Assembly (NCBI RefSeq): GCF_016839145.1
Contig: NZ_CP069303.1
Span: forward strand, 248,001 to 312,000
Source of the DNA: Shinella sp. PSBB067
GTDB taxonomy: Bacteria; Pseudomonadota; Alphaproteobacteria; Rhizobiales; Rhizobiaceae
Length of the DNA stretch: 64,000 nt
Reading direction: 5' to 3'
The translations under genes were made by a program, and so were the position numbers. This document shows, in pieces, positions 1 through 64,000 of the stretch (within the stretch, counting starts at the first letter, position 1; every line of letters begins with the position of its first letter). Below the pieces are notes generated by a model. The model was not told the origin of the DNA, did no database searches, and saw only the letters and a list, made by a program, of their open reading frames with translations.

Positions 1-849
1 ATGTCGAAGGCCGAAATCCCGCAGCATGTGCAGACGACCTTCGCGGAATGGCAGGCGAGCTGGTATGCGCGCAACGGCGTCAACTGCCAGGATTGCCACA
101 TGGCGCCCGACCCCGCCGCCTATGTCCGCCAGGTCCGGGCCGGCAACCTCGCCAAGCCCGAGCGCTATGCGCACAATTTCACCGGCTCGAACTACCTGAT
201 GTTCGACACCGGCCTCGGCTCCAACCTGACCTTCCTGCGCGGCGGCATTCCGCCGGGCCTCACCGAGGCGAAAAACACCGAGCTGATCGCAAGGCAGGGC
301 GAGGCGACCCGCGCGCTGCTGCGCTCGGCCGCCGGGCTTGCGCTGCGCGATACGGCCGTTGCCGGCGGCAGGCTGCGCTTTGCCGTTGTGGTGCAGAATC
401 TCGGCGCCGGCCACAACCTGCCGACCGGCGTGATCGACCAGAAATACATGTGGCTCGAAGTTGCCGTCCTGGATGCGTCGGGCACGGAGATCTACCATTC
501 CGGCGCGTTCGACGCCGAGCGCGGCGAAGTCGACCCCGATGCCGTGATCTGGCGCGAGGACTTCGTCGATTCCGACGGCAAGCGCATCCCCGACCACCGC
601 ACCTTCATCACGGCCGCCATCACCCATGTCCGCAAGGGCGTTCCGCCAAGAGGCGAGGATGTCGTCGCCTATGAGGCGCCGCTTCCGTCCGGCGCCACGG
701 GGCCGTTCACCCTTCAAGCCAGGCTCTGGTATCGCGTCGCCACGCAGGAATTCGCCTACAACACGTTGAAGACGGACCTGATCATTCCCCCCTTCGAGCT
801 TGCATCGGGGCAATTCACCCTGCCCGCCGGGAAAGAAGCAAATCCATGA
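1..849 (+). CDS. c-type cytochrome, C-terminal part (partial at window edge)
   Basis: The frame is open to the window edge, so the ATG at base 1 may be internal and the gene probably starts upstream. The visible 282 residues carry one haem c motif, CQDCH (C29, C32, H33), followed by about 230 residues with no further CXXCH. That tail looks like the beta-rich C-terminal region seen in multihaem cytochrome c554-like proteins. The N-terminal part, with any signal peptide and further haem sites, is not visible. The stop overlaps the start of the FTR1 permease (ATGA at 846-849), so the two are translationally coupled. This suggests a periplasmic electron carrier working with iron transport. The family call rests on the single haem motif and the fold impression, so it is moderate. 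Confidence 0.6.
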   Translation: MSKAEIPQHVQTTFAEWQASWYARNGVNCQDCHMAPDPAAYVRQVRAGNLAKPERYAHNFTGSNYLMFDTGLGSNLTFLRGGIPPGLTEAKNTELIARQGEATRALLRSAAGLALRDTAVAGGRLRFAVVVQNLGAGHNLPTGVIDQKYMWLEVAVLDASGTEIYHSGAFDAERGEVDPDAVIWREDFVDSDGKRIPDHRTFITAAITHVRKGVPPRGEDVVAYEAPLPSGATGPFTLQARLWYRVATQEFAYNTLKTDLIIPPFELASGQFTLPAGKEANP

Positions 850-3188
850 CCGCTCATGCCGTTCGCACCCTCCTTTTCACGCTGGCCGCCCTTTTCTCCA
901 CCCTGGGCGCGGCGGCGGGAGCCGACGTGCCATGGCAGGATGCCGAAGCCCTGCGCGGGGAAAGCGCGCAGATCCAGCGGCGCCTGTTCCGGGCGCCGGA
1001 CGCGGCGCTGCGGGAGGATGTCGCGGCGCGGCTGGAGGAGGTCCGCCGGCTCTGGTTCACGCGGCTGCGGCCTGCCTATGAAGAGGCGGCACCATCCCGG
1101 ATGCGGCCCCTGGACGAGGCGGTCGACGCGTTTGCCGGGGCGGCCGGGCGTTGGGACCCCTCGGCCACGGCGTCGGCCCGCGCCCGGATCTGGACCGGGC
1201 TGGTCGACGGCGCCTTCCGTGCGGCCCTTGCCCGCCTCGACGAGGGCAAGACGCAGGAAGCGGCCGGCTGGCTCAACATTCGCGAATATGCCCGCACGTC
1301 GCGCGACACGGCCGCCAGCATCGCCATGCGCGAGGTGCTCGCCGGGCGGATGGCGCCGGGCGATGCGCGGAGCGTGATCGAGACGGAACTGCTCGGCGTC
1401 TACGCCGGCGAACTGCGCAAGGCCGTCGCCGAGGCGCGCGGCCACCTCGCCGCCGGTTACGGCGTCCAGCTCGCCGGCGCGCTCGCCCGGGCGGGCGGCC
1501 TGCACGCGCTGCTGTCGGAGAGCCTTGCGGCGCGTCTCGGCACGCAGGAGGCGAACCGGATCGCGGAGGCCTTCGCACGGCTGGACGGTCCGGATCGCCC
1601 GCAGGGGGCAGGGCTCGATGCGCTGCTCGTCCGCATCGAGACGCTGCTCGCCACCTATGCGCCCGCGAGCCTTACTCCCAAGGAACGGGACCGCCGCGTC
1701 CGCCTGCTCGCCCGGTTCGTGGCGCTCGTGCCGGTCGAATACGGCAAGGGCGTGAGGGACGGGGAGATCGCCATCCCCTTCGAATATTTCGAGGCCGGGC
1801 TGTTTCGCGACCGCGCGCAGATGCTGTTCGGCGACCTCGGATACGACCTTGCCGCCCGCGCGCCGCAGTCCTTCGACAGGCTGGCGGCCATTCTCAAGGA
1901 CATGCAGGCGCTGATCGCACGGAAGGGCGACAGGGCGCAGGTCGACAGACTTGCGGAAGAAGCGGGAACGCTCCTCGCCGAAACCTACGGGGCGGACCTG
2001 TCGAAGGGCGGCGACGGCGCGGCGCTCTCCCTGCTGCCCGACATTCTCGATGAAATCCTGCTGGCCGGCGGGGCCGGTGACTGGCAGGAGGCTGAACTCA
2101 AGCGGCTCGAAGCCTATGCGCTGTTCGATCCCGATGTCGAGCAGCGCCTGATGCCGCGCGCGCCGGCGCTGGCGCTCAAGATGGAGGCGGATTTCTGGGA
2201 GGGCAGCGCGGAAAGCCCCGGCCTGGGCCGCATCGTCGCCGCTCGCGGCGCGGAAGAAGCCCTGAAGCTGGCGGTGACCCGCATGAAGGCCGCCACGCAG
2301 GAGGCGGCCCGCATCCTCGACGTCAGGCTCTCCGGCCTTGGAGCCTTCCTGCAATCGCTCGCCATTCTGCTGCGCGAGGGGCTGGAGGCGGTTCTCGTCC
2401 TTGCCTGCATGATCGGCGCGCTGAAGGCGAGCGGCGTTCCGGCCCGCGGGCCCGGAGGGTGGCGCTGGCCGGTGGCCGGGGGCGTGACGGCCGCGCTCGC
2501 CGGTTCCTTCGCCCTCTGGTTCGCCGTCGGCCGCCTCTTCGCCCTCAGCACGCTCCAGCGAGAACTGTTGGAAGGTCTTTCAGCGCTGGCCGCCGCCGCC
2601 GTGCTCCTCTATGTGACCCACTGGATCTTCAGGAAATCCTATGTCGGCGACTGGATCGTGCAGATCCGCCGCAAGGCGGCGGCCGCCGCCACGGGCAGAA
2701 AGACCGGCTCCGGCGGCTATCCCGGCTGGCTCACCCTGTTCTCGCTCTCGTTCCTCGTCGTCTTCCGCGAGGGCTTCGAAACGGTCCTCTTCTACGAGGC
2801 GCTGCTGATCGACGCGCCGGCCGCGCCCGTGCTCGCCGGGCTGGCCGTCGGCGGGGGCCTTGCCGTCGCGATCGGCTATCTCATACTCGGCCTCGAAGCG
2901 AAGCTGCCCGTGGCGGCCTTCTTCCGGCTGACGGGCGGGCTGCTTGCCGTCCTCTGCGTCATGCTGGTCGGCAGCGGTATCCGCGGCCTGCAGACCTCCG
3001 CCCTTGTTTCCGCGACGCCGGTCGCCTGGTTCCCGGACCGCCCCTGGCTGCAGATCTATTTCGGCCTCTATCCTGTTTACGAGGCGCTGCTCGCCCAGGC
3101 GGTGGTGGCCGGCCTGCTTGCCGTCTCGCTGCTCGGCTTCGTGCTGCGCCGGCAGGCGGCGCTGCCGGCGCGCTCCGGCGGCAGTTGA
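846..3188 (+). CDS. FTR1-family iron permease with large periplasmic N-terminal domain
   Basis: This 780-residue protein starts with a signal-like segment (residues 1-26). It continues with about 470 mostly helical, hydrophilic residues and ends in a seven-helix FTR1-type membrane domain (about 500-775). The two family hallmark motifs are present: REGLE near residue 510 and REGFE near residue 641. In the FTR1/EfeU family these glutamates line the iron path. Typical EfeU proteins are about 280 residues, so the long N-terminal extension is a separate domain, probably periplasmic. The gene overlaps the upstream cytochrome gene by 4 bp. A cytochrome coupled to FTR1 suggests that iron redox chemistry is linked to uptake; this is inference. 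No EfeO, EfeB, FtrA or copper oxidase gene is seen nearby. Confidence 0.85.
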   Translation: MTAHAVRTLLFTLAALFSTLGAAAGADVPWQDAEALRGESAQIQRRLFRAPDAALREDVAARLEEVRRLWFTRLRPAYEEAAPSRMRPLDEAVDAFAGAAGRWDPSATASARARIWTGLVDGAFRAALARLDEGKTQEAAGWLNIREYARTSRDTAASIAMREVLAGRMAPGDARSVIETELLGVYAGELRKAVAEARGHLAAGYGVQLAGALARAGGLHALLSESLAARLGTQEANRIAEAFARLDGPDRPQGAGLDALLVRIETLLATYAPASLTPKERDRRVRLLARFVALVPVEYGKGVRDGEIAIPFEYFEAGLFRDRAQMLFGDLGYDLAARAPQSFDRLAAILKDMQALIARKGDRAQVDRLAEEAGTLLAETYGADLSKGGDGAALSLLPDILDEILLAGGAGDWQEAELKRLEAYALFDPDVEQRLMPRAPALALKMEADFWEGSAESPGLGRIVAARGAEEALKLAVTRMKAATQEAARILDVRLSGLGAFLQSLAILLREGLEAVLVLACMIGALKASGVPARGPGGWRWPVAGGVTAALAGSFALWFAVGRLFALSTLQRELLEGLSALAAAAVLLYVTHWIFRKSYVGDWIVQIRRKAAAAATGRKTGSGGYPGWLTLFSLSFLVVFREGFETVLFYEALLIDAPAAPVLAGLAVGGGLAVAIGYLILGLEAKLPVAAFFRLTGGLLAVLCVMLVGSGIRGLQTSALVSATPVAWFPDRPWLQIYFGLYPVYEALLAQAVVAGLLAVSLLGFVLRRQAALPARSGGS

Positions 3189-3299
3189 CGAAGGCCATTG
3201 TGGTCGTGCCGGGCGGCGGCTAGGCTCGTCTGCGTCACGGGGAGCAAGCCGGGCACTCATACGTTGACTTCTTCGGAAGGGCGACCAGGGAGACGCAGG

Positions 3300-5681
3300 A
3301 TGACCAATGTTCCGAACGCCGACGACCTTGCGCTGACAGACCGCTACTGGCGCGCGGCCAATTATCTTTCCGTCGGCCAGATCTACCTGATGGACAACCC
3401 GCTGCTGCGCGAGCCGCTGAAGGCCGAGCACGTCAAGCCGCGCCTTCTCGGCCATTGGGGCACGACGCCGGGCCTCAATTTCATCTATGCCCATCTCAAT
3501 CGCATCATCCGGGCGCGGGATGCCGAGGTTCTCTATATCTGCGGCCCGGGCCACGGCGGGCCGGGCATGGTGGCCAATGCCTGGCTGGAGGGCACCTATT
3601 CGGAAATCTATCCCGAGGTGGGCGGCGACGAGGCGGGACTGCGCAGGCTCTTCCGCCAGTTCTCCTTCCCGGGCGGCATTCCGAGCCATGCAGCGCCCGA
3701 GACCCCCGGCTCGATCCACGAGGGCGGCGAACTCGGCTATGCGCTGGTGCACGCCTACGGTGCGGCCTTCGACAATCCCGGCCTCGTCGTCGCCTGCGTG
3801 GTGGGCGACGGCGAGGCCGAGACCGGCCCGCTCGCCGCCGCCTGGCATTCCAACAAGTTCCTGAACCCCGTCAGCGACGGCACGGTGCTGCCGATTCTGC
3901 ATCTCAACGGCTACAAGATCGCCAACCCGACCGTGCTGGCGCGCCTGCCCGACGAGGAACTGACCCATCTCTTCACCGGCTACGGCTACGATCCGATCTT
4001 CGTGGAGGGCCACGAGCCGGAGGCCATGCACCGCGACATGGCGGCCGCGCTCGACACGGCCTTCGACCGCATCGCGGCCATCCGCGCGGCCGCCAAGGAC
4101 GATCCCGCCCGCCGCCCGCGCTGGCCGATGATCGTGCTGCGCAGCCCCAAGGGCTGGACGGGTCCGAAGGAGGTGGACGGCAAGATGGTCGAGAACCACT
4201 GGCGCTCGCACCAGGTGCCCGTGTCCGAATGCCGCTCGAACCCTGCCCATCGCGACATTCTCGAAACCTGGATGCGCAGCTACGATCCGGAGGACCTCTT
4301 CGATGCGGCGGGCCGCCTCAGGCCGGAATTGCGGGCACTCGCGCCAAGGGGCGAACGCCGCATGAGCGCCATTCCGCACGCCAATGGCGGGCTCTTGCGC
4401 AAGGACCTGCGCACGCCCGGCATCGGCGACTATGCGGTCGCTGTGGAAAGGCCCGGCGCTGTGGACGCGCAGGCGACGAAGATCCTCGGCGATTACCTGC
4501 GCGACGTGATCCGGCTGAACGCGGCGGACAGCAATTTCCGCGTCTTCGGCCCGGACGAGACAGCCTCGAACCGGCTCGCCAGCGTCTTCGAGGCGACGGA
4601 CCGGGTATGGATGGCCGAGACGCTGCCGACGGACGATCACCTCGCGCCCGAAGGTCGCGTCATGGAAGTCCTCAGCGAGCACCTCTGCCAGGGCTGGCTG
4701 GAAGGCTACCTGCTGACCGGCCGGCACGGCTTCTTCTCCTGCTACGAGGCCTTCATCCACATCGTCGATTCCATGTTCAACCAGCATGCCAAGTGGCTGA
4801 AGGTGGCGCGCGAGCTGCCGTGGCGAAAGCCCGTCTCCTCGCTCAACTACCTGCTGACCTCCCATGTATGGCGGCAGGACCATAACGGCTTTTCCCACCA
4901 GGATCCGGGCTTCATCGACCTCGTCGCCAACAAGAGCGCGGACATCGTGCGCGTCTACCTGCCGCCCGATGCCAACACGCTCCTGTGGGTGGGCGACCAT
5001 TGCCTGAAGACCTGGAACCGCATCAACGTCATCGTCGCCGGCAAGCAGCCGGCGCCGCAATGGCTGACGATGGCGGAGGCGACCCGCCATTGCGAGGCCG
5101 GCCTCGGCATCTGGGACTGGGCGGGCACGGAGGAGGGGATCGACCCCGACGTGGTGATGGCGTGCGCCGGCGACGTGCCGACCATGGAGACGCTCGCCGC
5201 CGTCGATCTCCTGCGCCGGGCGGTGCCGCACCTGCGCATCCGCGTCGTCAACGTCGTCGACCTGATGACGCTGCAATCGCCGCAGCACCACCCGCACGGC
5301 ATTTCCGACGAGGACTTCGATCGCATCTTCACCCGCGACCGGCCGGTGGTCTTCGCCTATCACGGCTATCCCTACATCATCCACCGGCTGGTCTATAAAC
5401 GGACCAACCATCCGAACGTCCATGTCCGCGGCTTCATCGAGAAGGGCACGACCACCACGCCCTTCGACATGGCGGTGATGAACGAGCTCGACCGCTACCA
5501 CCTCGCCATCGAGGCCATCGAGCGCCTGCCGGCCCTCCGGGACCGGGCGGCCGGCATCGTCGCCGCGCTGGAGGGCAAGCTCGCAGAACATCATGCCTAT
5601 GTCCGCGAACACGGCGAGGACATGCCGGAGATCCGCGACTGGAAATGGCCCTATCCGCGGCCGGCTCCGTCGGAGGCGTAA
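3300..5681 (+). CDS. xfp: phosphoketolase (xylulose-5-P/fructose-6-P)
   Basis: The product is a 793-residue, TPP-dependent cytoplasmic phosphoketolase, the usual length for the family. It cleaves xylulose 5-phosphate and/or fructose 6-phosphate to acetyl phosphate plus a shorter sugar phosphate. The TPP-binding segment [19 protein letters not shown] is near residue 175. The N-terminal [18 protein letters not shown] and the HGGPGM segment are typical. I chose ATG 3300 because it is preceded by AGGGAGACGCAGG and begins the family-like N terminus; an ATG at 3198 in the same frame adds 34 unlikely residues. The next gene, an MBL hydrolase, starts 37 bp downstream. No acetate kinase or phosphotransacetylase gene is adjacent, so the fate of acetyl phosphate is not shown here. 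Confidence 0.95.
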
Positions 5682-5718
5682 ACGCGCGGCCAGCCATGCC
5701 GGCCTGGGGAGAACGAAC

Positions 5719-7076
5719 GTGCTGTCCTTGAAATCGCTCGGCGGAGCGGGAACCGTCACCGGGTCGAAGCACCTGCTTTCCCTTGGCGACGAACGGATCC
5801 TTGTCGATTGCGGCCTCTTCCAGGGCCTCAAGAACCTGCGCGACCTCAACTGGCAGCCGCTGCCGGTCTCCCCGCGCGACATCGACGCGGTGATCCTGAC
5901 CCACGCGCATCTCGACCACAGCGGATACCTGCCGCGCCTGGTGCAGGGCGGTTATCGCGGCAAGGTCTACGCGACGCCGGCCACCCGCGACGTCGCGGAG
6001 CTCATCCTCATGGACAGCGGCCATTTGCAGGAAAAGGATGCGGAATTCTTCAACCGGCACCAGTTGTCGCGGCACCAGCCGGCGCTTGCCCTCTACGGCG
6101 TTCGGGATGCGCAAAGGGCCGTCGGGCATTTTTCGACGGCGGCCTTCGGCCAGACGGTCCGGCTTGCCGGCGGCGCATCGTTCCGCTTCCGCCCGCCGGG
6201 CACATCCTCGGCGCGGCGAGCGTCGATCTCGAATGGGGCGGCCGGCGGATCGTCTTTTCCGGCGATATAGGCCGCTACGACGATCCGCTCCTGCCCGATC
6301 CGGTGCCACCGCCGGAGGCCGACTACATCCTCATCGAATCCACCTATGGCAACCGCATCCACGACAAGGCCGATCCCACCGAGGCGCTGGGCGCGATCGT
6401 CGACCGGACGATCGCGCGCGGCGGCACGCTGGTCATCCCGGCCTTCGCCGTCGGCCGGGCACAGGAACTGCTCTACCATTTCTGGAAGCTGAAGCGGGCG
6501 GGGCGCCTGGCGGCCGTGCCGCTGTTCCTCGACAGCCCCATGGCCATCGACGCGACCGAACTCATGAGCCGCCACATGGGCGATCACCGGCTCGACAGTA
6601 AGACCTGCAGGCAGGTGTTCGCCATCGCCCGCTATACCGACGACGTCGAGGCCTCCAAGGCGATCAGCGCCAACCGCTTTCCAAAGGTCGTCATCTCCGC
6701 CTCGGGCATGGCGACGGGCGGGCGCGTCCTGCATCATCTGAAAGCCTTCGCGCCCGATGCGCGCAACACGATCCTGCTGGCCGGCTTCCAGGCCGCCGGC
6801 ACGCGCGGCCGCGCGTTGCAGGAAGGCGCCCGGGAACTGAAGATCCACGGCCTTTGGGTGCCGGTCAACGCGGAGGTGGCGCATCTCGACATGCTGTCGG
6901 CCCATGCCGACGCGCAAGAATTGATGCGCTGGCTTTCCGCCTGCCCGCGCCCGCCGCGCAAGGTCTTCATCGTGCACGGCGAGCCGGAGGCCGCAGAAGC
7001 GCTGCGAATCCGCATCGGCCGGGAACTCGGGTGGCCGGCGGTCGTCCCGCGACTCGACCAGGAATTCGAGCTTTGA
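5719..7076 (+). pseudogene. MBL-fold/beta-CASP metallo-hydrolase (RNA-specificity type), frameshifted
   Basis: Two overlapping frames together encode one protein of about 452 residues, the normal size for bacterial MBL/beta-CASP hydrolases. The first frame starts at GTG 5719, with GGGGAG upstream, and carries the metal site HAHLDH (H62, H64, D66, H67). It runs to about base 6195 and then loses homology. The second frame continues from 6195 with AGHILGAASV, SGDIGRYDDPLLPDP, ESTYGNR, ASGMATGG and LSAHAD, all expected of the family. One missing base in the GC-rich stretch around 6193-6197 explains this, where CCGGCC was probably reduced to CCGCC. It may be a real mutation or a sequencing error; a programmed -1 shift is less likely because no slippery heptamer is seen. 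Genes of this family often lie near phosphoketolase and stress genes. Confidence 0.8.
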
Positions 7077-7098
7077 GGCGTCGCGGTGTTCCGCCTCA
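7074..7098. terminator. small hairpin shared by two convergent stop codons
   Basis: A 7-bp inverted repeat (TGAGGCG at 7074-7080, CGCCTCA at 7092-7098) with an 11-nt loop contains the stop codons of both the MBL gene and the convergent ADH-GNAT gene. There is no U-tract, so it is at best a weak bidirectional terminator or an mRNA 3-prime end structure. Confidence 0.35.
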
Positions 7099-8691
7099 GT
7101 CGCCGAGGTCCTTGCGGATGAGGATCAGCGTCGGGTCGTCGGGATAGGGAACCGCGACGAAGCCCTGTTCGCGTTCCAGCTCGATCGCCTCGTGGTTTTC
7201 GCGGCTCTCGAGCGATTCCAGCGTCCTGGCGCCGAGCGCCTTCGCATGGCGGGCGGCATGGCGCAGCATTTCCCAGGCGATGCCCTTGTGCTTGTGCTCG
7301 GCCCGGACGGAAATCGCCACCTCCGCCGTCTGCGTCGAGGGGTCGCAGGCGACCATCACCGCCGCGGCGACCGCCGCGTCGCCATCGGCGAAGGCCAGGA
7401 AGTGCTCCGTCGTCCGGTGATCGACCTGCGTCATGGCAAGCAGGCGCTCGCGGCTCACCTCGCGCACGCCGCCGAGAAACCGGAAGCGAAGGTCCGCGGG
7501 CGCCACATGGGCAAAGAATTCGGCCAGAAGCGCCTCGTCTTCGGGGCGGACCGGGCGAACGTGCAGCGTGAGCCCGGTGTGGGTCACGAGGTCGGTTTTC
7601 CCCCCTCCGCCGGTCGCCGCCTCGCCCGCCTGCGCCGGAAGCGCCCCGGCGGCGGCAGTTTCGATGATCACCTTCAGGGCCTGCGTGCTCGCGGCGCTGG
7701 AAAAGGTCTCGTAGGCATCGAGGATATGGTCGAGCCCGAAGCGGTGGGTGATCAGCTTCTTCGGGTCGATCTTGCCCGATTGCACCGTCTTCAGCAGCAT
7801 CGGCGTGGTGACCGTGTCCACCAGCCGCGTGGTGATGGAGATGTTCTGCGACCAGAGCTTCTCCAGGTGCAGGTCGGCCTTGACGCCGTGGACGCCGACA
7901 TTGGCGATGACGCCGCCGGGGGCGATGATCTCCTGGCACAACTCGAAGGTCACGGGAATGCCGACCGCCTCGATCGCCGTGTCGACACCCTTGCCGCCGG
8001 TGAGCGCCAGCACCTGCCGCGCGGCCTCCTCGCCGCTCGCCCGGACGGTGCGCGTGGCGCCGAAGCGCTGCGCCACGGCGAGCCGGTTCTCGTCGAGGTC
8101 GATCATGACGATCTCGGCCGGCGAATAGAACTGCGCCGTCAGCAGCGCGGCGAGCCCGATCGGCCCCGCCCCGACGATGGCGACCGTGCCGCCCGGCTGT
8201 ACCTTGCCGTTCAGGACGCCGCATTCGAAGCCGGTGGGCAGGATGTCGCTCAGCATGACCAGCGCCTCCTCGTCGGCGCCCTGCGGGATCGGGTAGAGGC
8301 TGGTGTCGGCATGCGGGATGCGGACATATTCGGCCTGCGTGCCGTCGATCGTGTTGCCGAGGATCCAGCCGCCGGTGGTGCAGTGGGAATACATGCCGCG
8401 CCGGCAGTATTCGCATTTGCCGCAGGAGGAGATGCAGGAAATCAGCACGCGGTCGCCGCGGGCGAACTGCGTCACCCCGGCGCCCGTCTCCTCGACGATG
8501 CCGACGCCCTCGTGCCCGAGGATGCGGCCGGGCGTGCAACTCGGCACGTCGCCCTTGAGGATGTGCAGGTCGGTGCCGCAGATCGTGGTCCGCGTGATCC
8601 TCACGATGGCGTCGGTCGCCGCGGCGAGCGTCGGCATCGGTCGTTCCATGAGGGATTTCCGTCCCGGTCCTTCGTAGACGAGCGCCTTCAT
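7096..8691 (-). CDS. zinc alcohol dehydrogenase fused to a GNAT acetyltransferase
   Basis: The 531-residue product has two domains. Residues 1-350 are a medium-chain zinc alcohol dehydrogenase, with catalytic zinc ligands C38, H60 and E61 and structural zinc cysteines C90, C93, C96 and C104. Its NAD-binding motif is GAGPIGLAA. A Gly/Ala-rich linker (about 351-373) leads to a GNAT-type domain (about 375-531) that begins TLHVRPVRPEDEALL and has the acetyl-CoA loop region around HKHKGIA. Start ATG 8691 is preceded by AAGGAG. The gene diverges from the universal stress protein gene across a 226-bp region with an FNR-type palindrome at 8767-8780. The domain pairing is unusual. GNAT domains of this kind occur next to lysine-acetylation systems, so auto-acetylation or metabolite-sensing control of the dehydrogenase is possible but inferred. 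Confidence 0.85.
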   Translation of the reverse strand: MKALVYEGPGRKSLMERPMPTLAAATDAIVRITRTTICGTDLHILKGDVPSCTPGRILGHEGVGIVEETGAGVTQFARGDRVLISCISSCGKCEYCRRGMYSHCTTGGWILGNTIDGTQAEYVRIPHADTSLYPIPQGADEEALVMLSDILPTGFECGVLNGKVQPGGTVAIVGAGPIGLAALLTAQFYSPAEIVMIDLDENRLAVAQRFGATRTVRASGEEAARQVLALTGGKGVDTAIEAVGIPVTFELCQEIIAPGGVIANVGVHGVKADLHLEKLWSQNISITTRLVDTVTTPMLLKTVQSGKIDPKKLITHRFGLDHILDAYETFSSAASTQALKVIIETAAAGALPAQAGEAATGGGGKTDLVTHTGLTLHVRPVRPEDEALLAEFFAHVAPADLRFRFLGGVREVSRERLLAMTQVDHRTTEHFLAFADGDAAVAAAVMVACDPSTQTAEVAISVRAEHKHKGIAWEMLRHAARHAKALGARTLESLESRENHEAIELEREQGFVAVPYPDDPTLILIRKDLGD

Positions 8692-8766
8692 CGACTTTCT
8701 CCTTCGCACGGGTTCGCGATCGCTTGCGGATCGTGCCGATTGTGCGCGTCCCGCCGCGGCCCGGCC

Positions 8767-8780
8767 TTGACAAGGGTCAA
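8767..8780. promoter_or_regulatory. FNR/FixK/Anr-type binding site
   Basis: TTGACAAGGGTCAA is a perfect 5-4-5 palindrome of the CRP/FNR type (consensus TTGAT-N4-ATCAA, with C/G allowed at the inner position). It lies between the divergent ADH-GNAT and universal stress protein genes. Placing it at -41.5 for the minus-strand gene puts CACAAT at the -10 position (8744-8739) and a start site near 8732. For the plus-strand gene the -10 would be CATCCT (8803-8808) with a start near 8815. It could therefore serve both genes as a class II site under low oxygen. Confidence 0.7.
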
Positions 8781-8917
8781 AGCGATGCGGGTCATTCGGG
8801 CGCATCCTCTGCGAATTGTGGATCGCCTGCGGCTGGGCGGCATCGTCGCGAAGGACGAAAACGCCCGGAAAGAGACTATCATTCCGGCCGATGCGGGTGA
8901 AACGGAGGAACGGTGAC

Positions 8918-9745
8918 ATGAGCTACAAATCCATTCTCGTGAATCTGGACGTCGACGGTTCGATCGCCTCTATCGTGAAGACGGCGGTGGAGGTGGCGCG
9001 GGGCTCGAATGCCAGGCTGATCGGCTTCTGCGCGGCCGACGCCTATCTGCCCGTGACGGGGCCGGAGGGCGCGGTGCTGGCGGCCGAGGTGATGCGGCAG
9101 ATGCAGGATGACGACCGCCGGCGCTTCAGTGAGTTACGCGAGGAATTCGAGAAACTGGTCTTCGGCGCGGTCGAGACGGAATGGCGCGATGCGCAGGAAA
9201 ATCCGACATATGCACTCGTGCAGGTGTCGAGGATGGCCGATCTCATCCTGACTGAGGCGAGGGAGGGCGCGGCGACCGGCAACCGGTCCCGCATGGCCGA
9301 TCCGGCAAGTGTCGTGTTGCAGGCGGGCCGTCCGCTTCTGATCGCCGGCGCCGGCGCCGGCGCAGCGCCCGCCCCGGGCCGCAAGGTCGCCATCGCCTGG
9401 AAGGACGCGCGCGAAGCGCGGCGCGCGGTGGTGGATGCGGTGCCGCTGCTGCGGCATGCCGAGGAGGTAACCGTCGTCACCGTCGCCGCGACGATCGACC
9501 AGTGGGCCCGCGAGGGGGTCGCCGACGTCGCCGCGTTTCTCGCAAGTCATGGCATCACGGCGCGCAAGGAGGCCATCGAAAGCGCGCGGGAAAGCGAGAG
9601 GCTGCTCGAATTCATCGACGCGAACGAGATCGACCTCGTCGTTTCGGGCGCCTTCGGCCACAGCCGCCTGCGCGAATGGGCGTTCGGCGGCGTCACCCGC
9701 TCGCTGCTGGACGAAAAGCGCCTCAACCGCTTCATGTCGAGCTGA
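8918..9745 (+). CDS. tandem universal stress protein (UspA family)
   Basis: The 275-residue protein holds two Usp domains, roughly 1-145 and 150-275. The second has the nucleotide-binding signature (SGAFGHSRLREWAFGGVTRSLL) close to the C terminus; the first lacks a complete one. Start ATG 8918 has GGAGGAACG upstream. It is transcribed away from the ADH-GNAT gene and may share its FNR-type site. Tandem Usp proteins in related bacteria are commonly induced under anoxia or starvation. Cytoplasmic; the ligand is probably ATP or AMP, from the family motif. Confidence 0.88.
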   Translation: MSYKSILVNLDVDGSIASIVKTAVEVARGSNARLIGFCAADAYLPVTGPEGAVLAAEVMRQMQDDDRRRFSELREEFEKLVFGAVETEWRDAQENPTYALVQVSRMADLILTEAREGAATGNRSRMADPASVVLQAGRPLLIAGAGAGAAPAPGRKVAIAWKDAREARRAVVDAVPLLRHAEEVTVVTVAATIDQWAREGVADVAAFLASHGITARKEAIESARESERLLEFIDANEIDLVVSGAFGHSRLREWAFGGVTRSLLDEKRLNRFMSS

Positions 9746-9821
9746 GCGGCGGGAGGCGGTGTCGCCCGGCGAGGGATCGATGTAATTTGCGGAACGAATC
9801 GCCACTTCGATCCGCAGGCCC

Positions 9822-10472
9822 ATGGAAACGTCGCTTTACATGCCCGTCAAAGGCTTTCTCGAGAAGGCCGGTTATGTCGTCAAGGGAGAGGTCGCCGGCT
9901 GCGACATCGTCGGTCTCAGCGATGCCGATCCGCCCGTGCTGGTCGTCTGCGAGCTCAAGCTGAGCTTCAACCTGGAACTGATCCTCCAGGCCGTGGACCG
10001 GGCCGCGGTATCGGACGAGGTCTGGATCGCCGCAAGGGTTTCGGCAAGAGGCCGGGGGCGGGAGGCGGACAAGCGCTACCGCGATCTCTGCCGCAGGCTC
10101 GGCATCGGCATGCTCGCCATCTCCGATGCCGGCGAGGTCAGCGTCATCGTCGGCTCCGTTTCGCCCATGCCGCGGACCAACCCGAAACGGCGTTCGCGGC
10201 TCATGCGCGAGCACCAGAAGCGGCGCGGCGATCCCGCGCTCGGCGGCAGCACGCGCGCGCCCGTCATGACCGCCTACCGCCAGCAGGCGCTCGGCTGCGC
10301 GGCGGCGCTGGCGGCGGGACCGCTGCGCGTGCGCGAGGTGAGGGCCGGCGTACCGGAAGCCGGGAAGATCCTCCTTTCCAACGTCTACGGCTGGTTCGAC
10401 CGGCTCGACCGGGGCGTCTACGGCCTGACGGATGCAGGCCGCGAGGCCCTGCTCAGATGGCCGCAGCCGTAA
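9822..10472 (+). CDS. DUF2161-family PD-(D/E)XK nuclease-fold protein
   Basis: A 216-residue cytoplasmic protein. The N-terminal half has a PD-(D/E)XK-like arrangement: D28 in CDIVGL, then E44 and K46 in CELKLSF, followed by a helix with QAVDR. This matches the DUF2161 group of predicted phosphodiesterases. The C-terminal third (about 150-216) looks like a small winged-helix segment ending in DAGREALL. It stands alone between the stress gene and the convergent ABC operon. Its substrate and role are unknown to me; the domain call is from motif recognition only. Confidence 0.7.
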   Translation: METSLYMPVKGFLEKAGYVVKGEVAGCDIVGLSDADPPVLVVCELKLSFNLELILQAVDRAAVSDEVWIAARVSARGRGREADKRYRDLCRRLGIGMLAISDAGEVSVIVGSVSPMPRTNPKRRSRLMREHQKRRGDPALGGSTRAPVMTAYRQQALGCAAALAAGPLRVREVRAGVPEAGKILLSNVYGWFDRLDRGVYGLTDAGREALLRWPQP

Positions 10473-10500
10473 GAGCGCTTCGGCCGACGGCGGCCCGGGA

Positions 10501-11319
10501 TCACGCCTGCCGCAGGCGCCGGATGAGGTTCAGCGCGAGGAACAGCGCGATGGAAACGGTGGTGAGCAGGCTCGCCGCCGCCATGATCGTCGGGTTGATC
10601 TGGTCGCGAATGCCGGAGAACATCTGCACCGGCAGGGTGCGCTGTTCGGCGCCCGTCAGGAAGAGGGCGACGATCACCTCGTCGAAGGAGACGGCGAAGG
10701 CGAGCAGCGCGCCGGAGACGATGCCGGGCAGGATCAGCGGCAGCGTGACGGCGAAGAAGACGCTGACGGGTCCCGCGCCGAGGCTCGCGCCGGCTCGCGA
10801 GAGGTTGGCGTCATAGGTGGAAAGGGCCGACAGCACCGTGACGACGACGAAGGGGATGGAAAGCGCCGCATGGGCGAGCACCAGCCCGGTGCGCGTATTG
10901 GTAAGCCCCAGCGAACCGAAGAACATGTAGGCCCCGACGGCGACGATGACGACGGGCATGATCATCGGCGAGATCATCAGCGCCATGACCGCCTTTCGCG
11001 CCGGAAAGCCCGGCCGGCTGATGCCAAGCGCTGCGAGCGTGCCGAGCAGCGTGGCGAGCGCCGTGCTGCAGGCGGCCGCGACGAGGCTGTTGAAAAGGCT
11101 CTGCGTCCAGCGCGCGTTCTCGAAGAAATCCGCATACCAGCGCCAGGAATAGTCCTGGATCGGGAAGGTGAAGAACGGATCCTTCGAGACGGAGAGCGGG
11201 AAGACGACGAAGAGCGGCCCGATCAGGAAGACGAGCACGGCGAAGGCGAAGGCGACGACGGCGAGGCGGCAGAGCCGTTCGCCGCGGGTTGCGTAAGCGG
11301 GAAGCCACATTGTTCTCAC
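10501..11319 (-). CDS. ABC transporter inner-membrane permease (PotC type)
   Basis: The 272-residue protein has about six membrane helices and the permease EAA-like loop (RAGASLGAGPVSVFFAVTLPL, around residues 170-190) that contacts the ATPase. It resembles the second permease of spermidine/putrescine-type importers. Codon 11319 is a GTG overlapping the upstream permease stop (GTGA), which suggests translational coupling; the ATG at 11310 is an alternative start. It is the last gene of the four-gene operon 14757-10501. Confidence 0.9.
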   Translation of the reverse strand: MRTMWLPAYATRGERLCRLAVVAFAFAVLVFLIGPLFVVFPLSVSKDPFFTFPIQDYSWRWYADFFENARWTQSLFNSLVAAACSTALATLLGTLAALGISRPGFPARKAVMALMISPMIMPVVIVAVGAYMFFGSLGLTNTRTGLVLAHAALSIPFVVVTVLSALSTYDANLSRAGASLGAGPVSVFFAVTLPLILPGIVSGALLAFAVSFDEVIVALFLTGAEQRTLPVQMFSGIRDQINPTIMAAASLLTTVSIALFLALNLIRRLRQA

Positions 11320-12563
11320 CCGAGCTTGATGCGCTCCGCGCCGACGAGGCGCAGGAACAGGAGATAGATGGAAAGCGTCATGACGAGGAGCAGGCAGGCG
11401 AGCGCGGCGGCCATGCCCCAGTTCAGGTCGCGGTTGATGTAGGTGGCGATGAAGTTGGACATCATCTGGTCGCGCGGGCCGCCGACCAGCGCCGGCGTGA
11501 CGTAGTAGCCGAGCGACAGGATGAAGGTCATCAGGCAGCCGGCGGCAACGCCCGGCAGCGTCTGCGGCGCATAGACCAGCCAGAAGGCGAAGAAGGGCGG
11601 TGCGCCGAGCGAGCGGGCGGCCCGCATCTGCCCTTCCGGAATGGACTTCATGACGCTGAGGATCGGCAGGATCGTGAAGGGAAGCTGGATATGCGTCATC
11701 GCCGTGACGGTGCCGAAGCGGGTCAGCATGAGCTGGAGCTTTTCCGTGGTGAGGCCGAGCGCCAGGAGGATCTGGTTGATCACCCCGTCCGTCTGCAACA
11801 GCACGACCCAGGCGGTGGTGCGCACCAGAAGCGACGTCCAGAGCGGCAGCAGCACGAGGAGCAGCAGGAATCCGGCGATGCGCGACGGCGCCAGCGAGAT
11901 GACATAGGCCGTGGGAAAGCCGAGGACGAGCGTCGCGGCGGTCACGAGGGCCGCGATCCAGAGCGTGCGCCCGAGAATGTCGAGGAACACCGCCTGGCTC
12001 GCCTCCACCCGCTCGATGCCGCCGGAGGCGTCCTGCGCGAGGTCGACGGATGTCAGCAGGTAATAGGGCGTGACGGCGCTGCCGTTGCGCTTGATGATCG
12101 CCCAGAGGTCGGGACTGGCCCAGACCGGATCGAGCGCCGCAAATTGCGGGGCGAGGGCGCCATCCTTGAGATTGCCGAGATGGCGGACCACGGACATGAT
12201 GCGGCTGCGCATGCCGGCGCTTTCGTAGTTCAGCCGCTTGCCGAGCGATGCGGCGGTGTTGTCCTCCTTCGCGCGGGCAAGGTCGGCGGCAAGCGCGGCG
12301 AAGGCCTCTTCGCCCGGCGTGGCGCGCCCGTCCCAGCCGTCGAGCGCGGCGACGGTCTGCGGCAGGACGCTGCGGACCTCCGGGTTGCGCACGGCGGTGG
12401 TGAGGAAGAGGCCGATCGGGGCGGCGAAGGTGACGACGAGGAAGAGGAGCGCGGGCAGCGCGAGGGCGAAGGCGCGAAGGCGGTTCGGCCGCTCGGCCCG
12501 GCGCAGGGCCGCGCCGAGGCTGGCCGAAGCGGGCGGAACGGCAAGGGAGAGGATCTCTGTCAT
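11316..12563 (-). CDS. ABC transporter inner-membrane permease (PotB type)
   Basis: A permease of 415 residues, longer than the usual 280-300 for PotB. The extra length is a periplasmic insertion of about 130 residues between the first helix (about 25-50) and the remaining five. The EAA-like loop is AARSLGAPPFFAFWLVYAPQTLPG. I chose ATG 12563, which follows the ATPase stop by 2 bp; the frame can be extended upstream but would run into the ATPase gene. Large first-loop insertions occur in a subgroup of PotB-like permeases of Rhizobiales. It pairs with the PotC-type permease in one importer. Confidence 0.9.
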   Translation of the reverse strand: MTEILSLAVPPASASLGAALRRAERPNRLRAFALALPALLFLVVTFAAPIGLFLTTAVRNPEVRSVLPQTVAALDGWDGRATPGEEAFAALAADLARAKEDNTAASLGKRLNYESAGMRSRIMSVVRHLGNLKDGALAPQFAALDPVWASPDLWAIIKRNGSAVTPYYLLTSVDLAQDASGGIERVEASQAVFLDILGRTLWIAALVTAATLVLGFPTAYVISLAPSRIAGFLLLLVLLPLWTSLLVRTTAWVVLLQTDGVINQILLALGLTTEKLQLMLTRFGTVTAMTHIQLPFTILPILSVMKSIPEGQMRAARSLGAPPFFAFWLVYAPQTLPGVAAGCLMTFILSLGYYVTPALVGGPRDQMMSNFIATYINRDLNWGMAAALACLLLVMTLSIYLLFLRLVGAERIKLG

Positions 12564-12565
12564 GG

Positions 12566-13702
12566 CTACCTCGTCAGCGTTCGGCAATCGGCGGCGAAAC
12601 AGGCCATACCGATGCGGCTTCCCGGCAGGATCGCCGCGCCCTCGGCTGCCGGCACGGAAGCGACGAGCCGCTCGCTGCCGAAGGCCTCCAGCGTCAGCCG
12701 CACCCGGTCTCCGAGGAAGGTCCTGTCGAGGACGCGGGCGGGGATACGGTTTTCGGCGTCTCTACGGTCGGGGCCGTCGAGGCCGAGCCGCTCGGGGCGG
12801 AGCGAGACCGTGAGGTCCGCGCGCGCCTGGCCGGACGGCCCGGTCGTGAAGAGCCGCGTGCCGTCCGGCATCCGCACGACGCCGAGACCGTTCTCCGTTC
12901 CGGCGAATTCGCAGGCAAGCGTGTTGTTGTCGCCGATGAAGCCGGCGACGAAGCGGTTTTCCGGCCGGTCGTAGAGCGTCATCGGGTCGGAAAGCTGCTG
13001 GATGCGCCCCTCGTGGAAGACCGCGATGCGGTCCGACATGGTGAGCGCTTCCGACTGGTCGTGCGTCACATAGACCATGGTGATGCCGAGCTGCTGCTGG
13101 ATCCGCCTGATCTCGACCTGCATGTGCTCGCGCAATTGCTTGTCGAGCGCGCCGAGCGGCTCGTCCATCAGGATCAGTTTCGGCTTGAACACCATGGCGC
13201 GGGCGAGCGCGACGCGCTGCTGCTGCCCGCCGGAAAGCTGCGCCGGGCGGCGTTCGCCAAGGCCGGTGAGCTTGACCATGGAAAGCGCTTCCTTGACCCG
13301 GCGCTTTGCCTCCGCTCCCCTGATGCCGCGATAGCGCAGCGGGAAGCCGACATTCTCGGCCACCGTCATATGCGGGAAGAGCGCATAGTTCTGGAAGACG
13401 AAGCCGATGTCGCGGCGCTCCGGCGGCAGGCGTTCCACGGCCTGCCCTTCGAGCAGGATGCGCCCGCTCGTCGGCTGCTCGAAGCCGCCGAGTATCATCA
13501 GCGTCGTCGTCTTGCCGGAGCCGGAAGGCCCGAGCATGGTGAGGAATTCGCCGCGCCGCACCGCAAGGTTCAGGTCCTCGACGACGAGCGTGCGCCCGTC
13601 ATAGGTCTTCTGCACGCGCTCGAAGGCGACCATGGTCTCGCTGGTGCTCGTGGTCGGCGGCGCCTCGCCGAGGCGCCCCCTTTCCATCGTCATCGTGTTC
13701 AT
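12566..13702 (-). CDS. ABC transporter ATPase (PotA type)
   Basis: The 378-residue ATPase has Walker A GPSGSGKTT (about residue 60), signature [14 protein letters not shown], Walker B LILMDEP and the H-loop THDQ. A C-terminal TOBE-type domain covers about 270-378. The frame stays open far upstream through the binding-protein gene, but ATG 13702 begins the natural protein and lies 11 bp after the stop of that gene. It powers the PotBC-like permease pair downstream. Confidence 0.93.
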   Translation of the reverse strand: MNTMTMERGRLGEAPPTTSTSETMVAFERVQKTYDGRTLVVEDLNLAVRRGEFLTMLGPSGSGKTTTLMILGGFEQPTSGRILLEGQAVERLPPERRDIGFVFQNYALFPHMTVAENVGFPLRYRGIRGAEAKRRVKEALSMVKLTGLGERRPAQLSGGQQQRVALARAMVFKPKLILMDEPLGALDKQLREHMQVEIRRIQQQLGITMVYVTHDQSEALTMSDRIAVFHEGRIQQLSDPMTLYDRPENRFVAGFIGDNNTLACEFAGTENGLGVVRMPDGTRLFTTGPSGQARADLTVSLRPERLGLDGPDRRDAENRIPARVLDRTFLGDRVRLTLEAFGSERLVASVPAAEGAAILPGSRIGMACFAADCRTLTR

Positions 13703-13713
13703 CCGCGCGCTCC

Positions 13714-14757
13714 TCAGTTGGAAAGCCAGGTGGTGAAGCGCTTGCGGATCTCGTCGCCATGGTCCGCCCAGAAGGCGTTGTCGAGCGTCAGGGAGGTCGT
13801 CAGGTTCTCCGGGCTGGTCGGCAGGTTCCTGGCATCGTCGGAGGCCACTTCCGCGGCGGCCGTCGTGCGGACGGGGCCGTAGGGGATGTATTTCGCGATG
13901 CCGGCCAGCACCTTCGGCTCGACGGCGAAATGGATGAAGGCGAGCGAGCCCTCCATGTCCTTCGCGCCCTTCGGGATGACCCAGTAGTTGGAATCGAGGA
14001 TCTGGTTGTCCCAGACGATGCCGAAATGGCGCCCTTCCTTGTTGGCGTTGAAGATGCGCCCGTTCCATGCCGTCGTCATGGTCACCTCGCCCGAGGCGAG
14101 GATCTGCGGGGCCTGCGCGCCCGCCTCCCACCAGACGATCTCCTTCTTGATCGTGTCGAGCTTGGCGAAGGCGCGGTCGAGGCCCTCGGGCGTGGCGAGC
14201 ACCGCATAGACATCCTGCGGGGCGACGCCGTCGGCCAGCAGCGCGAATTCGAGATTGGTCGCCGGGTTCTTCCAAAGGCCGCGCTTGCCGGGGAAATTCG
14301 CAAGGTCGAAGAGATCGGCCAGCTTCGTCGGCGGCTTGGCGAGCTTGTCCTTGTCATAGGAAAGGATCGTCGCATAGACGATCGTGCCGACGCCGCAGTC
14401 CGACGTCGTGCCGTCGAGCCAGTCCGATTTCGGCCCGATCTTTTCCCAGTCGATCGTTTCGAAAATGCCCTCGTCGCAGCCCTGCAGCAGCGTCGGGGCG
14501 TCGACGTCGACGACGTCGATGGTCGTGTTGCCGCTGTCGATCATCGCCTTGATCTTGGCGATCTCGCCGCCGTATTCCTGCTCGGAGACGGGCCTTCCGG
14601 TCTCCTCGGCATAGGCGGTGAACACCGCCTTTCTCTGGGCTTCCTGATAGGCGCCGCCGAAACTCATGACGGAAAGCGGCTCGGCGGCCATCGTCGTGCC
14701 GAGCGCGAGGCAATAGGCAAGCGTCGCCGCTGCCAGGAACATGCGTGTTCTGAACAT
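13714..14757 (-). CDS. periplasmic binding protein of PotD-type ABC importer
   Basis: A 347-residue protein with a clear signal peptide (cleavage about residue 24-25, TMAAEP). The mature part is a two-lobe type II binding fold, with the early segment LSVMSFGGAYQEAQRKAVF and YGGEIAKIKAMI typical of polyamine-class binding proteins. AGAGGAATTTCC precedes ATG 14757. It is the first gene of the operon and would be made in excess over the membrane parts. The substrate is uncertain: polyamines, or another small cationic or organic compound. Confidence 0.9.
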   Translation of the reverse strand: MFRTRMFLAAATLAYCLALGTTMAAEPLSVMSFGGAYQEAQRKAVFTAYAEETGRPVSEQEYGGEIAKIKAMIDSGNTTIDVVDVDAPTLLQGCDEGIFETIDWEKIGPKSDWLDGTTSDCGVGTIVYATILSYDKDKLAKPPTKLADLFDLANFPGKRGLWKNPATNLEFALLADGVAPQDVYAVLATPEGLDRAFAKLDTIKKEIVWWEAGAQAPQILASGEVTMTTAWNGRIFNANKEGRHFGIVWDNQILDSNYWVIPKGAKDMEGSLAFIHFAVEPKVLAGIAKYIPYGPVRTTAAAEVASDDARNLPTSPENLTTSLTLDNAFWADHGDEIRKRFTTWLSN

Positions 14758-14835
14758 GGAAATTCCTCTCTGGAGACAGATCTGATGTACCCGTCACAGC
14801 GCCCGTCTTGCTTGCGGGCTATGGGGAAAGCCTAT

Positions 14836-14874
14836 GTTGCGACATGCCGCGGCGCAAATAAGTTGCTGTCATGC
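14836..14874 (-). promoter_or_regulatory. AraC-type direct repeat upstream of the PotD-type operon
   Basis: Two direct repeats, GTTGCGACATGC (14836-14847) and GTTGCTGTCATGC (14862-14874) as read on the plus strand, lie 26 bp apart. They sit between the AraC-family gene stop and the ABC operon start. Tandem half-sites of this kind are normal targets of AraC-family activators. The adjacent regulator gene is the obvious candidate; direct evidence is lacking. Confidence 0.45.
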
Positions 14875-14889
14875 GAACATGAGCGCTGC

Positions 14890-15900
14890 TTATCGGTGCG
14901 CCGCAGTCTCCCGGCGAAAGGCCGCCGGGCTCCTTGCCGTCCACTTGCGAAAGGCGCGGTGGAAGGCGCTGGGCTCGGAAAAGCCGAGCCGCGCGGCGAT
15001 CTCGCCCACCCCGAGCGCCGTGGTCTGCAGCATCTCGATTGCAAGGTCGCGCCGGATCTCGTCGCGGATGGCGGCATAATTCTGGCCCTCGGCGTGCAGG
15101 CGGTGGCGCAGCGTCGAGGGCGACATGTGCATCTGCGCGGCGAGATCGTCGAACGCGCTCCAGGAGGCGGGCGGCGCCTGCCGCAGCCGCTTGCGCACGC
15201 TCGCGGCAAGGCCGGCATCGTAGCGGTAGCGCACGAGGATGTTGGCGGGGGCGTTGCGCAGGAACTGCCGTAGCGCCAGCTCGCTGCGCGCGACCGGCAG
15301 CTTCAGCATGGCGGCATCGAAGGCGAGCCTGCTCGCCGGCTGGGAAAAGCGCACGGGCGCGCCGAAGAAAAGCCGGTAGTCCGCGCCGTTTTCCGGCTCG
15401 CCGCAGCGGAAATCGACCATCCGCAGCGGAATGCGCCGCCCGATGAGCCAGCAGGTGATGCCGTGCAGCAGGATCCAGTAGGTGCGGTAGGCGAAGGCGG
15501 AGCGCGGGCCGTCCTGGTCGCGGAGCACGATCTGGGCAAGGCCGTCGGCGACTTCGAGATGGCCTTGCGGGTCTTCCAGCACGACGTTGAGGAAGCGCAG
15601 CGCGCGCCGCAGCGCCTGGTCGAGGGTTCTTGCATGCAGGATGCAGTGGCAGAGCAGCGTGAAGCTGCCGCGCCGCATCGGCCGCCCGCCCATGCCGAAG
15701 AATTCGTCGTCCATCTCCGCCGCGATGGCGAGCCACAGCGCGCCGTAGCTTTCGGCGGAGACCGGCGCGTCGATGCGGGCGGGAAGGCCGACCGCCGCCA
15801 GCACCGTCTCCGGCGCCTTGCCCTGCCGCTTCAGGCAGTCGATCGCCTCCTCCACGAAGAAGGGCGAGATCATCCGCCGTCCGGTTTCCGTCATCGTCAT
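14890..15900 (-). CDS. AraC-family transcriptional regulator (OruR-like)
   Basis: A regulator of 336 residues. The N-terminal 230 residues resemble the arabinose-binding-type sensor domain found in OruR/GadX-like regulators. The C-terminal about 100 residues hold two helix-turn-helix motifs (FDDLAAQMHMSPSTLRHRLHAEG and VGEIAARLGFSEPSAFHRAFRKW), ending SPAAFRRE. I chose ATG 15900; a TTG three codons upstream is possible. It lies in the same direction as the PotD-type operon 132 bp downstream and diverges from the branched-chain catabolic operon, so it could control either. The repeats at 14836-14874 favour the transporter. Confidence 0.88.
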   Translation of the reverse strand: MTMTETGRRMISPFFVEEAIDCLKRQGKAPETVLAAVGLPARIDAPVSAESYGALWLAIAAEMDDEFFGMGGRPMRRGSFTLLCHCILHARTLDQALRRALRFLNVVLEDPQGHLEVADGLAQIVLRDQDGPRSAFAYRTYWILLHGITCWLIGRRIPLRMVDFRCGEPENGADYRLFFGAPVRFSQPASRLAFDAAMLKLPVARSELALRQFLRNAPANILVRYRYDAGLAASVRKRLRQAPPASWSAFDDLAAQMHMSPSTLRHRLHAEGQNYAAIRDEIRRDLAIEMLQTTALGVGEIAARLGFSEPSAFHRAFRKWTARSPAAFRRETAAHR

Positions 15901-16089
15901 GGCCCGCAAGATGTGGTAAAAGTGGCCGATGGTTCAAGACGCTTCGGTCATCGCATGCAATATCGCACCGTCATAGACTAGGGCAAGACGGATGGGCGAT
16001 GGCCCCTGTCGAGGCTGTGCGGCTTGGGAGGGCCGCACGGCATGCCGATCCGGTCCTAGGGAATTCGGATGCGCTGGAGGAGAGCAGCC

Positions 16090-16857
16090 ATGTTGATCCG
16101 CGGAAAAACCTTTCTCGTCACCGGCGGCGGTTCCGGCCTCGGCGCGGCGGTTGCGCGCATGCTGGTGGGCGAGGGCGCGCATGTCGTGATCGCCGACGTC
16201 AATGTCGATGCCGGCCGTGGCATCGTCGGCGAGCTTGGGACCGGCGCAGCCTTCATCCAGACCGACGTGACGCAGGAGACGGACGGCCAGGCCGCCGTCG
16301 ATCTGGCGCTGGAACGCTTCGGCCATCTGCACGGGCTGGTCAATTGCGCGGGCGTCGCGCCCGGCGAGAAGGTGCTCGGCCGCGACGGGCCGCACCGGCT
16401 CGACAGCTTTGCCCGCACCGTCGGCATCAACCTCATCGGCACCTTCAACATGACCCGCCTCGCGGCGGCGGCCATCGCGAAGGAAGAGCCGGAGGCGGAC
16501 GGCGAGCGGGGGATTGTTATCAACACGGCCTCGGTCGCGGCCTTCGACGGCCAGATCGGGCAGGCGGCCTATGCGGCCTCCAAGGGCGGCGTTGCCGCCA
16601 TGACGCTGCCGGTCGCCCGCGAGCTGGCCCGCCACGGCATCCGTGTCGTCTCCATCGCGCCGGGGATTTTCCAGACGCCGATGATGGCCGGCATGCCGCA
16701 GGAAGTGCAGGATTCGCTCGGGCGGAGCGTGCCTTTTCCGCAGCGTCTCGGCAAGCCGGTGGAATTTGCCGCCTTGGTGCGCCACATCTGTGAGAACGTC
16801 ATGCTGAATGGCGAGGTCATCCGCCTCGACGGCGCGCTGCGCATGGCGCCGCGCTGA
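16090..16857 (+). CDS. short-chain dehydrogenase, 3-hydroxyacyl-CoA dehydrogenase type II-like
   Basis: The 255-residue SDR has the NAD motif [12 protein letters not shown], and the catalytic S...YAASK ([24 protein letters not shown]). Its length and sequence match the HSD17B10 / 2-methyl-3-hydroxybutyryl-CoA dehydrogenase group, which acts in isoleucine breakdown. Start ATG 16090 follows GGAGGAGA. It is the first gene of a tight operon reaching to 26170, which supports this role. Other SDR substrates remain possible. Confidence 0.85.
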
Positions 16858-16869
16858 GGGAGTTTCGAT

Positions 16870-18057
16870 ATGGTTCTGCAGGATCCCATCGTCATCGTCG
16901 GTTCGGCCCGCACCCCGATGGGCGGCTTCCAGGGCGACCTCGGGCATGCCACCGCGCCGGAGCTCGGCGCCGCCGCGATCCGCGCGGCGCTCACGCGCAG
17001 CGGCGTCGCCCCCGATGTGGTGGAGGAGACGGTGTTCGGCTGCGTGCTGCCGGCTGGGCAGGGGCAGGCGCCCGCGCGGCAGGCCGCCATCGGCGCGGGC
17101 CTGCCCTTCGCGGCCGGGGCGACGACGGTCAACAAGATGTGCGGCTCGGGCATGAAGGCCGTGATGCTGGCGCATGATCTCATCGCCGCCGGCAGTGCCT
17201 CGGTCGCGGTCGCCGGCGGCATGGAGAGCATGACCAACGCGCCTTACCTGCTCGACCGCGCCCGTGGCGGCTACCGGCTCGGCCATGGCCGCGTCATCGA
17301 CCACATGTTCCTCGACGGCCTCGAAGACGCCTATGACAAGGGGCGCCTGATGGGCACCTTCGCCGAGGACTGCGCCGAGGCCTACCAGTTCACCCGCCCG
17401 GCGCAGGACGACTATGCCGTCACCTCCCTGACCCGCGCCCGCAGCGCCATCGAGACGGGCGCATTCGACGCCGAGATCGTTCCCGTCACCGTGAAGGCCG
17501 GCCGCTCCGAGACCGTCGTCAGCCGCGACGAGCAGCCCGGCAAGGCCAGGCTGGAGAAAATCCCGACGCTGAAGCCGGCCTTCCGCGAGAACGGCACGGT
17601 AACGGCGGCCAACGCCTCCTCGATCTCGGACGGCGCGGCCGCGCTGGTGCTGATGCGGCGCTCCCGGGCGGAGCGCGAGGGCCTGAGGCCGCTCGCCACC
17701 ATCGTCGGCCACGCGACGCACGCGCAGGCGCCCAACCTCTTCGCGACCGCGCCCATCGGCGCGCTGCGCAGGCTTGGCGAGCGCACCGGCTGGGACCTTG
17801 GGGATGTCGACCTCTTCGAAATCAACGAGGCCTTCGCCGTCGTCGCCATGGCGGCGATGCGCGATCTCGACCTGCCGCATGCCAAGGTCAATGTCCACGG
17901 CGGCGCCTGCGCGCTCGGCCATCCCATCGGCGCATCGGGTGCGCGCGTGCTCGTCACGCTGCTTGCTGCGCTGGAGCGCTACGATCTGCGGCGCGGCATG
18001 GCGACGCTCTGCATCGGCGGCGGCGAGGCGACGGCGGTGGCCATCGAGCGGCACTGA
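16870..18057 (+). CDS. acetyl-CoA C-acyltransferase (thiolase)
   Basis: The 395-residue thiolase has the acyl-accepting cysteine in NKMCGSGMKAVM (about residue 90), the histidine motif GGACALGHPIGASGAR (about 345) and the C-terminal cysteine in CIGGGEATA. It lies 12 bp after the SDR gene. In this operon it most likely cleaves 2-methylacetoacetyl-CoA to acetyl-CoA and propionyl-CoA at the end of isoleucine degradation; acetoacetyl-CoA is also a likely substrate. The thiolase call is very secure, the preferred substrate is inferred. Confidence 0.94.
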   Translation: MVLQDPIVIVGSARTPMGGFQGDLGHATAPELGAAAIRAALTRSGVAPDVVEETVFGCVLPAGQGQAPARQAAIGAGLPFAAGATTVNKMCGSGMKAVMLAHDLIAAGSASVAVAGGMESMTNAPYLLDRARGGYRLGHGRVIDHMFLDGLEDAYDKGRLMGTFAEDCAEAYQFTRPAQDDYAVTSLTRARSAIETGAFDAEIVPVTVKAGRSETVVSRDEQPGKARLEKIPTLKPAFRENGTVTAANASSISDGAAALVLMRRSRAEREGLRPLATIVGHATHAQAPNLFATAPIGALRRLGERTGWDLGDVDLFEINEAFAVVAMAAMRDLDLPHAKVNVHGGACALGHPIGASGARVLVTLLAALERYDLRRGMATLCIGGGEATAVAIERH

Positions 18058-18081
18058 GCGGTTTGGGGAGGAGACCGGACC

Positions 18082-19209
18082 ATGATCCTGACGGAACAGC
18101 AGACCCAGATCCGCGACATGGCCCGCGATTTCGCCCGCGAGCGGCTGGCGCCGGGCGCGGCGGAACGTGACGCGGAGAGCCGCTTTCCCCGCGCGGAACT
18201 GAAGGAGATGGGCGAGCTCGGCTTCCTCGGCATGCTCGTGCCGGAGGCCTATGGCGGCTCGGAGACGGGCGCGGTCGCCTATGCCGTGGCGCTGGAGGAA
18301 ATCGCCAGCGGCGACGGGCCGTGCTCGACCATCATGAGCGTGCACAGCTCCGTCGGCTGCGTGCCGATCCTGAAATACGGCAGCGATGAGCAGAAGCAGC
18401 GTTTCCTGCCGAAGCTCGCGAGCGGCGAATGGATCGGCGGCTTCGCGCTCACCGAGCCGCAGGCCGGCTCCGACGCCTCCAATCTCAGGACCCGCGCCCG
18501 CCGCGACGGCGACCATTACGTCATCGACGGGGCCAAGCAGTTCATCACCTCGGGCAAGAACGGCGATGTGATCATCGTCTTCGCCGTCACCGATCCCGAT
18601 GCCGGCAAGAAGGGCATTTCCGCCTTCATCGTGCCGACCGATACGCCCGGCTACGAGGTCGTGCGGGTGGAGCAGAAGCTCGGCCTTCATTCCTCCGACA
18701 CCTGCCAGATCGCCTTCAACGCCATGCGCGTTCCCGCCGGAAACCGGCTCGGCGCGGAGGGGGAGGGCTATAGGATCGCTCTTTCGAACTTAGAAGGCGG
18801 GCGCATCGGCATTGCCGCGCAGTCCGTCGGCATGGCGCGGGCGGCCTTCGAGGCGGCGCGCGACTATGCCCGCGAGCGCACGGCCTTCGGTTCGCCGATC
18901 ATCGAGCACCAGGCTGTCGCCTTCCGGCTCGCCGACATGGCGACGCGGATCGAGGTGGCGCGCCAGATGGTGCTGCATGCCGCCGGGCTGAAGGAGGCGG
19001 GCCAGCCCTGCCTCACCGAAGCGTCGATGGCCAAGCTCTTCGCCTCGGAAATGGCCGAACGGGTCTGCTCCGACGCGATCCAGATCCACGGCGGCTATGG
19101 CTACATGGCGGACTATCCGGTCGAGCGCATCTATCGCGATGTCCGCATCTGCCAGATCTATGAGGGCACGAGCGACGTGCAGCGCATCGTCATCGCGCGC
19201 AATCTTTGA
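18082..19209 (+). CDS. acyl-CoA dehydrogenase (branched-chain type)
   Basis: A flavoprotein of 375 residues with the usual order: N-terminal helical domain, middle beta domain ([28 protein letters not shown]) and C-terminal helices with [20 protein letters not shown]. The catalytic glutamate sits in [11 protein letters not shown] near the C terminus. In this operon it would oxidise isobutyryl-CoA and/or 2-methylbutyryl-CoA produced by the dehydrogenase complex encoded downstream. Electrons go to an ETF that is not in this window. Confidence 0.93.
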
Positions 19210-19266
19210 GGCCGGGACCGTATCCGTCGCAGGGAGGCGGCGGGGCGGTCCACAAGGGAGGAATGA

Positions 19267-20505
<1,239 letters not shown>

Positions 20506-20506
20506 C

Positions 20507-21520
20507 ATGGCAAGAATGACGATGATCGAGGCGGTGCGCAGCGCCATGGACGTCTCGATGGGACGCGACGACGGGGTCGTCGTCTTCGGCGAGGACGTCG
20601 GCTATTTCGGCGGCGTCTTCCGGGCGACGCAGGGATTGCAGGCGAAATACGGCAAGACGCGCTGCTTCGACGCGCCGATCAACGAATCCGGCATCCTCGG
20701 CACGGCCATCGGCATGGCGGCCTATGGGCTGAAGCCCTGCGTCGAGATCCAGTTCGCCGACTACATGTACCCGGCCTACGACCAGATCACCCAGGAGGCG
20801 GCGCGCATCCGCTACCGCTCCAACGGCGATTTCACCTGCCCCATCGTCGTGCGCATGCCGACCGGCGGCGGCATCTTCGGCGGCCAGACGCACAGCCAGA
20901 GTCCGGAGGCGCTGTTTACCCATGTCTGCGGGCTGAAGGTGCTCGTTCCCTCCAATCCCTATGACGCCAAGGGCCTGCTGATCGCGGCCATCGAGGACCC
21001 GGACCCGGTGATGTTCCTCGAGCCCAAGCGCCTCTATAACGGCCCCTTCGACGGCCATCACGAAAAGCCCGTCACGCCCTGGTCGAAGCACGAGCTCGGC
21101 GAGGTGCCGAAGGGGCATTACACGATCCCCATCGGCAAGGCGGAAATCCGCCGGCCGGGCAGCGCCGTCACCGTCGTCGCCTACGGCACGATGGTGCATG
21201 TGGCACTCGCCGCCGCTGAGGAAACGGGGATCGACGCCGAGGTGATCGACCTGCGCAGCCTGCTGCCGCTCGACCTCGACACCATCGTCCAGTCGGTGAA
21301 GAAGACCGGCCGCTGCGTCGTCGTGCACGAGGCGACGCTGACCTCCGGCTTCGGCGGCGAGGTCGTTTCGCTGGTTCAGGAGCACTGCTTCTACAGCCTC
21401 GAAGCGCCGGTGGTGCGCGTGACGGGCTGGGACACGCCCTATCCGCATGCGCAGGAATGGGACTACTTTCCCGGCCCCGCCCGCGTCGGCCGGGCGTTGC
21501 AGGAAGTGATGGAGGGCTGA
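20507..21520 (+). CDS. bkdA2: branched-chain 2-oxoacid dehydrogenase E1 beta subunit
   Basis: The 337-residue partner of BkdA1 shows the transketolase pyrimidine-binding segment (VVVFGEDVGYFGGVFRAT) and the C-terminal transketolase domain with VVAYGTMVHVAL and VHEATLTSGFGGEV. I chose ATG 20507, one base after the alpha stop. The E2 gene starts 2 bp after its own stop. Together they form the TPP-dependent E1 component of the complex. Confidence 0.95.
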   Translation: MARMTMIEAVRSAMDVSMGRDDGVVVFGEDVGYFGGVFRATQGLQAKYGKTRCFDAPINESGILGTAIGMAAYGLKPCVEIQFADYMYPAYDQITQEAARIRYRSNGDFTCPIVVRMPTGGGIFGGQTHSQSPEALFTHVCGLKVLVPSNPYDAKGLLIAAIEDPDPVMFLEPKRLYNGPFDGHHEKPVTPWSKHELGEVPKGHYTIPIGKAEIRRPGSAVTVVAYGTMVHVALAAAEETGIDAEVIDLRSLLPLDLDTIVQSVKKTGRCVVVHEATLTSGFGGEVVSLVQEHCFYSLEAPVVRVTGWDTPYPHAQEWDYFPGPARVGRALQEVMEG

Positions 21521-21522
21521 GG

Positions 21523-22827
21523 ATGGGCGAGTTCGTCATCAAGATGCCCGATGTGGGCGAGGGCGTGGCCGAGGCCGAGCTTGTGGAATGGCACGTCAAG
21601 CCGGGTGATCCGGTGCGCGAGGACATGGTGCTCGCCGCCGTCATGACCGACAAGGCGACGGTGGAGATACCCTCTCCGGTCGACGGCACCGTGCTCTGGC
21701 TCGGCGCCGAGATCGGCGACATCGTCGCCGTCAAGGCGCCGCTGCTGCGCATCGAGGTTGCCGGTGAAGGTGAAGCCGTTGCCGAGGAAACCCCTTCTCC
21801 CCAGCGGGGAGAAGGTGCCCGAAGGGCGGATGAGGGGGCCTCGCCGCAAGCTTCGAGGGAGCCGTCCCCGCCGCCGAGCGAGCCGCCCCCCTCATCCGGC
21901 CCCGCGGGCCACCTTCTCCCCGCTGGGGAGAAGGGAAGAGTGGCAATGCCGGAGACGAAGCCGCTCGCCTCGCCCGCCGTCCGGCTGCGGGCGCAGGAAG
22001 CCGGCGTCGATCTGCGGCAGGTGTCGGGCAGCGGCCCGGCCGGCCGCATCACCCATGACGACCTAGACCGGTTCATCGCGCGTGGGGGACAACCCGCCGC
22101 CGCACAGGCCGGGCTTGCCCGCAAGACCGCGACGGAGGAGATCAAGGTCACGGGCCTGCGCCGCCGCATCGCCGAGAAGATGCGTCTCGCAAGCTCCCGC
22201 ATCCCCCACATCACCTATGTGGAGGAGGTCGACGTCACCGACCTGGAAGACCTGCGCGCCACGATGAATGCCGGCCGCAAGCCCGACCAGCAGAAGCTGA
22301 CCATCCTGCCCTTCCTGATGCGGGCGCTGGTGAGGACGCTGGCCGAGCAGCCCGGCGTCAACGCCACCTTCGACGACGATGCCGGCATCGTCACGCGTTA
22401 CGGCGCCGTCCATATCGGCATCGCCACGCAGACGCCGGCCGGCCTGATGGTGCCGGTCGTGCGCCATGCCGAGGCGCGGTCGATCTGGGACAGCGCGGCC
22501 GAACTCGTTCGCCTTGCCGATGCGGCCCGCAACGGCACGGCGGCGCGCGAGGAGCTTTCCGGCTCCACCATCACCATCACCTCGCTCGGCGCGCTTGGCG
22601 GCATCGTCACGACGCCGATCATCAACCATCCGGAAGTGGCGATCGTCGGCGTCAACAAGATCATGATGCGGCCCGTCTGGAACGGCAGCCAGTTCATTCC
22701 GCGCAAGATCATGAACCTGTCGTCGAGCTTCGACCACCGCATCGTCGACGGCTGGGATGCGGCGGTCTTCGTCCAGCGGCTCAAGGCGCTTCTCGAAACC
22801 CCCGCGCTGATCTTCATCGAAGGCTGA
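21523..22827 (+). CDS. bkdB: dihydrolipoamide acyltransferase (E2) of the BCKDH complex
   Basis: A 434-residue E2 with a lipoyl domain (1-77, lipoyl lysine in [12 protein letters not shown]), a linker, a peripheral-subunit-binding domain (about 145-185, [15 protein letters not shown]...[11 protein letters not shown]) and a catalytic domain (about 205-434) ending with the [10 protein letters not shown] histidine/aspartate motif. Residues about 91-138 of the first linker are encoded by a palindromic mosaic element (21793-21934) and read [13 protein letters not shown]...[14 protein letters not shown]. The frame is kept, so the protein should be functional because E2 linkers tolerate variation. 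Closely related E2 proteins would be expected to lack this stretch; that needs an alignment. Confidence 0.94.
21793..21934. repeat. RIME-like mosaic palindromic element inside the bkdB coding sequence
   Basis: The 142-bp element has two inverted arms. The left arm starts with CCTTCTCCCC-AGC-GGGGAGAAGG (21793-21815), continues with a CCCGAAGGGCGGATGAGGGGG-like segment to about 21839, and the right arm mirrors it from about 21888 to 21934. Each arm is itself a hairpin. A second copy lies at 59827-59945. The form resembles rhizobial intergenic mosaic elements (RIME-type), which are normally outside genes. Confidence 0.85.
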
Positions 22828-22831
22828 TGAC

Positions 22832-24217
22832 ATGAAAGAGATCCTCTGCAAGCTCCTCGTCATCGGCGCCGGCCCCGGCGGCTATGTCTGCGCCATCCGC
22901 GCCGGCCAGCTCGGCGTCGATACCGTCATCGTCGAGAAGACGAAGGCCGGCGGCACCTGCCTCAATGTCGGCTGCATCCCTTCCAAGGCGCTGATCCATG
23001 CGGCGGAGGAATTCGACAGGCTCCGCCATACGGGGGGCCTCAACGCGCTAGGCATCACCGTCGAGGCGCCAAGGCTCGACCTTGCCCAGACCGTCCGCTG
23101 GAAGGACGGCATCGTTGGCCGGCTGAACAGCGGCGTGCTCGGCCTCCTGCGCAAGGCCAAGGTGAAGATCGTGCATGGCGCGGCGCGCTTCCGCGACGGC
23201 AAGACGGTTGAGGTCGAGACCGAGACCGGAACCCAGCTCATCCGCGCCGAGACGGTGGTGATCGCGACCGGCTCCGAGCCCGTCGAACTGCCCGCGCTGC
23301 CCTTCGGCGGGGCGGTCCTTTCGTCCACCGAGGCGCTGTCGCTGCCGGAGGTTCCGAAATCGCTTGCCGTCGTCGGCGGCGGCTATATCGGGCTCGAACT
23401 CGGCACGGCCTTCGCCAAGCTTGGCGCACAGGTGACGGTGATCGAGGCGATGGCGCAGATCCTGCCGCAATACGATGGCGAACTCGTCAAGCCCGTCGCC
23501 AAGCGTCTCGGCGAACTCGGCGTGCGCGTGCTGACCGGCGCGAAGGCGAGCGGCTATTCGGGTGAGGCGCTGGCGGTGGAGATCGCCGGCAAGGAAGAGC
23601 GGATCGCCGCGGACAAGGTGCTCGTCACCGTCGGCCGCAGGCCGCGCACGGAAGGCTGGGGCCTCGAAGAACTCGACCTCGACCGCGCCGGCCGCTTCAT
23701 CCGCATCGACGAGCATTGCCGCACCTCGATGCGTGGCGTCTACGCCATCGGCGACGTCACCGGCGAGCCGATGCTGGCGCATCGCGCCATGGCGCAGGGC
23801 GAGATGGTCGCGGAGATCGTCGCCGGGCGCAAGCGTATCTGGGACAAGCGCGCCATCCCCGCCGTCTGCTTCACCGATCCCGAGATCGTCACCGCCGGCC
23901 TTTCGCCCGACGAGGCGCGCGCGCAGGGCTACGAGGTCCGCGTCGGCCTCTTCCCCTTCAACGCCAACGGCCGCGCCATGACGACCCAGTCGGAGGACGG
24001 CTTCGTACGCGCCGTGGCGCGGGCGGACACCAACCTCGTGCTTGGCCTTCAGGCGGTGGGCGCCGGCGTCTCGGAGCTTTCCAGCGCCTTTTCGCTGGCG
24101 CTCGAAATGGGCGCGCGGCTGGAGGATATCGCCGGCACGATCCACGCCCATCCGACCCGCAGCGAAGGCTTGCAGGAAGCCGCATTGAAAGCTCTTGGCC
24201 ATGCCCTCCACATCTGA
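22832..24217 (+). CDS. lpdV: dihydrolipoyl dehydrogenase (E3) of the BCKDH complex
   Basis: A 461-residue FAD flavoprotein. FAD motif [15 protein letters not shown] near residue 12, redox disulfide [13 protein letters not shown] (about 42-54), NAD motif [12 protein letters not shown] (about 180), [13 protein letters not shown] and the C-terminal HAHPTRSEG catalytic His-Glu pair. It starts 4 bp after the E2 stop. It reoxidises the lipoyl groups of the E2 encoded upstream. Organisms of this type also have separate Lpd proteins for pyruvate and 2-oxoglutarate complexes; the operon context marks this as the branched-chain one. Confidence 0.95.
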
Positions 24218-25283
24218 GACCCTGATCGACCGCACCGGCGCGCTCGGGCGCATCCGGCTCAACCGGCCGAAGGCGCTCAACAGCCTGACGCTTGCGATGG
24301 TGCGCGACATCGAGGCAGCGCTGGACGCCTTCGAGGCCGATCCCGCGGTCGCTGCCGTGCTTCTCACAGGCGAGGGCGAGCGCGGGCTGTGCGCGGGCGG
24401 CGATATCCGCATGATCTATGACGGCGGCAGGGCCGGCTCGCCGGAGCCCGTCGATTTCTGGTGCGAGGAATACCGCATGAATGCGCGCCTCGCCCGGCTC
24501 ACAAAACCCTATATCGCCTTCATGGACGGCATCGTCATGGGCGGCGGGGTCGGCGTTTCGGTCTATGGCAGCCATCGCATCGTCACCGAGCGGACACGGT
24601 TCGCGATGCCGGAGACCGGCATCGGCTTCTTCCCCGATGTCGGCGCCTCCTGGTTCCTGACGCGGAGGAACGATGAGCTTGGCACCTATGCCGCGCTCAC
24701 CGGCGAACAGCTTGCGGCGGGGGACGTGATCGCCTTCGGCCTTGCCGACAGCCATGTGCCTTCGGAGCGCCTGCCGGCACTGGCCGAAAAGCTGTCCGGC
24801 TTGCCGGCCGCCGCCTCCCATGCCGATGTCTCGGCCACCATTGCCGCCTTCGCGGAAGCGCCGCCGCCGGGAGAGATCGCCGGGCAGCGAGTGCTGATCG
24901 ACCGGCTTTTCGCCTTCGACACGGTGGAGGCGGTTTTCGCGGCGCTGGAGCGGGACGGATCGGACTTCGCCGCAAGGGCGCTCGGCATCCTGCGGACGAA
25001 ATCGCCGCTCAGCCTGAAGGTGACATTGCGCCTGCTGCGCCTCGGGCGGAAGGAAACTTCGCTCGAAGCCTGCCTGGAACGGGAATTCGCTGCCACGGCG
25101 GCGGTGCTGCGCAGCCACGATTTCTACGAGGGCGTCAGGGCCGCGGTGGTCGACAAGGATCGCAATCCGCGCTGGCATCCGGCGCAACTGGCCGACGTCA
25201 CCGAGCGGGACGTCGCCGCCTTCTTCGAGCCGCCGGCAAAGCCGCTTTTTGCCGGCGCAACGGGAAAAGGAGAACGCCCATGA
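24201..25283 (+). CDS. 3-hydroxyisobutyryl-CoA hydrolase
   Basis: The 360-residue crotonase-fold protein has the oxyanion-hole segments [12 protein letters not shown] and [40 protein letters not shown], the signature of the HIBYL-CoA hydrolase group rather than true enoyl-CoA hydratases. ATG 24201 lies inside the end of the E3 gene (17-bp overlap); a TTG two codons earlier is possible. It releases free 3-hydroxyisobutyrate in valine degradation, the substrate of the next gene product. A dedicated enoyl-CoA hydratase gene is not present in this operon. Confidence 0.88.
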
Positions 25284-26170
25284 GCTCCATCGCATTCATC
25301 GGCCTCGGCCATATGGGCGGCCCGATGGCCGCAAATCTCGTGAAGGCCGGCCATGCCGTGCGCGGCTTCGACCTTTCCGCCGCCTCGCTCGATCTTGCGC
25401 GGGAAAACGGCGTGGCGACCGTCGCCTCGATCGGCGAGGCGGTTTCCGGCGCGGATCTCGTCATCACCATGCTGCCGGCCGGAACGCATGTGCTTTCGGT
25501 GTGGCAGGAACTGGTCGCCATCGTGCCGTCAGGCACGCTGCTCATCGATTGCTCCACCATCGACATGGCGAGCGCCCGCAAGGCCCATGCGCTGGCCGAG
25601 GCGCATGGCTGCCCGGCGCTCGACGCACCCGTCTCGGGCGGCACCGGGGGCGCTTCGGCCGGCACGCTCACCTTCATGGTGGGCGGCGACGCCGGCGTCT
25701 TTGCCGGGGCAAAGCCGGTCTTCGAGGCGATGGGCAGGAAGATCATCCATTGCGGCGGCGCCTCCGCCGGCCAGGCGGCGAAGATCTGCAACAACATGAT
25801 CCTCGGCATCAGCATGGTCGCCGTGGGCGAGGCCTTCGTGCTGGGCGAACGGCTCGGCCTTTCGCATCAGGCGCTGTTCGACGTCGCCTCGGTCTCGTCG
25901 GGGCAATGCTGGTCGCTGACCACCTATTGCCCGGTGCCTGGCCCCGTCCCCACCTCGCCCGCCAACCACGATTACGAACCGGGCTTCGCCGCGGCGCTGA
26001 TGCTCAAGGACCTGAAGCTGTCGCAGGCGGCGGCGGACGACACCGGCGTCACGACCCCGCTCGGCGCCAAGGCGGCCGCGCTCTATCAGCGCTTCGCGGA
26101 CGAGGGGCTCGGCGAAAAGGACTTCTCCGCCATCATCGCCATGCTGCGGGACGGACCGTCCGCCGGCTAG
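25280..26170 (+). CDS. mmsB: 3-hydroxyisobutyrate dehydrogenase
   Basis: The 296-residue beta-hydroxyacid dehydrogenase has the NAD motif GLGHMGGPMAANLVKAGH, the substrate motif DAPVSGGTGGASAGTL (about 118-133) and the catalytic lysine in GQAAKICNNM (about 170). It overlaps the hydrolase gene by 4 bp (ATGA). It oxidises 3-hydroxyisobutyrate to methylmalonate semialdehyde. The mmsA gene for the following step is not in the window. It is the last gene of the operon that begins at 16090. Confidence 0.94.
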   Translation: MSSIAFIGLGHMGGPMAANLVKAGHAVRGFDLSAASLDLARENGVATVASIGEAVSGADLVITMLPAGTHVLSVWQELVAIVPSGTLLIDCSTIDMASARKAHALAEAHGCPALDAPVSGGTGGASAGTLTFMVGGDAGVFAGAKPVFEAMGRKIIHCGGASAGQAAKICNNMILGISMVAVGEAFVLGERLGLSHQALFDVASVSSGQCWSLTTYCPVPGPVPTSPANHDYEPGFAAALMLKDLKLSQAAADDTGVTTPLGAKAAALYQRFADEGLGEKDFSAIIAMLRDGPSAG

Positions 26171-26219
26171 GCGCCGCCCGCCGGTCGCCGGCACGCAAGG
26201 CCGAACGCGGTCTCCGCGC

Positions 26220-26244
26220 CATCCGGGTCTGGCTCGCCCGGATG
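26220..26244 (+). terminator. possible terminator hairpin after the BCAA operon
   Basis: CATCCGGG (26220-26227) and CCCGGATG (26237-26244) form an 8-bp stem with a 9-nt loop, 50 bp after mmsB. No U-tract follows, so termination would need Rho or be incomplete. The rest of the 316-bp spacer 26171-26486 shows no ORF I would support; it also carries the promoter region described at 26407-26449. Confidence 0.35.
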
Positions 26245-26406
26245 ATGCGGTGCGGCCATGCTGTTTGCACGCAAGGGGACCTCCGGGAACGGCCGGAAAG
26301 GCGCTTCGCTGGTCCTTCATGAAGACAGAGCGCGGCGCTCGAAGAACGACCTTCCCCTCCAATATCCAAACGGAAGTCCCCGCAACAATCCGGTCGACGG
26401 CCGGGC

Positions 26407-26449
26407 TTGACAGCCGGACCGTGCCGCATAATGCTAAGATGTCAGACCA
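26407..26449 (+). promoter_or_regulatory. putative promoter and GntR-type operator of the regulator gene
   Basis: TTGACA (26407-26412) resembles a -35 box, with ATAATG (26428) or TAAGAT (26435) as possible -10 boxes. TGTCAGACCA (26440-26449) fits the T-N-GT-N3-AC-N-A pattern of FadR-subfamily GntR operators. Its position just upstream of the regulator gene suggests autoregulation. The spacing of the promoter boxes is not ideal, so this is a prediction. Confidence 0.45.
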
Positions 26450-26486
26450 ATTCGAGAAGCTGGCACGAAACAGGGGAATTGGCATC

Positions 26487-27209
26487 ATGCCAATCGGAAC
26501 TCGCGACAGGCCGCAGATCGCGCCTTTGCCGCCCATCGACCGGGCGCGGCAGGTGACGGAGGCTTTGGCCTCCTATATCGACCGGGCGAGCCTTCAGGCA
26601 GGCGACCGCCTGCCGGCCGAGCGCGAGCTCATGGCGGCGCTGGCCGTCGGCCGCTCGACCATCCGCGAGGCGATCCGCCATTTCCAGGCGCTCGGCGTCA
26701 TCGAAAGCCGCAAGGGCAGCGGCACCTATCTCCTGAAGCCGGTCACGACAGCCACCGTGCACATGCCGCTCTCCTTCGACGCGGCGCATTTGCGCGACGT
26801 GCTGCTCCAGACGCTGGAGGTCCGCCGCGGGCTCGAATGCGAGGCGAACATGGTGGCGGCGCGGCGGCGCACGCCGCAGGACCTCGCCGTCATCGAGGCG
26901 AAGCTGGACGCGATGGAGCGCGTTCACATCGCCAAGGGCAGCTCCGGCCCGGAAGACCTTGCCTTCCATCTCGCCATCTACGACGCCACGCACAACCCGC
27001 TCTTCAAGCAGCTTCTCGAACAGATGCGCGGCGCCTTCGAGCGCTTCTGGGAGAAGCCGTTCGACCGGCCGGATTTCGCCCGCCGCTCCTTCCCGTTCCA
27101 CCGCACGCTCTTCAATGCGATCGCCGCCGGGGACCCCGAGACCGCGCGCATCGAAACCCTCAGGATCCTCGAAGTCGTCGAGGAAGACATCAAGGAAATG
27201 TCCCGATGA
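26487..27209 (+). CDS. GntR-family (FadR subfamily) transcriptional regulator
   Basis: The product is about 240 residues. The N-terminal winged helix has AGDRLPAERELMAALAVGRSTIREAIRHFQALGVIESRKGSGTYL; the C-terminal all-helical FCD domain has an acidic/His metal-binding pattern (DLAFHLAIYDATHN and FHRTLFNAI). I chose ATG 26487 because AGGGGAATT precedes it and an operator-like sequence overlaps the earlier ATG at 26439. The stop overlaps the PLP enzyme start (ATGA at 27206-27209). It probably controls its own operon in response to a carboxylated metabolite. Confidence 0.88.
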   Translation: MPIGTRDRPQIAPLPPIDRARQVTEALASYIDRASLQAGDRLPAERELMAALAVGRSTIREAIRHFQALGVIESRKGSGTYLLKPVTTATVHMPLSFDAAHLRDVLLQTLEVRRGLECEANMVAARRRTPQDLAVIEAKLDAMERVHIAKGSSGPEDLAFHLAIYDATHNPLFKQLLEQMRGAFERFWEKPFDRPDFARRSFPFHRTLFNAIAAGDPETARIETLRILEVVEEDIKEMSR

Positions 27210-28378
27210 TCAACGGAGCCGATCCGTTCGACCTTGCCTCCCTCACCGTCGCCCATGACGCGGCGAACGCTTTCGACGCGGTGGTGCCGCCCATCGTCCA
27301 GACCTCGCTCTTCACCTTCGCCAGCTATGACGAGATGGTCGCCGCCTATCGCGGCGAGATCGTCCGGCCGATCTATACGCGCGGCCTCAACCCGACGGTG
27401 CGCGCCTTCGAGGAGATGCTGGCGAAGCTCGAAGGCGGCGAGGATGCGCTGGGCTTTGCCAGCGGCATGGCGGCGATCTCCTCCACCGTGCTCTCCTTCG
27501 TCGAGCCGGGCGACCGCATCGTCGCCGTGCGCCATTGCTACCCGGATGCCTTCCGCCTGTTCGGCACCCACCTGAAGCGCATGAAGGTGGAGGTGACCTA
27601 TGTCGACGGGCGCGACGAGGAGGCGGTCGCGAAAGCCCTGCCGGGCGCCAAGCTCCTCTATCTCGAAAGCCCGACGAGCTGGGTCATGGAGGCGCACGAC
27701 GTCGGCGCGCTTGCCGCGCTCGCCAAACGCCACGGCGTTATCAGCGTCATCGACAACAGCTGGGCAAGCCCGATATTCCAGCGGCCGCTGACGCTCGGCG
27801 TCGATCTCGTGCTGCATTCCGCCTCGAAATATCTCGGCGGCCACAGCGACATCGTCGCGGGGGTCGTCGCCGGCTCGAAGGAACTCATCGGTCGCATCCG
27901 CGCGGAGGCCTATCCCTATCTCGGCGGCAAGCTCTCGCCCTTCGATGCCTGGCTCTTGGTCCGGGGCCTTCGCACCCTGCCGATCCGCATGAAGGCGCAC
28001 GAGGCCTCGGCGCTCGACATCGCAAGGCGCCTGCAGGCGCTCGATATCGTCGACACGGTCTTTCATCCGGCGCTCGCCAACCGCCTGCCGCCGGGGCTCA
28101 CCGGCACGTCCGGCCTCTTTTCCTTCACCTTCCGCGAGGGTGTCGACATCCGCGCCTTCGCCGATCACCTCACCCTTTTCAAGCTCGGCGTTTCCTGGGG
28201 AGGACACGAAAGCCTGATCGTGCCGGGCGAGGTGGTCCTGCAGCAGAAGGCCCAACCGAATTCCGCGCATGCCTTCGGCATCGATGCGCGGTCCGTGCGT
28301 CTCCATGTCGGCCTGGAGGGAACCGAGGCCCTGTGGAGGGATCTGGAAGCGGCGATGGAGGCCGCGACCGAAAACTGA
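27206..28378 (+). CDS. Cys/Met-metabolism PLP-dependent enzyme (C-S lyase type)
   Basis: The 390-residue fold-type I PLP enzyme belongs to the trans-sulfuration family. The PLP lysine is in HSASKYLGGHSD (about residue 210). YTRGLNPTVRAFEEMLAKLEGG and GFASGMAAISST (about 80-100) are the family phosphate- and ring-binding regions, and D/N in VIDNSWASP stacks on the cofactor. Its specificity (cystathionine beta-lyase, gamma-lyase, methionine gamma-lyase or similar) cannot be read from the sequence. It overlaps the GntR gene and precedes an importer, which suggests catabolism of an imported compound instead of methionine synthesis. Confidence 0.85.
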   Translation: MINGADPFDLASLTVAHDAANAFDAVVPPIVQTSLFTFASYDEMVAAYRGEIVRPIYTRGLNPTVRAFEEMLAKLEGGEDALGFASGMAAISSTVLSFVEPGDRIVAVRHCYPDAFRLFGTHLKRMKVEVTYVDGRDEEAVAKALPGAKLLYLESPTSWVMEAHDVGALAALAKRHGVISVIDNSWASPIFQRPLTLGVDLVLHSASKYLGGHSDIVAGVVAGSKELIGRIRAEAYPYLGGKLSPFDAWLLVRGLRTLPIRMKAHEASALDIARRLQALDIVDTVFHPALANRLPPGLTGTSGLFSFTFREGVDIRAFADHLTLFKLGVSWGGHESLIVPGEVVLQQKAQPNSAHAFGIDARSVRLHVGLEGTEALWRDLEAAMEAATEN

Positions 28379-28416
28379 CGTCGAACGATCAATCAAAACG
28401 AAAAGAGGGAACGACC

Positions 28417-29676
28417 ATGAAAAGACTTCTGACTGCGGCGCTTCTCACCACGCTGATGGCTTCCAGCGCGCTGGCCGATACCACGCTGAAGCTCGTCGAG
28501 GTGATCACCAGCCCCGAGCGCACGGAAACGCTGAAATCCATCGTCGGCAAGTTCGAGGCGGCCAATCCCGGCACCAAGGTCGAGATCATCTCGCTGCCCT
28601 GGGGCGAGGCGTTCCAGAAATTCGCGACCATGGTCTCGGCCGGCGAGGTGCCTGATGTCATGGAAATGCCCGACACCTGGCTGTCGCTCTACGCCAATAA
28701 CGGCATGCTGGAGAGCCTGGAGCCCTATCTCGAAAAATGGGAACACACGCCGGGCCTGACGGCACGCGCCCTGGAACTCGGCCGCGACATCAAGAACACG
28801 GCCTATATGCTGCCCTACGGCTTCTATCTTCGCGCCATGTTCTACAACAAGAAGCTGCTGGCCGAGGCCGGCGTTTCCGAGCCGCCGAAGACGCTGGACG
28901 AATTCGCGGAAGCCTCAAAGAAGGTCTCGGCCCTGCCGGGCAAGTACGGCTATTGCCTTCGCGGCGGGCCGGGCGGCCTCAACGGCTGGGTGATGTTCGG
29001 CGCCTCCATGGCCGGCTCCAACAAGTTCTTCAACGAGGACGGCACCTCCACCTTCAACAGCGAGGGCTGGGTCAAGGGCCTCACCTTCCTGATCGACCTC
29101 TACAAGAACGGCTACGCGCCGAAGGACAGCGTCAACTGGGGCTTCAACGAGATCGTCGCGGGCTTCTATTCCGGCACCTGCGCCTTCCTCGATCAGGACC
29201 CGGACGCGCTGATCGCCATCGCCGAGCGCATGAAGGCGGAAGATTACGGCATCATGACCATGCCGAAGGGCCCGGACGGCAAGACCTTCCCGACCATCGG
29301 TTTTGCCGGCTGGTCGATGTTCGCCTCCAGTGCCAACAAGGACCTGTCCTGGAAATTGATCGAGACGCTCGAAGGGCCGGAAGGCAATATCGAGTGGAAC
29401 AAGCGCACCGGCGCGCTGCCGGTGCACACGTCGGCGGAAAAGGATCCGTTCTATTCGAGCGAGCAGTTCAAGGGCTGGTTCGCCGAGCTTGAGGACAAGG
29501 ATGCCGTGCCGACCGTGATGCCGACGCATCTGGAGGAATTCGCCTTCTTCAAGGATTCGCTTGTCATCAAGACCTCGCAGGAGGCCCTTCTCGGCGACAT
29601 CACGCCGGAAGACCTCGCCAACCAGTGGGCGGACTACCTGACCAAGGCGCAGCAGAAGTTCCTGGCGAAGCAATAA
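28417..29676 (+). CDS. periplasmic binding protein of CUT1-type ABC importer
   Basis: A 419-residue family 1 extracellular binding protein. The signal peptide spans about 1-20 (SSALADTTL). The mature protein shows the MalE/UgpB-like pattern (FEAANPGTKVEIISLPWGEAFQKF; GEVPDVMEMPDTWLS; YMLPYGFYLRAMFYNKKLL). AAGAGGGA precedes ATG 28417. It is the first gene of the transporter part of the GntR-PLP enzyme operon. This class binds sugars, glycerophosphodiesters or related polyols; the substrate here is unknown. Confidence 0.92.
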   Translation: MKRLLTAALLTTLMASSALADTTLKLVEVITSPERTETLKSIVGKFEAANPGTKVEIISLPWGEAFQKFATMVSAGEVPDVMEMPDTWLSLYANNGMLESLEPYLEKWEHTPGLTARALELGRDIKNTAYMLPYGFYLRAMFYNKKLLAEAGVSEPPKTLDEFAEASKKVSALPGKYGYCLRGGPGGLNGWVMFGASMAGSNKFFNEDGTSTFNSEGWVKGLTFLIDLYKNGYAPKDSVNWGFNEIVAGFYSGTCAFLDQDPDALIAIAERMKAEDYGIMTMPKGPDGKTFPTIGFAGWSMFASSANKDLSWKLIETLEGPEGNIEWNKRTGALPVHTSAEKDPFYSSEQFKGWFAELEDKDAVPTVMPTHLEEFAFFKDSLVIKTSQEALLGDITPEDLANQWADYLTKAQQKFLAKQ

Positions 29677-29688
29677 CGCCGGGAGCCC

Positions 29689-29717
29689 GCCGGACGGAGA
29701 ACGAGGCTCCGTCCGGC
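29689..29717 (+). terminator. intercistronic stem-loop between binding protein and permease genes
   Basis: GCCGGACGGAG (29689-29699) pairs perfectly with CTCCGTCCGGC (29707-29717), an 11-bp stem with a 7-nt loop, followed by TTCTTCC. It sits 12 bp after the binding-protein stop. Such structures stabilise the upstream message or stop part of transcription, giving more binding protein than permease. Confidence 0.7.
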
Positions 29718-29759
29718 TTCTTCCACAAAACGCCCCGCAAGCCTGATGGAAGCGAGACG

Positions 29760-30683
29760 ATGACCCATGCTGCCTATCACCCGGCCACGCGGCCGTTCAG
29801 AAAGCGGTTCGCCGATGCTGCGGAGCCCTATCTCTACAGCGCGCCGGCGCTCATCCTGATCGTCGCCGTGATGCTGGTGCCGCTGGTGCTCGGCATTTCC
29901 TACGCCTTCCGCGATATCCAACTCCTCAATCCCTTCTCCGGCGGTTTCATCGGGCTCGACCATTTCCGGGCGCTGGGGCAGGACCAGGCCTTCTTCCGGG
30001 CCCTGCGCAACACGCTCTGGTGGACGGGCGCCTCGGTCTTCCTGCAATTCGTCTTCGGGCTCATCCTCGCGCTGCTGCTGGACAAGCCCTTTGCCGGCCG
30101 CGGGCTGGCGCAGGCGCTCTGCTTCCTGCCATGGGCGGTGCCCAGCTTCCTTGCCGGCCTCAACTGGGCCTGGCTCTTCAACCCTGTCATCGGTCCGCTG
30201 CCGCACTGGATGTACGCCTTCGGCATTCTCGACGCGCCCAACAACATCCTGTCCGATCCGCAGCTTGCCATGTGGGGGCCGATCATCGCCAATGTCTGGT
30301 GGGGCATTCCGTTCTTCGCGATCACCCTGCTTGCCGCGCTGCAGGCGATCCCGCGCGATCTCTACGAGGCCGCGAGCATCGACGGGGCAGGGCCGGTCCA
30401 GCGTTTCGTCTCGATCACGCTGCCGTTCCTCGCGCCCACCATCGCCATCACCATCCTCCTGCGCACCGTCTGGATATCCAACTTCGCCGACCTCATCGTC
30501 GTCATGACGAATGGCGGGCCGGCCGATCGCACGCAGATCGTCGCGAGCTACATCTTCACGCAAGCCTTCAAGCGGCTGGATTTCGGCTATGCCTCGGCCA
30601 TCGCGCTCGTGCTGCTGGTCCTGCTTCTCGTCTATTCGCTGCTGATCGTGCTTCTGCGCCAGACGCTGCTCAACAAGGACTGA
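29760..30683 (+). CDS. ABC transporter permease (MalF/UgpA type)
   Basis: The protein has 307 residues and about six membrane helices, first at about 24-46. The permease loop EAASIDGAGPVQRFVSITLPFLAP is canonical for CUT1 importers. ATG 29760 is 83 bp after the binding-protein stop, the gap holding a stable stem-loop. It forms a heterodimer with the permease encoded 4 bp downstream. Confidence 0.93.
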   Translation: MTHAAYHPATRPFRKRFADAAEPYLYSAPALILIVAVMLVPLVLGISYAFRDIQLLNPFSGGFIGLDHFRALGQDQAFFRALRNTLWWTGASVFLQFVFGLILALLLDKPFAGRGLAQALCFLPWAVPSFLAGLNWAWLFNPVIGPLPHWMYAFGILDAPNNILSDPQLAMWGPIIANVWWGIPFFAITLLAALQAIPRDLYEAASIDGAGPVQRFVSITLPFLAPTIAITILLRTVWISNFADLIVVMTNGGPADRTQIVASYIFTQAFKRLDFGYASAIALVLLVLLLVYSLLIVLLRQTLLNKD

Positions 30684-30687
30684 CGCC

Positions 30688-31521
30688 ATGCGAACCCGCA
30701 AAATCGCCGTCACCGTCGCGCACCGGCTCGCAATCCTCGCCTATATCGCCTTCGCGCTCTTTCCGCTCTTCTGGCTGCTCAAGGTGTCGGTGACGCCGAA
30801 CGACCTGCTCTACAGCGAGGGCGTGCGCATGTGGCCGTCACGCGCGACGCTGGAGCACTATACCTTCGTCATCGCCCACAGCGCCTTCCCGACCTTCTTC
30901 AAGAACAGCCTGATCGTCGCGGGCTCGACCGCGGTGACGGTGACGATCCTTGCCTCGCTCGCCGGCTATGCGCTGTCGCGCTTCCGCTTCCGGGCGAAAT
31001 ACTGGATCGTCGCGCTGATGCTGATCACGCAGATGTTCCCGCTCGTCATGCTGGTCGCGCCGATCTTCAAGATGCTCTCGCCGCTCGGCCTCACCAACAG
31101 CCTCACCGGCCTCGTCATCGTCTACACCGCCTTCAACGTGCCGTTCGCGACCTTCCTCATGCAGTCCTTCTTCGACGGCATTCCGAAGGACCTGGAGGAG
31201 GCGGCGATGATCGACGGGGCGACGCAGTTCATCGCCTTCCGCCAGATCATCCTGCCGCTGACGCTGCCCGGCATCGCCGCCACGCTCGGCTTCGTCTTCA
31301 CCGCCGCATGGAGCGAACTGCTCTTCGCGCTGATGCTGATCTCCGGCAACGACGCGGCGACCTTCCCGGTCGGGCTCCTTACCTTCGTCTCGAAATTCTC
31401 CGTCGATTTCGGGCAGATGATGGCGGCGGGCATTCTCGCGCTCATCCCGGCCTGCCTCTTCTTCCTGCTCATCCAGCGCTATCTCGTGCAGGGCCTGACG
31501 GCCGGCGCGGTCAAAGGCTGA
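30688..31521 (+). CDS. ABC transporter permease (MalG/UgpE type)
   Basis: A 277-residue permease with six predicted helices and the loop EEAAMIDGATQFIAFRQIILPLTLPG, typical of the MalG family. It follows the MalF-type gene after 4 bp and precedes the ATPase gene by 11 bp. With its partners it makes a complete CUT1 importer. Confidence 0.94.
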   Translation: MRTRKIAVTVAHRLAILAYIAFALFPLFWLLKVSVTPNDLLYSEGVRMWPSRATLEHYTFVIAHSAFPTFFKNSLIVAGSTAVTVTILASLAGYALSRFRFRAKYWIVALMLITQMFPLVMLVAPIFKMLSPLGLTNSLTGLVIVYTAFNVPFATFLMQSFFDGIPKDLEEAAMIDGATQFIAFRQIILPLTLPGIAATLGFVFTAAWSELLFALMLISGNDAATFPVGLLTFVSKFSVDFGQMMAAGILALIPACLFFLLIQRYLVQGLTAGAVKG

Positions 31522-31532
31522 AAGGACCTTCC

Positions 31533-32612
31533 ATGGCTTCCATCGATATTGAGGGCATCCGCAAGAGCTTCGGCGCCTTTCCCGTGCTGCACGGCGTCGA
31601 CCTTGCCATCAGGGACGGCGAGTTCATCGTGCTGGTCGGCCCCTCCGGCTGCGGAAAATCGACGCTGCTGCGCATGATCGCCGGCCTTGAGGAGGTCACG
31701 GCCGGCGACATCCGTATCGACGGCAAGCGCGTCAACGATCTTGCCCCCAAGGATCGCGACATCGCCATGGTGTTCCAGTCCTATGCGCTCTATCCGCATA
31801 TGAGCGTCGCCGACAACATGAGCTACAGCCTGCGCCTGCGCCGCTCCACCAAGGAGAAGATCGCCAGCGCCGTCAGCGGCGCGGCCGCGAAGCTCGGGCT
31901 CGACCCGCTCCTGGAGCGCCGTCCGCGCGCCCTTTCCGGCGGCCAGCGCCAGCGCGTCGCCATGGGCCGCGCCATCGTGCGCCAGCCGAAGGCCTTTCTC
32001 TTCGACGAGCCGCTGTCGAACCTCGATGCGCGCCTGCGCGAGCAGATGCGCGCCGAAATCAAGAAACTGCACGGCGACCTGCGCGCCACCTCCATCTACG
32101 TGACGCACGACCAGATCGAGGCCATGACGCTCGCCGACCGCATCGTCGCCATGCATGGCGGCGTGGTGCAGCAGGTCGGCTCGCCGCTCGACCTCTACGA
32201 CCGCCCCGCCAACCTCTTCGTCGCGGGCTTCATCGGCTCGCCCGGCATGAACTTCTTCGAGGGACGCTATATCGTTTCCGGCGACCGGGCCGACCTGCGG
32301 CTCGCAAACGGCGTGATGCTGCCCGTCCGCAGGATGGCGGGCATCGAAAGCGGCGCGGCGGCAACGCTCGGCATCCGCCCGGAACATGTGGCGATCGACG
32401 GGGGCGGTGCGCTGGAGGCCAAGGTCGACCTCATCGAGCCGACCGGCTTCGGCATCATCATGCATGTGAGCGTGCACGACGTGCCGCTGAAGATCTTCAC
32501 GCTCGACCGCGCCATGCTCACCCCCGGCGCGACGGTGCGCATCGACCTGCCGCAGGAGAGGCTCCACCTCTTCGACGAGGAAGGGCGCCGCCTCGACCGG
32601 CCGCCCGCATGA
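31533..32612 (+). CDS. ABC transporter ATPase (MalK/UgpC type)
   Basis: The 359-residue ATPase has Walker A GPSGCGKST, Q-loop QSYALYPHM, signature LSGGQRQRVAMGRA, Walker B AFLFDEPLSNLD and H-loop THDQ. A C-terminal regulatory domain with an OB-fold (about 240-359) contains LGIRPEHVAI. It closes the operon that starts with the GntR regulator at 26487. The convergent LVIVD gene begins 12 bp downstream. Confidence 0.94.
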   Translation: MASIDIEGIRKSFGAFPVLHGVDLAIRDGEFIVLVGPSGCGKSTLLRMIAGLEEVTAGDIRIDGKRVNDLAPKDRDIAMVFQSYALYPHMSVADNMSYSLRLRRSTKEKIASAVSGAAAKLGLDPLLERRPRALSGGQRQRVAMGRAIVRQPKAFLFDEPLSNLDARLREQMRAEIKKLHGDLRATSIYVTHDQIEAMTLADRIVAMHGGVVQQVGSPLDLYDRPANLFVAGFIGSPGMNFFEGRYIVSGDRADLRLANGVMLPVRRMAGIESGAAATLGIRPEHVAIDGGGALEAKVDLIEPTGFGIIMHVSVHDVPLKIFTLDRAMLTPGATVRIDLPQERLHLFDEEGRRLDRPPA

Positions 32613-32624
32613 CGGGCCGCAGGC

Positions 32625-33869
32625 TCAGCCGCCGTATTCGATGATTTCGAGCCCGGCATTGTAGTCGGTCGCATAGATCAGCCCCCGTGCGTCGACGAAG
32701 ACGTCCGCCGACTGGATGACCTGCGGCCGGCCCGGGCGCTTGTCGGTCATCGTCCGCGGGGCGGCCGGCACGAGTGCGCCGGTCTCGACGGGGCGGTAGG
32801 GGTCTGAGATGTCGAAGGCGCGGATGCCGGCATTCTGCCAGGTGGCGAAGATCAGCGTGTCGGAAACGAAGCTGCCCGGCCGGTTCTCGTGCAGGTTATG
32901 CGGGCCGAAATGGCCGCCCTTCTTCGTGTAGTCGATCTCGTCCGGGATCGGGAAGGTCGAGATGCTGATCGGGTTCGACGGCGCGCGGATGTCGAAGACC
33001 CAGGTGTGCTTGCGCCCGTCCTCCTCGTTGTCCAGCACCGCCTCGTCGGCGACGACGAGCAGGCCGCGCTCCACGAGCGGCAGGGGCGAGTGTGTGCCGC
33101 CGCCATAGGGCGGGCACCAGTTGTGGTGCTTGATCAGCGTCGGCGCGCAATGGTCCGTGATGTCGAGCAGCGTCAGCCCGCCGTCGCGCCAGCAGGCATA
33201 GGCCGTGTCGCCGTGCACCAGCGCGTGGTGCAGCGCATGGCGCCGGCCCTCCGGCGCATTGGAGGTCTCGCCGGCCGCCTTGTTCATGCCGGGCAGCCAC
33301 CAGCGGCCGACGAGTTCCGGCTTCGTCGGGTCGGCCATGTCGATGGTGACGAAGATATAGTCGGTGAAGCCGTCGAGCAGCGCCGAGGCATAGGCATAGC
33401 GCCCGCCGACATACCACAGCCGGTGGAAGCCGACGCCGTCGACGTCGAGCTGGCCGATCTTGCGCGGCCGGTCGGGCGTGGAAATGTCGTAGACCGTCAT
33501 GCCGGCCGTCCAGGCGCGCTTCGTCTTCGCGCCCGCCACCGTCTCGCCCACGGACTTCGTGTAATAGGCCTTCTCGTCGGAGAAGGTCTCGACATCGGCG
33601 AAGAGATCGAGCGCGTTGATGACGAGGAGAAGGTCGTCATGGGTCTGGAGATGGATGTTCCAGGTGTTCGCCGGCGCGGGGACATAGGTGACGTTCCCGG
33701 GGTTCTTCGGGTCGCGCACGTCGATGATCGAGAAGCCCTGCGACCAGGGATGCGCCACATAGGCAAAGCCGCGGTGCACCATGAGCTGCAGCCCGTCGCC
33801 GCGCCCGCCGATGTCGGAATGACCGATCAGTGTCATGTTGCGGGAAAAGTCCGGGGCGATGAGGCGCAT
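32625..33869 (-). CDS. LVIVD-repeat beta-propeller protein
   Basis: The 414-residue protein is built of LVIVD-type repeats, visible as recurrent blocks: FSIIDVRDPKNPGNV, MTVYDISTPDRPRKIG, IFVTIDMADPTKPELVG, LTLLDITDHCAPTLI, TWVFDIRAPSNPISIS, IRAFDISDPYRPVETG. These form a beta-propeller. No signal peptide is evident from ATG 33869, so it is probably cytoplasmic. Several conserved His, Trp and Asp residues between blades (HHNWCPPYGGGTHS; HFGPHNLHENRPG) suggest a metal or ligand site and possible enzymatic activity. It follows the ribose-type importer genes by 55 bp on the same strand. Function unknown. Confidence 0.8.
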   Translation of the reverse strand: MRLIAPDFSRNMTLIGHSDIGGRGDGLQLMVHRGFAYVAHPWSQGFSIIDVRDPKNPGNVTYVPAPANTWNIHLQTHDDLLLVINALDLFADVETFSDEKAYYTKSVGETVAGAKTKRAWTAGMTVYDISTPDRPRKIGQLDVDGVGFHRLWYVGGRYAYASALLDGFTDYIFVTIDMADPTKPELVGRWWLPGMNKAAGETSNAPEGRRHALHHALVHGDTAYACWRDGGLTLLDITDHCAPTLIKHHNWCPPYGGGTHSPLPLVERGLLVVADEAVLDNEEDGRKHTWVFDIRAPSNPISISTFPIPDEIDYTKKGGHFGPHNLHENRPGSFVSDTLIFATWQNAGIRAFDISDPYRPVETGALVPAAPRTMTDKRPGRPQVIQSADVFVDARGLIYATDYNAGLEIIEYGG

Positions 33870-33924
33870 GGTATCTGCTTTCAGGGATGGGGAAGGGGCG
33901 CCGCTTGCGCGGCGCCCGCGGGTC

Positions 33925-34965
33925 TCAGTTGAGGGCCGGGATCCAGGATGCGGTGGCCGCATCGCTCTTCAGGAAGGCCGGGAATTTCTGCTGCAGCTCC
34001 TCGATCGTCGAGATCTCGTTCTTCACGAGGTCGTCGCGGGTGACGAGCGTTGGCTGGAGCAGGACCGAGCGGCCGGGAAACTGGCCGGCGATCGCCAGCG
34101 AGACCGCACGCACGGAAACCTCGCCGACGACGGCGGCGTTGGTCGCGGCGGTCGCGGCCCAGGCGCTGTCTGGCTCGGCCATGAGCTGGATGTCGGCCGT
34201 CGAGATGTCGACGCCGTAGATCTTGACGTTCTGCGAGACGCCCAGCTCGTCGATGGCGAGCTTGACGCCCTTGGCGAACTCGTCCCACGGCGTGAAGATG
34301 ACGGAAATGTCCGGGTTGGCGCGCAGGATCGCCTTGGTCTGGTCGGCGACGGAAGCCGGGACGGTGTCGTTGACGACGCCCCAGACGGCCTTCTCCGTGA
34401 GGTTGTGCTTCTTCACGAAGTCCTGCCAGACGGCGTAGCGGCGGTCGAGCGGCGCGAAGCCGGCGACATAGACGGCGCCGCCGACGAAGCCGTCGCCCTT
34501 GTCCTTCACCGCCTGCTCCAGGACGAGGCGCGCCATGTCGGCGTCCGACTGCTCGAGCTGCGGGATCTGCTCGTTGTCGAGGTTCACGTCGTAGGCGACG
34601 ACCTTGATGCCGGCGTCGAGCGCCTTCTGGGCGACGTCCTGCAGCACTTCCGGGCGGCCGTTGTTGATGATGATGCCGTCGACGCCGAGGTTGATCGCCT
34701 GTTCGATCAGGCTGCGCTGGGTGTCGTTGTCGTTGCGCGCCTGCGAGATCGTCAGCTTGACGCCGAGCGCGTCGGCCTGGCGCTTCACGCCGGCCTCGAA
34801 GGCCTGAAGCCAGTCGCCGGAGCCGAGGAAGCTGACGACGGCGATGTCGACATCGCCCTTGTCGAAGGGCGCCGGTGCGCCCGCGATGCCGCCGGCCGCG
34901 GCCGTGCCGGCTGCAAGCAGGGCGCCCGCGACGGCGCCGGTCAGGGATTTCAGGATTGCATTCAT
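33925..34965 (-). CDS. periplasmic binding protein of ribose-type (CUT2) ABC importer
   Basis: A 346-residue type I binding protein. Signal peptide about 1-25 (GTAAAGG). The core has DIAVVSFLGSGDWLQAFEAGVKRQADALGV, DNDTQRSLIEQAINLGVDGIIINNG and AGIKVVAYDVNLDN, as in RbsB-like proteins. It lies 28 bp after the permease gene, i.e. last of the three transporter genes, followed by the LVIVD gene. The ligand is unknown. Confidence 0.9.
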   Translation of the reverse strand: MNAILKSLTGAVAGALLAAGTAAAGGIAGAPAPFDKGDVDIAVVSFLGSGDWLQAFEAGVKRQADALGVKLTISQARNDNDTQRSLIEQAINLGVDGIIINNGRPEVLQDVAQKALDAGIKVVAYDVNLDNEQIPQLEQSDADMARLVLEQAVKDKGDGFVGGAVYVAGFAPLDRRYAVWQDFVKKHNLTEKAVWGVVNDTVPASVADQTKAILRANPDISVIFTPWDEFAKGVKLAIDELGVSQNVKIYGVDISTADIQLMAEPDSAWAATAATNAAVVGEVSVRAVSLAIAGQFPGRSVLLQPTLVTRDDLVKNEISTIEELQQKFPAFLKSDAATASWIPALN

Positions 34966-34993
34966 GGGTGTCTCCCGGTTTCGTTATGGAAAA

Positions 34994-36013
34994 TCAGCGT
35001 CGCCCGCGGGCAACGCCATAGGTCAGCGCCAGCGCGCCGACCAAGACGGCGCCCTTGACGAAATCCTGCGCATAGTAGGGCGCGTTCAGCATGGTCAGGC
35101 CGTTCAGCAGCACCCCGACGAAGACCGCGCCGACGATGGTGCCGAAGACGTTGGGCCGGCGCAGGCCGAGCACGGCAAAGCCGATCAGCGCGGCGGCGAC
35201 CGAATCCATCAGGAGCGACGCGCCGGAGGAGACGTCGCCGCGGCCGACGCGGGCGGCCACCACGATGCCGCCGAGCGAGGCGAGCGCGCCGGAAAGGACA
35301 TAGGCGAGCGTCTTCAGCCGGTCCGTCGGCCCGCCGGCCAGCCGCGTCGCCAGCTCGTTGCCGCCGGTCGCAAAGAGCAGCCGGCCGATGCGCGTGCGCT
35401 CGGTCAGGACGAAGAGCGCGACGGCGACAAGCGCCATGATGACGACGGGCAGCGGCACCACGCCGAACAGGCTGGAGCGGCCGATCAGCAGGAAGAGCGG
35501 ATCGTATTTCCCGGTGGCGGTCGAGCCGTCGGGCAGGATGAGGCCGGGCGATATGGAGCGGCCGGCGGTCGGGATGAGCTGGAGGCCGGTGAGCAGGAAC
35601 ATCACCGCGAGCGTCGCCAGCAGGTCCGGCACCTTGAGGCGGACGATGAGGAAGGCATTGAGGAGGCCGACGGCCGCGCCGAGCAGCAGCACCAGCGGCA
35701 CGGTGGCGAAGACGCCGAGGCCCCAGACAATCATGAAGTAGCTCGCCGCCATGACGCTGGAGGCGGCGACCGCGCCGATCGACAGGTCGAAGCCGCCGAC
35801 CGCGAGCGTGACCGTGACGCCGGCCCCGAGGATGGCGACGACCGAGACGGCCTGCAGGATGCTCATCAGGTTGTTGATGGTGATGAAGGCCGGCTGGGCG
35901 GCGGTGAAGCCGGCCACCATGACGAAGAGCAGGATGAAGACCGCGCCGGCCCTGAGGAATTCCCGGGCGCGGTCGCTGCCGTTCGCGATGGACTGGTCGG
36001 GGGCGGTGCTCAT
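34994..36013 (-). CDS. ABC transporter permease (RbsC type)
   Basis: The 339-residue permease has eight to ten hydrophobic helices and the CUT2 permease hallmark GGFDLSIGAVAASSVMAASY (about 72-91). Its start overlaps the ATPase stop (ATGA at 36010-36013). It acts with the double ATPase and the RbsB-like binding protein. Confidence 0.93.
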   Translation of the reverse strand: MSTAPDQSIANGSDRAREFLRAGAVFILLFVMVAGFTAAQPAFITINNLMSILQAVSVVAILGAGVTVTLAVGGFDLSIGAVAASSVMAASYFMIVWGLGVFATVPLVLLLGAAVGLLNAFLIVRLKVPDLLATLAVMFLLTGLQLIPTAGRSISPGLILPDGSTATGKYDPLFLLIGRSSLFGVVPLPVVIMALVAVALFVLTERTRIGRLLFATGGNELATRLAGGPTDRLKTLAYVLSGALASLGGIVVAARVGRGDVSSGASLLMDSVAAALIGFAVLGLRRPNVFGTIVGAVFVGVLLNGLTMLNAPYYAQDFVKGAVLVGALALTYGVARGRR

Positions 36014-37458
36014 CGTGCGTTGCTCTCGCTGATGGTGTGGTGGTCCATGACCAGCACGCGGTCGGCGACCTCGATGGCCTCTTCCGGATCGGAGGTGGCG
36101 ATCAGGGTTGCGCGGTCGGTGCGGCTGCGGATGGCGGTGATGATGTCGTGGCGCGCGCCGACGTCGACGCCCTGGAACGGCTCGTCGAGCAGGAGCAGCC
36201 GGCCGGGCTCTGCCTCCCAGCGACCGAGCACGACCTTCTGCTGGTTGCCGCCGGAGAGCGTCCAGACGGAGGCGGTCGGGCCTGCGGCGCGGATGCCGAG
36301 CCGCCGGATGGCGGCCTCGGCCTTCTCCCGCTCGCGGCGCGGCCGGATGAAGCCGGCGGGATACCAGCGGGAAAGATGCGGCAGGCTGATCGTCTCGGCG
36401 ATGGTCTCGCCGGGCCAGCCGGCCGGCATCAGCGAGGAACGGTGCCGGTCCTCGCCCGCCATGGCGACGCCGGCGGCGATCGCCTCGGCCGGCGTCTGCG
36501 GCGCATAGGGCACGCCGTCGAGGCGCATCGTGCCGCCGGCGAGCCGGCCGGCGCCGAACAGTGCGGACAACAGCCGGCTCTTGCCCGCGCCGAGCACGCC
36601 GGTGATCGCCACCACCTCGCCGCGATGGAGCGAGAGGCCGAACGGCTCGCTGGACGGCAGGAGCCGCGCGTCCGCGACCTCGAACACCGGAGCGCCTTCC
36701 GCCTGCCGGGCGTCCGGCCGCGCGGAGGCGAGGGGCCGGCCGATCATGGTCTCGATGGCCTTGTCGAAATCGACGGGCCGCGTGAACGTCTCGACCACGC
36801 GCCCGCCGCGCAGCACGGCGACGCGGTCGGCGAGCGCCGCAAGGTCGGCGGTGCGGTGGGAGATGTAGAGGATCGCGATGCCGCGCCGCTTGAGATCGAG
36901 CAGCGTGGCGTAGAGCCGCCGGGATTCGCTGGCGGAAAGGCTCGCCGTCGGCTCGTCGAGGATGAGCAGTTCGGCCCGGTTGGCCAGCGCGCGGGCGATG
37001 GCGACGAGCTGCCGGTCGGCGGCCGAAAGCTCGGCGAAGTCCCGGTCGACCGGCAGGTCGAAGCCCGCCTCGCGCAGCATGGCCTGTGCCTCCCGGCGCA
37101 CCCGGCCGCGCGAGACGAAGAAGGGCTGGCTGCGGTCGACGAAGCGGTTGAGCAGCAGCGCATCGCCCACCGTCAGGCCCGGAATGCCGACGAGGTCGGT
37201 CGACTGGTGCACGGTCACGATGCCGGCGGCGCTCGCCTCGGCCGGCGTCTGCGGGGCATAGGCGCGCCCCTTGAAGGCGACGCTGCCGCCGTCGGCCGAA
37301 AGGACGCCGGAGAGGATCTTCACGAAGGTCGACTTGCCCGCGCCGTTCGCGCCCATCAACGCCACGATCTCGCCGGGATCGACAGCAAGCGACAGGTCGA
37401 CGAGGGCTTTCGTCGATCCGAAGGATCGGGAGAGGGCGTGGGCTTCAAGCAGGGACAT
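36010..37458 (-). CDS. ABC transporter double ATPase (RbsA type)
   Basis: This protein of 482 residues fuses two ATPase domains. The first has GANGAGKST, a degenerate signature (LSAADRQLVAIARAL) and LLILDEPTASLS. The second has a modified Walker A (GVLGAGKSRL), signature LSGGNQQKVVLGRW and LLLLDEPFQGVD. The asymmetry is normal for CUT2 ATPases. It is the first gene of the operon 37458-32625. Confidence 0.93.
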   Translation of the reverse strand: MSLLEAHALSRSFGSTKALVDLSLAVDPGEIVALMGANGAGKSTFVKILSGVLSADGGSVAFKGRAYAPQTPAEASAAGIVTVHQSTDLVGIPGLTVGDALLLNRFVDRSQPFFVSRGRVRREAQAMLREAGFDLPVDRDFAELSAADRQLVAIARALANRAELLILDEPTASLSASESRRLYATLLDLKRRGIAILYISHRTADLAALADRVAVLRGGRVVETFTRPVDFDKAIETMIGRPLASARPDARQAEGAPVFEVADARLLPSSEPFGLSLHRGEVVAITGVLGAGKSRLLSALFGAGRLAGGTMRLDGVPYAPQTPAEAIAAGVAMAGEDRHRSSLMPAGWPGETIAETISLPHLSRWYPAGFIRPRREREKAEAAIRRLGIRAAGPTASVWTLSGGNQQKVVLGRWEAEPGRLLLLDEPFQGVDVGARHDIITAIRSRTDRATLIATSDPEEAIEVADRVLVMDHHTISESNAR

Positions 37459-37520
37459 GGCGTCGGCCGGGTTGGATTACAGGACTTATCTCTCAGGGGA
37501 GGCGCATGCGCGCAAGCAGA

Positions 37521-37532
37521 TTTCGTGCGAAA
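37521..37532. promoter_or_regulatory. operator-like palindrome upstream of the ribose-type operon
   Basis: TTTCGTGCGAAA is a near-perfect 12-bp palindrome 63 bp upstream of the RbsA-type start, inside an AT-richer stretch. It resembles a LacI-family operator in form. No LacI gene is visible nearby. TTGACA on the minus strand (37573-37568) could be a -35 box, but no convincing -10 is paired with it. Confidence 0.3.
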
Positions 37533-37585
37533 AATCGCCGATGAAAGAAAAACGGTTCCAATGGCTTATGTCAATTTTTCAAGGT

Positions 37586-37607
37586 GCCCGGCGCTTGCGC
37601 GCCGGGC
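37586..37607 (-). terminator. strong hairpin after the small gene at 37614
   Basis: GCCCGGCGC and GCGCCGGGC form a perfect 9-bp stem with a GCAA tetraloop on the minus strand, 6 bp after the stop of the hypothetical gene. No U-tract follows directly. It likely separates the YghU operon from the ribose-type operon. Confidence 0.55.
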
Positions 37608-37613
37608 CGCTCG

Positions 37614-37991
37614 TCAAACCTCGAACATGTCCTCGAAGGATTCGGGGAAGCTCTGGCGGGCCACCCGTTCGTCGATGACGAGCATGGCTTCATAGGAGAT
37701 CGGGTCGAAATCCTTTTCCGCGGCGACGACCTCGCGGCCGAAGAGCAGGCTGAGGCGCGCGGCATCGAGATTGCCGCGCTCGAAGGGCTCGGCGCCGAAA
37801 TGGTGCCAGAGCGCGTGCAGGAAGGCGGCGTCGATGCGGTGCTCGGCCGTGCCCGGCCGCGCGCGCCGGGGCAGCGCCTTGATCGGCGTCACCCCGCGCG
37901 GGTTGGCGCGGCGGATCGTGAACTGCACGCCCGTTCCCGGCATCCCGGATGGGAAGCCGCGGTGCTTGGTCATGTCTGGAAGGTTCGCCAT
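37614..37991 (-). CDS. hypothetical 125-residue protein
   Basis: I do not recognise a family. The protein is soluble, begins with a basic, Pro/Gly-rich half (MTKHRGFPSGMPGTGVQFTI; PIKALPRRARPGTAEHRID) and ends in an acidic half (FEDMFEV). No signal peptide, membrane helix or cysteine is present. AAGGAGCAGCCG precedes ATG 37991, and it lies 10 bp after the YghU gene, so it is probably co-expressed with it. A strong hairpin follows the stop. Coding potential is supported by good ribosome site and operon spacing. Confidence 0.65.
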   Translation of the reverse strand: MANLPDMTKHRGFPSGMPGTGVQFTIRRANPRGVTPIKALPRRARPGTAEHRIDAAFLHALWHHFGAEPFERGNLDAARLSLLFGREVVAAEKDFDPISYEAMLVIDERVARQSFPESFEDMFEV

Positions 37992-38001
37992 CGGCTGCTC
38001 C

Positions 38002-38913
38002 TTACGTCTCGGCCGGGCCGATCTTGTCCTGCGTCTTCGTGTCGAAGTCCGACGCGTCGTGCCGCTCGTGCAACTGCTCGGACGGTTCGCCCGTCAGCCG
38101 GTTGACCATGCGGCCGCGCCGGACCGCCGGACGGTCGGCGATCTCGGCCGTCCAGCGCTGGACGTTGCGGTAGGTCTCGACCTCCAGGAAGGTGCCGGCG
38201 TCGCCATATTGCTTGTTCTGCGCAAGGGTTCCGTACCACGGCCAGATGGCCATGTCGGCGATGGTATAGTCGCTGCCCGCCATGAACCGGTTGTCCGCAA
38301 GGTGGCGGTCCAGCACGTCGATCTGGCGCTTCACCTCCATGGCGTAGCGGTCGATGGCGTATTTGATGCGGATCGGCGCATAGGCGTAGAAATGGCCGAA
38401 GCCGCCGCCGAGGAAGGGGGCCGAGCCCATCTGCCAGAACAGCCAGTTGAAGGTCTCGGTGCGGACGCGCAGGTCGGCGGGCAGGAAGGCGCCGAACTTT
38501 TCCGCGAGATAGAGCAGGATCGAGGCGGATTCGAAGACCCGCACCGGCGCGCCGCCGCCCTTCGGCGCATGGTCGAGAAGCGCGGGGATCTTGGAATTCG
38601 GATTGACCTGCACGAAGCCGGAGCCGAACTGGTCGCCATCGCCGATGCGGATGGGCCAGGCGTCGTATTCGGCGCCCGCATGGCCGGCCGCCAGGAGTTC
38701 CTCCAGCATGATCGTCACCTTCACGCCGTTGGGCGTGGCGAGCGAATAGAGCTGCAGCGGATGCTTGCCGACCGGCAGCTCCTTGTCATGGGTCGGGCCG
38801 GCGACGGGGCGGTTGATGTTGGCGAACGCGCCGCCATTGCCCTTGTCCCAGGTCCACACTTTCGCGGGCTCGTAGCCCGCCGGAAAATTGTCCGCGGGGG
38901 ATTTGTCGGTCAT
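38002..38913 (-). CDS. yghU: glutathione-dependent disulfide-bond oxidoreductase (YghU-type GST)
   Basis: This 303-residue glutathione transferase family protein matches YghU in length and layout: an N-terminal extension (1-50), thioredoxin-fold domain with SLATPNGVKVTIMLEEL and NPNSKIPALLDH, FESASILLYLAEKFG, and an all-helical C-terminal domain (MGSAPFLGGGFGHFYAYAP; YTIADMAIWPWYG). YghU binds two glutathiones and reduces disulfides. It is cytoplasmic. It is the first of a two-gene operon with the hypothetical gene downstream. Confidence 0.92.
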   Translation of the reverse strand: MTDKSPADNFPAGYEPAKVWTWDKGNGGAFANINRPVAGPTHDKELPVGKHPLQLYSLATPNGVKVTIMLEELLAAGHAGAEYDAWPIRIGDGDQFGSGFVQVNPNSKIPALLDHAPKGGGAPVRVFESASILLYLAEKFGAFLPADLRVRTETFNWLFWQMGSAPFLGGGFGHFYAYAPIRIKYAIDRYAMEVKRQIDVLDRHLADNRFMAGSDYTIADMAIWPWYGTLAQNKQYGDAGTFLEVETYRNVQRWTAEIADRPAVRRGRMVNRLTGEPSEQLHERHDASDFDTKTQDKIGPAET

Positions 38914-38988
38914 CGAATGCGTCCTCTTCGTCGAATCCGGGCCATAGGATAACGACTGGCTGTCGGACGCAAGCCCTATTGCAAGGCT

Positions 38989-39576
38989 TCAACCGGCCTC
39001 GTCAGTGCCCGTCCAGCTCTCGGCAAGGGGAGCCGGCGCGACGGCGATGAGGTCGATCGCGCGGGCGGCGAGATGGTCGACGATCTCTGCGACGGACTGC
39101 GGGCGATGATAGAAGGCCGGCACCGGCGGCATGACGATGGCCCCCATTTCCGTGACCGCGCACATGTTGCGCAGGTGGCCAAGATGGAGGGGCGTTTCGC
39201 GCGCCAGCAGCACCAGCCGGCGACGCTCCTTCATCTGCACGTCGGCCGCGCGCGTCAGCAGCGTGTCGGTGCGGCCGGTGGCGATGGCCGAAAGCGTCTG
39301 CATCGAGCAGGGCGCGACGATCATGCCGCGGACGGGAAAGGAGCCGCTGGCGATGGAGGCGCCGATGTCCCCGTTTGGATGGTGCCGGTGGACGAGGGTT
39401 TCGAGACGCGCCCGCGCGCCGGGCGGGCATTCGAGGTCGAGCGTGCGCCGCGCGGCATCCGAGACGACGAGGTGCGTCTCGACGCCGGGCATCGCCGCCA
39501 GCCGTTCCGTGATGCGCACGCCGAGCGCCGCGCCCGACGCGCCGGATATGCCGACGACGACGCGCACGGTGTTCAT
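38989..39576 (-). CDS. ubiX: UbiX-type flavin prenyltransferase
   Basis: The 195-residue protein has the flavodoxin-like motif VVGISGASGAALGVRI at the N terminus, the PCSMQTLSAIATGRTDTLLTRAADVQMKERRRLVLLARETPL segment and a C-terminal MPPVPAFYHRP loop, all expected of UbiX/Pad1. It makes the prenylated FMN needed by UbiD-type decarboxylases. The start (ATG 39576) overlaps the stop of the UbiD gene (ATGA), which supports a dedicated pair. Length is typical (about 190). Confidence 0.88.
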   Translation of the reverse strand: MNTVRVVVGISGASGAALGVRITERLAAMPGVETHLVVSDAARRTLDLECPPGARARLETLVHRHHPNGDIGASIASGSFPVRGMIVAPCSMQTLSAIATGRTDTLLTRAADVQMKERRRLVLLARETPLHLGHLRNMCAVTEMGAIVMPPVPAFYHRPQSVAEIVDHLAARAIDLIAVAPAPLAESWTGTDEAG

Positions 39577-41084
39577 GTCGGATCTCCGGCGAGGCCCAGG
39601 GACGCCCACAGGCCGTCGACGCGGGCGGTCACGTCAGGCGTCATCGCCAGCACCCGGCCCCACTCGCGGTCCGTCTCGGTGCCGATCTTGGTCGTCGCGT
39701 CGAGCCCCAGCTTGCCGCCGAGGCCGGATTTCGGCGAGGCGAAATCGAGATAGTCGATGGGCGTGTTCTCCACCACCATCAGGTCGCGGCTCGCGTCGAA
39801 GCGGGTGGAGAGCGCCCACATCACGTCCGGCCAGCTCCGGACGTCGATGTCGCCGTCCACCGCGATGATCAGCTTGGTATAGTTGAACTGCGGCAGCATC
39901 GACCACAGGCCCATCATGATGCGCCGCGCCTGGCCGGGATAGCGCTTGTCGATGGAGACGACCATCGCCCGGTAGGAACAGGCCTCGGGCGGCAGCCAGA
40001 GGTCGCGGATCTCGGGGAACTGCCGCTTCACCAGCGGCACGAAGAGCTCGTTCATCGCTTCGCCGAGCCGCGACGGCTCGTCCGGCGGGCGGCCGGTATA
40101 GGTGGAGAGATAGAGCGGGCTCCGACGCATGGTGATCGCCGAAAGCGTCAGGACCGGGAAGGGCTCGACGGCATTGTAATAGCCGGTGTGGTCGCCATAG
40201 GGGCCTTCGTCCGCCGTCTCGCTTGCCGAGACCATGCCCTCCAGCACGATCTCCGCGCCGGCGGGCACGGGGAGGGGGACGGTGAGGCCGCTTGCCGTTT
40301 CCTGCCGCCGGCCGCCGAGAACGCCGGCGAAGGCAAGCTCGCTCATGCCGTCGGGCAATGGCATCACGGCCGACAGGATCGTCGCGGGATCGGCGCCGAT
40401 GACCACCGCGACGGGCATGTCGCGCCCGAGCGCCTGCCAGAGCCGGTGGTGCCGCGCCCCGCCGCGATGCGCCAGCCACCGCATGACCAGCCGGTCGCGG
40501 CCGAGCTTCTGCATGCGGTAGATGCCGACATTGACATCCGACGGATCGTCCGGCGCGCGGGTGATGACGAGCGGCCAGGTGACGAGCGGCGCGGGTTCGC
40601 CCGGCCAGCAGGTCTGGATGGGGAGGCGGCCCAGATCGATGTCGCCGCCGCGCCAGACGATCTCCTGGCAGGGCGGGCGCCGCGTCTCGCGCGGGTTCAT
40701 CGAGAGCGCGGCCTTCAGATGCGGCAGCTTTCCCCAGGCGTCGCGCAGCGAGCGCGGCGGCCGCGGATCGCGCAGGTCCGCAAGGAAGCCGGCCAGGTGC
40801 GGCAGGCCGCCGGCCTCCAGCCCGAGCCCCCACTCGATGCGCTCGCGCGTGCCGAAGAGATTGGCAAGGAGCGGGATCGGCTGGATATTGCCCGCCGCAT
40901 CGACCGGCCGCTCGAAAAGTAGCGCCGGCCCTTCCTCGGCCAGCACGCGGCGATGGATCTCGGTTATTTCGTGAACGAGCGAGACGGGTTCGCGGATGCG
41001 CTTCAGCCGCGCCCGCCGTTCCAGCAAGGCGACGAAATCCTGAAGGCTGTCGAAACGGCGCGGAATGGGAGCATCGGCTTTCAT
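39573..41084 (-). CDS. ubiD: UbiD-family prenyl-FMN-dependent (de)carboxylase
   Basis: The 503-residue protein has the UbiD core: the N-terminal domain beginning FDSLQDFVALLERRARLKRI, the prenyl-FMN binding segment with NVGIYRMQKLGRDRLVMRW and the catalytic ADEGPYGDHTGYYN (Glu before Gly-Pro). AAGGAGACGGC precedes ATG 41084. In ubiquinone synthesis it would decarboxylate 3-polyprenyl-4-hydroxybenzoate. Because it diverges from ubiTUV across an FNR-like site, an anaerobic ubiquinone role is likely. An aromatic-acid decarboxylase function is the alternative. Confidence 0.85.
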   Translation of the reverse strand: MKADAPIPRRFDSLQDFVALLERRARLKRIREPVSLVHEITEIHRRVLAEEGPALLFERPVDAAGNIQPIPLLANLFGTRERIEWGLGLEAGGLPHLAGFLADLRDPRPPRSLRDAWGKLPHLKAALSMNPRETRRPPCQEIVWRGGDIDLGRLPIQTCWPGEPAPLVTWPLVITRAPDDPSDVNVGIYRMQKLGRDRLVMRWLAHRGGARHHRLWQALGRDMPVAVVIGADPATILSAVMPLPDGMSELAFAGVLGGRRQETASGLTVPLPVPAGAEIVLEGMVSASETADEGPYGDHTGYYNAVEPFPVLTLSAITMRRSPLYLSTYTGRPPDEPSRLGEAMNELFVPLVKRQFPEIRDLWLPPEACSYRAMVVSIDKRYPGQARRIMMGLWSMLPQFNYTKLIIAVDGDIDVRSWPDVMWALSTRFDASRDLMVVENTPIDYLDFASPKSGLGGKLGLDATTKIGTETDREWGRVLAMTPDVTARVDGLWASLGLAGDPT

Positions 41085-41118
41085 GCCGTCTCCTTGCCGG
41101 GGAAAAATGTTGCGGTCT

Positions 41119-41132
41119 TTGACCTCGCGCAA
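41119..41132 (+). promoter_or_regulatory. FNR-like site for ubiTUV (and possibly ubiDX)
   Basis: TTGACCTCGCGCAA matches the FNR/DNR half-sites TTGAC and (C)GCAA with 4-bp spacing; the right half is imperfect. TAGGGT at 41155-41160 fits a -10 box if the site is at -41.5, giving a start near 41167. This places ATG 41190, not 41169, as the ubiT start. Oxygen-responsive control fits the oxygen-independent pathway. Confidence 0.6.
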
Positions 41133-41189
41133 ACTCCCCGGGCGCAAGGCTGCCTAGGGTCGCGCCACATGTATCTCGCAGGGCCGCCC

Positions 41190-41696
41190 ATGACATCGCT
41201 ATCTCCGCTCCTCGCAAAACCGGTCGATCTGGCCCCGATCTGGCTGGTGGAGCGGGTGGCGCGGTCCATTTTCGCCAGCGTCCTCAAGGCGCATCCCGAT
41301 GTGTTCGAGCGACTCGATACCTACCGGCAGACCCGCTACGGCTTCTCGCCGACCGATCTGCGGTTGCATTTCACCGTCGTCCCGGCGACGCGGACGCTGG
41401 CCGTCTCGCGCGGCCAGCCGCCCCTTTCGGATGCGCGCATCGAGGGGCCGCTGGTGCTGCTGCTCGGCCTCCTGGAGGGGCGGTGCGATGCCGATGCGCT
41501 GTTCTTCTCGCGCGAGCTTTCCGTCACCGGCGACATGGAGGCGATGCTGGCGCTGCGCAATGCGCTCGACGACAGCGCCATCGACCTGCCGCGCGAGCTC
41601 GGCGCCCTTGCCGGGCCGTTCTCGCCGCTGGTCGCCGGCACGGCGCGCTACATCCGCAGCAAGGCGCTCGAGGGAAGGGACGCGACATGGAACTGA
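41190..41696 (+). CDS. ubiT: UbiT, SCP2-domain accessory factor for O2-independent ubiquinone synthesis
   Basis: The 168-residue protein has a sterol-carrier (SCP2) lipid-binding domain: LRLHFTVVPATRTLAVSRGQPPLSDARIEGPLVLLLGLLEGRCDADALFFSRELSVTGD. In characterised bacteria UbiT binds prenylated ubiquinone precursors and works with UbiU and UbiV. ATG 41190 is preferred from the promoter position; ATG 41169 is possible. It overlaps ubiU by 10 bp, so the three are one operon. Confidence 0.85.
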   Translation: MTSLSPLLAKPVDLAPIWLVERVARSIFASVLKAHPDVFERLDTYRQTRYGFSPTDLRLHFTVVPATRTLAVSRGQPPLSDARIEGPLVLLLGLLEGRCDADALFFSRELSVTGDMEAMLALRNALDDSAIDLPRELGALAGPFSPLVAGTARYIRSKALEGRDATWN

Positions 41697-42664
41697 TCTG
41701 CCCGGCCGGCACCCCCGCCGCCTTCCGCGAGGCGGTGGAGGCGGGCGCCGATGCCGTCTATTGCGGTTTTCGCGACGAGACCAACGCGCGCAACTTCCCC
41801 GGCCTCAATTTCAGCCGCGAGGAACTGCGCCAGTCCATCGCGCTCGCCCACAGCAAGCGCGTCCTCACCTTCGTCGCGCTCAACACCTTCATGCGGGCGG
41901 GCGACGAGGCGCTGTGGTATCGCGCGGCGGACGACGCGGTGGCGCTCGGCGCCGATGCGCTGATCCTCGCCGATTTCGGCCTGATGGCCTATGTCGCGGA
42001 AAAGTACCCTGAGCAGCGGCTGCATGTCTCCGTGCAGGCCTCGGCCTCCAATGCCGACGCCATCCGCTTCCTCATCGAGGCCTTCGGGGCAAAGCGCGTC
42101 GTGCTGCCGCGCGTCCTCACCGTGCAGGACATCGCGCGGCTGACGCGGCAGATCGACTGCGAGGTCGAGGTCTTTGCCTTCGGCGGGCTCTGCGTCATGG
42201 CGGAGGGGCGCTGCTCGCTCTCCTCCTACGCCACCGGCAAGTCGCCCAACATGAACGGCGTCTGCTCGCCCGCAAGCCATGTGCGCTACCGGCAGGACGG
42301 CCCGGACCTCGTCTCCGAGCTCGGCGCCTACACGATCAACCGATTCGGCCCCGGCGAGGCCTCCGGCTATCCGACGCTCTGCAAGGGACGCTTCGAGATC
42401 GGCGACGTCGAGGGCTACGCCTTCGAGGACCCGGTCTCGCTCGACGTCATCGACGAGATCGACGCCTTGCGCGCGGCCGGCGTCTCTGCGCTGAAGATCG
42501 AGGGACGCCAGCGCGGCAAGGCCTATGTCGCGGAAGTCGTGTCCTCGCTGAAGAAGGCGCTCGATGCGGCGCCGGCCGAGCGCGCGGCGCTCGTTGCAAG
42601 GCTTCGCGCCATGAGCGAGGGCCAGCGCACCACCACGGGCGCCTACGACAAGCGCTGGCGATAG
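41687..42664 (+). CDS. ubiU: UbiU, U32-peptidase-family [4Fe-4S] subunit of anaerobic ubiquinone hydroxylation
   Basis: A 325-residue member of the U32 peptidase family. The four cysteines that ligate the [4Fe-4S] cluster in UbiU are all present, at C169, C176, C193 and C232 (GGLCVMAEGRCSLSS, NGVCSPASH, PTLCKGRF). UbiU-UbiV form a heterodimer that hydroxylates the ubiquinone ring without O2. It overlaps ubiT and lies 8 bp before ubiV. Confidence 0.95.
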   Translation: MELICPAGTPAAFREAVEAGADAVYCGFRDETNARNFPGLNFSREELRQSIALAHSKRVLTFVALNTFMRAGDEALWYRAADDAVALGADALILADFGLMAYVAEKYPEQRLHVSVQASASNADAIRFLIEAFGAKRVVLPRVLTVQDIARLTRQIDCEVEVFAFGGLCVMAEGRCSLSSYATGKSPNMNGVCSPASHVRYRQDGPDLVSELGAYTINRFGPGEASGYPTLCKGRFEIGDVEGYAFEDPVSLDVIDEIDALRAAGVSALKIEGRQRGKAYVAEVVSSLKKALDAAPAERAALVARLRAMSEGQRTTTGAYDKRWR

Positions 42665-42672
42665 GAAAGAGC

Positions 42673-43608
42673 ATGACGACGACAGCAAATCCCGCCCTCA
42701 GCCTCGGGCCGGTCTATTTCCTCTGGGACGGGCCGAAATGGCGCGACTTCTATTTCCGCATCGCCGACGAGGCGCCGGTGGAGCATGTCACGCTCGGCGA
42801 GACGGTCTGCTCCAAGCGCCAGCATTTCAGCGAGCCGCACGTCGCCGAGGTGATCGAACGGCTGGAGGCGGCCGGAAAGAGGGTGACGCTCTCGACGCTC
42901 GCCATGGTGACGCTGGAGCGGGAAAGCCGGCACGTCCGCGATCTCATCCGCGACAGCGCCCATCCCGTCGAGGCCAACGACCTTTCCGCCCTCGGCCTCC
43001 TCAAGGGCAGGCCGCATTCCATCGGCCCGCTGGTCAATGTCTACAATGCCGCCACGGCGCGCATGCTTGCCGCGCGCGGGGCGCAGAACATCTGTCTGCC
43101 GCCGGAACTGCCGGCCGCCTCGATCCGCGAGATGCTGGCCGCCATGCCCGGCTTTTCCTTCGAGCTCTTCGCCTTCGGCCGCATGCCGCTCGCCATCTCC
43201 GCCCGCTGCGCCCATGCGCGCTCCAAGGGGCTGACGAAGGACAATTGCCAGTTCATCTGCGGCGAGGAGCCGGACGGCCTGCCGTTGCGCACGCTCGACA
43301 GGCAATCCTTCCTCGTGCTGAACGGCGTGCAGACCATGTCGAGCAGTTGCGCCGTGCTGGTCGACGACCTCGCGCCGCTGGCCGAGGCGGGCCTTTCCCG
43401 CGTCCGCCTGTCGCCGCAGGACTGCGACATGGTGGCCGTGGCCAACCTCTATCGCGCTGTGCTCGACGGCCGGATGGATGGTGCGGAGGCGATCGCGGAA
43501 CTGGCATCCGTCTATCCGGGCGTGCCCTTCTCCAACGGCTTCCTGCATCAGCAGGAAGGAGCGGCCTGGGTGTCGCGCGGGCGGAACGCGGCGATGGGGC
43601 ACGCCTGA
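42673..43608 (+). CDS. ubiV: UbiV, U32-peptidase-family [4Fe-4S] partner of UbiU
   Basis: A 311-residue U32-family protein with the UbiV cysteine set C46, C179, C192 and C196 (LGETVCSKRQHF; SARCAHARSKGLTKDNCQFICGEEPDG). It forms the oxygen-independent ring-hydroxylating complex with UbiU. The gene ends in a hairpin shared with the convergent hemerythrin gene. Confidence 0.95.
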   Translation: MTTTANPALSLGPVYFLWDGPKWRDFYFRIADEAPVEHVTLGETVCSKRQHFSEPHVAEVIERLEAAGKRVTLSTLAMVTLERESRHVRDLIRDSAHPVEANDLSALGLLKGRPHSIGPLVNVYNAATARMLAARGAQNICLPPELPAASIREMLAAMPGFSFELFAFGRMPLAISARCAHARSKGLTKDNCQFICGEEPDGLPLRTLDRQSFLVLNGVQTMSSSCAVLVDDLAPLAEAGLSRVRLSPQDCDMVAVANLYRAVLDGRMDGAEAIAELASVYPGVPFSNGFLHQQEGAAWVSRGRNAAMGHA

Positions 43609-43624
43609 GCGAAAGGCTCAGGCG
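43602..43624. terminator. bidirectional hairpin overlapping two convergent stop codons
   Basis: CGCCTGAGC (43602-43610) and GCTCAGGCG (43616-43624) form a perfect 9-bp stem with loop GAAAG. It spans the stop codons of ubiV and the hemerythrin gene. No T-run lies on either side, so it may act mainly as a 3-prime end barrier for both messages. Confidence 0.55.
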
Positions 43625-44079
43625 AAGACCTCGCGCACGTCCGCCTTGGCGGAAAGCAGCGCCTCCAGCAGCACCTGCTCGGAAAAGACATGGCGGCGCA
43701 GGCTTTCCTGGAAGCCGCCGATCATGCGGGCAACGGTATCCGGGGAGAGCGCGCAACGCTCCTCCGCGACCGCCTTCAGCGTCAGCGACAGTTCCTCCGC
43801 GGCCAGCCTGTCATAGCGGTGCTCCGCCTTCAGCCGCTCGATCGTCAGGGCCGCGAAGCAGGAGCCGGCATTGCGGTCGAAATCGGGAAAGAGCAGGCGC
43901 TCCTCCAGGTCGTGGACCGCCCTGAGGAGGGGCGGGATCGCCTCGGCGAGGTCCCGCAGTTCGCTGACGATCCCCGGCTCTCCCGCCGCCTCCTCGAGGC
44001 GCAGGCAGAGATCGAGCAGGTCTTTATGAAGCGCTTCCAGCCTGCCGATGTCGGCAGCGGCGAGGGACGGTTCGGTCAT
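43618..44079 (-). CDS. hemerythrin-domain protein
   Basis: The 153-residue protein is a four-helix bundle with hemerythrin-type iron ligands: LEALHKDL, AVHDLEERLLFPDF, LKAEHRYDRLAAEE and LRRHVFSEQVLLEALL. AGGAGGCACC precedes ATG 44079. Proteins of this type bind a di-iron centre and may sense or buffer O2, NO or iron. It is convergent with ubiV and divergent from nrdHIEF, so oxygen-linked functions surround it. Family call is good, role inferred. Confidence 0.85.
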   Translation of the reverse strand: MTEPSLAAADIGRLEALHKDLLDLCLRLEEAAGEPGIVSELRDLAEAIPPLLRAVHDLEERLLFPDFDRNAGSCFAALTIERLKAEHRYDRLAAEELSLTLKAVAEERCALSPDTVARMIGGFQESLRRHVFSEQVLLEALLSAKADVREVFA

Positions 44080-44302
44080 GGTGCCTCCTGCAGCCTGTCC
44101 ATTCGGCAGCGCATCCGTGCGGCGATATGTGTGGCCGGGCTGCGCATCCGCCATGGAACGATCCTTTTGACGCCGCCATCATGCCGTGCTCCGGCCCGCC
44201 GCTCTTTGTGCCGGCGCAAAGTCGCCCGCAGGCGGACCGGCGGGCCTGCCCGCGCCGCCGCCGGCCGCATGTCATGAATCCGTTGATAACCTGCCATAGC
44301 CA

Positions 44303-44339
44303 TTGACGCATTTTTTACCTCGTCTACTATATCTTGTGT
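44303..44339 (+). promoter_or_regulatory. nrdHIEF promoter with NrdR box
   Basis: TTGACG (44303-44308) and TACTAT (44325-44330, 16-bp spacing) make a good sigma70-type promoter. CTACTATATCTTGTGT (44324-44339) matches the NrdR-box consensus ACACTATATCTTGTGT at 14 of 16 positions and overlaps the -10 box. A second, poorer box may lie about 31 bp upstream. The rest of 44080-44302 shows no gene or other signal I can support. Confidence 0.65.
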
Positions 44340-44340
44340 T

Positions 44341-44530
44341 CGAGGTTCCTTCGATTCGAGAGGATCGAAGGCTAAGACGGGAATCCGGGGCGGCCATGAT
44401 GGCCGCGACAATCCGGAGCTGCCCCCGCAACTGTAAGCGGCGAGCATTCGTTCGATGAGCCACTGGGGCGCAAATGCCTTGGGAAGGCGGACGGATGTGG
44501 CGACCCGCAAGCCAGGAGACCTGCCTCGCG
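44341..44530 (+). ncRNA. cobalamin riboswitch upstream of nrdHIEF
   Basis: The leader contains the conserved cobalamin aptamer parts in order: GGTTCC near 44344, GACGGGAATCCGG (about 44375), GGAGCTGCCCCCGCAACTGTAAG (about 44416, quoted in part), GCCACTG (about 44459), GGGAAGGCGGACGG (about 44480) and the B12 box AAGCCAGGAGACCTGCC (44509-44525). Downstream GGCAGG (about 44558) can pair with CCTGCC and may form the switch. It should lower expression of the B12-independent reductase when adenosylcobalamin is plentiful, implying that a B12-dependent class II enzyme exists elsewhere. Confidence 0.95.
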
Positions 44531-44636
44531 CATCAACGTCCACGGGCGGGGAGTCCGGCAGGCGAGCGGTCGGTGCGGAATGATGCCGCCCGTCGTTTTC
44601 CCTGGTGCCCCGCGTAACTGCTTCGGGGTGAAGTCC

Positions 44637-44672
44637 ATGTCGATCACGTTTCCAGCGTATCCGCGCGAGTAG
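44637..44672 (+). other. possible 11-codon upstream ORF in the nrd leader
   Basis: Between the riboswitch and nrdH the 260-nt leader holds ATG 44637 with GGGGTGAAG before it, encoding MSITFPAYPRE then TAG. Its first four residues equal those of NrdH (MSIT). It may be a leader peptide that makes translation respond to the switch, or chance. The remainder of 44531-44793 shows no other gene. Confidence 0.25.
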
Positions 44673-44793
44673 CAGCGCCCCTGTGCCCGGCCGTCGATAC
44701 ACGGCCGTCCATCTCATGTCCGACGTCTCGGACGGCCATCGGCGGATGGCCGGACGATCCCCCATGCCCAATTCCCAGACCACGAGGAAAACC

Positions 44794-45015
44794 ATGTCCA
44801 TCACCGTCTATTCCAAGCCCGCCTGCGTCCAGTGCACCGCGACCACCCGCGCGCTCGACCGCCAGGGTATCGATTACCGAGTCGTCGACGTGTCCGAGGA
44901 TGCCGATGCCTTCGCGCTCGTGCAGGGCCTCGGCTATCGCCAGGTTCCGGTCGTCATCGCCGGCGAGCGCCATTGGGCCGGCTTCCGGCCGGACATGATC
45001 AGCGCGCTCGCCTGA
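44794..45015 (+). CDS. nrdH: NrdH glutaredoxin-like electron donor
   Basis: A 73-residue thioredoxin-fold redoxin with the CVQC active site (C11, C14) and the WAGFRPDMI segment typical of NrdH. It reduces the NrdEF reductase. GAGGAAAACC precedes ATG 44794. It is the first gene of nrdHIEF, 8 bp before nrdI. Confidence 0.96.
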
Positions 45016-45022
45016 GGGGCGC

Positions 45023-45420
45023 ATGATGGCCGGGCTCGTCTACTTCTCCAGCCGTTCGGAAAACACCCGCCGCTTCGTCGAAAAGCTCGGGGTCAAGGCC
45101 CTGCGCCTGCCGGTCGATGCGGCGGAGGAGTCGCCGGAGGTCGAGGACCCCTTCGTGCTGGTCTCGCCGACCTATGGCGGGGGCGGCCAGAAGGGGGCGG
45201 TGCCGAAGCCCGTCATCCGCTTCCTCAACAATCCGCGCAACAGAAGCCTGATCCGCGGCGTCATCGCGGCCGGCAACACCAATTTCGGCACCGGATATGC
45301 CGTCGCGGGCAACATCATTTCCGCGAAGTGCGCGGTGCCGTTCCTCTACCGTTTCGAGCTGCTCGGCACGAAGGAGGACGTCGACAACGTCAGACAGGGA
45401 CTGGAACGATTTTGGACACG

Positions 45421-45424
<4 letters not shown>
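45023..45424 (+). CDS. nrdI: NrdI flavodoxin-like protein
   Basis: The 133-residue flavodoxin-like protein has the FMN phosphate loop [17 protein letters not shown] and [17 protein letters not shown]. NrdI supplies the oxidant that assembles the Mn(III)2-tyrosyl radical in NrdF. ATG 45023 and 45026 are adjacent candidate starts. It overlaps nrdE by 4 bp. Confidence 0.95.
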
Positions 45425-48628
<3,204 letters not shown>

Positions 48629-48633
48629 AAGTC

Positions 48634-49272
48634 TCAGCCGGACGCCGGATCGGGGTGGGCACCGAAGAACCGCAGCGCCCACCGTCGGCCGTCGCTTGTG
48701 AGGGTCATCAGGCCGAGCGGCTCGACGTCGGCGCGCCAGACGGCGGTGAGCGGCGCCTGCAGGACATGGGCAAGGACGATCTTCAGCACGACGGCGTGGG
48801 TGACGGCGAGCCGGTGCCCGCCCGCTCCGTGCTGGCCGTCGAGCCATGCGGTGCATCGCGCGCGCACCGCCTCGAAGCTCTCCCCGCCATGCGGCGCAGA
48901 AGCAGGGTCCGTCATCCATTCCCGGAGGCCGGACGGCTCGTCCGCCGCGATCTCGTCGATGCGGCGGCCGTTCCACCGCCCGTAGTCGACATCGCGCAGG
49001 GCATCGCAGGGGGCCGGCGCGGCGGAAAGGAATGCCGCCGTCTCGCGCGCGGCGATCTCCGGCGCGCTGAACACCGCGTCGCTTGCCGGCAGCCGCCCGG
49101 CAAGCAGCCTCGCCCGCAGCGCCTCCTTCGGCAGGAGCGGTTCGTCGGAGGAAAGGCGGGACAGGCGGTTGGATGCTGTGGCGCCGCGGCACAGCAGCGT
49201 CAGCCGGCTTGCCCGTCCGTTGCGCCCGGTCCCGCCTTCCTGCATGTCATCGTTCACGTTCAACGGCTCCAT
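48634..49272 (-). CDS. histidine phosphatase-like protein with degenerate active site
   Basis: A protein of about 212 residues in the phosphoglycerate mutase / alpha-ribazole phosphatase superfamily. Later motifs are present: FSAPEIAARETAAFL, RDVDYGRWNGRRIDEIA (CobC-like) and RLAVTHAVVLKIVLAHVL with the second catalytic His. The first catalytic motif, normally RHG(E/Q)T, reads CRGAT here (TLLCRGATASN), so the phospho-accepting His is missing. The enzyme may be inactive or altered. Its site near a B12 riboswitch is suggestive of a cobalamin link, not proof. Start ATG 49272 is uncertain; ATG 49245 is possible. Confidence 0.75.
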   Translation of the reverse strand: MEPLNVNDDMQEGGTGRNGRASRLTLLCRGATASNRLSRLSSDEPLLPKEALRARLLAGRLPASDAVFSAPEIAARETAAFLSAAPAPCDALRDVDYGRWNGRRIDEIAADEPSGLREWMTDPASAPHGGESFEAVRARCTAWLDGQHGAGGHRLAVTHAVVLKIVLAHVLQAPLTAVWRADVEPLGLMTLTSDGRRWALRFFGAHPDPASG

Positions 49273-49347
49273 CGAGGCTCGAACGCGGATGCGCCCGAAG
49301 CACCCCGATAGAAGCGGATGCCGGCGCGAGAAGCCAGCGGAAATGCG

Positions 49348-50265
49348 CTAGGCTACGCCGAGGGCTTCGGCGGAGATCCAGAAGACCGCGTCCTGGGATT
49401 GCTCCGTTTCCAGCCAGACGAAGTCGAGATGCGGGAATTCCTCCTCGAGGATTTCGCGTCCCGAGCCGATCTCGCAGATCATGCCGCCTTCGGGATTGAG
49501 ATAGGCCGGCGCGTCCGCGAGGATGCGGCGGACGAGGTCGAGCCCGTCCTCGCCGCCGTCATGGGCCATTTTCGGCTCCGCGCGGAATTCCGGCGGATAG
49601 CCGTCCAGCGCTTCCTGATCGACATAGGGCGGGTTGGTGATGATGAGATCGTATGTCCGGCCGGCAAGCGGGGCGAAAAGGTCGCCTTCGAAAAGGTTCA
49701 CCTGCCCGGCGACATCGTGCTCGGCGATGTTCAGTTCGGCGACTTCAAGCGCATCGGCCGAAAGGTCGACGGCATCGACGGTCGCCGCGGGAAAGAATTT
49801 CGCGGCCAGCACGGCAAGGCAGCCCGAGCCGGTGCAGATGTCCACCACGCTTTCGACGGCCATCGGGTCGGGCAGGAAGGACGAGCCGTGCTCGCCGAGA
49901 TATTCGCTGAACAGGATTTCGCCGATATGCGAGCGCGGCACGATCACCCGCTCGTCGACATGGAAGCGCACGCCCTGGATATAGGATCGGCCGGTAAGGT
50001 AGGCGGAGGGCTTGCGGGTGGAAACGCGCGCCTCGATCCGCTCGGCCAGCAGCCGGCGTTCGGCCGGCAGCAGGCGGGCGTCGAGGAAGGGATCGAGCGC
50101 GTCGATCGGCAGGTCCAGCGAATCCAGCAGCAGGAAGGCCGCGTCGTCGCCGGCCGTCGTCGTGCCGTGGCCGTAGCTGAGGTCGGCGGCGTTGAAACGG
50201 GAGATCGCATAGCGCCAGTAATCGCGCAGCGTCACGAGTTCGTGGGTAATGTCGTCCTTTGTCAA
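49348..50265 (-). CDS. prmB: ribosomal protein L3 N5-glutamine methyltransferase
   Basis: A 305-residue SAM-dependent methyltransferase with the SAM motif DICTGSGCLAVLAA and the catalytic NPPYVDQEAL. The length and the N-terminal LRDYWRYAISRFNAADLSYGHGT match PrmB, which methylates Gln in uL3. I chose TTG 50265 because homology begins at TKDDITHELVTL and the next ATG upstream would overlap the divergent rsuA-type gene. Cytoplasmic; monocistronic. Confidence 0.9.
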   Translation of the reverse strand: MTKDDITHELVTLRDYWRYAISRFNAADLSYGHGTTTAGDDAAFLLLDSLDLPIDALDPFLDARLLPAERRLLAERIEARVSTRKPSAYLTGRSYIQGVRFHVDERVIVPRSHIGEILFSEYLGEHGSSFLPDPMAVESVVDICTGSGCLAVLAAKFFPAATVDAVDLSADALEVAELNIAEHDVAGQVNLFEGDLFAPLAGRTYDLIITNPPYVDQEALDGYPPEFRAEPKMAHDGGEDGLDLVRRILADAPAYLNPEGGMICEIGSGREILEEEFPHLDFVWLETEQSQDAVFWISAEALGVA

Positions 50266-50353
50266 CGGCGTCTCACTTCGGGCTTTGCGGATTTGGCTGG
50301 ACGACCCCGGCTTTAGAATGGCAAGGGCCTTTGGGTCAACCAAGGACGGCGAG

Positions 50354-51163
50354 ATGAAGGGCACCCGCAAGGCGCAGAAACCGAAAACCGGCCGTGAGGC
50401 CGGCCGGCCCGCGGGCGGAAAGCGGGTGACGCTGCCGCGCGCCCTCTCCAAGCTCGGCTTCTGCTCGCGCACGCAGGCCGAAGCGCTGGTCCGCGAGGGA
50501 CGGGTGACGGTCGGCGGCCGCGTGACGACGGACCTTGAGACCTGGGTCGACCTTTCCGATGCGGTGATCGCGGTGGACGGCAGGCGCGTCGCCGCCGAGG
50601 AGCGCGTCTACCTGATGCTCAACAAGCCGCGCGGCCTCGTCACCACGCGGCACGACCCGGAAGGCCGCCCGACGGTCTTCGATTGCCTGACCCATCTCGA
50701 CCATGCGCATCTTTCCCCCGTCGGCCGCCTCGACAAGGCGAGCGAGGGGCTCCTGCTCTTCACCAACGACACGGAATTCGCCCAGGCGCTGCTCGATCCC
50801 GGGACGCATGTCGCCAAGACCTATCACGTCCAGCTCGACCGCATCGCCGACGAGGCGATGCTTGACGCGATGGTGCACGGCGTAACACATGACGGCGATG
50901 TGCTGCGGGCGCGCAAGGCGCGCCTCCTGCGCGAGGGCGACCGCAATTCCTGGGTCGAGGTGGTGCTGGACGAGGGCAAGAACCGCCAGATCCGCCGCAT
51001 GCTGGACGCGCTGGACAGCGCCTGCCTGCGCCTCGTGCGTGTGGCGATCGGCGCCCTTGCGCTCGGCGATCTGGCGAAGGGCGCGGTGCGGCCCCTGACG
51101 CAGGAGGAGGTCGCGGATCTGCGCCGGCGCATAGCATCGCGGCGGACCGACAAGGCCGGCTGA
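50354..51163 (+). CDS. pseudouridine synthase, RsuA/RluB/E/F family
   Basis: The 269-residue protein has a basic N-terminal tail (1-25), an S4 RNA-binding domain (about 27-75, RALSKLGFCSRTQAEALVREGRVTVGG) and the catalytic domain with the Asp motif GRLDKASEGLLLFTND. The C-terminal EGKNRQIRRMLDAL is also diagnostic. It modifies rRNA; which site cannot be told. ATG 50354 follows AAGGACGGCGAG; ATG 50318 is possible. It diverges from prmB. Confidence 0.9.
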   Translation: MKGTRKAQKPKTGREAGRPAGGKRVTLPRALSKLGFCSRTQAEALVREGRVTVGGRVTTDLETWVDLSDAVIAVDGRRVAAEERVYLMLNKPRGLVTTRHDPEGRPTVFDCLTHLDHAHLSPVGRLDKASEGLLLFTNDTEFAQALLDPGTHVAKTYHVQLDRIADEAMLDAMVHGVTHDGDVLRARKARLLREGDRNSWVEVVLDEGKNRQIRRMLDALDSACLRLVRVAIGALALGDLAKGAVRPLTQEEVADLRRRIASRRTDKAG

Positions 51164-51286
51164 CGCGCCCCTTTTGATAAACATTACGAAAATATAATGA
51201 TCCCAAGGGCTTCTCCTCGGGGCCCTGCGGTGCCACATGTCAACAAAAGGGACGCGAGAGGCACGGCCTCGACATGTGGAACGCCG

Positions 51287-52564
51287 ATGACCAAGACCGC
51301 ACGACCGAAAACCGATGATAAGGCTGCCGACGGGGCCGGCCGCACCAACGTCACCTTCATGCCGGGCGCGGTTCCGCCGACGCGCCGCAAGCGGCGTTCG
51401 CGCGCCTGGATATGGCTGCCGGTGATCGCCATCCTCGCCGGTGCCGGCTATTACGGCTGGAAGGCCTATGCGCCCGCCGAGACGACGACCGCGATCATCA
51501 CCCAGCCCGTCGTGCGCGGCGACATCGAGAATGCGGTGACGGCGGTCGGCACGCTGGAGGCGGTCAAGTCCGTCGATGCCGGTGCGCAGGTGTCCGGCCA
51601 GCTCAAGGCTTTGCGCGTGGCGATCGGCGATACCGTGACGAAGGACCAGCTCCTCGCCGAGATCGACCCGGCGACCATCGAGAACCGCATGGAGATCAAC
51701 CGCGCGGAACTCGCCAATCTCCAGGCACAGCTCGTTTCCAAGAAAGCGCAGCTCGAATTCCGGCAGGCCAATATCGCCCGCCAGCAAAGCTTGGTGGCCG
51801 GCAACGCCGCGGCCAGGCAGGCGCTCGACCAGGCCGTGGCCGATCTTGCCGCGGCGGAGGCGGACGTCAACGCCACCGAGGCTCAGATCCGCAAGCAGCA
51901 GGCGACGCTGGCCGGCGATGAGGTCGACCTCGGCTATACCAAGATCTACGCGCCGATGGCCGGCACCGTCATCGCCAATCCGGTGAAGGAAGGCCAGACG
52001 CTGAACGCCGTCCAGTCCGCCCCCACCATCGTCACCATCGCCGACCTTTCCACCATGACCGTGCGCGCCGAGGTCTCCGAGGCCGATGTCGGCCGCCTTG
52101 CGGTGGGCATGGAGGCCTATTTCACGCTGCTCGGCCAGCCGGGCAAGCGTTTTGCCGGCAAGCTCCGGCAGATCGAGCCGTCCCCGACCGTCGAGAACAA
52201 TGTCGTGCTCTACAATGCGCTGTTCGACGTGCCGAACACGGACGGCGAGCTGATGATGTCGATGAGCGCGCAGGTCTTCTTCGTGCAGGCCGCAGCGCGC
52301 GACGTGCTGATCGTGCCGGCCGGCGCGGTGACGACGAAGCGCGCGGACGGCGGCGGCAAGCCGACGACGGAGGTGACGGTCGTGACCGCCTCCGGCGCGC
52401 AGGACGTGCGCGCGGTCGAGACCGGCATCCGCAACCGCGTCAGCGTCGAGGTGAAGAGCGGCCTTGCCGAGGGCGACAAGGTGATCGTCAGCGCGGGCGG
52501 CGGCAATGGCTCCGGCAGCGGCCGCAGCTCCGGACGCGGCATGCGCATGCCGCCGATGTTCTGA
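51287..52564 (+). CDS. macA: MacA-type periplasmic adaptor of ABC efflux pump
   Basis: A 425-residue adaptor with a cytoplasmic basic head, one N-terminal membrane helix (about 43-62), a barrel-sandwich/lipoyl domain, a coiled-coil hairpin (about 120-195, AELANLQAQLVSKKAQLEFRQAN...) and a C-terminal beta-barrel ending in a Gly/Ser/Met tail. The first residue is uncertain; ATG 51287 is chosen. The next gene, macB, is 9 bp downstream. It would link MacB to an outer-membrane channel that is not encoded here. Confidence 0.88.
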   Translation: MTKTARPKTDDKAADGAGRTNVTFMPGAVPPTRRKRRSRAWIWLPVIAILAGAGYYGWKAYAPAETTTAIITQPVVRGDIENAVTAVGTLEAVKSVDAGAQVSGQLKALRVAIGDTVTKDQLLAEIDPATIENRMEINRAELANLQAQLVSKKAQLEFRQANIARQQSLVAGNAAARQALDQAVADLAAAEADVNATEAQIRKQQATLAGDEVDLGYTKIYAPMAGTVIANPVKEGQTLNAVQSAPTIVTIADLSTMTVRAEVSEADVGRLAVGMEAYFTLLGQPGKRFAGKLRQIEPSPTVENNVVLYNALFDVPNTDGELMMSMSAQVFFVQAAARDVLIVPAGAVTTKRADGGGKPTTEVTVVTASGAQDVRAVETGIRNRVSVEVKSGLAEGDKVIVSAGGGNGSGSGRSSGRGMRMPPMF

Positions 52565-52573
52565 GGTGCGGCC

Positions 52574-54517
52574 ATGACGGCGCTCATCTCGCTTAGGGAC
52601 GTCACCAAGACCTTCTATAACGGCGATTTCGCCGTCGAGGTCCTGCACGGCGTCACGCTCGACATCGAGGCGGGGGAATTCGTCGCGATCATCGGCCAGT
52701 CCGGCTCGGGCAAGTCGACGCTGATGAACATCCTCGGCTGTCTCGACCAGCCGACCTCCGGCGACTACCTGATCGATGGCGAGGCCGTCGCCGATTTCGA
52801 GAGCGACGACCTCGCCGCGCTGCGCCGCCGCACCTTCGGCTTCGTCTTCCAGAGCTACAATCTCATCCCGACGGCCAGCGCCCGCGAGAATGTCGAGGTG
52901 CCGGCGATCTATGCCGGCCTACCGGCGCGTGACCGGCAGGAGCGGGCGGAAGCGCTGCTCGGTTCGCTGAAGCTCGGCGACCGGCTCGACCACCGCCCGA
53001 ACCAGCTTTCCGGCGGCCAGCAGCAGCGCGTCTCCATCGCCCGCGCGCTGATGAACGGCGGCCGCGTCATCCTCGCCGACGAGCCGACCGGCGCGCTCGA
53101 CAGCCAGAGCGGCGAAGAGGTGATGGCGCTCCTGCGCCGGATGCACGAGGACGGCCACACAATCATCCTCATCACCCATTCGCGCGAGGTGGCGGAAGCC
53201 GCCGACCGGCTGATCGAGATCCGCGACGGCCGCATCATCTCCGACCGTGCCCGCAAGGCCCGCCCCTCCGCGGAAGCCGCCGCCGGCCTGCAAAAGGCCG
53301 TGCAGGAAGGCTCCGCGGCCATTGCCGACATTTCCGAGGCGATCAAGATGGCCGTCCGGGCGCTGCACGCCAACCTCTTCCGCACGGTGCTGACGCTGCT
53401 CGGCATCGTCATCGGCGTCGGCTCGGTGGTGGCGATGCTGGCGATCGGCACGGGCGCGCAGAACTCCGTGCTGGACCGCATTTCCTCGATGGGCTCGGAC
53501 CTGCTTCTGGTGCGCCCCAGCATGGCGAGTTTCCGCGGCGCCGGCGGCAGCTTTCCCGTGACGCTCGTTCCCTCGGATGCCGACGCGATCCTCGAACTGC
53601 CGAACGTCGCCTTCGCCGTGCCGGAAATGACGAGCTCCGTCACGGTGCGCTACGGCAATATCGATTACCAGACGACCGCCAACGGCACGGTGCCGGCCTT
53701 CCCGCGCGCGAAATCCTGGAGCATCGCTTCCGGCGAATTCATCAACCAGGACGACATGGACACCTATGCGCCGGTCGTTGTGCTCGGCCAGACGGTGGCG
53801 AAGACGCTGTTCCCGAGCGGCGGCAATCCGCTCGGCCAGTATGTGCTGGTCAACAAGATCCCCTTCCAGGTGATCGGCGTGATGGCCGAGATGGGCGCGA
53901 GCGCCGGCGGCAACGACCAGGACGACGTGATGCTCGTGCCGCTTTCCACCGGCAGCATGCGGCTTTTCGGCCAGCGCAACGTGCGCACCATCACCGTTCA
54001 GGTCGCGGACGCCGCGGCCATCGACCTCACGCAGGATGCCATCCAGTCGCTGCTGAACGAGCGGCACAAGGCCGAGGATACGCAGATCACCAACATGTCC
54101 TCGGTGCGCGAGGCCTTCACCGAGACGTCGAACACGATGAAGCTCTTCCTCGGCTCGGTCGCGGCCATCTCGCTGCTCGTCGGCGGCATCGGGGTGATGA
54201 ACATCATGCTGGTGAGCGTGCGCGAGCGCACCCGCGAGATCGGCGTGCGCATGGCGACCGGCGCGCGGCGGCGCGATATCCTGCTGCAATTCCTCATCGA
54301 GGCACTCGTCGTCTCGGCCATCGGCGGGGCCATCGGCGTCGTGCTCGGCCTTTCCATCGGCGGGCTCGCCAAGGTATTCGGCATGCCCGTCAGCTTCACG
54401 GCCGGTCCCGTGGCACTCGCCTTCGCCTGTTCGTTCCTGACGGGCCTCGTCTTCGGCTACCTGCCGGCCCGCAACGCCTCGCATCTCCAGCCGGCCGTCG
54501 CGCTCAGCGCCGATTGA
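52574..54517 (+). CDS. macB: MacB-type ABC efflux ATPase/permease
   Basis: A 647-residue fusion of ATPase (1-230) and FtsX-type permease (about 260-647). Walker [10 protein letters not shown], signature [15 protein letters not shown], Walker [12 protein letters not shown]. The permease has one N-terminal helix, a large periplasmic domain and three C-terminal helices ([28 protein letters not shown]). It exports macrolides, peptides or siderophores in known systems; the substrate here is not known. Confidence 0.93.
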
Positions 54518-54520
54518 GGC

Positions 54521-55888
54521 TTAGCCGACCGCCGCAAGCCAGGCCGCGCGATAGGCCGCCAGCCCCGCAATATCGGTAGGCTTCACCCGCGTTTCCTGCG
54601 TTGCGACCGGCGCGATGCCGGTGAGCAGCGAAGCGCCCTGGCTGGTGCCGGTGGAGCCCGGCACGGCGATGCCCGGGCGGCCGGTCAATGCGGCCAAAAG
54701 AGTGAGGTAGAGCCGGTTCGCCGCAAATGGCCCCTCGACAATCGTCGGCCCTTTCGCCCCGATCAGGCCAAGGCAGGCCTCGTTCATCAGCGCGAGGTAG
54801 AGGCAGGCGGCGGCATGGCGCTCGGCGGGGCTCGCGCTCTCCGCGTTCAGCCATCGCCTTTGATGACCGGGGAAGGGGCCGGAGCCCGGCGCGACATTCG
54901 GCGTGAGCATCAGCTTCCTTTCGATCACCGCGGGCAGGGCCGCGAAGATAGCTTCATCCGCCACGCTGCCGATTTCCGCGGAGAGGATTTCGTACTCCCG
55001 CCCGCCCATGAAGCGGGAGGAGGGCACGGCGCGGCCATAGGCATCGACATTGGCGAGCGTGTCGCGCGCCGGATCGAGATGCTCCAGGTCGCCGCCGACG
55101 GCGAAGTTGATCACCCATGTGCCGGTCGAGGCGACCGAGAAAGGCGCCTGCCGCGCCACCAGATGCGGCAGCAGCGAGGCGTTGGAATCGTGGATGCCGC
55201 AATAGACGGGGACCGAGACGCCGATCGTTTCGGCAATCTCCGGCAGGACGGGACCGAGCGCATCGAAGGCCGGCCGGATCGGCGCCATCAGCGGGCGGAT
55301 GCCGAGCGTATCGACCAGCGAGGAATAGTTGCCCGTCTGCGGGTTCCAGAGATCGGTGTGGCAGCCGAGCGATGTCACCTCGTTCGCCGCGATGCCGGTC
55401 AGCCGTGCCGCCCAATATTGCGGGTAGGTCACGATGGTCGTCACCTTGGCGAAGGCCTTGGGAAACACGGTCTTCTGGTAGTGCAACTGCGCCCCGACAT
55501 TGAGGCCCATCGACAGGCGCGGCGAGCGCGTCTCCGCGAAGGGCGGGCGAAGCGCATCATAGGCCTCGCGGATCGCCTGCGGATAGTCGTGCTCGTAGTC
55601 GAGGACCGGCAGGGCGAGCCGGCCATCGGCATCGAGCAGTGCGGCGGAAGCGCCGTGCGTCGTGATCGAGATCGCGTCGAAGCCGGGTTCCCTCGCAAAG
55701 CGCCGGAAGGCGTCCAGCGTGAAGGCCCAGAGGGCTTCCGCATCGTAATGCGGATAGGGGCCGTCCTTCAGGACGGCGTTGGCCATCCGGGCGGCGGCGA
55801 CTTCCGCGCGCGTCGTAGCGTCGAGGACGACGACCTTGGCGTTGGTCTTGCCGATGTCGAGGACGGCGATGCGGGAACAGGCTGTCAT
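54521..55888 (-). CDS. rhaK: L-rhamnulose kinase (FGGY family)
   Basis: The 455-residue FGGY kinase begins with the nucleotide motif [16 protein letters not shown] and has the catalytic-region [14 protein letters not shown] and STGTWVI. It phosphorylates rhamnulose (or rhamnose, as shown for RhaK in Rhizobium leguminosarum where it is also needed for transport). The start overlaps the mutarotase stop (ATGA). It is last in rhaRSTPQUK. Confidence 0.92.
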
Positions 55889-56199
55889 GGCATGTGGAAG
55901 ACGGGAACGAGGTCGCTCTGGACGGGGGAATTGTCCGGGTTGGTCTCCATGATATCGGCCATGTGCGCCCACCAGCGCTTCATCACGGGATGCTCGGGCA
56001 GGGCCGGCATGGCATGATCTTCCTTCCGGGTGAGGATGCCGAAGAGGATGTTGGTTTCCGGGTCGAGATAGATCGAATAGTCGGACGCGCCGGCCTCGCG
56101 CAGCAGGGCGACCAACTCGGGCCAGATCGCGTCATGGCGCTTCCTGTATTCCGCTTCCATGCCGGGATGGAGCTTCATCTTGAAGGCGTGCCGTTCCAT
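55885..56199 (-). CDS. rhaU: L-rhamnose mutarotase
   Basis: A 104-residue protein of the RhaM/RhaU mutarotase family with the [23 protein letters not shown]... N terminus (active His near residue 22), [17 protein letters not shown] and [11 protein letters not shown]. It interconverts anomers of rhamnose. It overlaps neighbours on both sides by 1-4 bp. The symbol follows the rhizobial rha operon. Confidence 0.95.
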
Positions 56200-57215
56200 C
56201 AGGCTTTCCTCGCATGCTTGATCCGGCGCGCGACGATCGGCAGGGCGATGGTGACGATCAGCAGCAGGCCGATGAAGATGGACATGACGATGCCGGGCAC
56301 ATTGAGGAGGCCGAGGCCGAAGGTGACGAGGCCCATCACGAAGGCGGCGATGACGACGCCGGCAATCGTGCCCGCCCCGCCGAGGATCGAGACCCCGCCG
56401 AGCACGACCATGGTCACGATCTCCAGCTCCCACCCTTGAGCGATGGAGGGGCGGGTGGAGCCGAGGCGCGAGGTGAGACAGACGGCGGCGATGCCGCTCA
56501 TCAGGCCGGTCAGCAGGAAGAGGATGAACTTGACCCGGTCGACCGGGATGCCGGAAAAGCGCGCGGCCACGGCGTTGTTGCCGATGACATAGACGTGGCG
56601 GCCGAAATTCGTCCGGTGCAGCAGCACGCCGAAGACCACGGCCATGACGAGGAAGAGCACGAATTCGAAGGAGAAGACCCAGACGACGTAGCCCTGGCCG
56701 AACCAGGCGAAGTCGGCGGGATATTTGCCGTAGGCCTGGTCGCCGAGCACGATGTAGGAAATGCCGCGGAAGAGGCTCATCGTTCCGATGGTGACGACGA
56801 TGGAGGGCAGCTTGAGGCCGGCGACGAGCAGGCCGTTGAACGAGCCGCAGGCAAGGCCGGTGCCGATGCCGATCAGGACGAGGCCGGGCGTGCCGACGCC
56901 CATCTGCACCGCCGCGCCCATGGCGGTCGAGGCGAGCGCGATGATCGCGGCGACGGAAAGGTCGATCTCGCCTGCGATGATCAGCAGCGCCATGGCGAAG
57001 GCGACCAGCGCCTTTTCGGTGAAGTTGAACGTCGCGTCCGAGAGGTTCCAGGCGTCGAGGAAATAGGGCGAGGCCAGCGAATTGGCGATGAAGATGAGGA
57101 CGGCCACGCAGAAGAGCAGCACTTCCCAGCTTGCCAGCAGCCGCTTCATCGGCGTGCCGAGCTGGTCGGGAATCTGGCGGCGGATCGTGGTTTCGCCCGG
57201 TGTCACTTGGTTCAT
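56199..57215 (-). CDS. rhaQ: rhamnose ABC transporter permease RhaQ
   Basis: A 338-residue CUT2 permease with the [18 protein letters not shown] hallmark (about 75-95), about nine helices. ATG 57215 overlaps the RhaP stop. It acts with RhaP, RhaT and RhaS. Confidence 0.93.
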
Positions 57216-58207
57216 GCCAGCGTCTCCTTGGCGGCGCGGTCGCGCAGGATGATGCGGCCCTTCTTCTTCTCGGCGCGGGCGTTGAAGACGACGGCGAGGA
57301 TGATGACGACGCCCGAGATCGCCATCTGCGCGAAGGGCGAAATGCCGATGACGGGCAGCGCATTCTTGATGACCCCGAGGAAGAGCGCCCCGAGCACCGT
57401 GCCGATCACGCTGCCGATGCCGCCGGCAATGGAGATGCCGCCGATGACGCAGGCCGCGACGCTGTCCAGCTCGAAGCCGGCGGCGATGTCGACATAGGCC
57501 ACCGCATAGCGCGAGACCCAGAGGTAGCCCGAAAGGCCGGCGAGCGCGCCGGACAGCACGAAGGCGAGGAAGCGCGAGCGGCCGACATCGATACCGGCAT
57601 AGACGGCGGCCGTAGGGTTGCCGCCAGAGGCATAGGCGGCGCGGCCGAAGGGCGTGCGCGTCAGCACGAACCACATCATCAGCACGATGGCGATGGCGAG
57701 CCAGGAGAGGATCGGCAGGCCGAGCACGGGAAAGCGCGGCAGGTTGAGGAAATCGGGCGTCATCTGGTGGGCGTTCACCCAGCTGCCGCCCGACAGCACG
57801 AAGGCCATGCCGCGATAGATGGTGAGCGTGCCGAGCGTCACGACGATGGGCGGGATCTGCAAGAGCCAGACGAGGAAGCCGTTGATCGCGCCGAGCGCCG
57901 CGCCGATGCCGATGGCAAGCACGATGAGCAGCGCCAGCGGCAGGCCGGGATAGGCCGCGTCCAGCATGGCGACGGCCATGCCGGTGAAGGCGAGGTTGGC
58001 GGCGACCGAAAGGTCGATGGATTTCGTCAGGATCACCGTCATCTGGCCGAGCGCGAGGATGATCAGGATCGACGTGTCGTTGAAGATATTGGCAAGGTTG
58101 GCGGGGGCGGCGAAGCCGGCCGCGCGCGTCGCGAAACCGGCAATCATCACGAGGATGATCAGCGCCAGAAGGAGTTCACGGTTCTTGAGAAGACGCTGCA
58201 TGGTCAT
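57212..58207 (-). CDS. rhaP: rhamnose ABC transporter permease RhaP
   Basis: A 331-residue CUT2 permease with [19 protein letters not shown] (about 63-81) and multiple helices. GTAAGGGCGA precedes the ATG. It is one of the two permeases in the rhizobial rhamnose importer, where both are needed. Confidence 0.93.
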
Positions 58208-58213
58208 TCGCCC

Positions 58214-59752
58214 TTACGCATTGCCGGTCGCCGCGCGCACCAGCGTTTCCGCCGTCAGCCCCTCGCGGTCGTACAGGCCGGCCATCAGCCCCTCGCGCAT
58301 CACCATCACGCGGTCCGACATGCCGAGGATCTCAGGCAGTTCGGAGGAGATCATCACGATGGAAAGGCCCTCGCCGGCAAGTTCGGAGATGAAGGCATGC
58401 ACGGCCGCCTTGGAGCCGATGTCGATGCCCTTGGTCGGCTCGTCGAGGATGATGACCTTCGGCTTGGTGGCGAGCCACTTGCCGATCACCACCTTCTGCT
58501 GGTTGCCGCCCGAAAGCGTGCCGACCGGCACGGAGAGCGCGGCGGCACGAAGATCCAGCCGCTCGGCATATTTGCGCGCCAGCGAAAACTCGTTGATCGC
58601 CTTCAGGAAACCGCGCGCCGAGGTGCGGGCGAGCGAGGGCAGCGACATGTTCTGGTAGATCGGCATTTCGAGCGCGAGGCCGTGGCGGCCACGCTCTTCC
58701 GGCACATAGACGATGCCGGCGGCAATCGCGTCGGCGGACGAGCGGATGGCGATCTCGCGTCCGTCGAGGAAGGTCTTGCCCGAGGCGGGCACGGTCATGC
58801 CGAACAGCGACTGACAGAGCTCCGAGCGCCCCGCGCCGATGAGGCCATAGACGCCGAGGATCTCGCCGCGCCGGAGCTCGAAGGAAATGTCGCGGAATTC
58901 CGTGTCGTGGCAGTAGCCCTCGACCTTGAACACGGTCTCGCCGATGGCGACCTTGCTCTTCGGGAAGACGTCATGCACGTCGCGGCCGACCATCAGCCGC
59001 ACGATCTCCTCCTGCGGCGTTTCCTTCAGCCGGCCCACGCCGACCATGCGCCCGTCGCGGAAGACGGCGTAGCTGTCGGCTATCTCGTAGAGCTCGTCGA
59101 ACTTGTGGCTGATGAAGAGGATGGCCTTGCCCTGCTTCTTCAGGTTCCCGACGATGCGGAAAAGGTCATCGATCTCCTTACGCGAAAGCGCTGCCGTCGG
59201 CTCGTCCATGATGACGATGCGCGCCTCGACGGAGAGCGCCCGGGCGATCGCCACCAGATGCCGCTGGGCGATCGAGAGGTCCTTCAGCTTGATCGTCGGA
59301 TCGATATTGCTTTCGAGCTGGTGCATCAGCGCGCGGGCGCGCTCGTTGATGGTCTTCCAGTCGATGAGGCCGAAGCGCGTGCGCGGCGCATGGCCGAGGA
59401 AGATGTTTTCCGCGACCGTCAGCTCGTCGAAAAGCACGGTCTCCTGATGGATGGCGGTAACGCCGGCGTCGATGGCGGCCTGCGCATTGGCGAAGGCGAC
59501 GGGCTTGCCGTCCATGACGATCTCGCCGTCATTGGGGCGATAGATGCCGGTGAGGATTTTCACCAGCGTCGATTTTCCCGCGCCGTTCTCGCCGATCAGC
59601 GCCGTCACCTCGCCGGGAGAGAGCGCGATATCGACGCCGTCGAGCGCCTTCACGCCGGGAAAGACCTGCGAGATGCCGCGCATCTCCAGGATGGGCGTCT
59701 GCGTGCTTGCGGACGTCGGGCCGGCATCGTGCTGTTGTGGTGCAGCGAGCAT
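58214..59752 (-). CDS. rhaT: rhamnose ABC transporter double ATPase RhaT
   Basis: A 512-residue CUT2 double ATPase. First domain GENGAGKST and VIMDEPTAALS, with the degenerate LSIAQRHLVAIARAL signature; second domain GLIGAGRSEL, LSGGNQQKVVIGKWL and VIILDEPTKGID. ATG 59752 is chosen; upstream codons run into a palindromic repeat. Confidence 0.93.
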   Translation of the reverse strand: MLAAPQQHDAGPTSASTQTPILEMRGISQVFPGVKALDGVDIALSPGEVTALIGENGAGKSTLVKILTGIYRPNDGEIVMDGKPVAFANAQAAIDAGVTAIHQETVLFDELTVAENIFLGHAPRTRFGLIDWKTINERARALMHQLESNIDPTIKLKDLSIAQRHLVAIARALSVEARIVIMDEPTAALSRKEIDDLFRIVGNLKKQGKAILFISHKFDELYEIADSYAVFRDGRMVGVGRLKETPQEEIVRLMVGRDVHDVFPKSKVAIGETVFKVEGYCHDTEFRDISFELRRGEILGVYGLIGAGRSELCQSLFGMTVPASGKTFLDGREIAIRSSADAIAAGIVYVPEERGRHGLALEMPIYQNMSLPSLARTSARGFLKAINEFSLARKYAERLDLRAAALSVPVGTLSGGNQQKVVIGKWLATKPKVIILDEPTKGIDIGSKAAVHAFISELAGEGLSIVMISSELPEILGMSDRVMVMREGLMAGLYDREGLTAETLVRAATGNA

Positions 59753-59826
59753 GTTCGGTTTCACCTTGAAGGCCCTCTCCAGCGAAGGGCCGGGCAATTG
59801 CGTGGGACGCACGGCGTCTCGGTTTT

Positions 59827-59945
59827 CCTTCTCCCCTCGGGGAGAAGGTGGCCCGAAGGGTCGGATGAGGGGGAGGGACGGTCGCTTTCACCTCCGGCGG
59901 CCCCCTCATCCCGCTGCCGCGACCTTCTCCCCGCCGGGGAGAAGG
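59827..59945. repeat. RIME-like mosaic palindromic element between rhaS and rhaT
   Basis: The 119-bp element has arms of CCTTCTCCCC-TC-GGGGAGAAGG followed by a CCCGAAGGGTCGGATGAGGGGG-like segment, mirrored from about 59900 to 59945. It is the same element as at 21793-21934, shorter by its centre. In the rha message it would fold into large hairpins, which may keep more of RhaS than of the downstream transporter mRNA. It fills most of the 220-bp gap 59753-59972. Confidence 0.88.
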
Positions 59946-59972
59946 AAGACAGCGGCATCGTCTTGCTCCGGA

Positions 59973-60968
59973 TCAGAAGATCTTCGCGAACTCTTCGACG
60001 TTCGAGGCGTCGTAGACGAAGGGATCGGCCATGGCGGCCTCGCCGTTGTCGCCGACCTTGATCTTGCCCATGCGGCCGGCTTCGATTTCCGAGCCCGGCG
60101 CGCCGTCCGTGTCACCCTTGACGAGATGATAGGCGATCTGGGTTGCGGAATAGCCGAGGTCGATCGGGTTCCAGATGGCGAATTCCTTGGTCGCGCCCGA
60201 CTTGATGGCGCCGGCCATCTCGGAAGGCAGGCCGAGGCCCGTCACGTAGACCTCGCCGATCTTGCCGGCATCCTTGACGGCCTGCGAGGCGGCAAGCACG
60301 CCGACCGTCGTCGGGGCGACGATGACCTTGACGTTCGGCTGCGAGGTCAGGAGGCCGTTGGCTTCGCGGTAGGACTTGTCGGCAAGGTCGTCGCCGTAGA
60401 CGGTGGTGACGAGGTTGAGGCCCGGGAAGTCGCCGATCTGCTTCTTCATTTCCTCGATCCAGGTGTTCTGGTTGGTCGAGGTCGTCGTCGCCGAGAGGAT
60501 CGCGAAGTCACCCTTGCCATCCGGCAGGTGGTCCTTGGCGAGCTGCAGGCACATCTTGCCGATCAGCTCGTTGGACGACGGGTTGAGGTGCATGATGCGG
60601 CCTTCCGAAGCCACGCCCGAGTCCCACGAGATGACCTTGATGCCGCGCTGCTGGGCCTTCTTCAGCGCCGGGACGACGGCGTCCGGGTCGTTGGCGGAGA
60701 TCGCGATGGCGTCGACGCCCTGCGCGATCAGTGAGTTGATGACCTCGATCTGGCCTTCGGCCGTCGTCGTGGTCGGGCCGGTATAGATGATCTCGACGCC
60801 GCCGAGTTCCTTGGCGGCTTCCTCGGCGCCCTTGTTGGCGGCCTCGAAGAAGCCGTTGCCGAGCGACTTGACGAGAAGGGCGATCTTCATGTCCGCGGCA
60901 TTGGCCGTGGACACCATGGCGGCAAGCGCGAGCGCCGCGCCGGCGAGCAGTTTCGTGGTCAGTTTCAT
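59973..60968 (-). CDS. rhaS: rhamnose ABC transporter binding protein RhaS
   Basis: A 331-residue type I binding protein. Signal peptide about 1-24 (STANAAD). Core segments ALLVKSLGNGFFEAANKGAEEAA and SLIAQGVDAIAISANDPDAVVPALKKAQQRGIKVISWDSG are as in RhaS of rhizobia. GGGAGGAAGACC precedes ATG. It lies between the regulator and the ATPase genes. Confidence 0.94.
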   Translation of the reverse strand: MKLTTKLLAGAALALAAMVSTANAADMKIALLVKSLGNGFFEAANKGAEEAAKELGGVEIIYTGPTTTTAEGQIEVINSLIAQGVDAIAISANDPDAVVPALKKAQQRGIKVISWDSGVASEGRIMHLNPSSNELIGKMCLQLAKDHLPDGKGDFAILSATTTSTNQNTWIEEMKKQIGDFPGLNLVTTVYGDDLADKSYREANGLLTSQPNVKVIVAPTTVGVLAASQAVKDAGKIGEVYVTGLGLPSEMAGAIKSGATKEFAIWNPIDLGYSATQIAYHLVKGDTDGAPGSEIEAGRMGKIKVGDNGEAAMADPFVYDASNVEEFAKIF

Positions 60969-61017
60969 GGTCTTCCTCCCAGTGTTGAAACGTTCACTCC
61001 TCCCGGCCGCCCGCTTG

Positions 61018-61830
61018 TCAGGCCGCCGAGGTGGAATCCTCCTTCTCGGTCGAAGCCATCGGCTTCACCGTGATGAGCCTTATGCCGGCATGGGCGACCA
61101 TGGCGGCCGCCTCGTCCGAAATCCTGTCGTCGGTGATGATCGTGGTGACATTCTCCAGCGGGCACAGAATGAGGCTGGAGCGCCGCTCGAACTTGCTGGA
61201 ATCGACCATCACGATCAGCTCTTCCGCCTGCCGCATCAGCTTCTGCTCGCTCTGGATGACCAGCGCGTCCCCCTCCATGATGCCGAGCGCGTTGACACCC
61301 TGCGCGCCGATGAACATGCGCCGGGCATAGAAATTGCGGATCGCGTCATTGTCGAAGGGCGAGAGGATGAGGCTCTGGTCGCGGTAGATCGCGCCGCCCG
61401 GAACGCTCACCGTGCATTTGGAATGCTTCACCAGATGCTCGGCGATGGCGAAGGAATTGGTCATGACCTGCAGGCGGCGGGCCGACATGAAATGCACCAT
61501 CTGGAACGTCGTGGTGCCGCCGTTGATGATGATCGAGTCGCCTTCCTCGCAGAGCTCCACCGCGCGGCGGGCGATTGCGCGCTTGCGATCGATGTTGATC
61601 GATTCGGACACCTTGAACGGACGCGCCGCCAGATTGCCGAGCTGCGGCGGATGCACGGCCTCGGCGCCGCCGCGCACGCGGCGCAGCTTGCCCTGAACGT
61701 GCAGCGCGGCGATGTCGCGGCGGATCGTGGCCTCGGATGCCTCGGTCAGTTCGGCGATATCCTGCACCGTCACGACGGGCTTTTCCTGGATAGCGCTCAG
61801 AATGATGCGATGGCGTTCGCGTTCGTGCAT
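61018..61830 (-). CDS. rhaR: DeoR-family rhamnose regulator
   Basis: A 270-residue DeoR repressor. N-terminal winged helix (RIILSAIQEKPVVTVQDIAELTEASEATIRRDIAALHVQGKLRRVRGGA) and a sugar-isomerase-like effector domain (GDSIIINGGTTTFQMV; IGAQGVNA; VMVDSSKFERRSS). GAGGAGCCC precedes ATG 61830. In R. leguminosarum the rha operon is controlled by a DeoR-type RhaR. The phased operator upstream is the likely target. Confidence 0.93.
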   Translation of the reverse strand: MHERERHRIILSAIQEKPVVTVQDIAELTEASEATIRRDIAALHVQGKLRRVRGGAEAVHPPQLGNLAARPFKVSESINIDRKRAIARRAVELCEEGDSIIINGGTTTFQMVHFMSARRLQVMTNSFAIAEHLVKHSKCTVSVPGGAIYRDQSLILSPFDNDAIRNFYARRMFIGAQGVNALGIMEGDALVIQSEQKLMRQAEELIVMVDSSKFERRSSLILCPLENVTTIITDDRISDEAAAMVAHAGIRLITVKPMASTEKEDSTSAA

Positions 61831-61875
61831 GGGCTCCTCCTCAGTATGATTTATTCGCATTCGTTTTAGTCTGTC

Positions 61876-61940
61876 AATCAGAAACGATCAAAAAAGATCA
61901 TATTGCACTGCACAATGATCTTTAGTGATCAAAAATGATT
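61876..61940. promoter_or_regulatory. phased dyad operator between rhaR and rhaD
   Basis: Six pentamers lie at exact 10-bp steps on either side of a 15-bp centre: AATCA (61876), GATCA (61886), GATCA (61896), then TGATC (61916), TGATC (61926) and TGATT (61936). The right half is the reverse complement of the left, centred near 61908. AT-rich tracts fill the steps. This fits cooperative binding of a DeoR-type repressor to one face of the DNA, shutting both rhaRSTPQUK and rhaD. Confidence 0.8.
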
Positions 61941-61968
61941 GACATTGCGAGCTAAGGTGCGCCATAGC
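61939..61968 (+). promoter_or_regulatory. putative rhaD promoter
   Basis: TTGACA (61939-61944) and CATAGC (61963-61968, 18-bp spacing) form a plausible promoter. The -35 box overlaps the last operator pentamer TGATT, which would let the repressor block RNA polymerase directly. Confidence 0.55.
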
Positions 61969-62031
61969 TCTGGCAAAGGAGACGGGAAGCCGCGCCGGCA
62001 TCCCGTGATTGGACAGACCAAGGAGGATGTC

Positions 62032-64000
62032 ATGACGGGCCAGCCCCGCCTTCTCGAAAACCGTTGGGACGACGCCCATGCCGCAAGGCTCGACGAGTCC
62101 GGCAAGCTGCTCTATCGCTCCAATCTCCTCGGCGCCGACAAGCGCATCACCAATTACGGCGGCGGCAACACCTCGGCCAAGGTGCTGGAAACCGATCCGC
62201 TGACGGGCGAGAAGGTCCGTGTCATGTGGGTGAAGGGCTCCGGCGGCGACGTCGGCACGATCAAGCTCGACGGTTTCGCCACCCTCTACATGGAAAAGTT
62301 GGAGGCGCTGAAGGGCATCTACAAGGGCGTTGAGGACGAGGACCGCATGGTCGGCTTCCTGCCGCACTGCACCTTCAACCTAAACCCGCGCGCCGCCTCC
62401 ATCGACACGCCGCTGCACGGCTTCGTGCCGTTCGCGCATGTCGACCACATGCACCCGGACGCGATCATCGCCATCGCCGCGTCGAAGAATTCGAAGGCGC
62501 TGACGGCGCAAATATTCGGTGAGGATATCGGCTGGCTGCCCTGGCGTCGCCCCGGCTTCCAGCTCGGCCTCGACCTCGAAGCCTTCGTGAAGGCGAACCC
62601 GAACGCCAGGGGCGTCGTGCTCGAAAGCCACGGCCTCTTCACCTGGGCGGACGACGCCAAGGACTGCTACCTGCTGACGCTCGACATCATCAACCGGGCG
62701 ATCGAATGGTTCGGCAAGGAGACGGAAGGCAAGACGATCTTCGGCGGCGCCGTCGCAAAAAGCCTCGACGAAGCCGAGCGCCGCGCCGTCGCAGCGAAGC
62801 TGATGCCGGAAATCCGCGGCCGCATCGGCAAGGGCGAACGCAAGCTCGGCCATTTCGACGATCAGGCCGCCGTGCTCGAATTCGTCAATTCGAGGGACCT
62901 GAAGCCGCTCGGCGCGCTCGGCACCTCCTGCCCTGACCATTTCCTGCGTACCAAGATCCGCCCGCTCATCGTCGATTTCGACCCGGCAAAGCCCGATGTC
63001 GATGCCGTGATCGCCGGTCTCGACAAGGCCCTGGAGGACTACCGCGCCGACTACGCGCGCTGCTACGAGACCTGCAAGCGCAGCAATTCGCCCGCCATGC
63101 GCGACCCGAACCCGGTCATCTTCCTGGTTCCCGGCGTCGGCATGCTGTCCTTCGCCAAGGACAAGGCGACCGCGCGCATCGCCGGTGAATTCTACGTCAA
63201 CGCCATCAACGTGATGCGCGGCGCGTCCACCGTTTCCGAATATCAGGGCCTGCCGGAACAGGAGGCCTTCGACATCGAATATTGGCTGCTGGAGGAAGCG
63301 AAGCTCCAGCGCATGCCGATGCCGAAGAGCCTTGCCGGCCGCGTCGCCTTCGTGACGGGCGGGGCCGGCGGCATCGGCCGTGCGACGGCCGCGCGGCTGG
63401 CGGGCGAGGGCGCCTGCGTGGTGCTCGCCGATATCGACGCCGATGCGCTTGAACAGGTCGGCGCGGACTTCGCGAAGATCTACGGCAGCGACGCCGTGCG
63501 CACCGTCACGCTCAACGTGACGGACGAGGCGGGCGTCATCGCCTCCTTCGTGGAGGCCTGCGTCGAATTCGGTGGCATCGATATCCTCGTCTCCAATGCC
63601 GGCATCGCCTCCTCCGCGCCTGTCGAAAGCACGGAGCTTTCGATGTGGAACAAGAATATCGAGATCCTTGCAACCGGCTATTTCCTCGTCTCGCGCGAGG
63701 CGTTCCGCCTGTTCCGCCGCCAGAACCTCGGCGGCAACGTGGTCTTCGTCGCCTCCAAGAACGGCCTTGCCTCCTCGCCCAACGCCTCGGCCTATTGCAC
63801 GGCCAAGGCCGCCGAGATCCACCTTGCGCGCTGCCTTGCGCTCGAAGGCGCGGAGGCGGGCATCCGCGTCAACACGGTCAACCCCGACGCGGTGCTGCGC
63901 GGCTCGAAGATCTGGGGCGGCGAGTGGCGCGAACAGCGCGCCGCCTCCTCGAAGATCGAGGTGAGCGAGCTGGAGGAGCATTACCGCAAGCGCTCGATGC
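62032..64000 (+). CDS. rhaD: bifunctional rhamnulose-1-P aldolase / short-chain dehydrogenase (3-prime end outside window)
   Basis: At least 656 residues are visible and the frame runs off the window. Residues 1 to about 420 are a class II aldolase domain (GGGNTSAKVLE near 44; HVDHMHPDAII; LESHGLFTW). From about 437 a short-chain dehydrogenase follows with TGGAGGIGRATA (about 442), VSNAG and catalytic YCTAK (Y588). This two-domain type is the rhizobial RhaD: it cleaves rhamnulose 1-phosphate, and the SDR part probably oxidises lactaldehyde. Start ATG 62032 has AAGGAGGA upstream. rhaI would be expected downstream. Confidence 0.95.
   Translation, partial: MTGQPRLLENRWDDAHAARLDESGKLLYRSNLLGADKRITNYGGGNTSAKVLETDPLTGEKVRVMWVKGSGGDVGTIKLDGFATLYMEKLEALKGIYKGVEDEDRMVGFLPHCTFNLNPRAASIDTPLHGFVPFAHVDHMHPDAIIAIAASKNSKALTAQIFGEDIGWLPWRRPGFQLGLDLEAFVKANPNARGVVLESHGLFTWADDAKDCYLLTLDIINRAIEWFGKETEGKTIFGGAVAKSLDEAERRAVAAKLMPEIRGRIGKGERKLGHFDDQAAVLEFVNSRDLKPLGALGTSCPDHFLRTKIRPLIVDFDPAKPDVDAVIAGLDKALEDYRADYARCYETCKRSNSPAMRDPNPVIFLVPGVGMLSFAKDKATARIAGEFYVNAINVMRGASTVSEYQGLPEQEAFDIEYWLLEEAKLQRMPMPKSLAGRVAFVTGGAGGIGRATAARLAGEGACVVLADIDADALEQVGADFAKIYGSDAVRTVTLNVTDEAGVIASFVEACVEFGGIDILVSNAGIASSAPVESTELSMWNKNIEILATGYFLVSREAFRLFRRQNLGGNVVFVASKNGLASSPNASAYCTAKAAEIHLARCLALEGAEAGIRVNTVNPDAVLRGSKIWGGEWREQRAASSKIEVSELEEHYRKRSM

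Follow-up and report, generated by a model that had tools for sequence, protein, structure and literature searches.

Palindromic repeats that are read in frame are most familiar from Rickettsia, an obligate intracellular genus, and the Rickettsia palindromic elements (RPE) were reportedly described in protein-coding genes by Ogata in 2000. The Rhizobium-specific intergenic mosaic elements (RIME) are said to go back to a report by Osteras in 1995. As far as the available text of the papers goes, in-frame gene fusions have been described for RPE, ERIC, and YPAL (PMC2229807, PMC10969869, PMC3767692), insertion hotspots have been raised with a biotin-ligase gene that carries elements in both Wolbachia and Rickettsia (PMC3767692), and RIMEs are mentioned as intergenic repeats (PMC2573895). 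Among the papers listed by searches of the openly accessible literature, none was seen to describe palindromic repeats read in frame in genes of Rhizobiaceae, subscription papers being mostly outside this scope.

Here, a palindromic repeat within the bkdB gene of Shinella sp. PSBB067 was analyzed; the window, that is, the whole stretch of DNA under study, comprises 64,000 nucleotides (NZ_CP069303.1, positions 248,001 to 312,000). Compared by description, and as far as the available accounts extend, the repeat is like RPE in being a multicopy palindrome of about 100 to 150 bp that occurs both between genes and, in the reading frame, inside genes that are unrelated to each other and often conserved. 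Unlike RPE, it resides in Rhizobiaceae, most copies in its own genome seem to be intergenic (by a crude codon usage screen of the stretches around 40 scored places), the old linker was replaced, and the repeat that occupies this one linker is not of the same kind in all lineages. It shares with RIMEs, again by description, the mosaic palindromes dispersed in rhizobial genomes, whereas RIMEs are described as intergenic in the text available and the bkdB copy is genic. The likeness to the Rickettsia elements, which had been proposed from the sequence of the locus, is supported as one of kind: multicopy DNA, in frame in unrelated genes. The best reading is therefore an RPE-like protein capture of repeats, a process known from another host group and tolerated in linkers.

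Position of the repeat in BkdB

The gene and the parts of its repeat are as follows.
21523..22827, plus strand, bkdB, E2 of the branched-chain 2-oxoacid dehydrogenase (434 amino acids; identified by Pfam domains and homolog names)
21792..21935, plus strand, two-armed palindromic repeat of mosaic build, in frame with the gene (BkdB residues 91-138)
21793..21815, plus strand, core palindrome of the left arm with a 3-base loop (pattern match at C2:269793-269815)
21816..21838, plus strand, remainder of the left arm (21793-21837 translate into 15 residues)
21839..21885, plus strand, spacer between the arms, with a Pro/Ser/Glu-rich translation and by eye different from the spacers of other copies
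21886..21911, plus strand, inner part of the right arm (21889-21936 translate into 16 residues)
21912..21934, plus strand, core palindrome of the right arm with a 3-base loop (pattern match at C2:269912-269934)

Homologs of BkdB are annotated as dihydrolipoamide acetyltransferase or branched-chain E2, the closest being that of Shinella sp. NM-101 (97%), and the open reading frames (ORFs) before and after the gene were named E1-alpha, E1-beta, and E3 from their translations. Pfam matched a lipoyl domain (residues 6-77), an E3_binding domain (147-181), and a 2-oxoacid_dh domain (203-431). The reading frame that starts at 21523 turns 21793-21936 into residues 91-138, which lie between the lipoyl and E3-binding domains. 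The initial annotation had placed a repeat at 21793..21934, in frame in the E2 linker at about residues 91-138; the coordinates proved correct within a base or two, both core palindromes are 23 bp long, and the Pfam domains agree with the position given. At the sequence level, residues 91-138 are thus confirmed as a copy of a multicopy palindromic repeat that is in frame inside the E2 linker. The AlphaFold model of BkdB had a mean pLDDT of 44.1, too poor for judging disorder of the linker. At the gathering threshold of Rfam, the repeat stretch matched no family; the sole Rfam match in the window was a cobalamin riboswitch (RF00174, 44326-44542, plus strand, 127 bits).

A dispersed repeat family

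A BLAST search with the bkdB repeat against its own genome gave 117 matches on both strands, which were grouped by hand into at least 40 places, a lower bound because scoring covered only 40 of the 139 candidates. Among the other full copies, the best had 78% identity (E 2.9e-27). One copy lies in the same window.
~59827-59945, no strand assigned, second copy, intergenic (72% identity, E 2.7e-13)
This is the second copy that had been reported between rhaS and rhaT; these two names are those of the initial annotation, and as judged from translations the copy is flanked by ORFs for an ABC-transporter ATPase (58214-59812, minus strand) and a substrate-binding protein (59973-60968, minus strand). 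Similarity no greater than chance between the two copies would have spoken against the insertion idea. The similarity was well above chance, as seen from the E value of the best copy and from the pattern of the core palindrome, which is its own reverse complement and gave 62 sites versus 0 for the reversed control.

Aligned side by side, the 40 copies were mosaics of common hairpin modules with varying spacers; 33 were two-armed (~109-180 bp) and 7 had a single arm (45-57 bp). Each of the 40 copies had 2 to 5 stop-free frames out of six, and all seven with five such frames were the single-arm copies. Beyond this genome, 175 of 72,556 plasmid records matched the repeat, 139 of them from Rhizobium.

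Element and ordinary linkers in related bacteria

A search at E 1e-60 found bkdB in 9 of 21 Shinella genomes, including the one studied here. In total, 118 bkdB loci were read, from which 16 with identical DNA were dropped. The 102 distinct genes comprised 12 with the element (in Shinella, Pararhizobium, and Rhizobium), 2 with another repeat, and 88 with neither, as called by peptide patterns that may miss decayed copies. Among the 120 nearest BkdB homologs listed, query included, 39 carried the element peptide. The element thus belongs to a set of species and is not special to this strain. Species names do not sort its presence: records of S. zoogloeoides are mixed, with P0026 and P0029 free of the element and P0005 and the plasmid record NZ_CP132313.1 bearing it. 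Extra modules in one arm of the element only, in frame, were seen in bkdB of L012 and L013 and in P0013, P0014, P0015, P0018, P0024, P0030, and P0111.

Alignment of BkdB from close relatives, which had been suggested as a check, showed that the stretch is absent in G017 and G018, the nearest element-free genomes (pS of the bkdB core versus G017, 0.13). In its place stands an unrelated Ala/Pro/Glu linker of 65 residues, versus 77 here, so that an element of 48 residues comes with a net gain of only 12. An equally long, nonrepetitive linker in all close relatives had been named as grounds for giving up the insertion idea, and as far as length goes this is partly what was found. The small difference is read as replacement, since the sequence is itself a multicopy repeat. 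What stands of the idea is the repeat-derived segment; a plain insertion does not, as most of the old linker was replaced. Because the linkers differ by only 12 residues and yet the sequence here is a multicopy repeat, the element appears to have swapped out most of the ancestral linker instead of simply lengthening BkdB. The Pararhizobium group fits the same replacement, since the element-free P0118 and the element-bearing proteins have a common upstream flank. Replacement instead of insertion is not the textbook signature of a mobile element and counts against the capture of a repeat.

Silent and replacement divergence were compared in 45 pairs drawn from 10 alleles out of the 12 with the element, L013 entering with a single arm. 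The element arms had a summed pS of 0.125 and a pN of 0.102, versus a pS of 0.413 and a pN of 0.067 in the remainder of the gene, giving pN/pS ratios of ~0.8 in the arms versus 0.16 in the core. The effect on silent divergence is modest in any single pair: in five such pairs, 1 to 24% of equal-sized core windows had a pS as low as that of the arms. The low pS of the arms and the ratio of ~0.8 would fit recently supplied or converted DNA under little amino acid constraint. The reading frame is kept in the bkdB element alleles. Core loops of 3 bases were found in 23 of 25 detected in these alleles, which are related so that the counts are not independent; the other two look like overlapping approximate matches. 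Elsewhere in this genome, the core loops of the repeat copies had 2 bases in 38 of 74 cases and 3 bases in 25 of 74.

Alternative explanations

E2 linkers are frequently rich in Pro and Ala, so a low-complexity, Pro-rich sequence might have arisen at this position by convergence, with no repeat involved. We regard this as scarcely credible in view of the DNA-level matches to other copies (up to E 2.9e-27) and the core palindromes that are missing from the reversed control. A second explanation is that the bkd message retains the hairpin for a signal at the RNA level, for example, a site for RNase III or for pausing that lies between the lipoyl part and the catalytic part, with the peptide as a by-product. 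A strong RNA hairpin in the middle of the message had been suggested as a possibility by the initial annotation, and folding predicts one: the minimum free energy of the bkdB linker mRNA was -119.3 kcal/mol, whereas 300 synonymous recodings averaged -75.2 (z -6.7) and none of them was as stable. A strong hairpin beyond the needs of the peptide is present, and its presence does not show use. It recurs in the relatives, since at most 4 of 300 recodings were as stable in 11 of the 12 element alleles, and two ordinary linkers had no excess (z 0.6 and 3.1). Set against this, the hairpin is weaker in L051 (z -2.4) and L012 (12 of 300 recodings as stable, z -1.7), as decay would give, and the linkers with other repeats are split, with an excess in L040 (z -2.5, 3 of 300 as stable) and none in L044 (z 1.3, 266 of 300). 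Moreover, element-free alleles are common in sister species, and recency by itself explains strong complementarity. An RNA signal is therefore considered improbable as the reason for keeping the repeat.

The scattered presence of the element could also go back to a single ancient insertion in a common ancestor, followed by losses in many lineages, with no repeated capture or exchange. The core of bkdB gave a tree of 100 rows, the two with other repeats being left out of 102, and presence of the element took 7 changes on it, 6 of them forced by starred branches. The tree of E1-beta and E3, built from 42 of the 100 rows, also gave 7 changes with 6 forced, and a quick protein tree of 120 rows gave 10 changes with only 4 forced. 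As the 7 changes show, the scattered presence implies that the element was gained, lost, or transferred with its allele several times, and such counts cannot separate gain from loss. The element alleles are more clustered than shuffled labels, which were as low in changes in 0 of 500 cases on the bkdB core tree and in 3 of 500 on the E1-beta and E3 tree; junction sequences are alike within the Shinella rows and within the Pararhizobium rows. Both observations are what one old insertion would give. However, element-free linkers are alike, by eye, on both sides of element clades, for instance in a tail that includes EKPxERP and 18 further residues, so losses would need to restore the old sequence, and across genera the element arms are less diverged at silent sites than the gene. 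A single ancient insertion therefore seems unlikely to us. Because junctions are alike within each of the two genera, we favor a few captures, with linker alleles then passed between species, and not a large number of separate insertions. Exchange also fits the spread of bkdB over different replicons: the gene is on a 4.6-Mb contig in this genome, whereas the G020 contig that carries it has 585,062 bases, as many as plasmid record NZ_CP132313.1, on which the match is annotated as the E2 gene.

Probable capture of repeats by E2 linkers

Taken over the locus and its relatives, the sequences make it very probable that a dispersed palindromic repeat of Rhizobiaceae was captured into the BkdB linker and kept as a readable in-frame spacer. 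A mosaic palindromic repeat would have landed in the linker between the lipoyl and E3-binding domains and been kept since it can be read in frame as a hydrophilic peptide of Pro, Ser, Gly, Arg, and Glu. Most of the ancestral Ala/Pro/Glu linker would have been lost, either by insertion and subsequent trimming or by linker exchange through recombination. Across Shinella and Pararhizobium, species with element alleles are interspersed with species that have ordinary ones, as gains, losses, or transfers would produce, the kind of event being a matter of interpretation. From established E2 biochemistry, the peptide probably does no more than provide flexible spacing, which gives the lipoyl domain room to swing, and selection may act mainly on frame and openness. 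A repeat turning into protein in a tolerant linker had been suggested at the outset; the element-free relatives, the multicopy DNA, and the further genic copies support it.

As permissive sites, E2 linkers have acquired other repeats as well. The bkdB linkers of G255 and G301 hold other repeats (L040 and L044), which are multicopy in those genomes with 28 and 53 matches, respectively, self included; bkdB of G255 is the same as that of Pseudaminobacter arsenicus L106, which was dropped as a duplicate. Our verdict is that E2 linkers are a recurrent, permissive site for repeat uptake. A wider proposal, to which we give slightly less than an even chance, is that different palindromic repeats have been captured in frame again and again in E2 linkers of Rhizobiaceae, overwriting the old linker and circulating among species as alternative alleles, so that the linker turns over by repeat capture and not by point mutation. 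In Rhizobiaceae, the process is found with element-free relatives nearby, in several genes, and with repeats of more than one kind, and because these are available, experiments can address how protein segments derived from repeats arise, what they cost, and what becomes of them, in a complex with a linker of well-understood function.

Copies in other genes

The finding is more general than the initial annotation stated, as it extends to several genes and to related species, with E2 linkers as a recurrent site, and junk-like repeats look here like a recurring source of protein sequence. A search for further copies inside genes, which had been recommended, yielded two more in-frame copies in this genome, and a third gene was found in another genome of the genus.
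L160 1520-2977 (C1:67550-69007), ferredoxin-reductase-like gene with in-frame repeat, own genome
L150 1740-2651 (C2:2545318-2546229), aminotransferase-like gene with repeat, own genome
L202 1030-2424 (G007:C56), pyruvate-dehydrogenase-type E2 (named from its translation) with the same repeat in the linker between the lipoyl and E3-binding domains

At the site in the ferredoxin-reductase-like gene, there are 231 nucleotides here versus 12 in G017 and G018, a net difference of +219 that is in frame. The part of the gene after the insert had a close match (78 to 97%) in eleven other Shinella genomes. The insert is absent in six of these, in which the part before it was also listed and abuts or overlaps the later part; in the remaining five, the first part fell below the cutoff. 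Like the in-frame ERIC and YPAL of enterobacteria, the repeat is a small open-frame element fused to genes; by the description available, those are MITEs with target-site duplications (PMC2229807), and no clean duplication was seen at this site in a comparison with L168 and L169 made only by eye. A protein search with the insert returned just one cluster, of four member sequences, on its own contig. In the aminotransferase-like gene, eight genomes were compared by eye at the spot concerned: four others had a different hairpin-like sequence, one had a similar repeat, and two had nothing. The pattern of the second repeat, taken from the aminotransferase genes of other Shinella, gave one site in this genome.

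The genic copies of this genome come from a screen that included a Pfam scan of only 10 ORFs with an overlapping copy, 4 of them without a match. The terminase ORF L133 was not counted as genic, as the element comes ahead of its first domain and the sequence upstream had a poor score; neither were L162, L148, and L145, which have Pfam domains on one side only. The XdhC-like ORF of L148 (1182-2048) ends 38 bases into a repeat copy, and the repeat seems to be the source of its stop codon.

E3-binding-domain matches numbered 77 in the genus, and in 30 of them the loci were checked over 330 nucleotides before the domain. The repeat was found there in 2 of 4 bkdB loci and in 1 of 26 other loci. The copy in the pyruvate-dehydrogenase-type E2 of G007 has another order of modules than that in bkdB. 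When the element part of BkdB alone served as query, a protein search returned 25 proteins, 18 of them BkdB. The other seven were two TilS, three GlyS-beta, one lyase of the HpcH/HpaI family, and one protein without a Pfam family. The insert follows the PP-loop domain in TilS and lies between the synthetase and DALR domains in GlyS; in BkdB, GlyS, and TilS, the inserts are between or after Pfam domains, a placement that refers to domain matches only, the structure model of BkdB being poor. In P0126, which has no Pfam family, a repeat-like peptide occurs three times inside longer repeated units.
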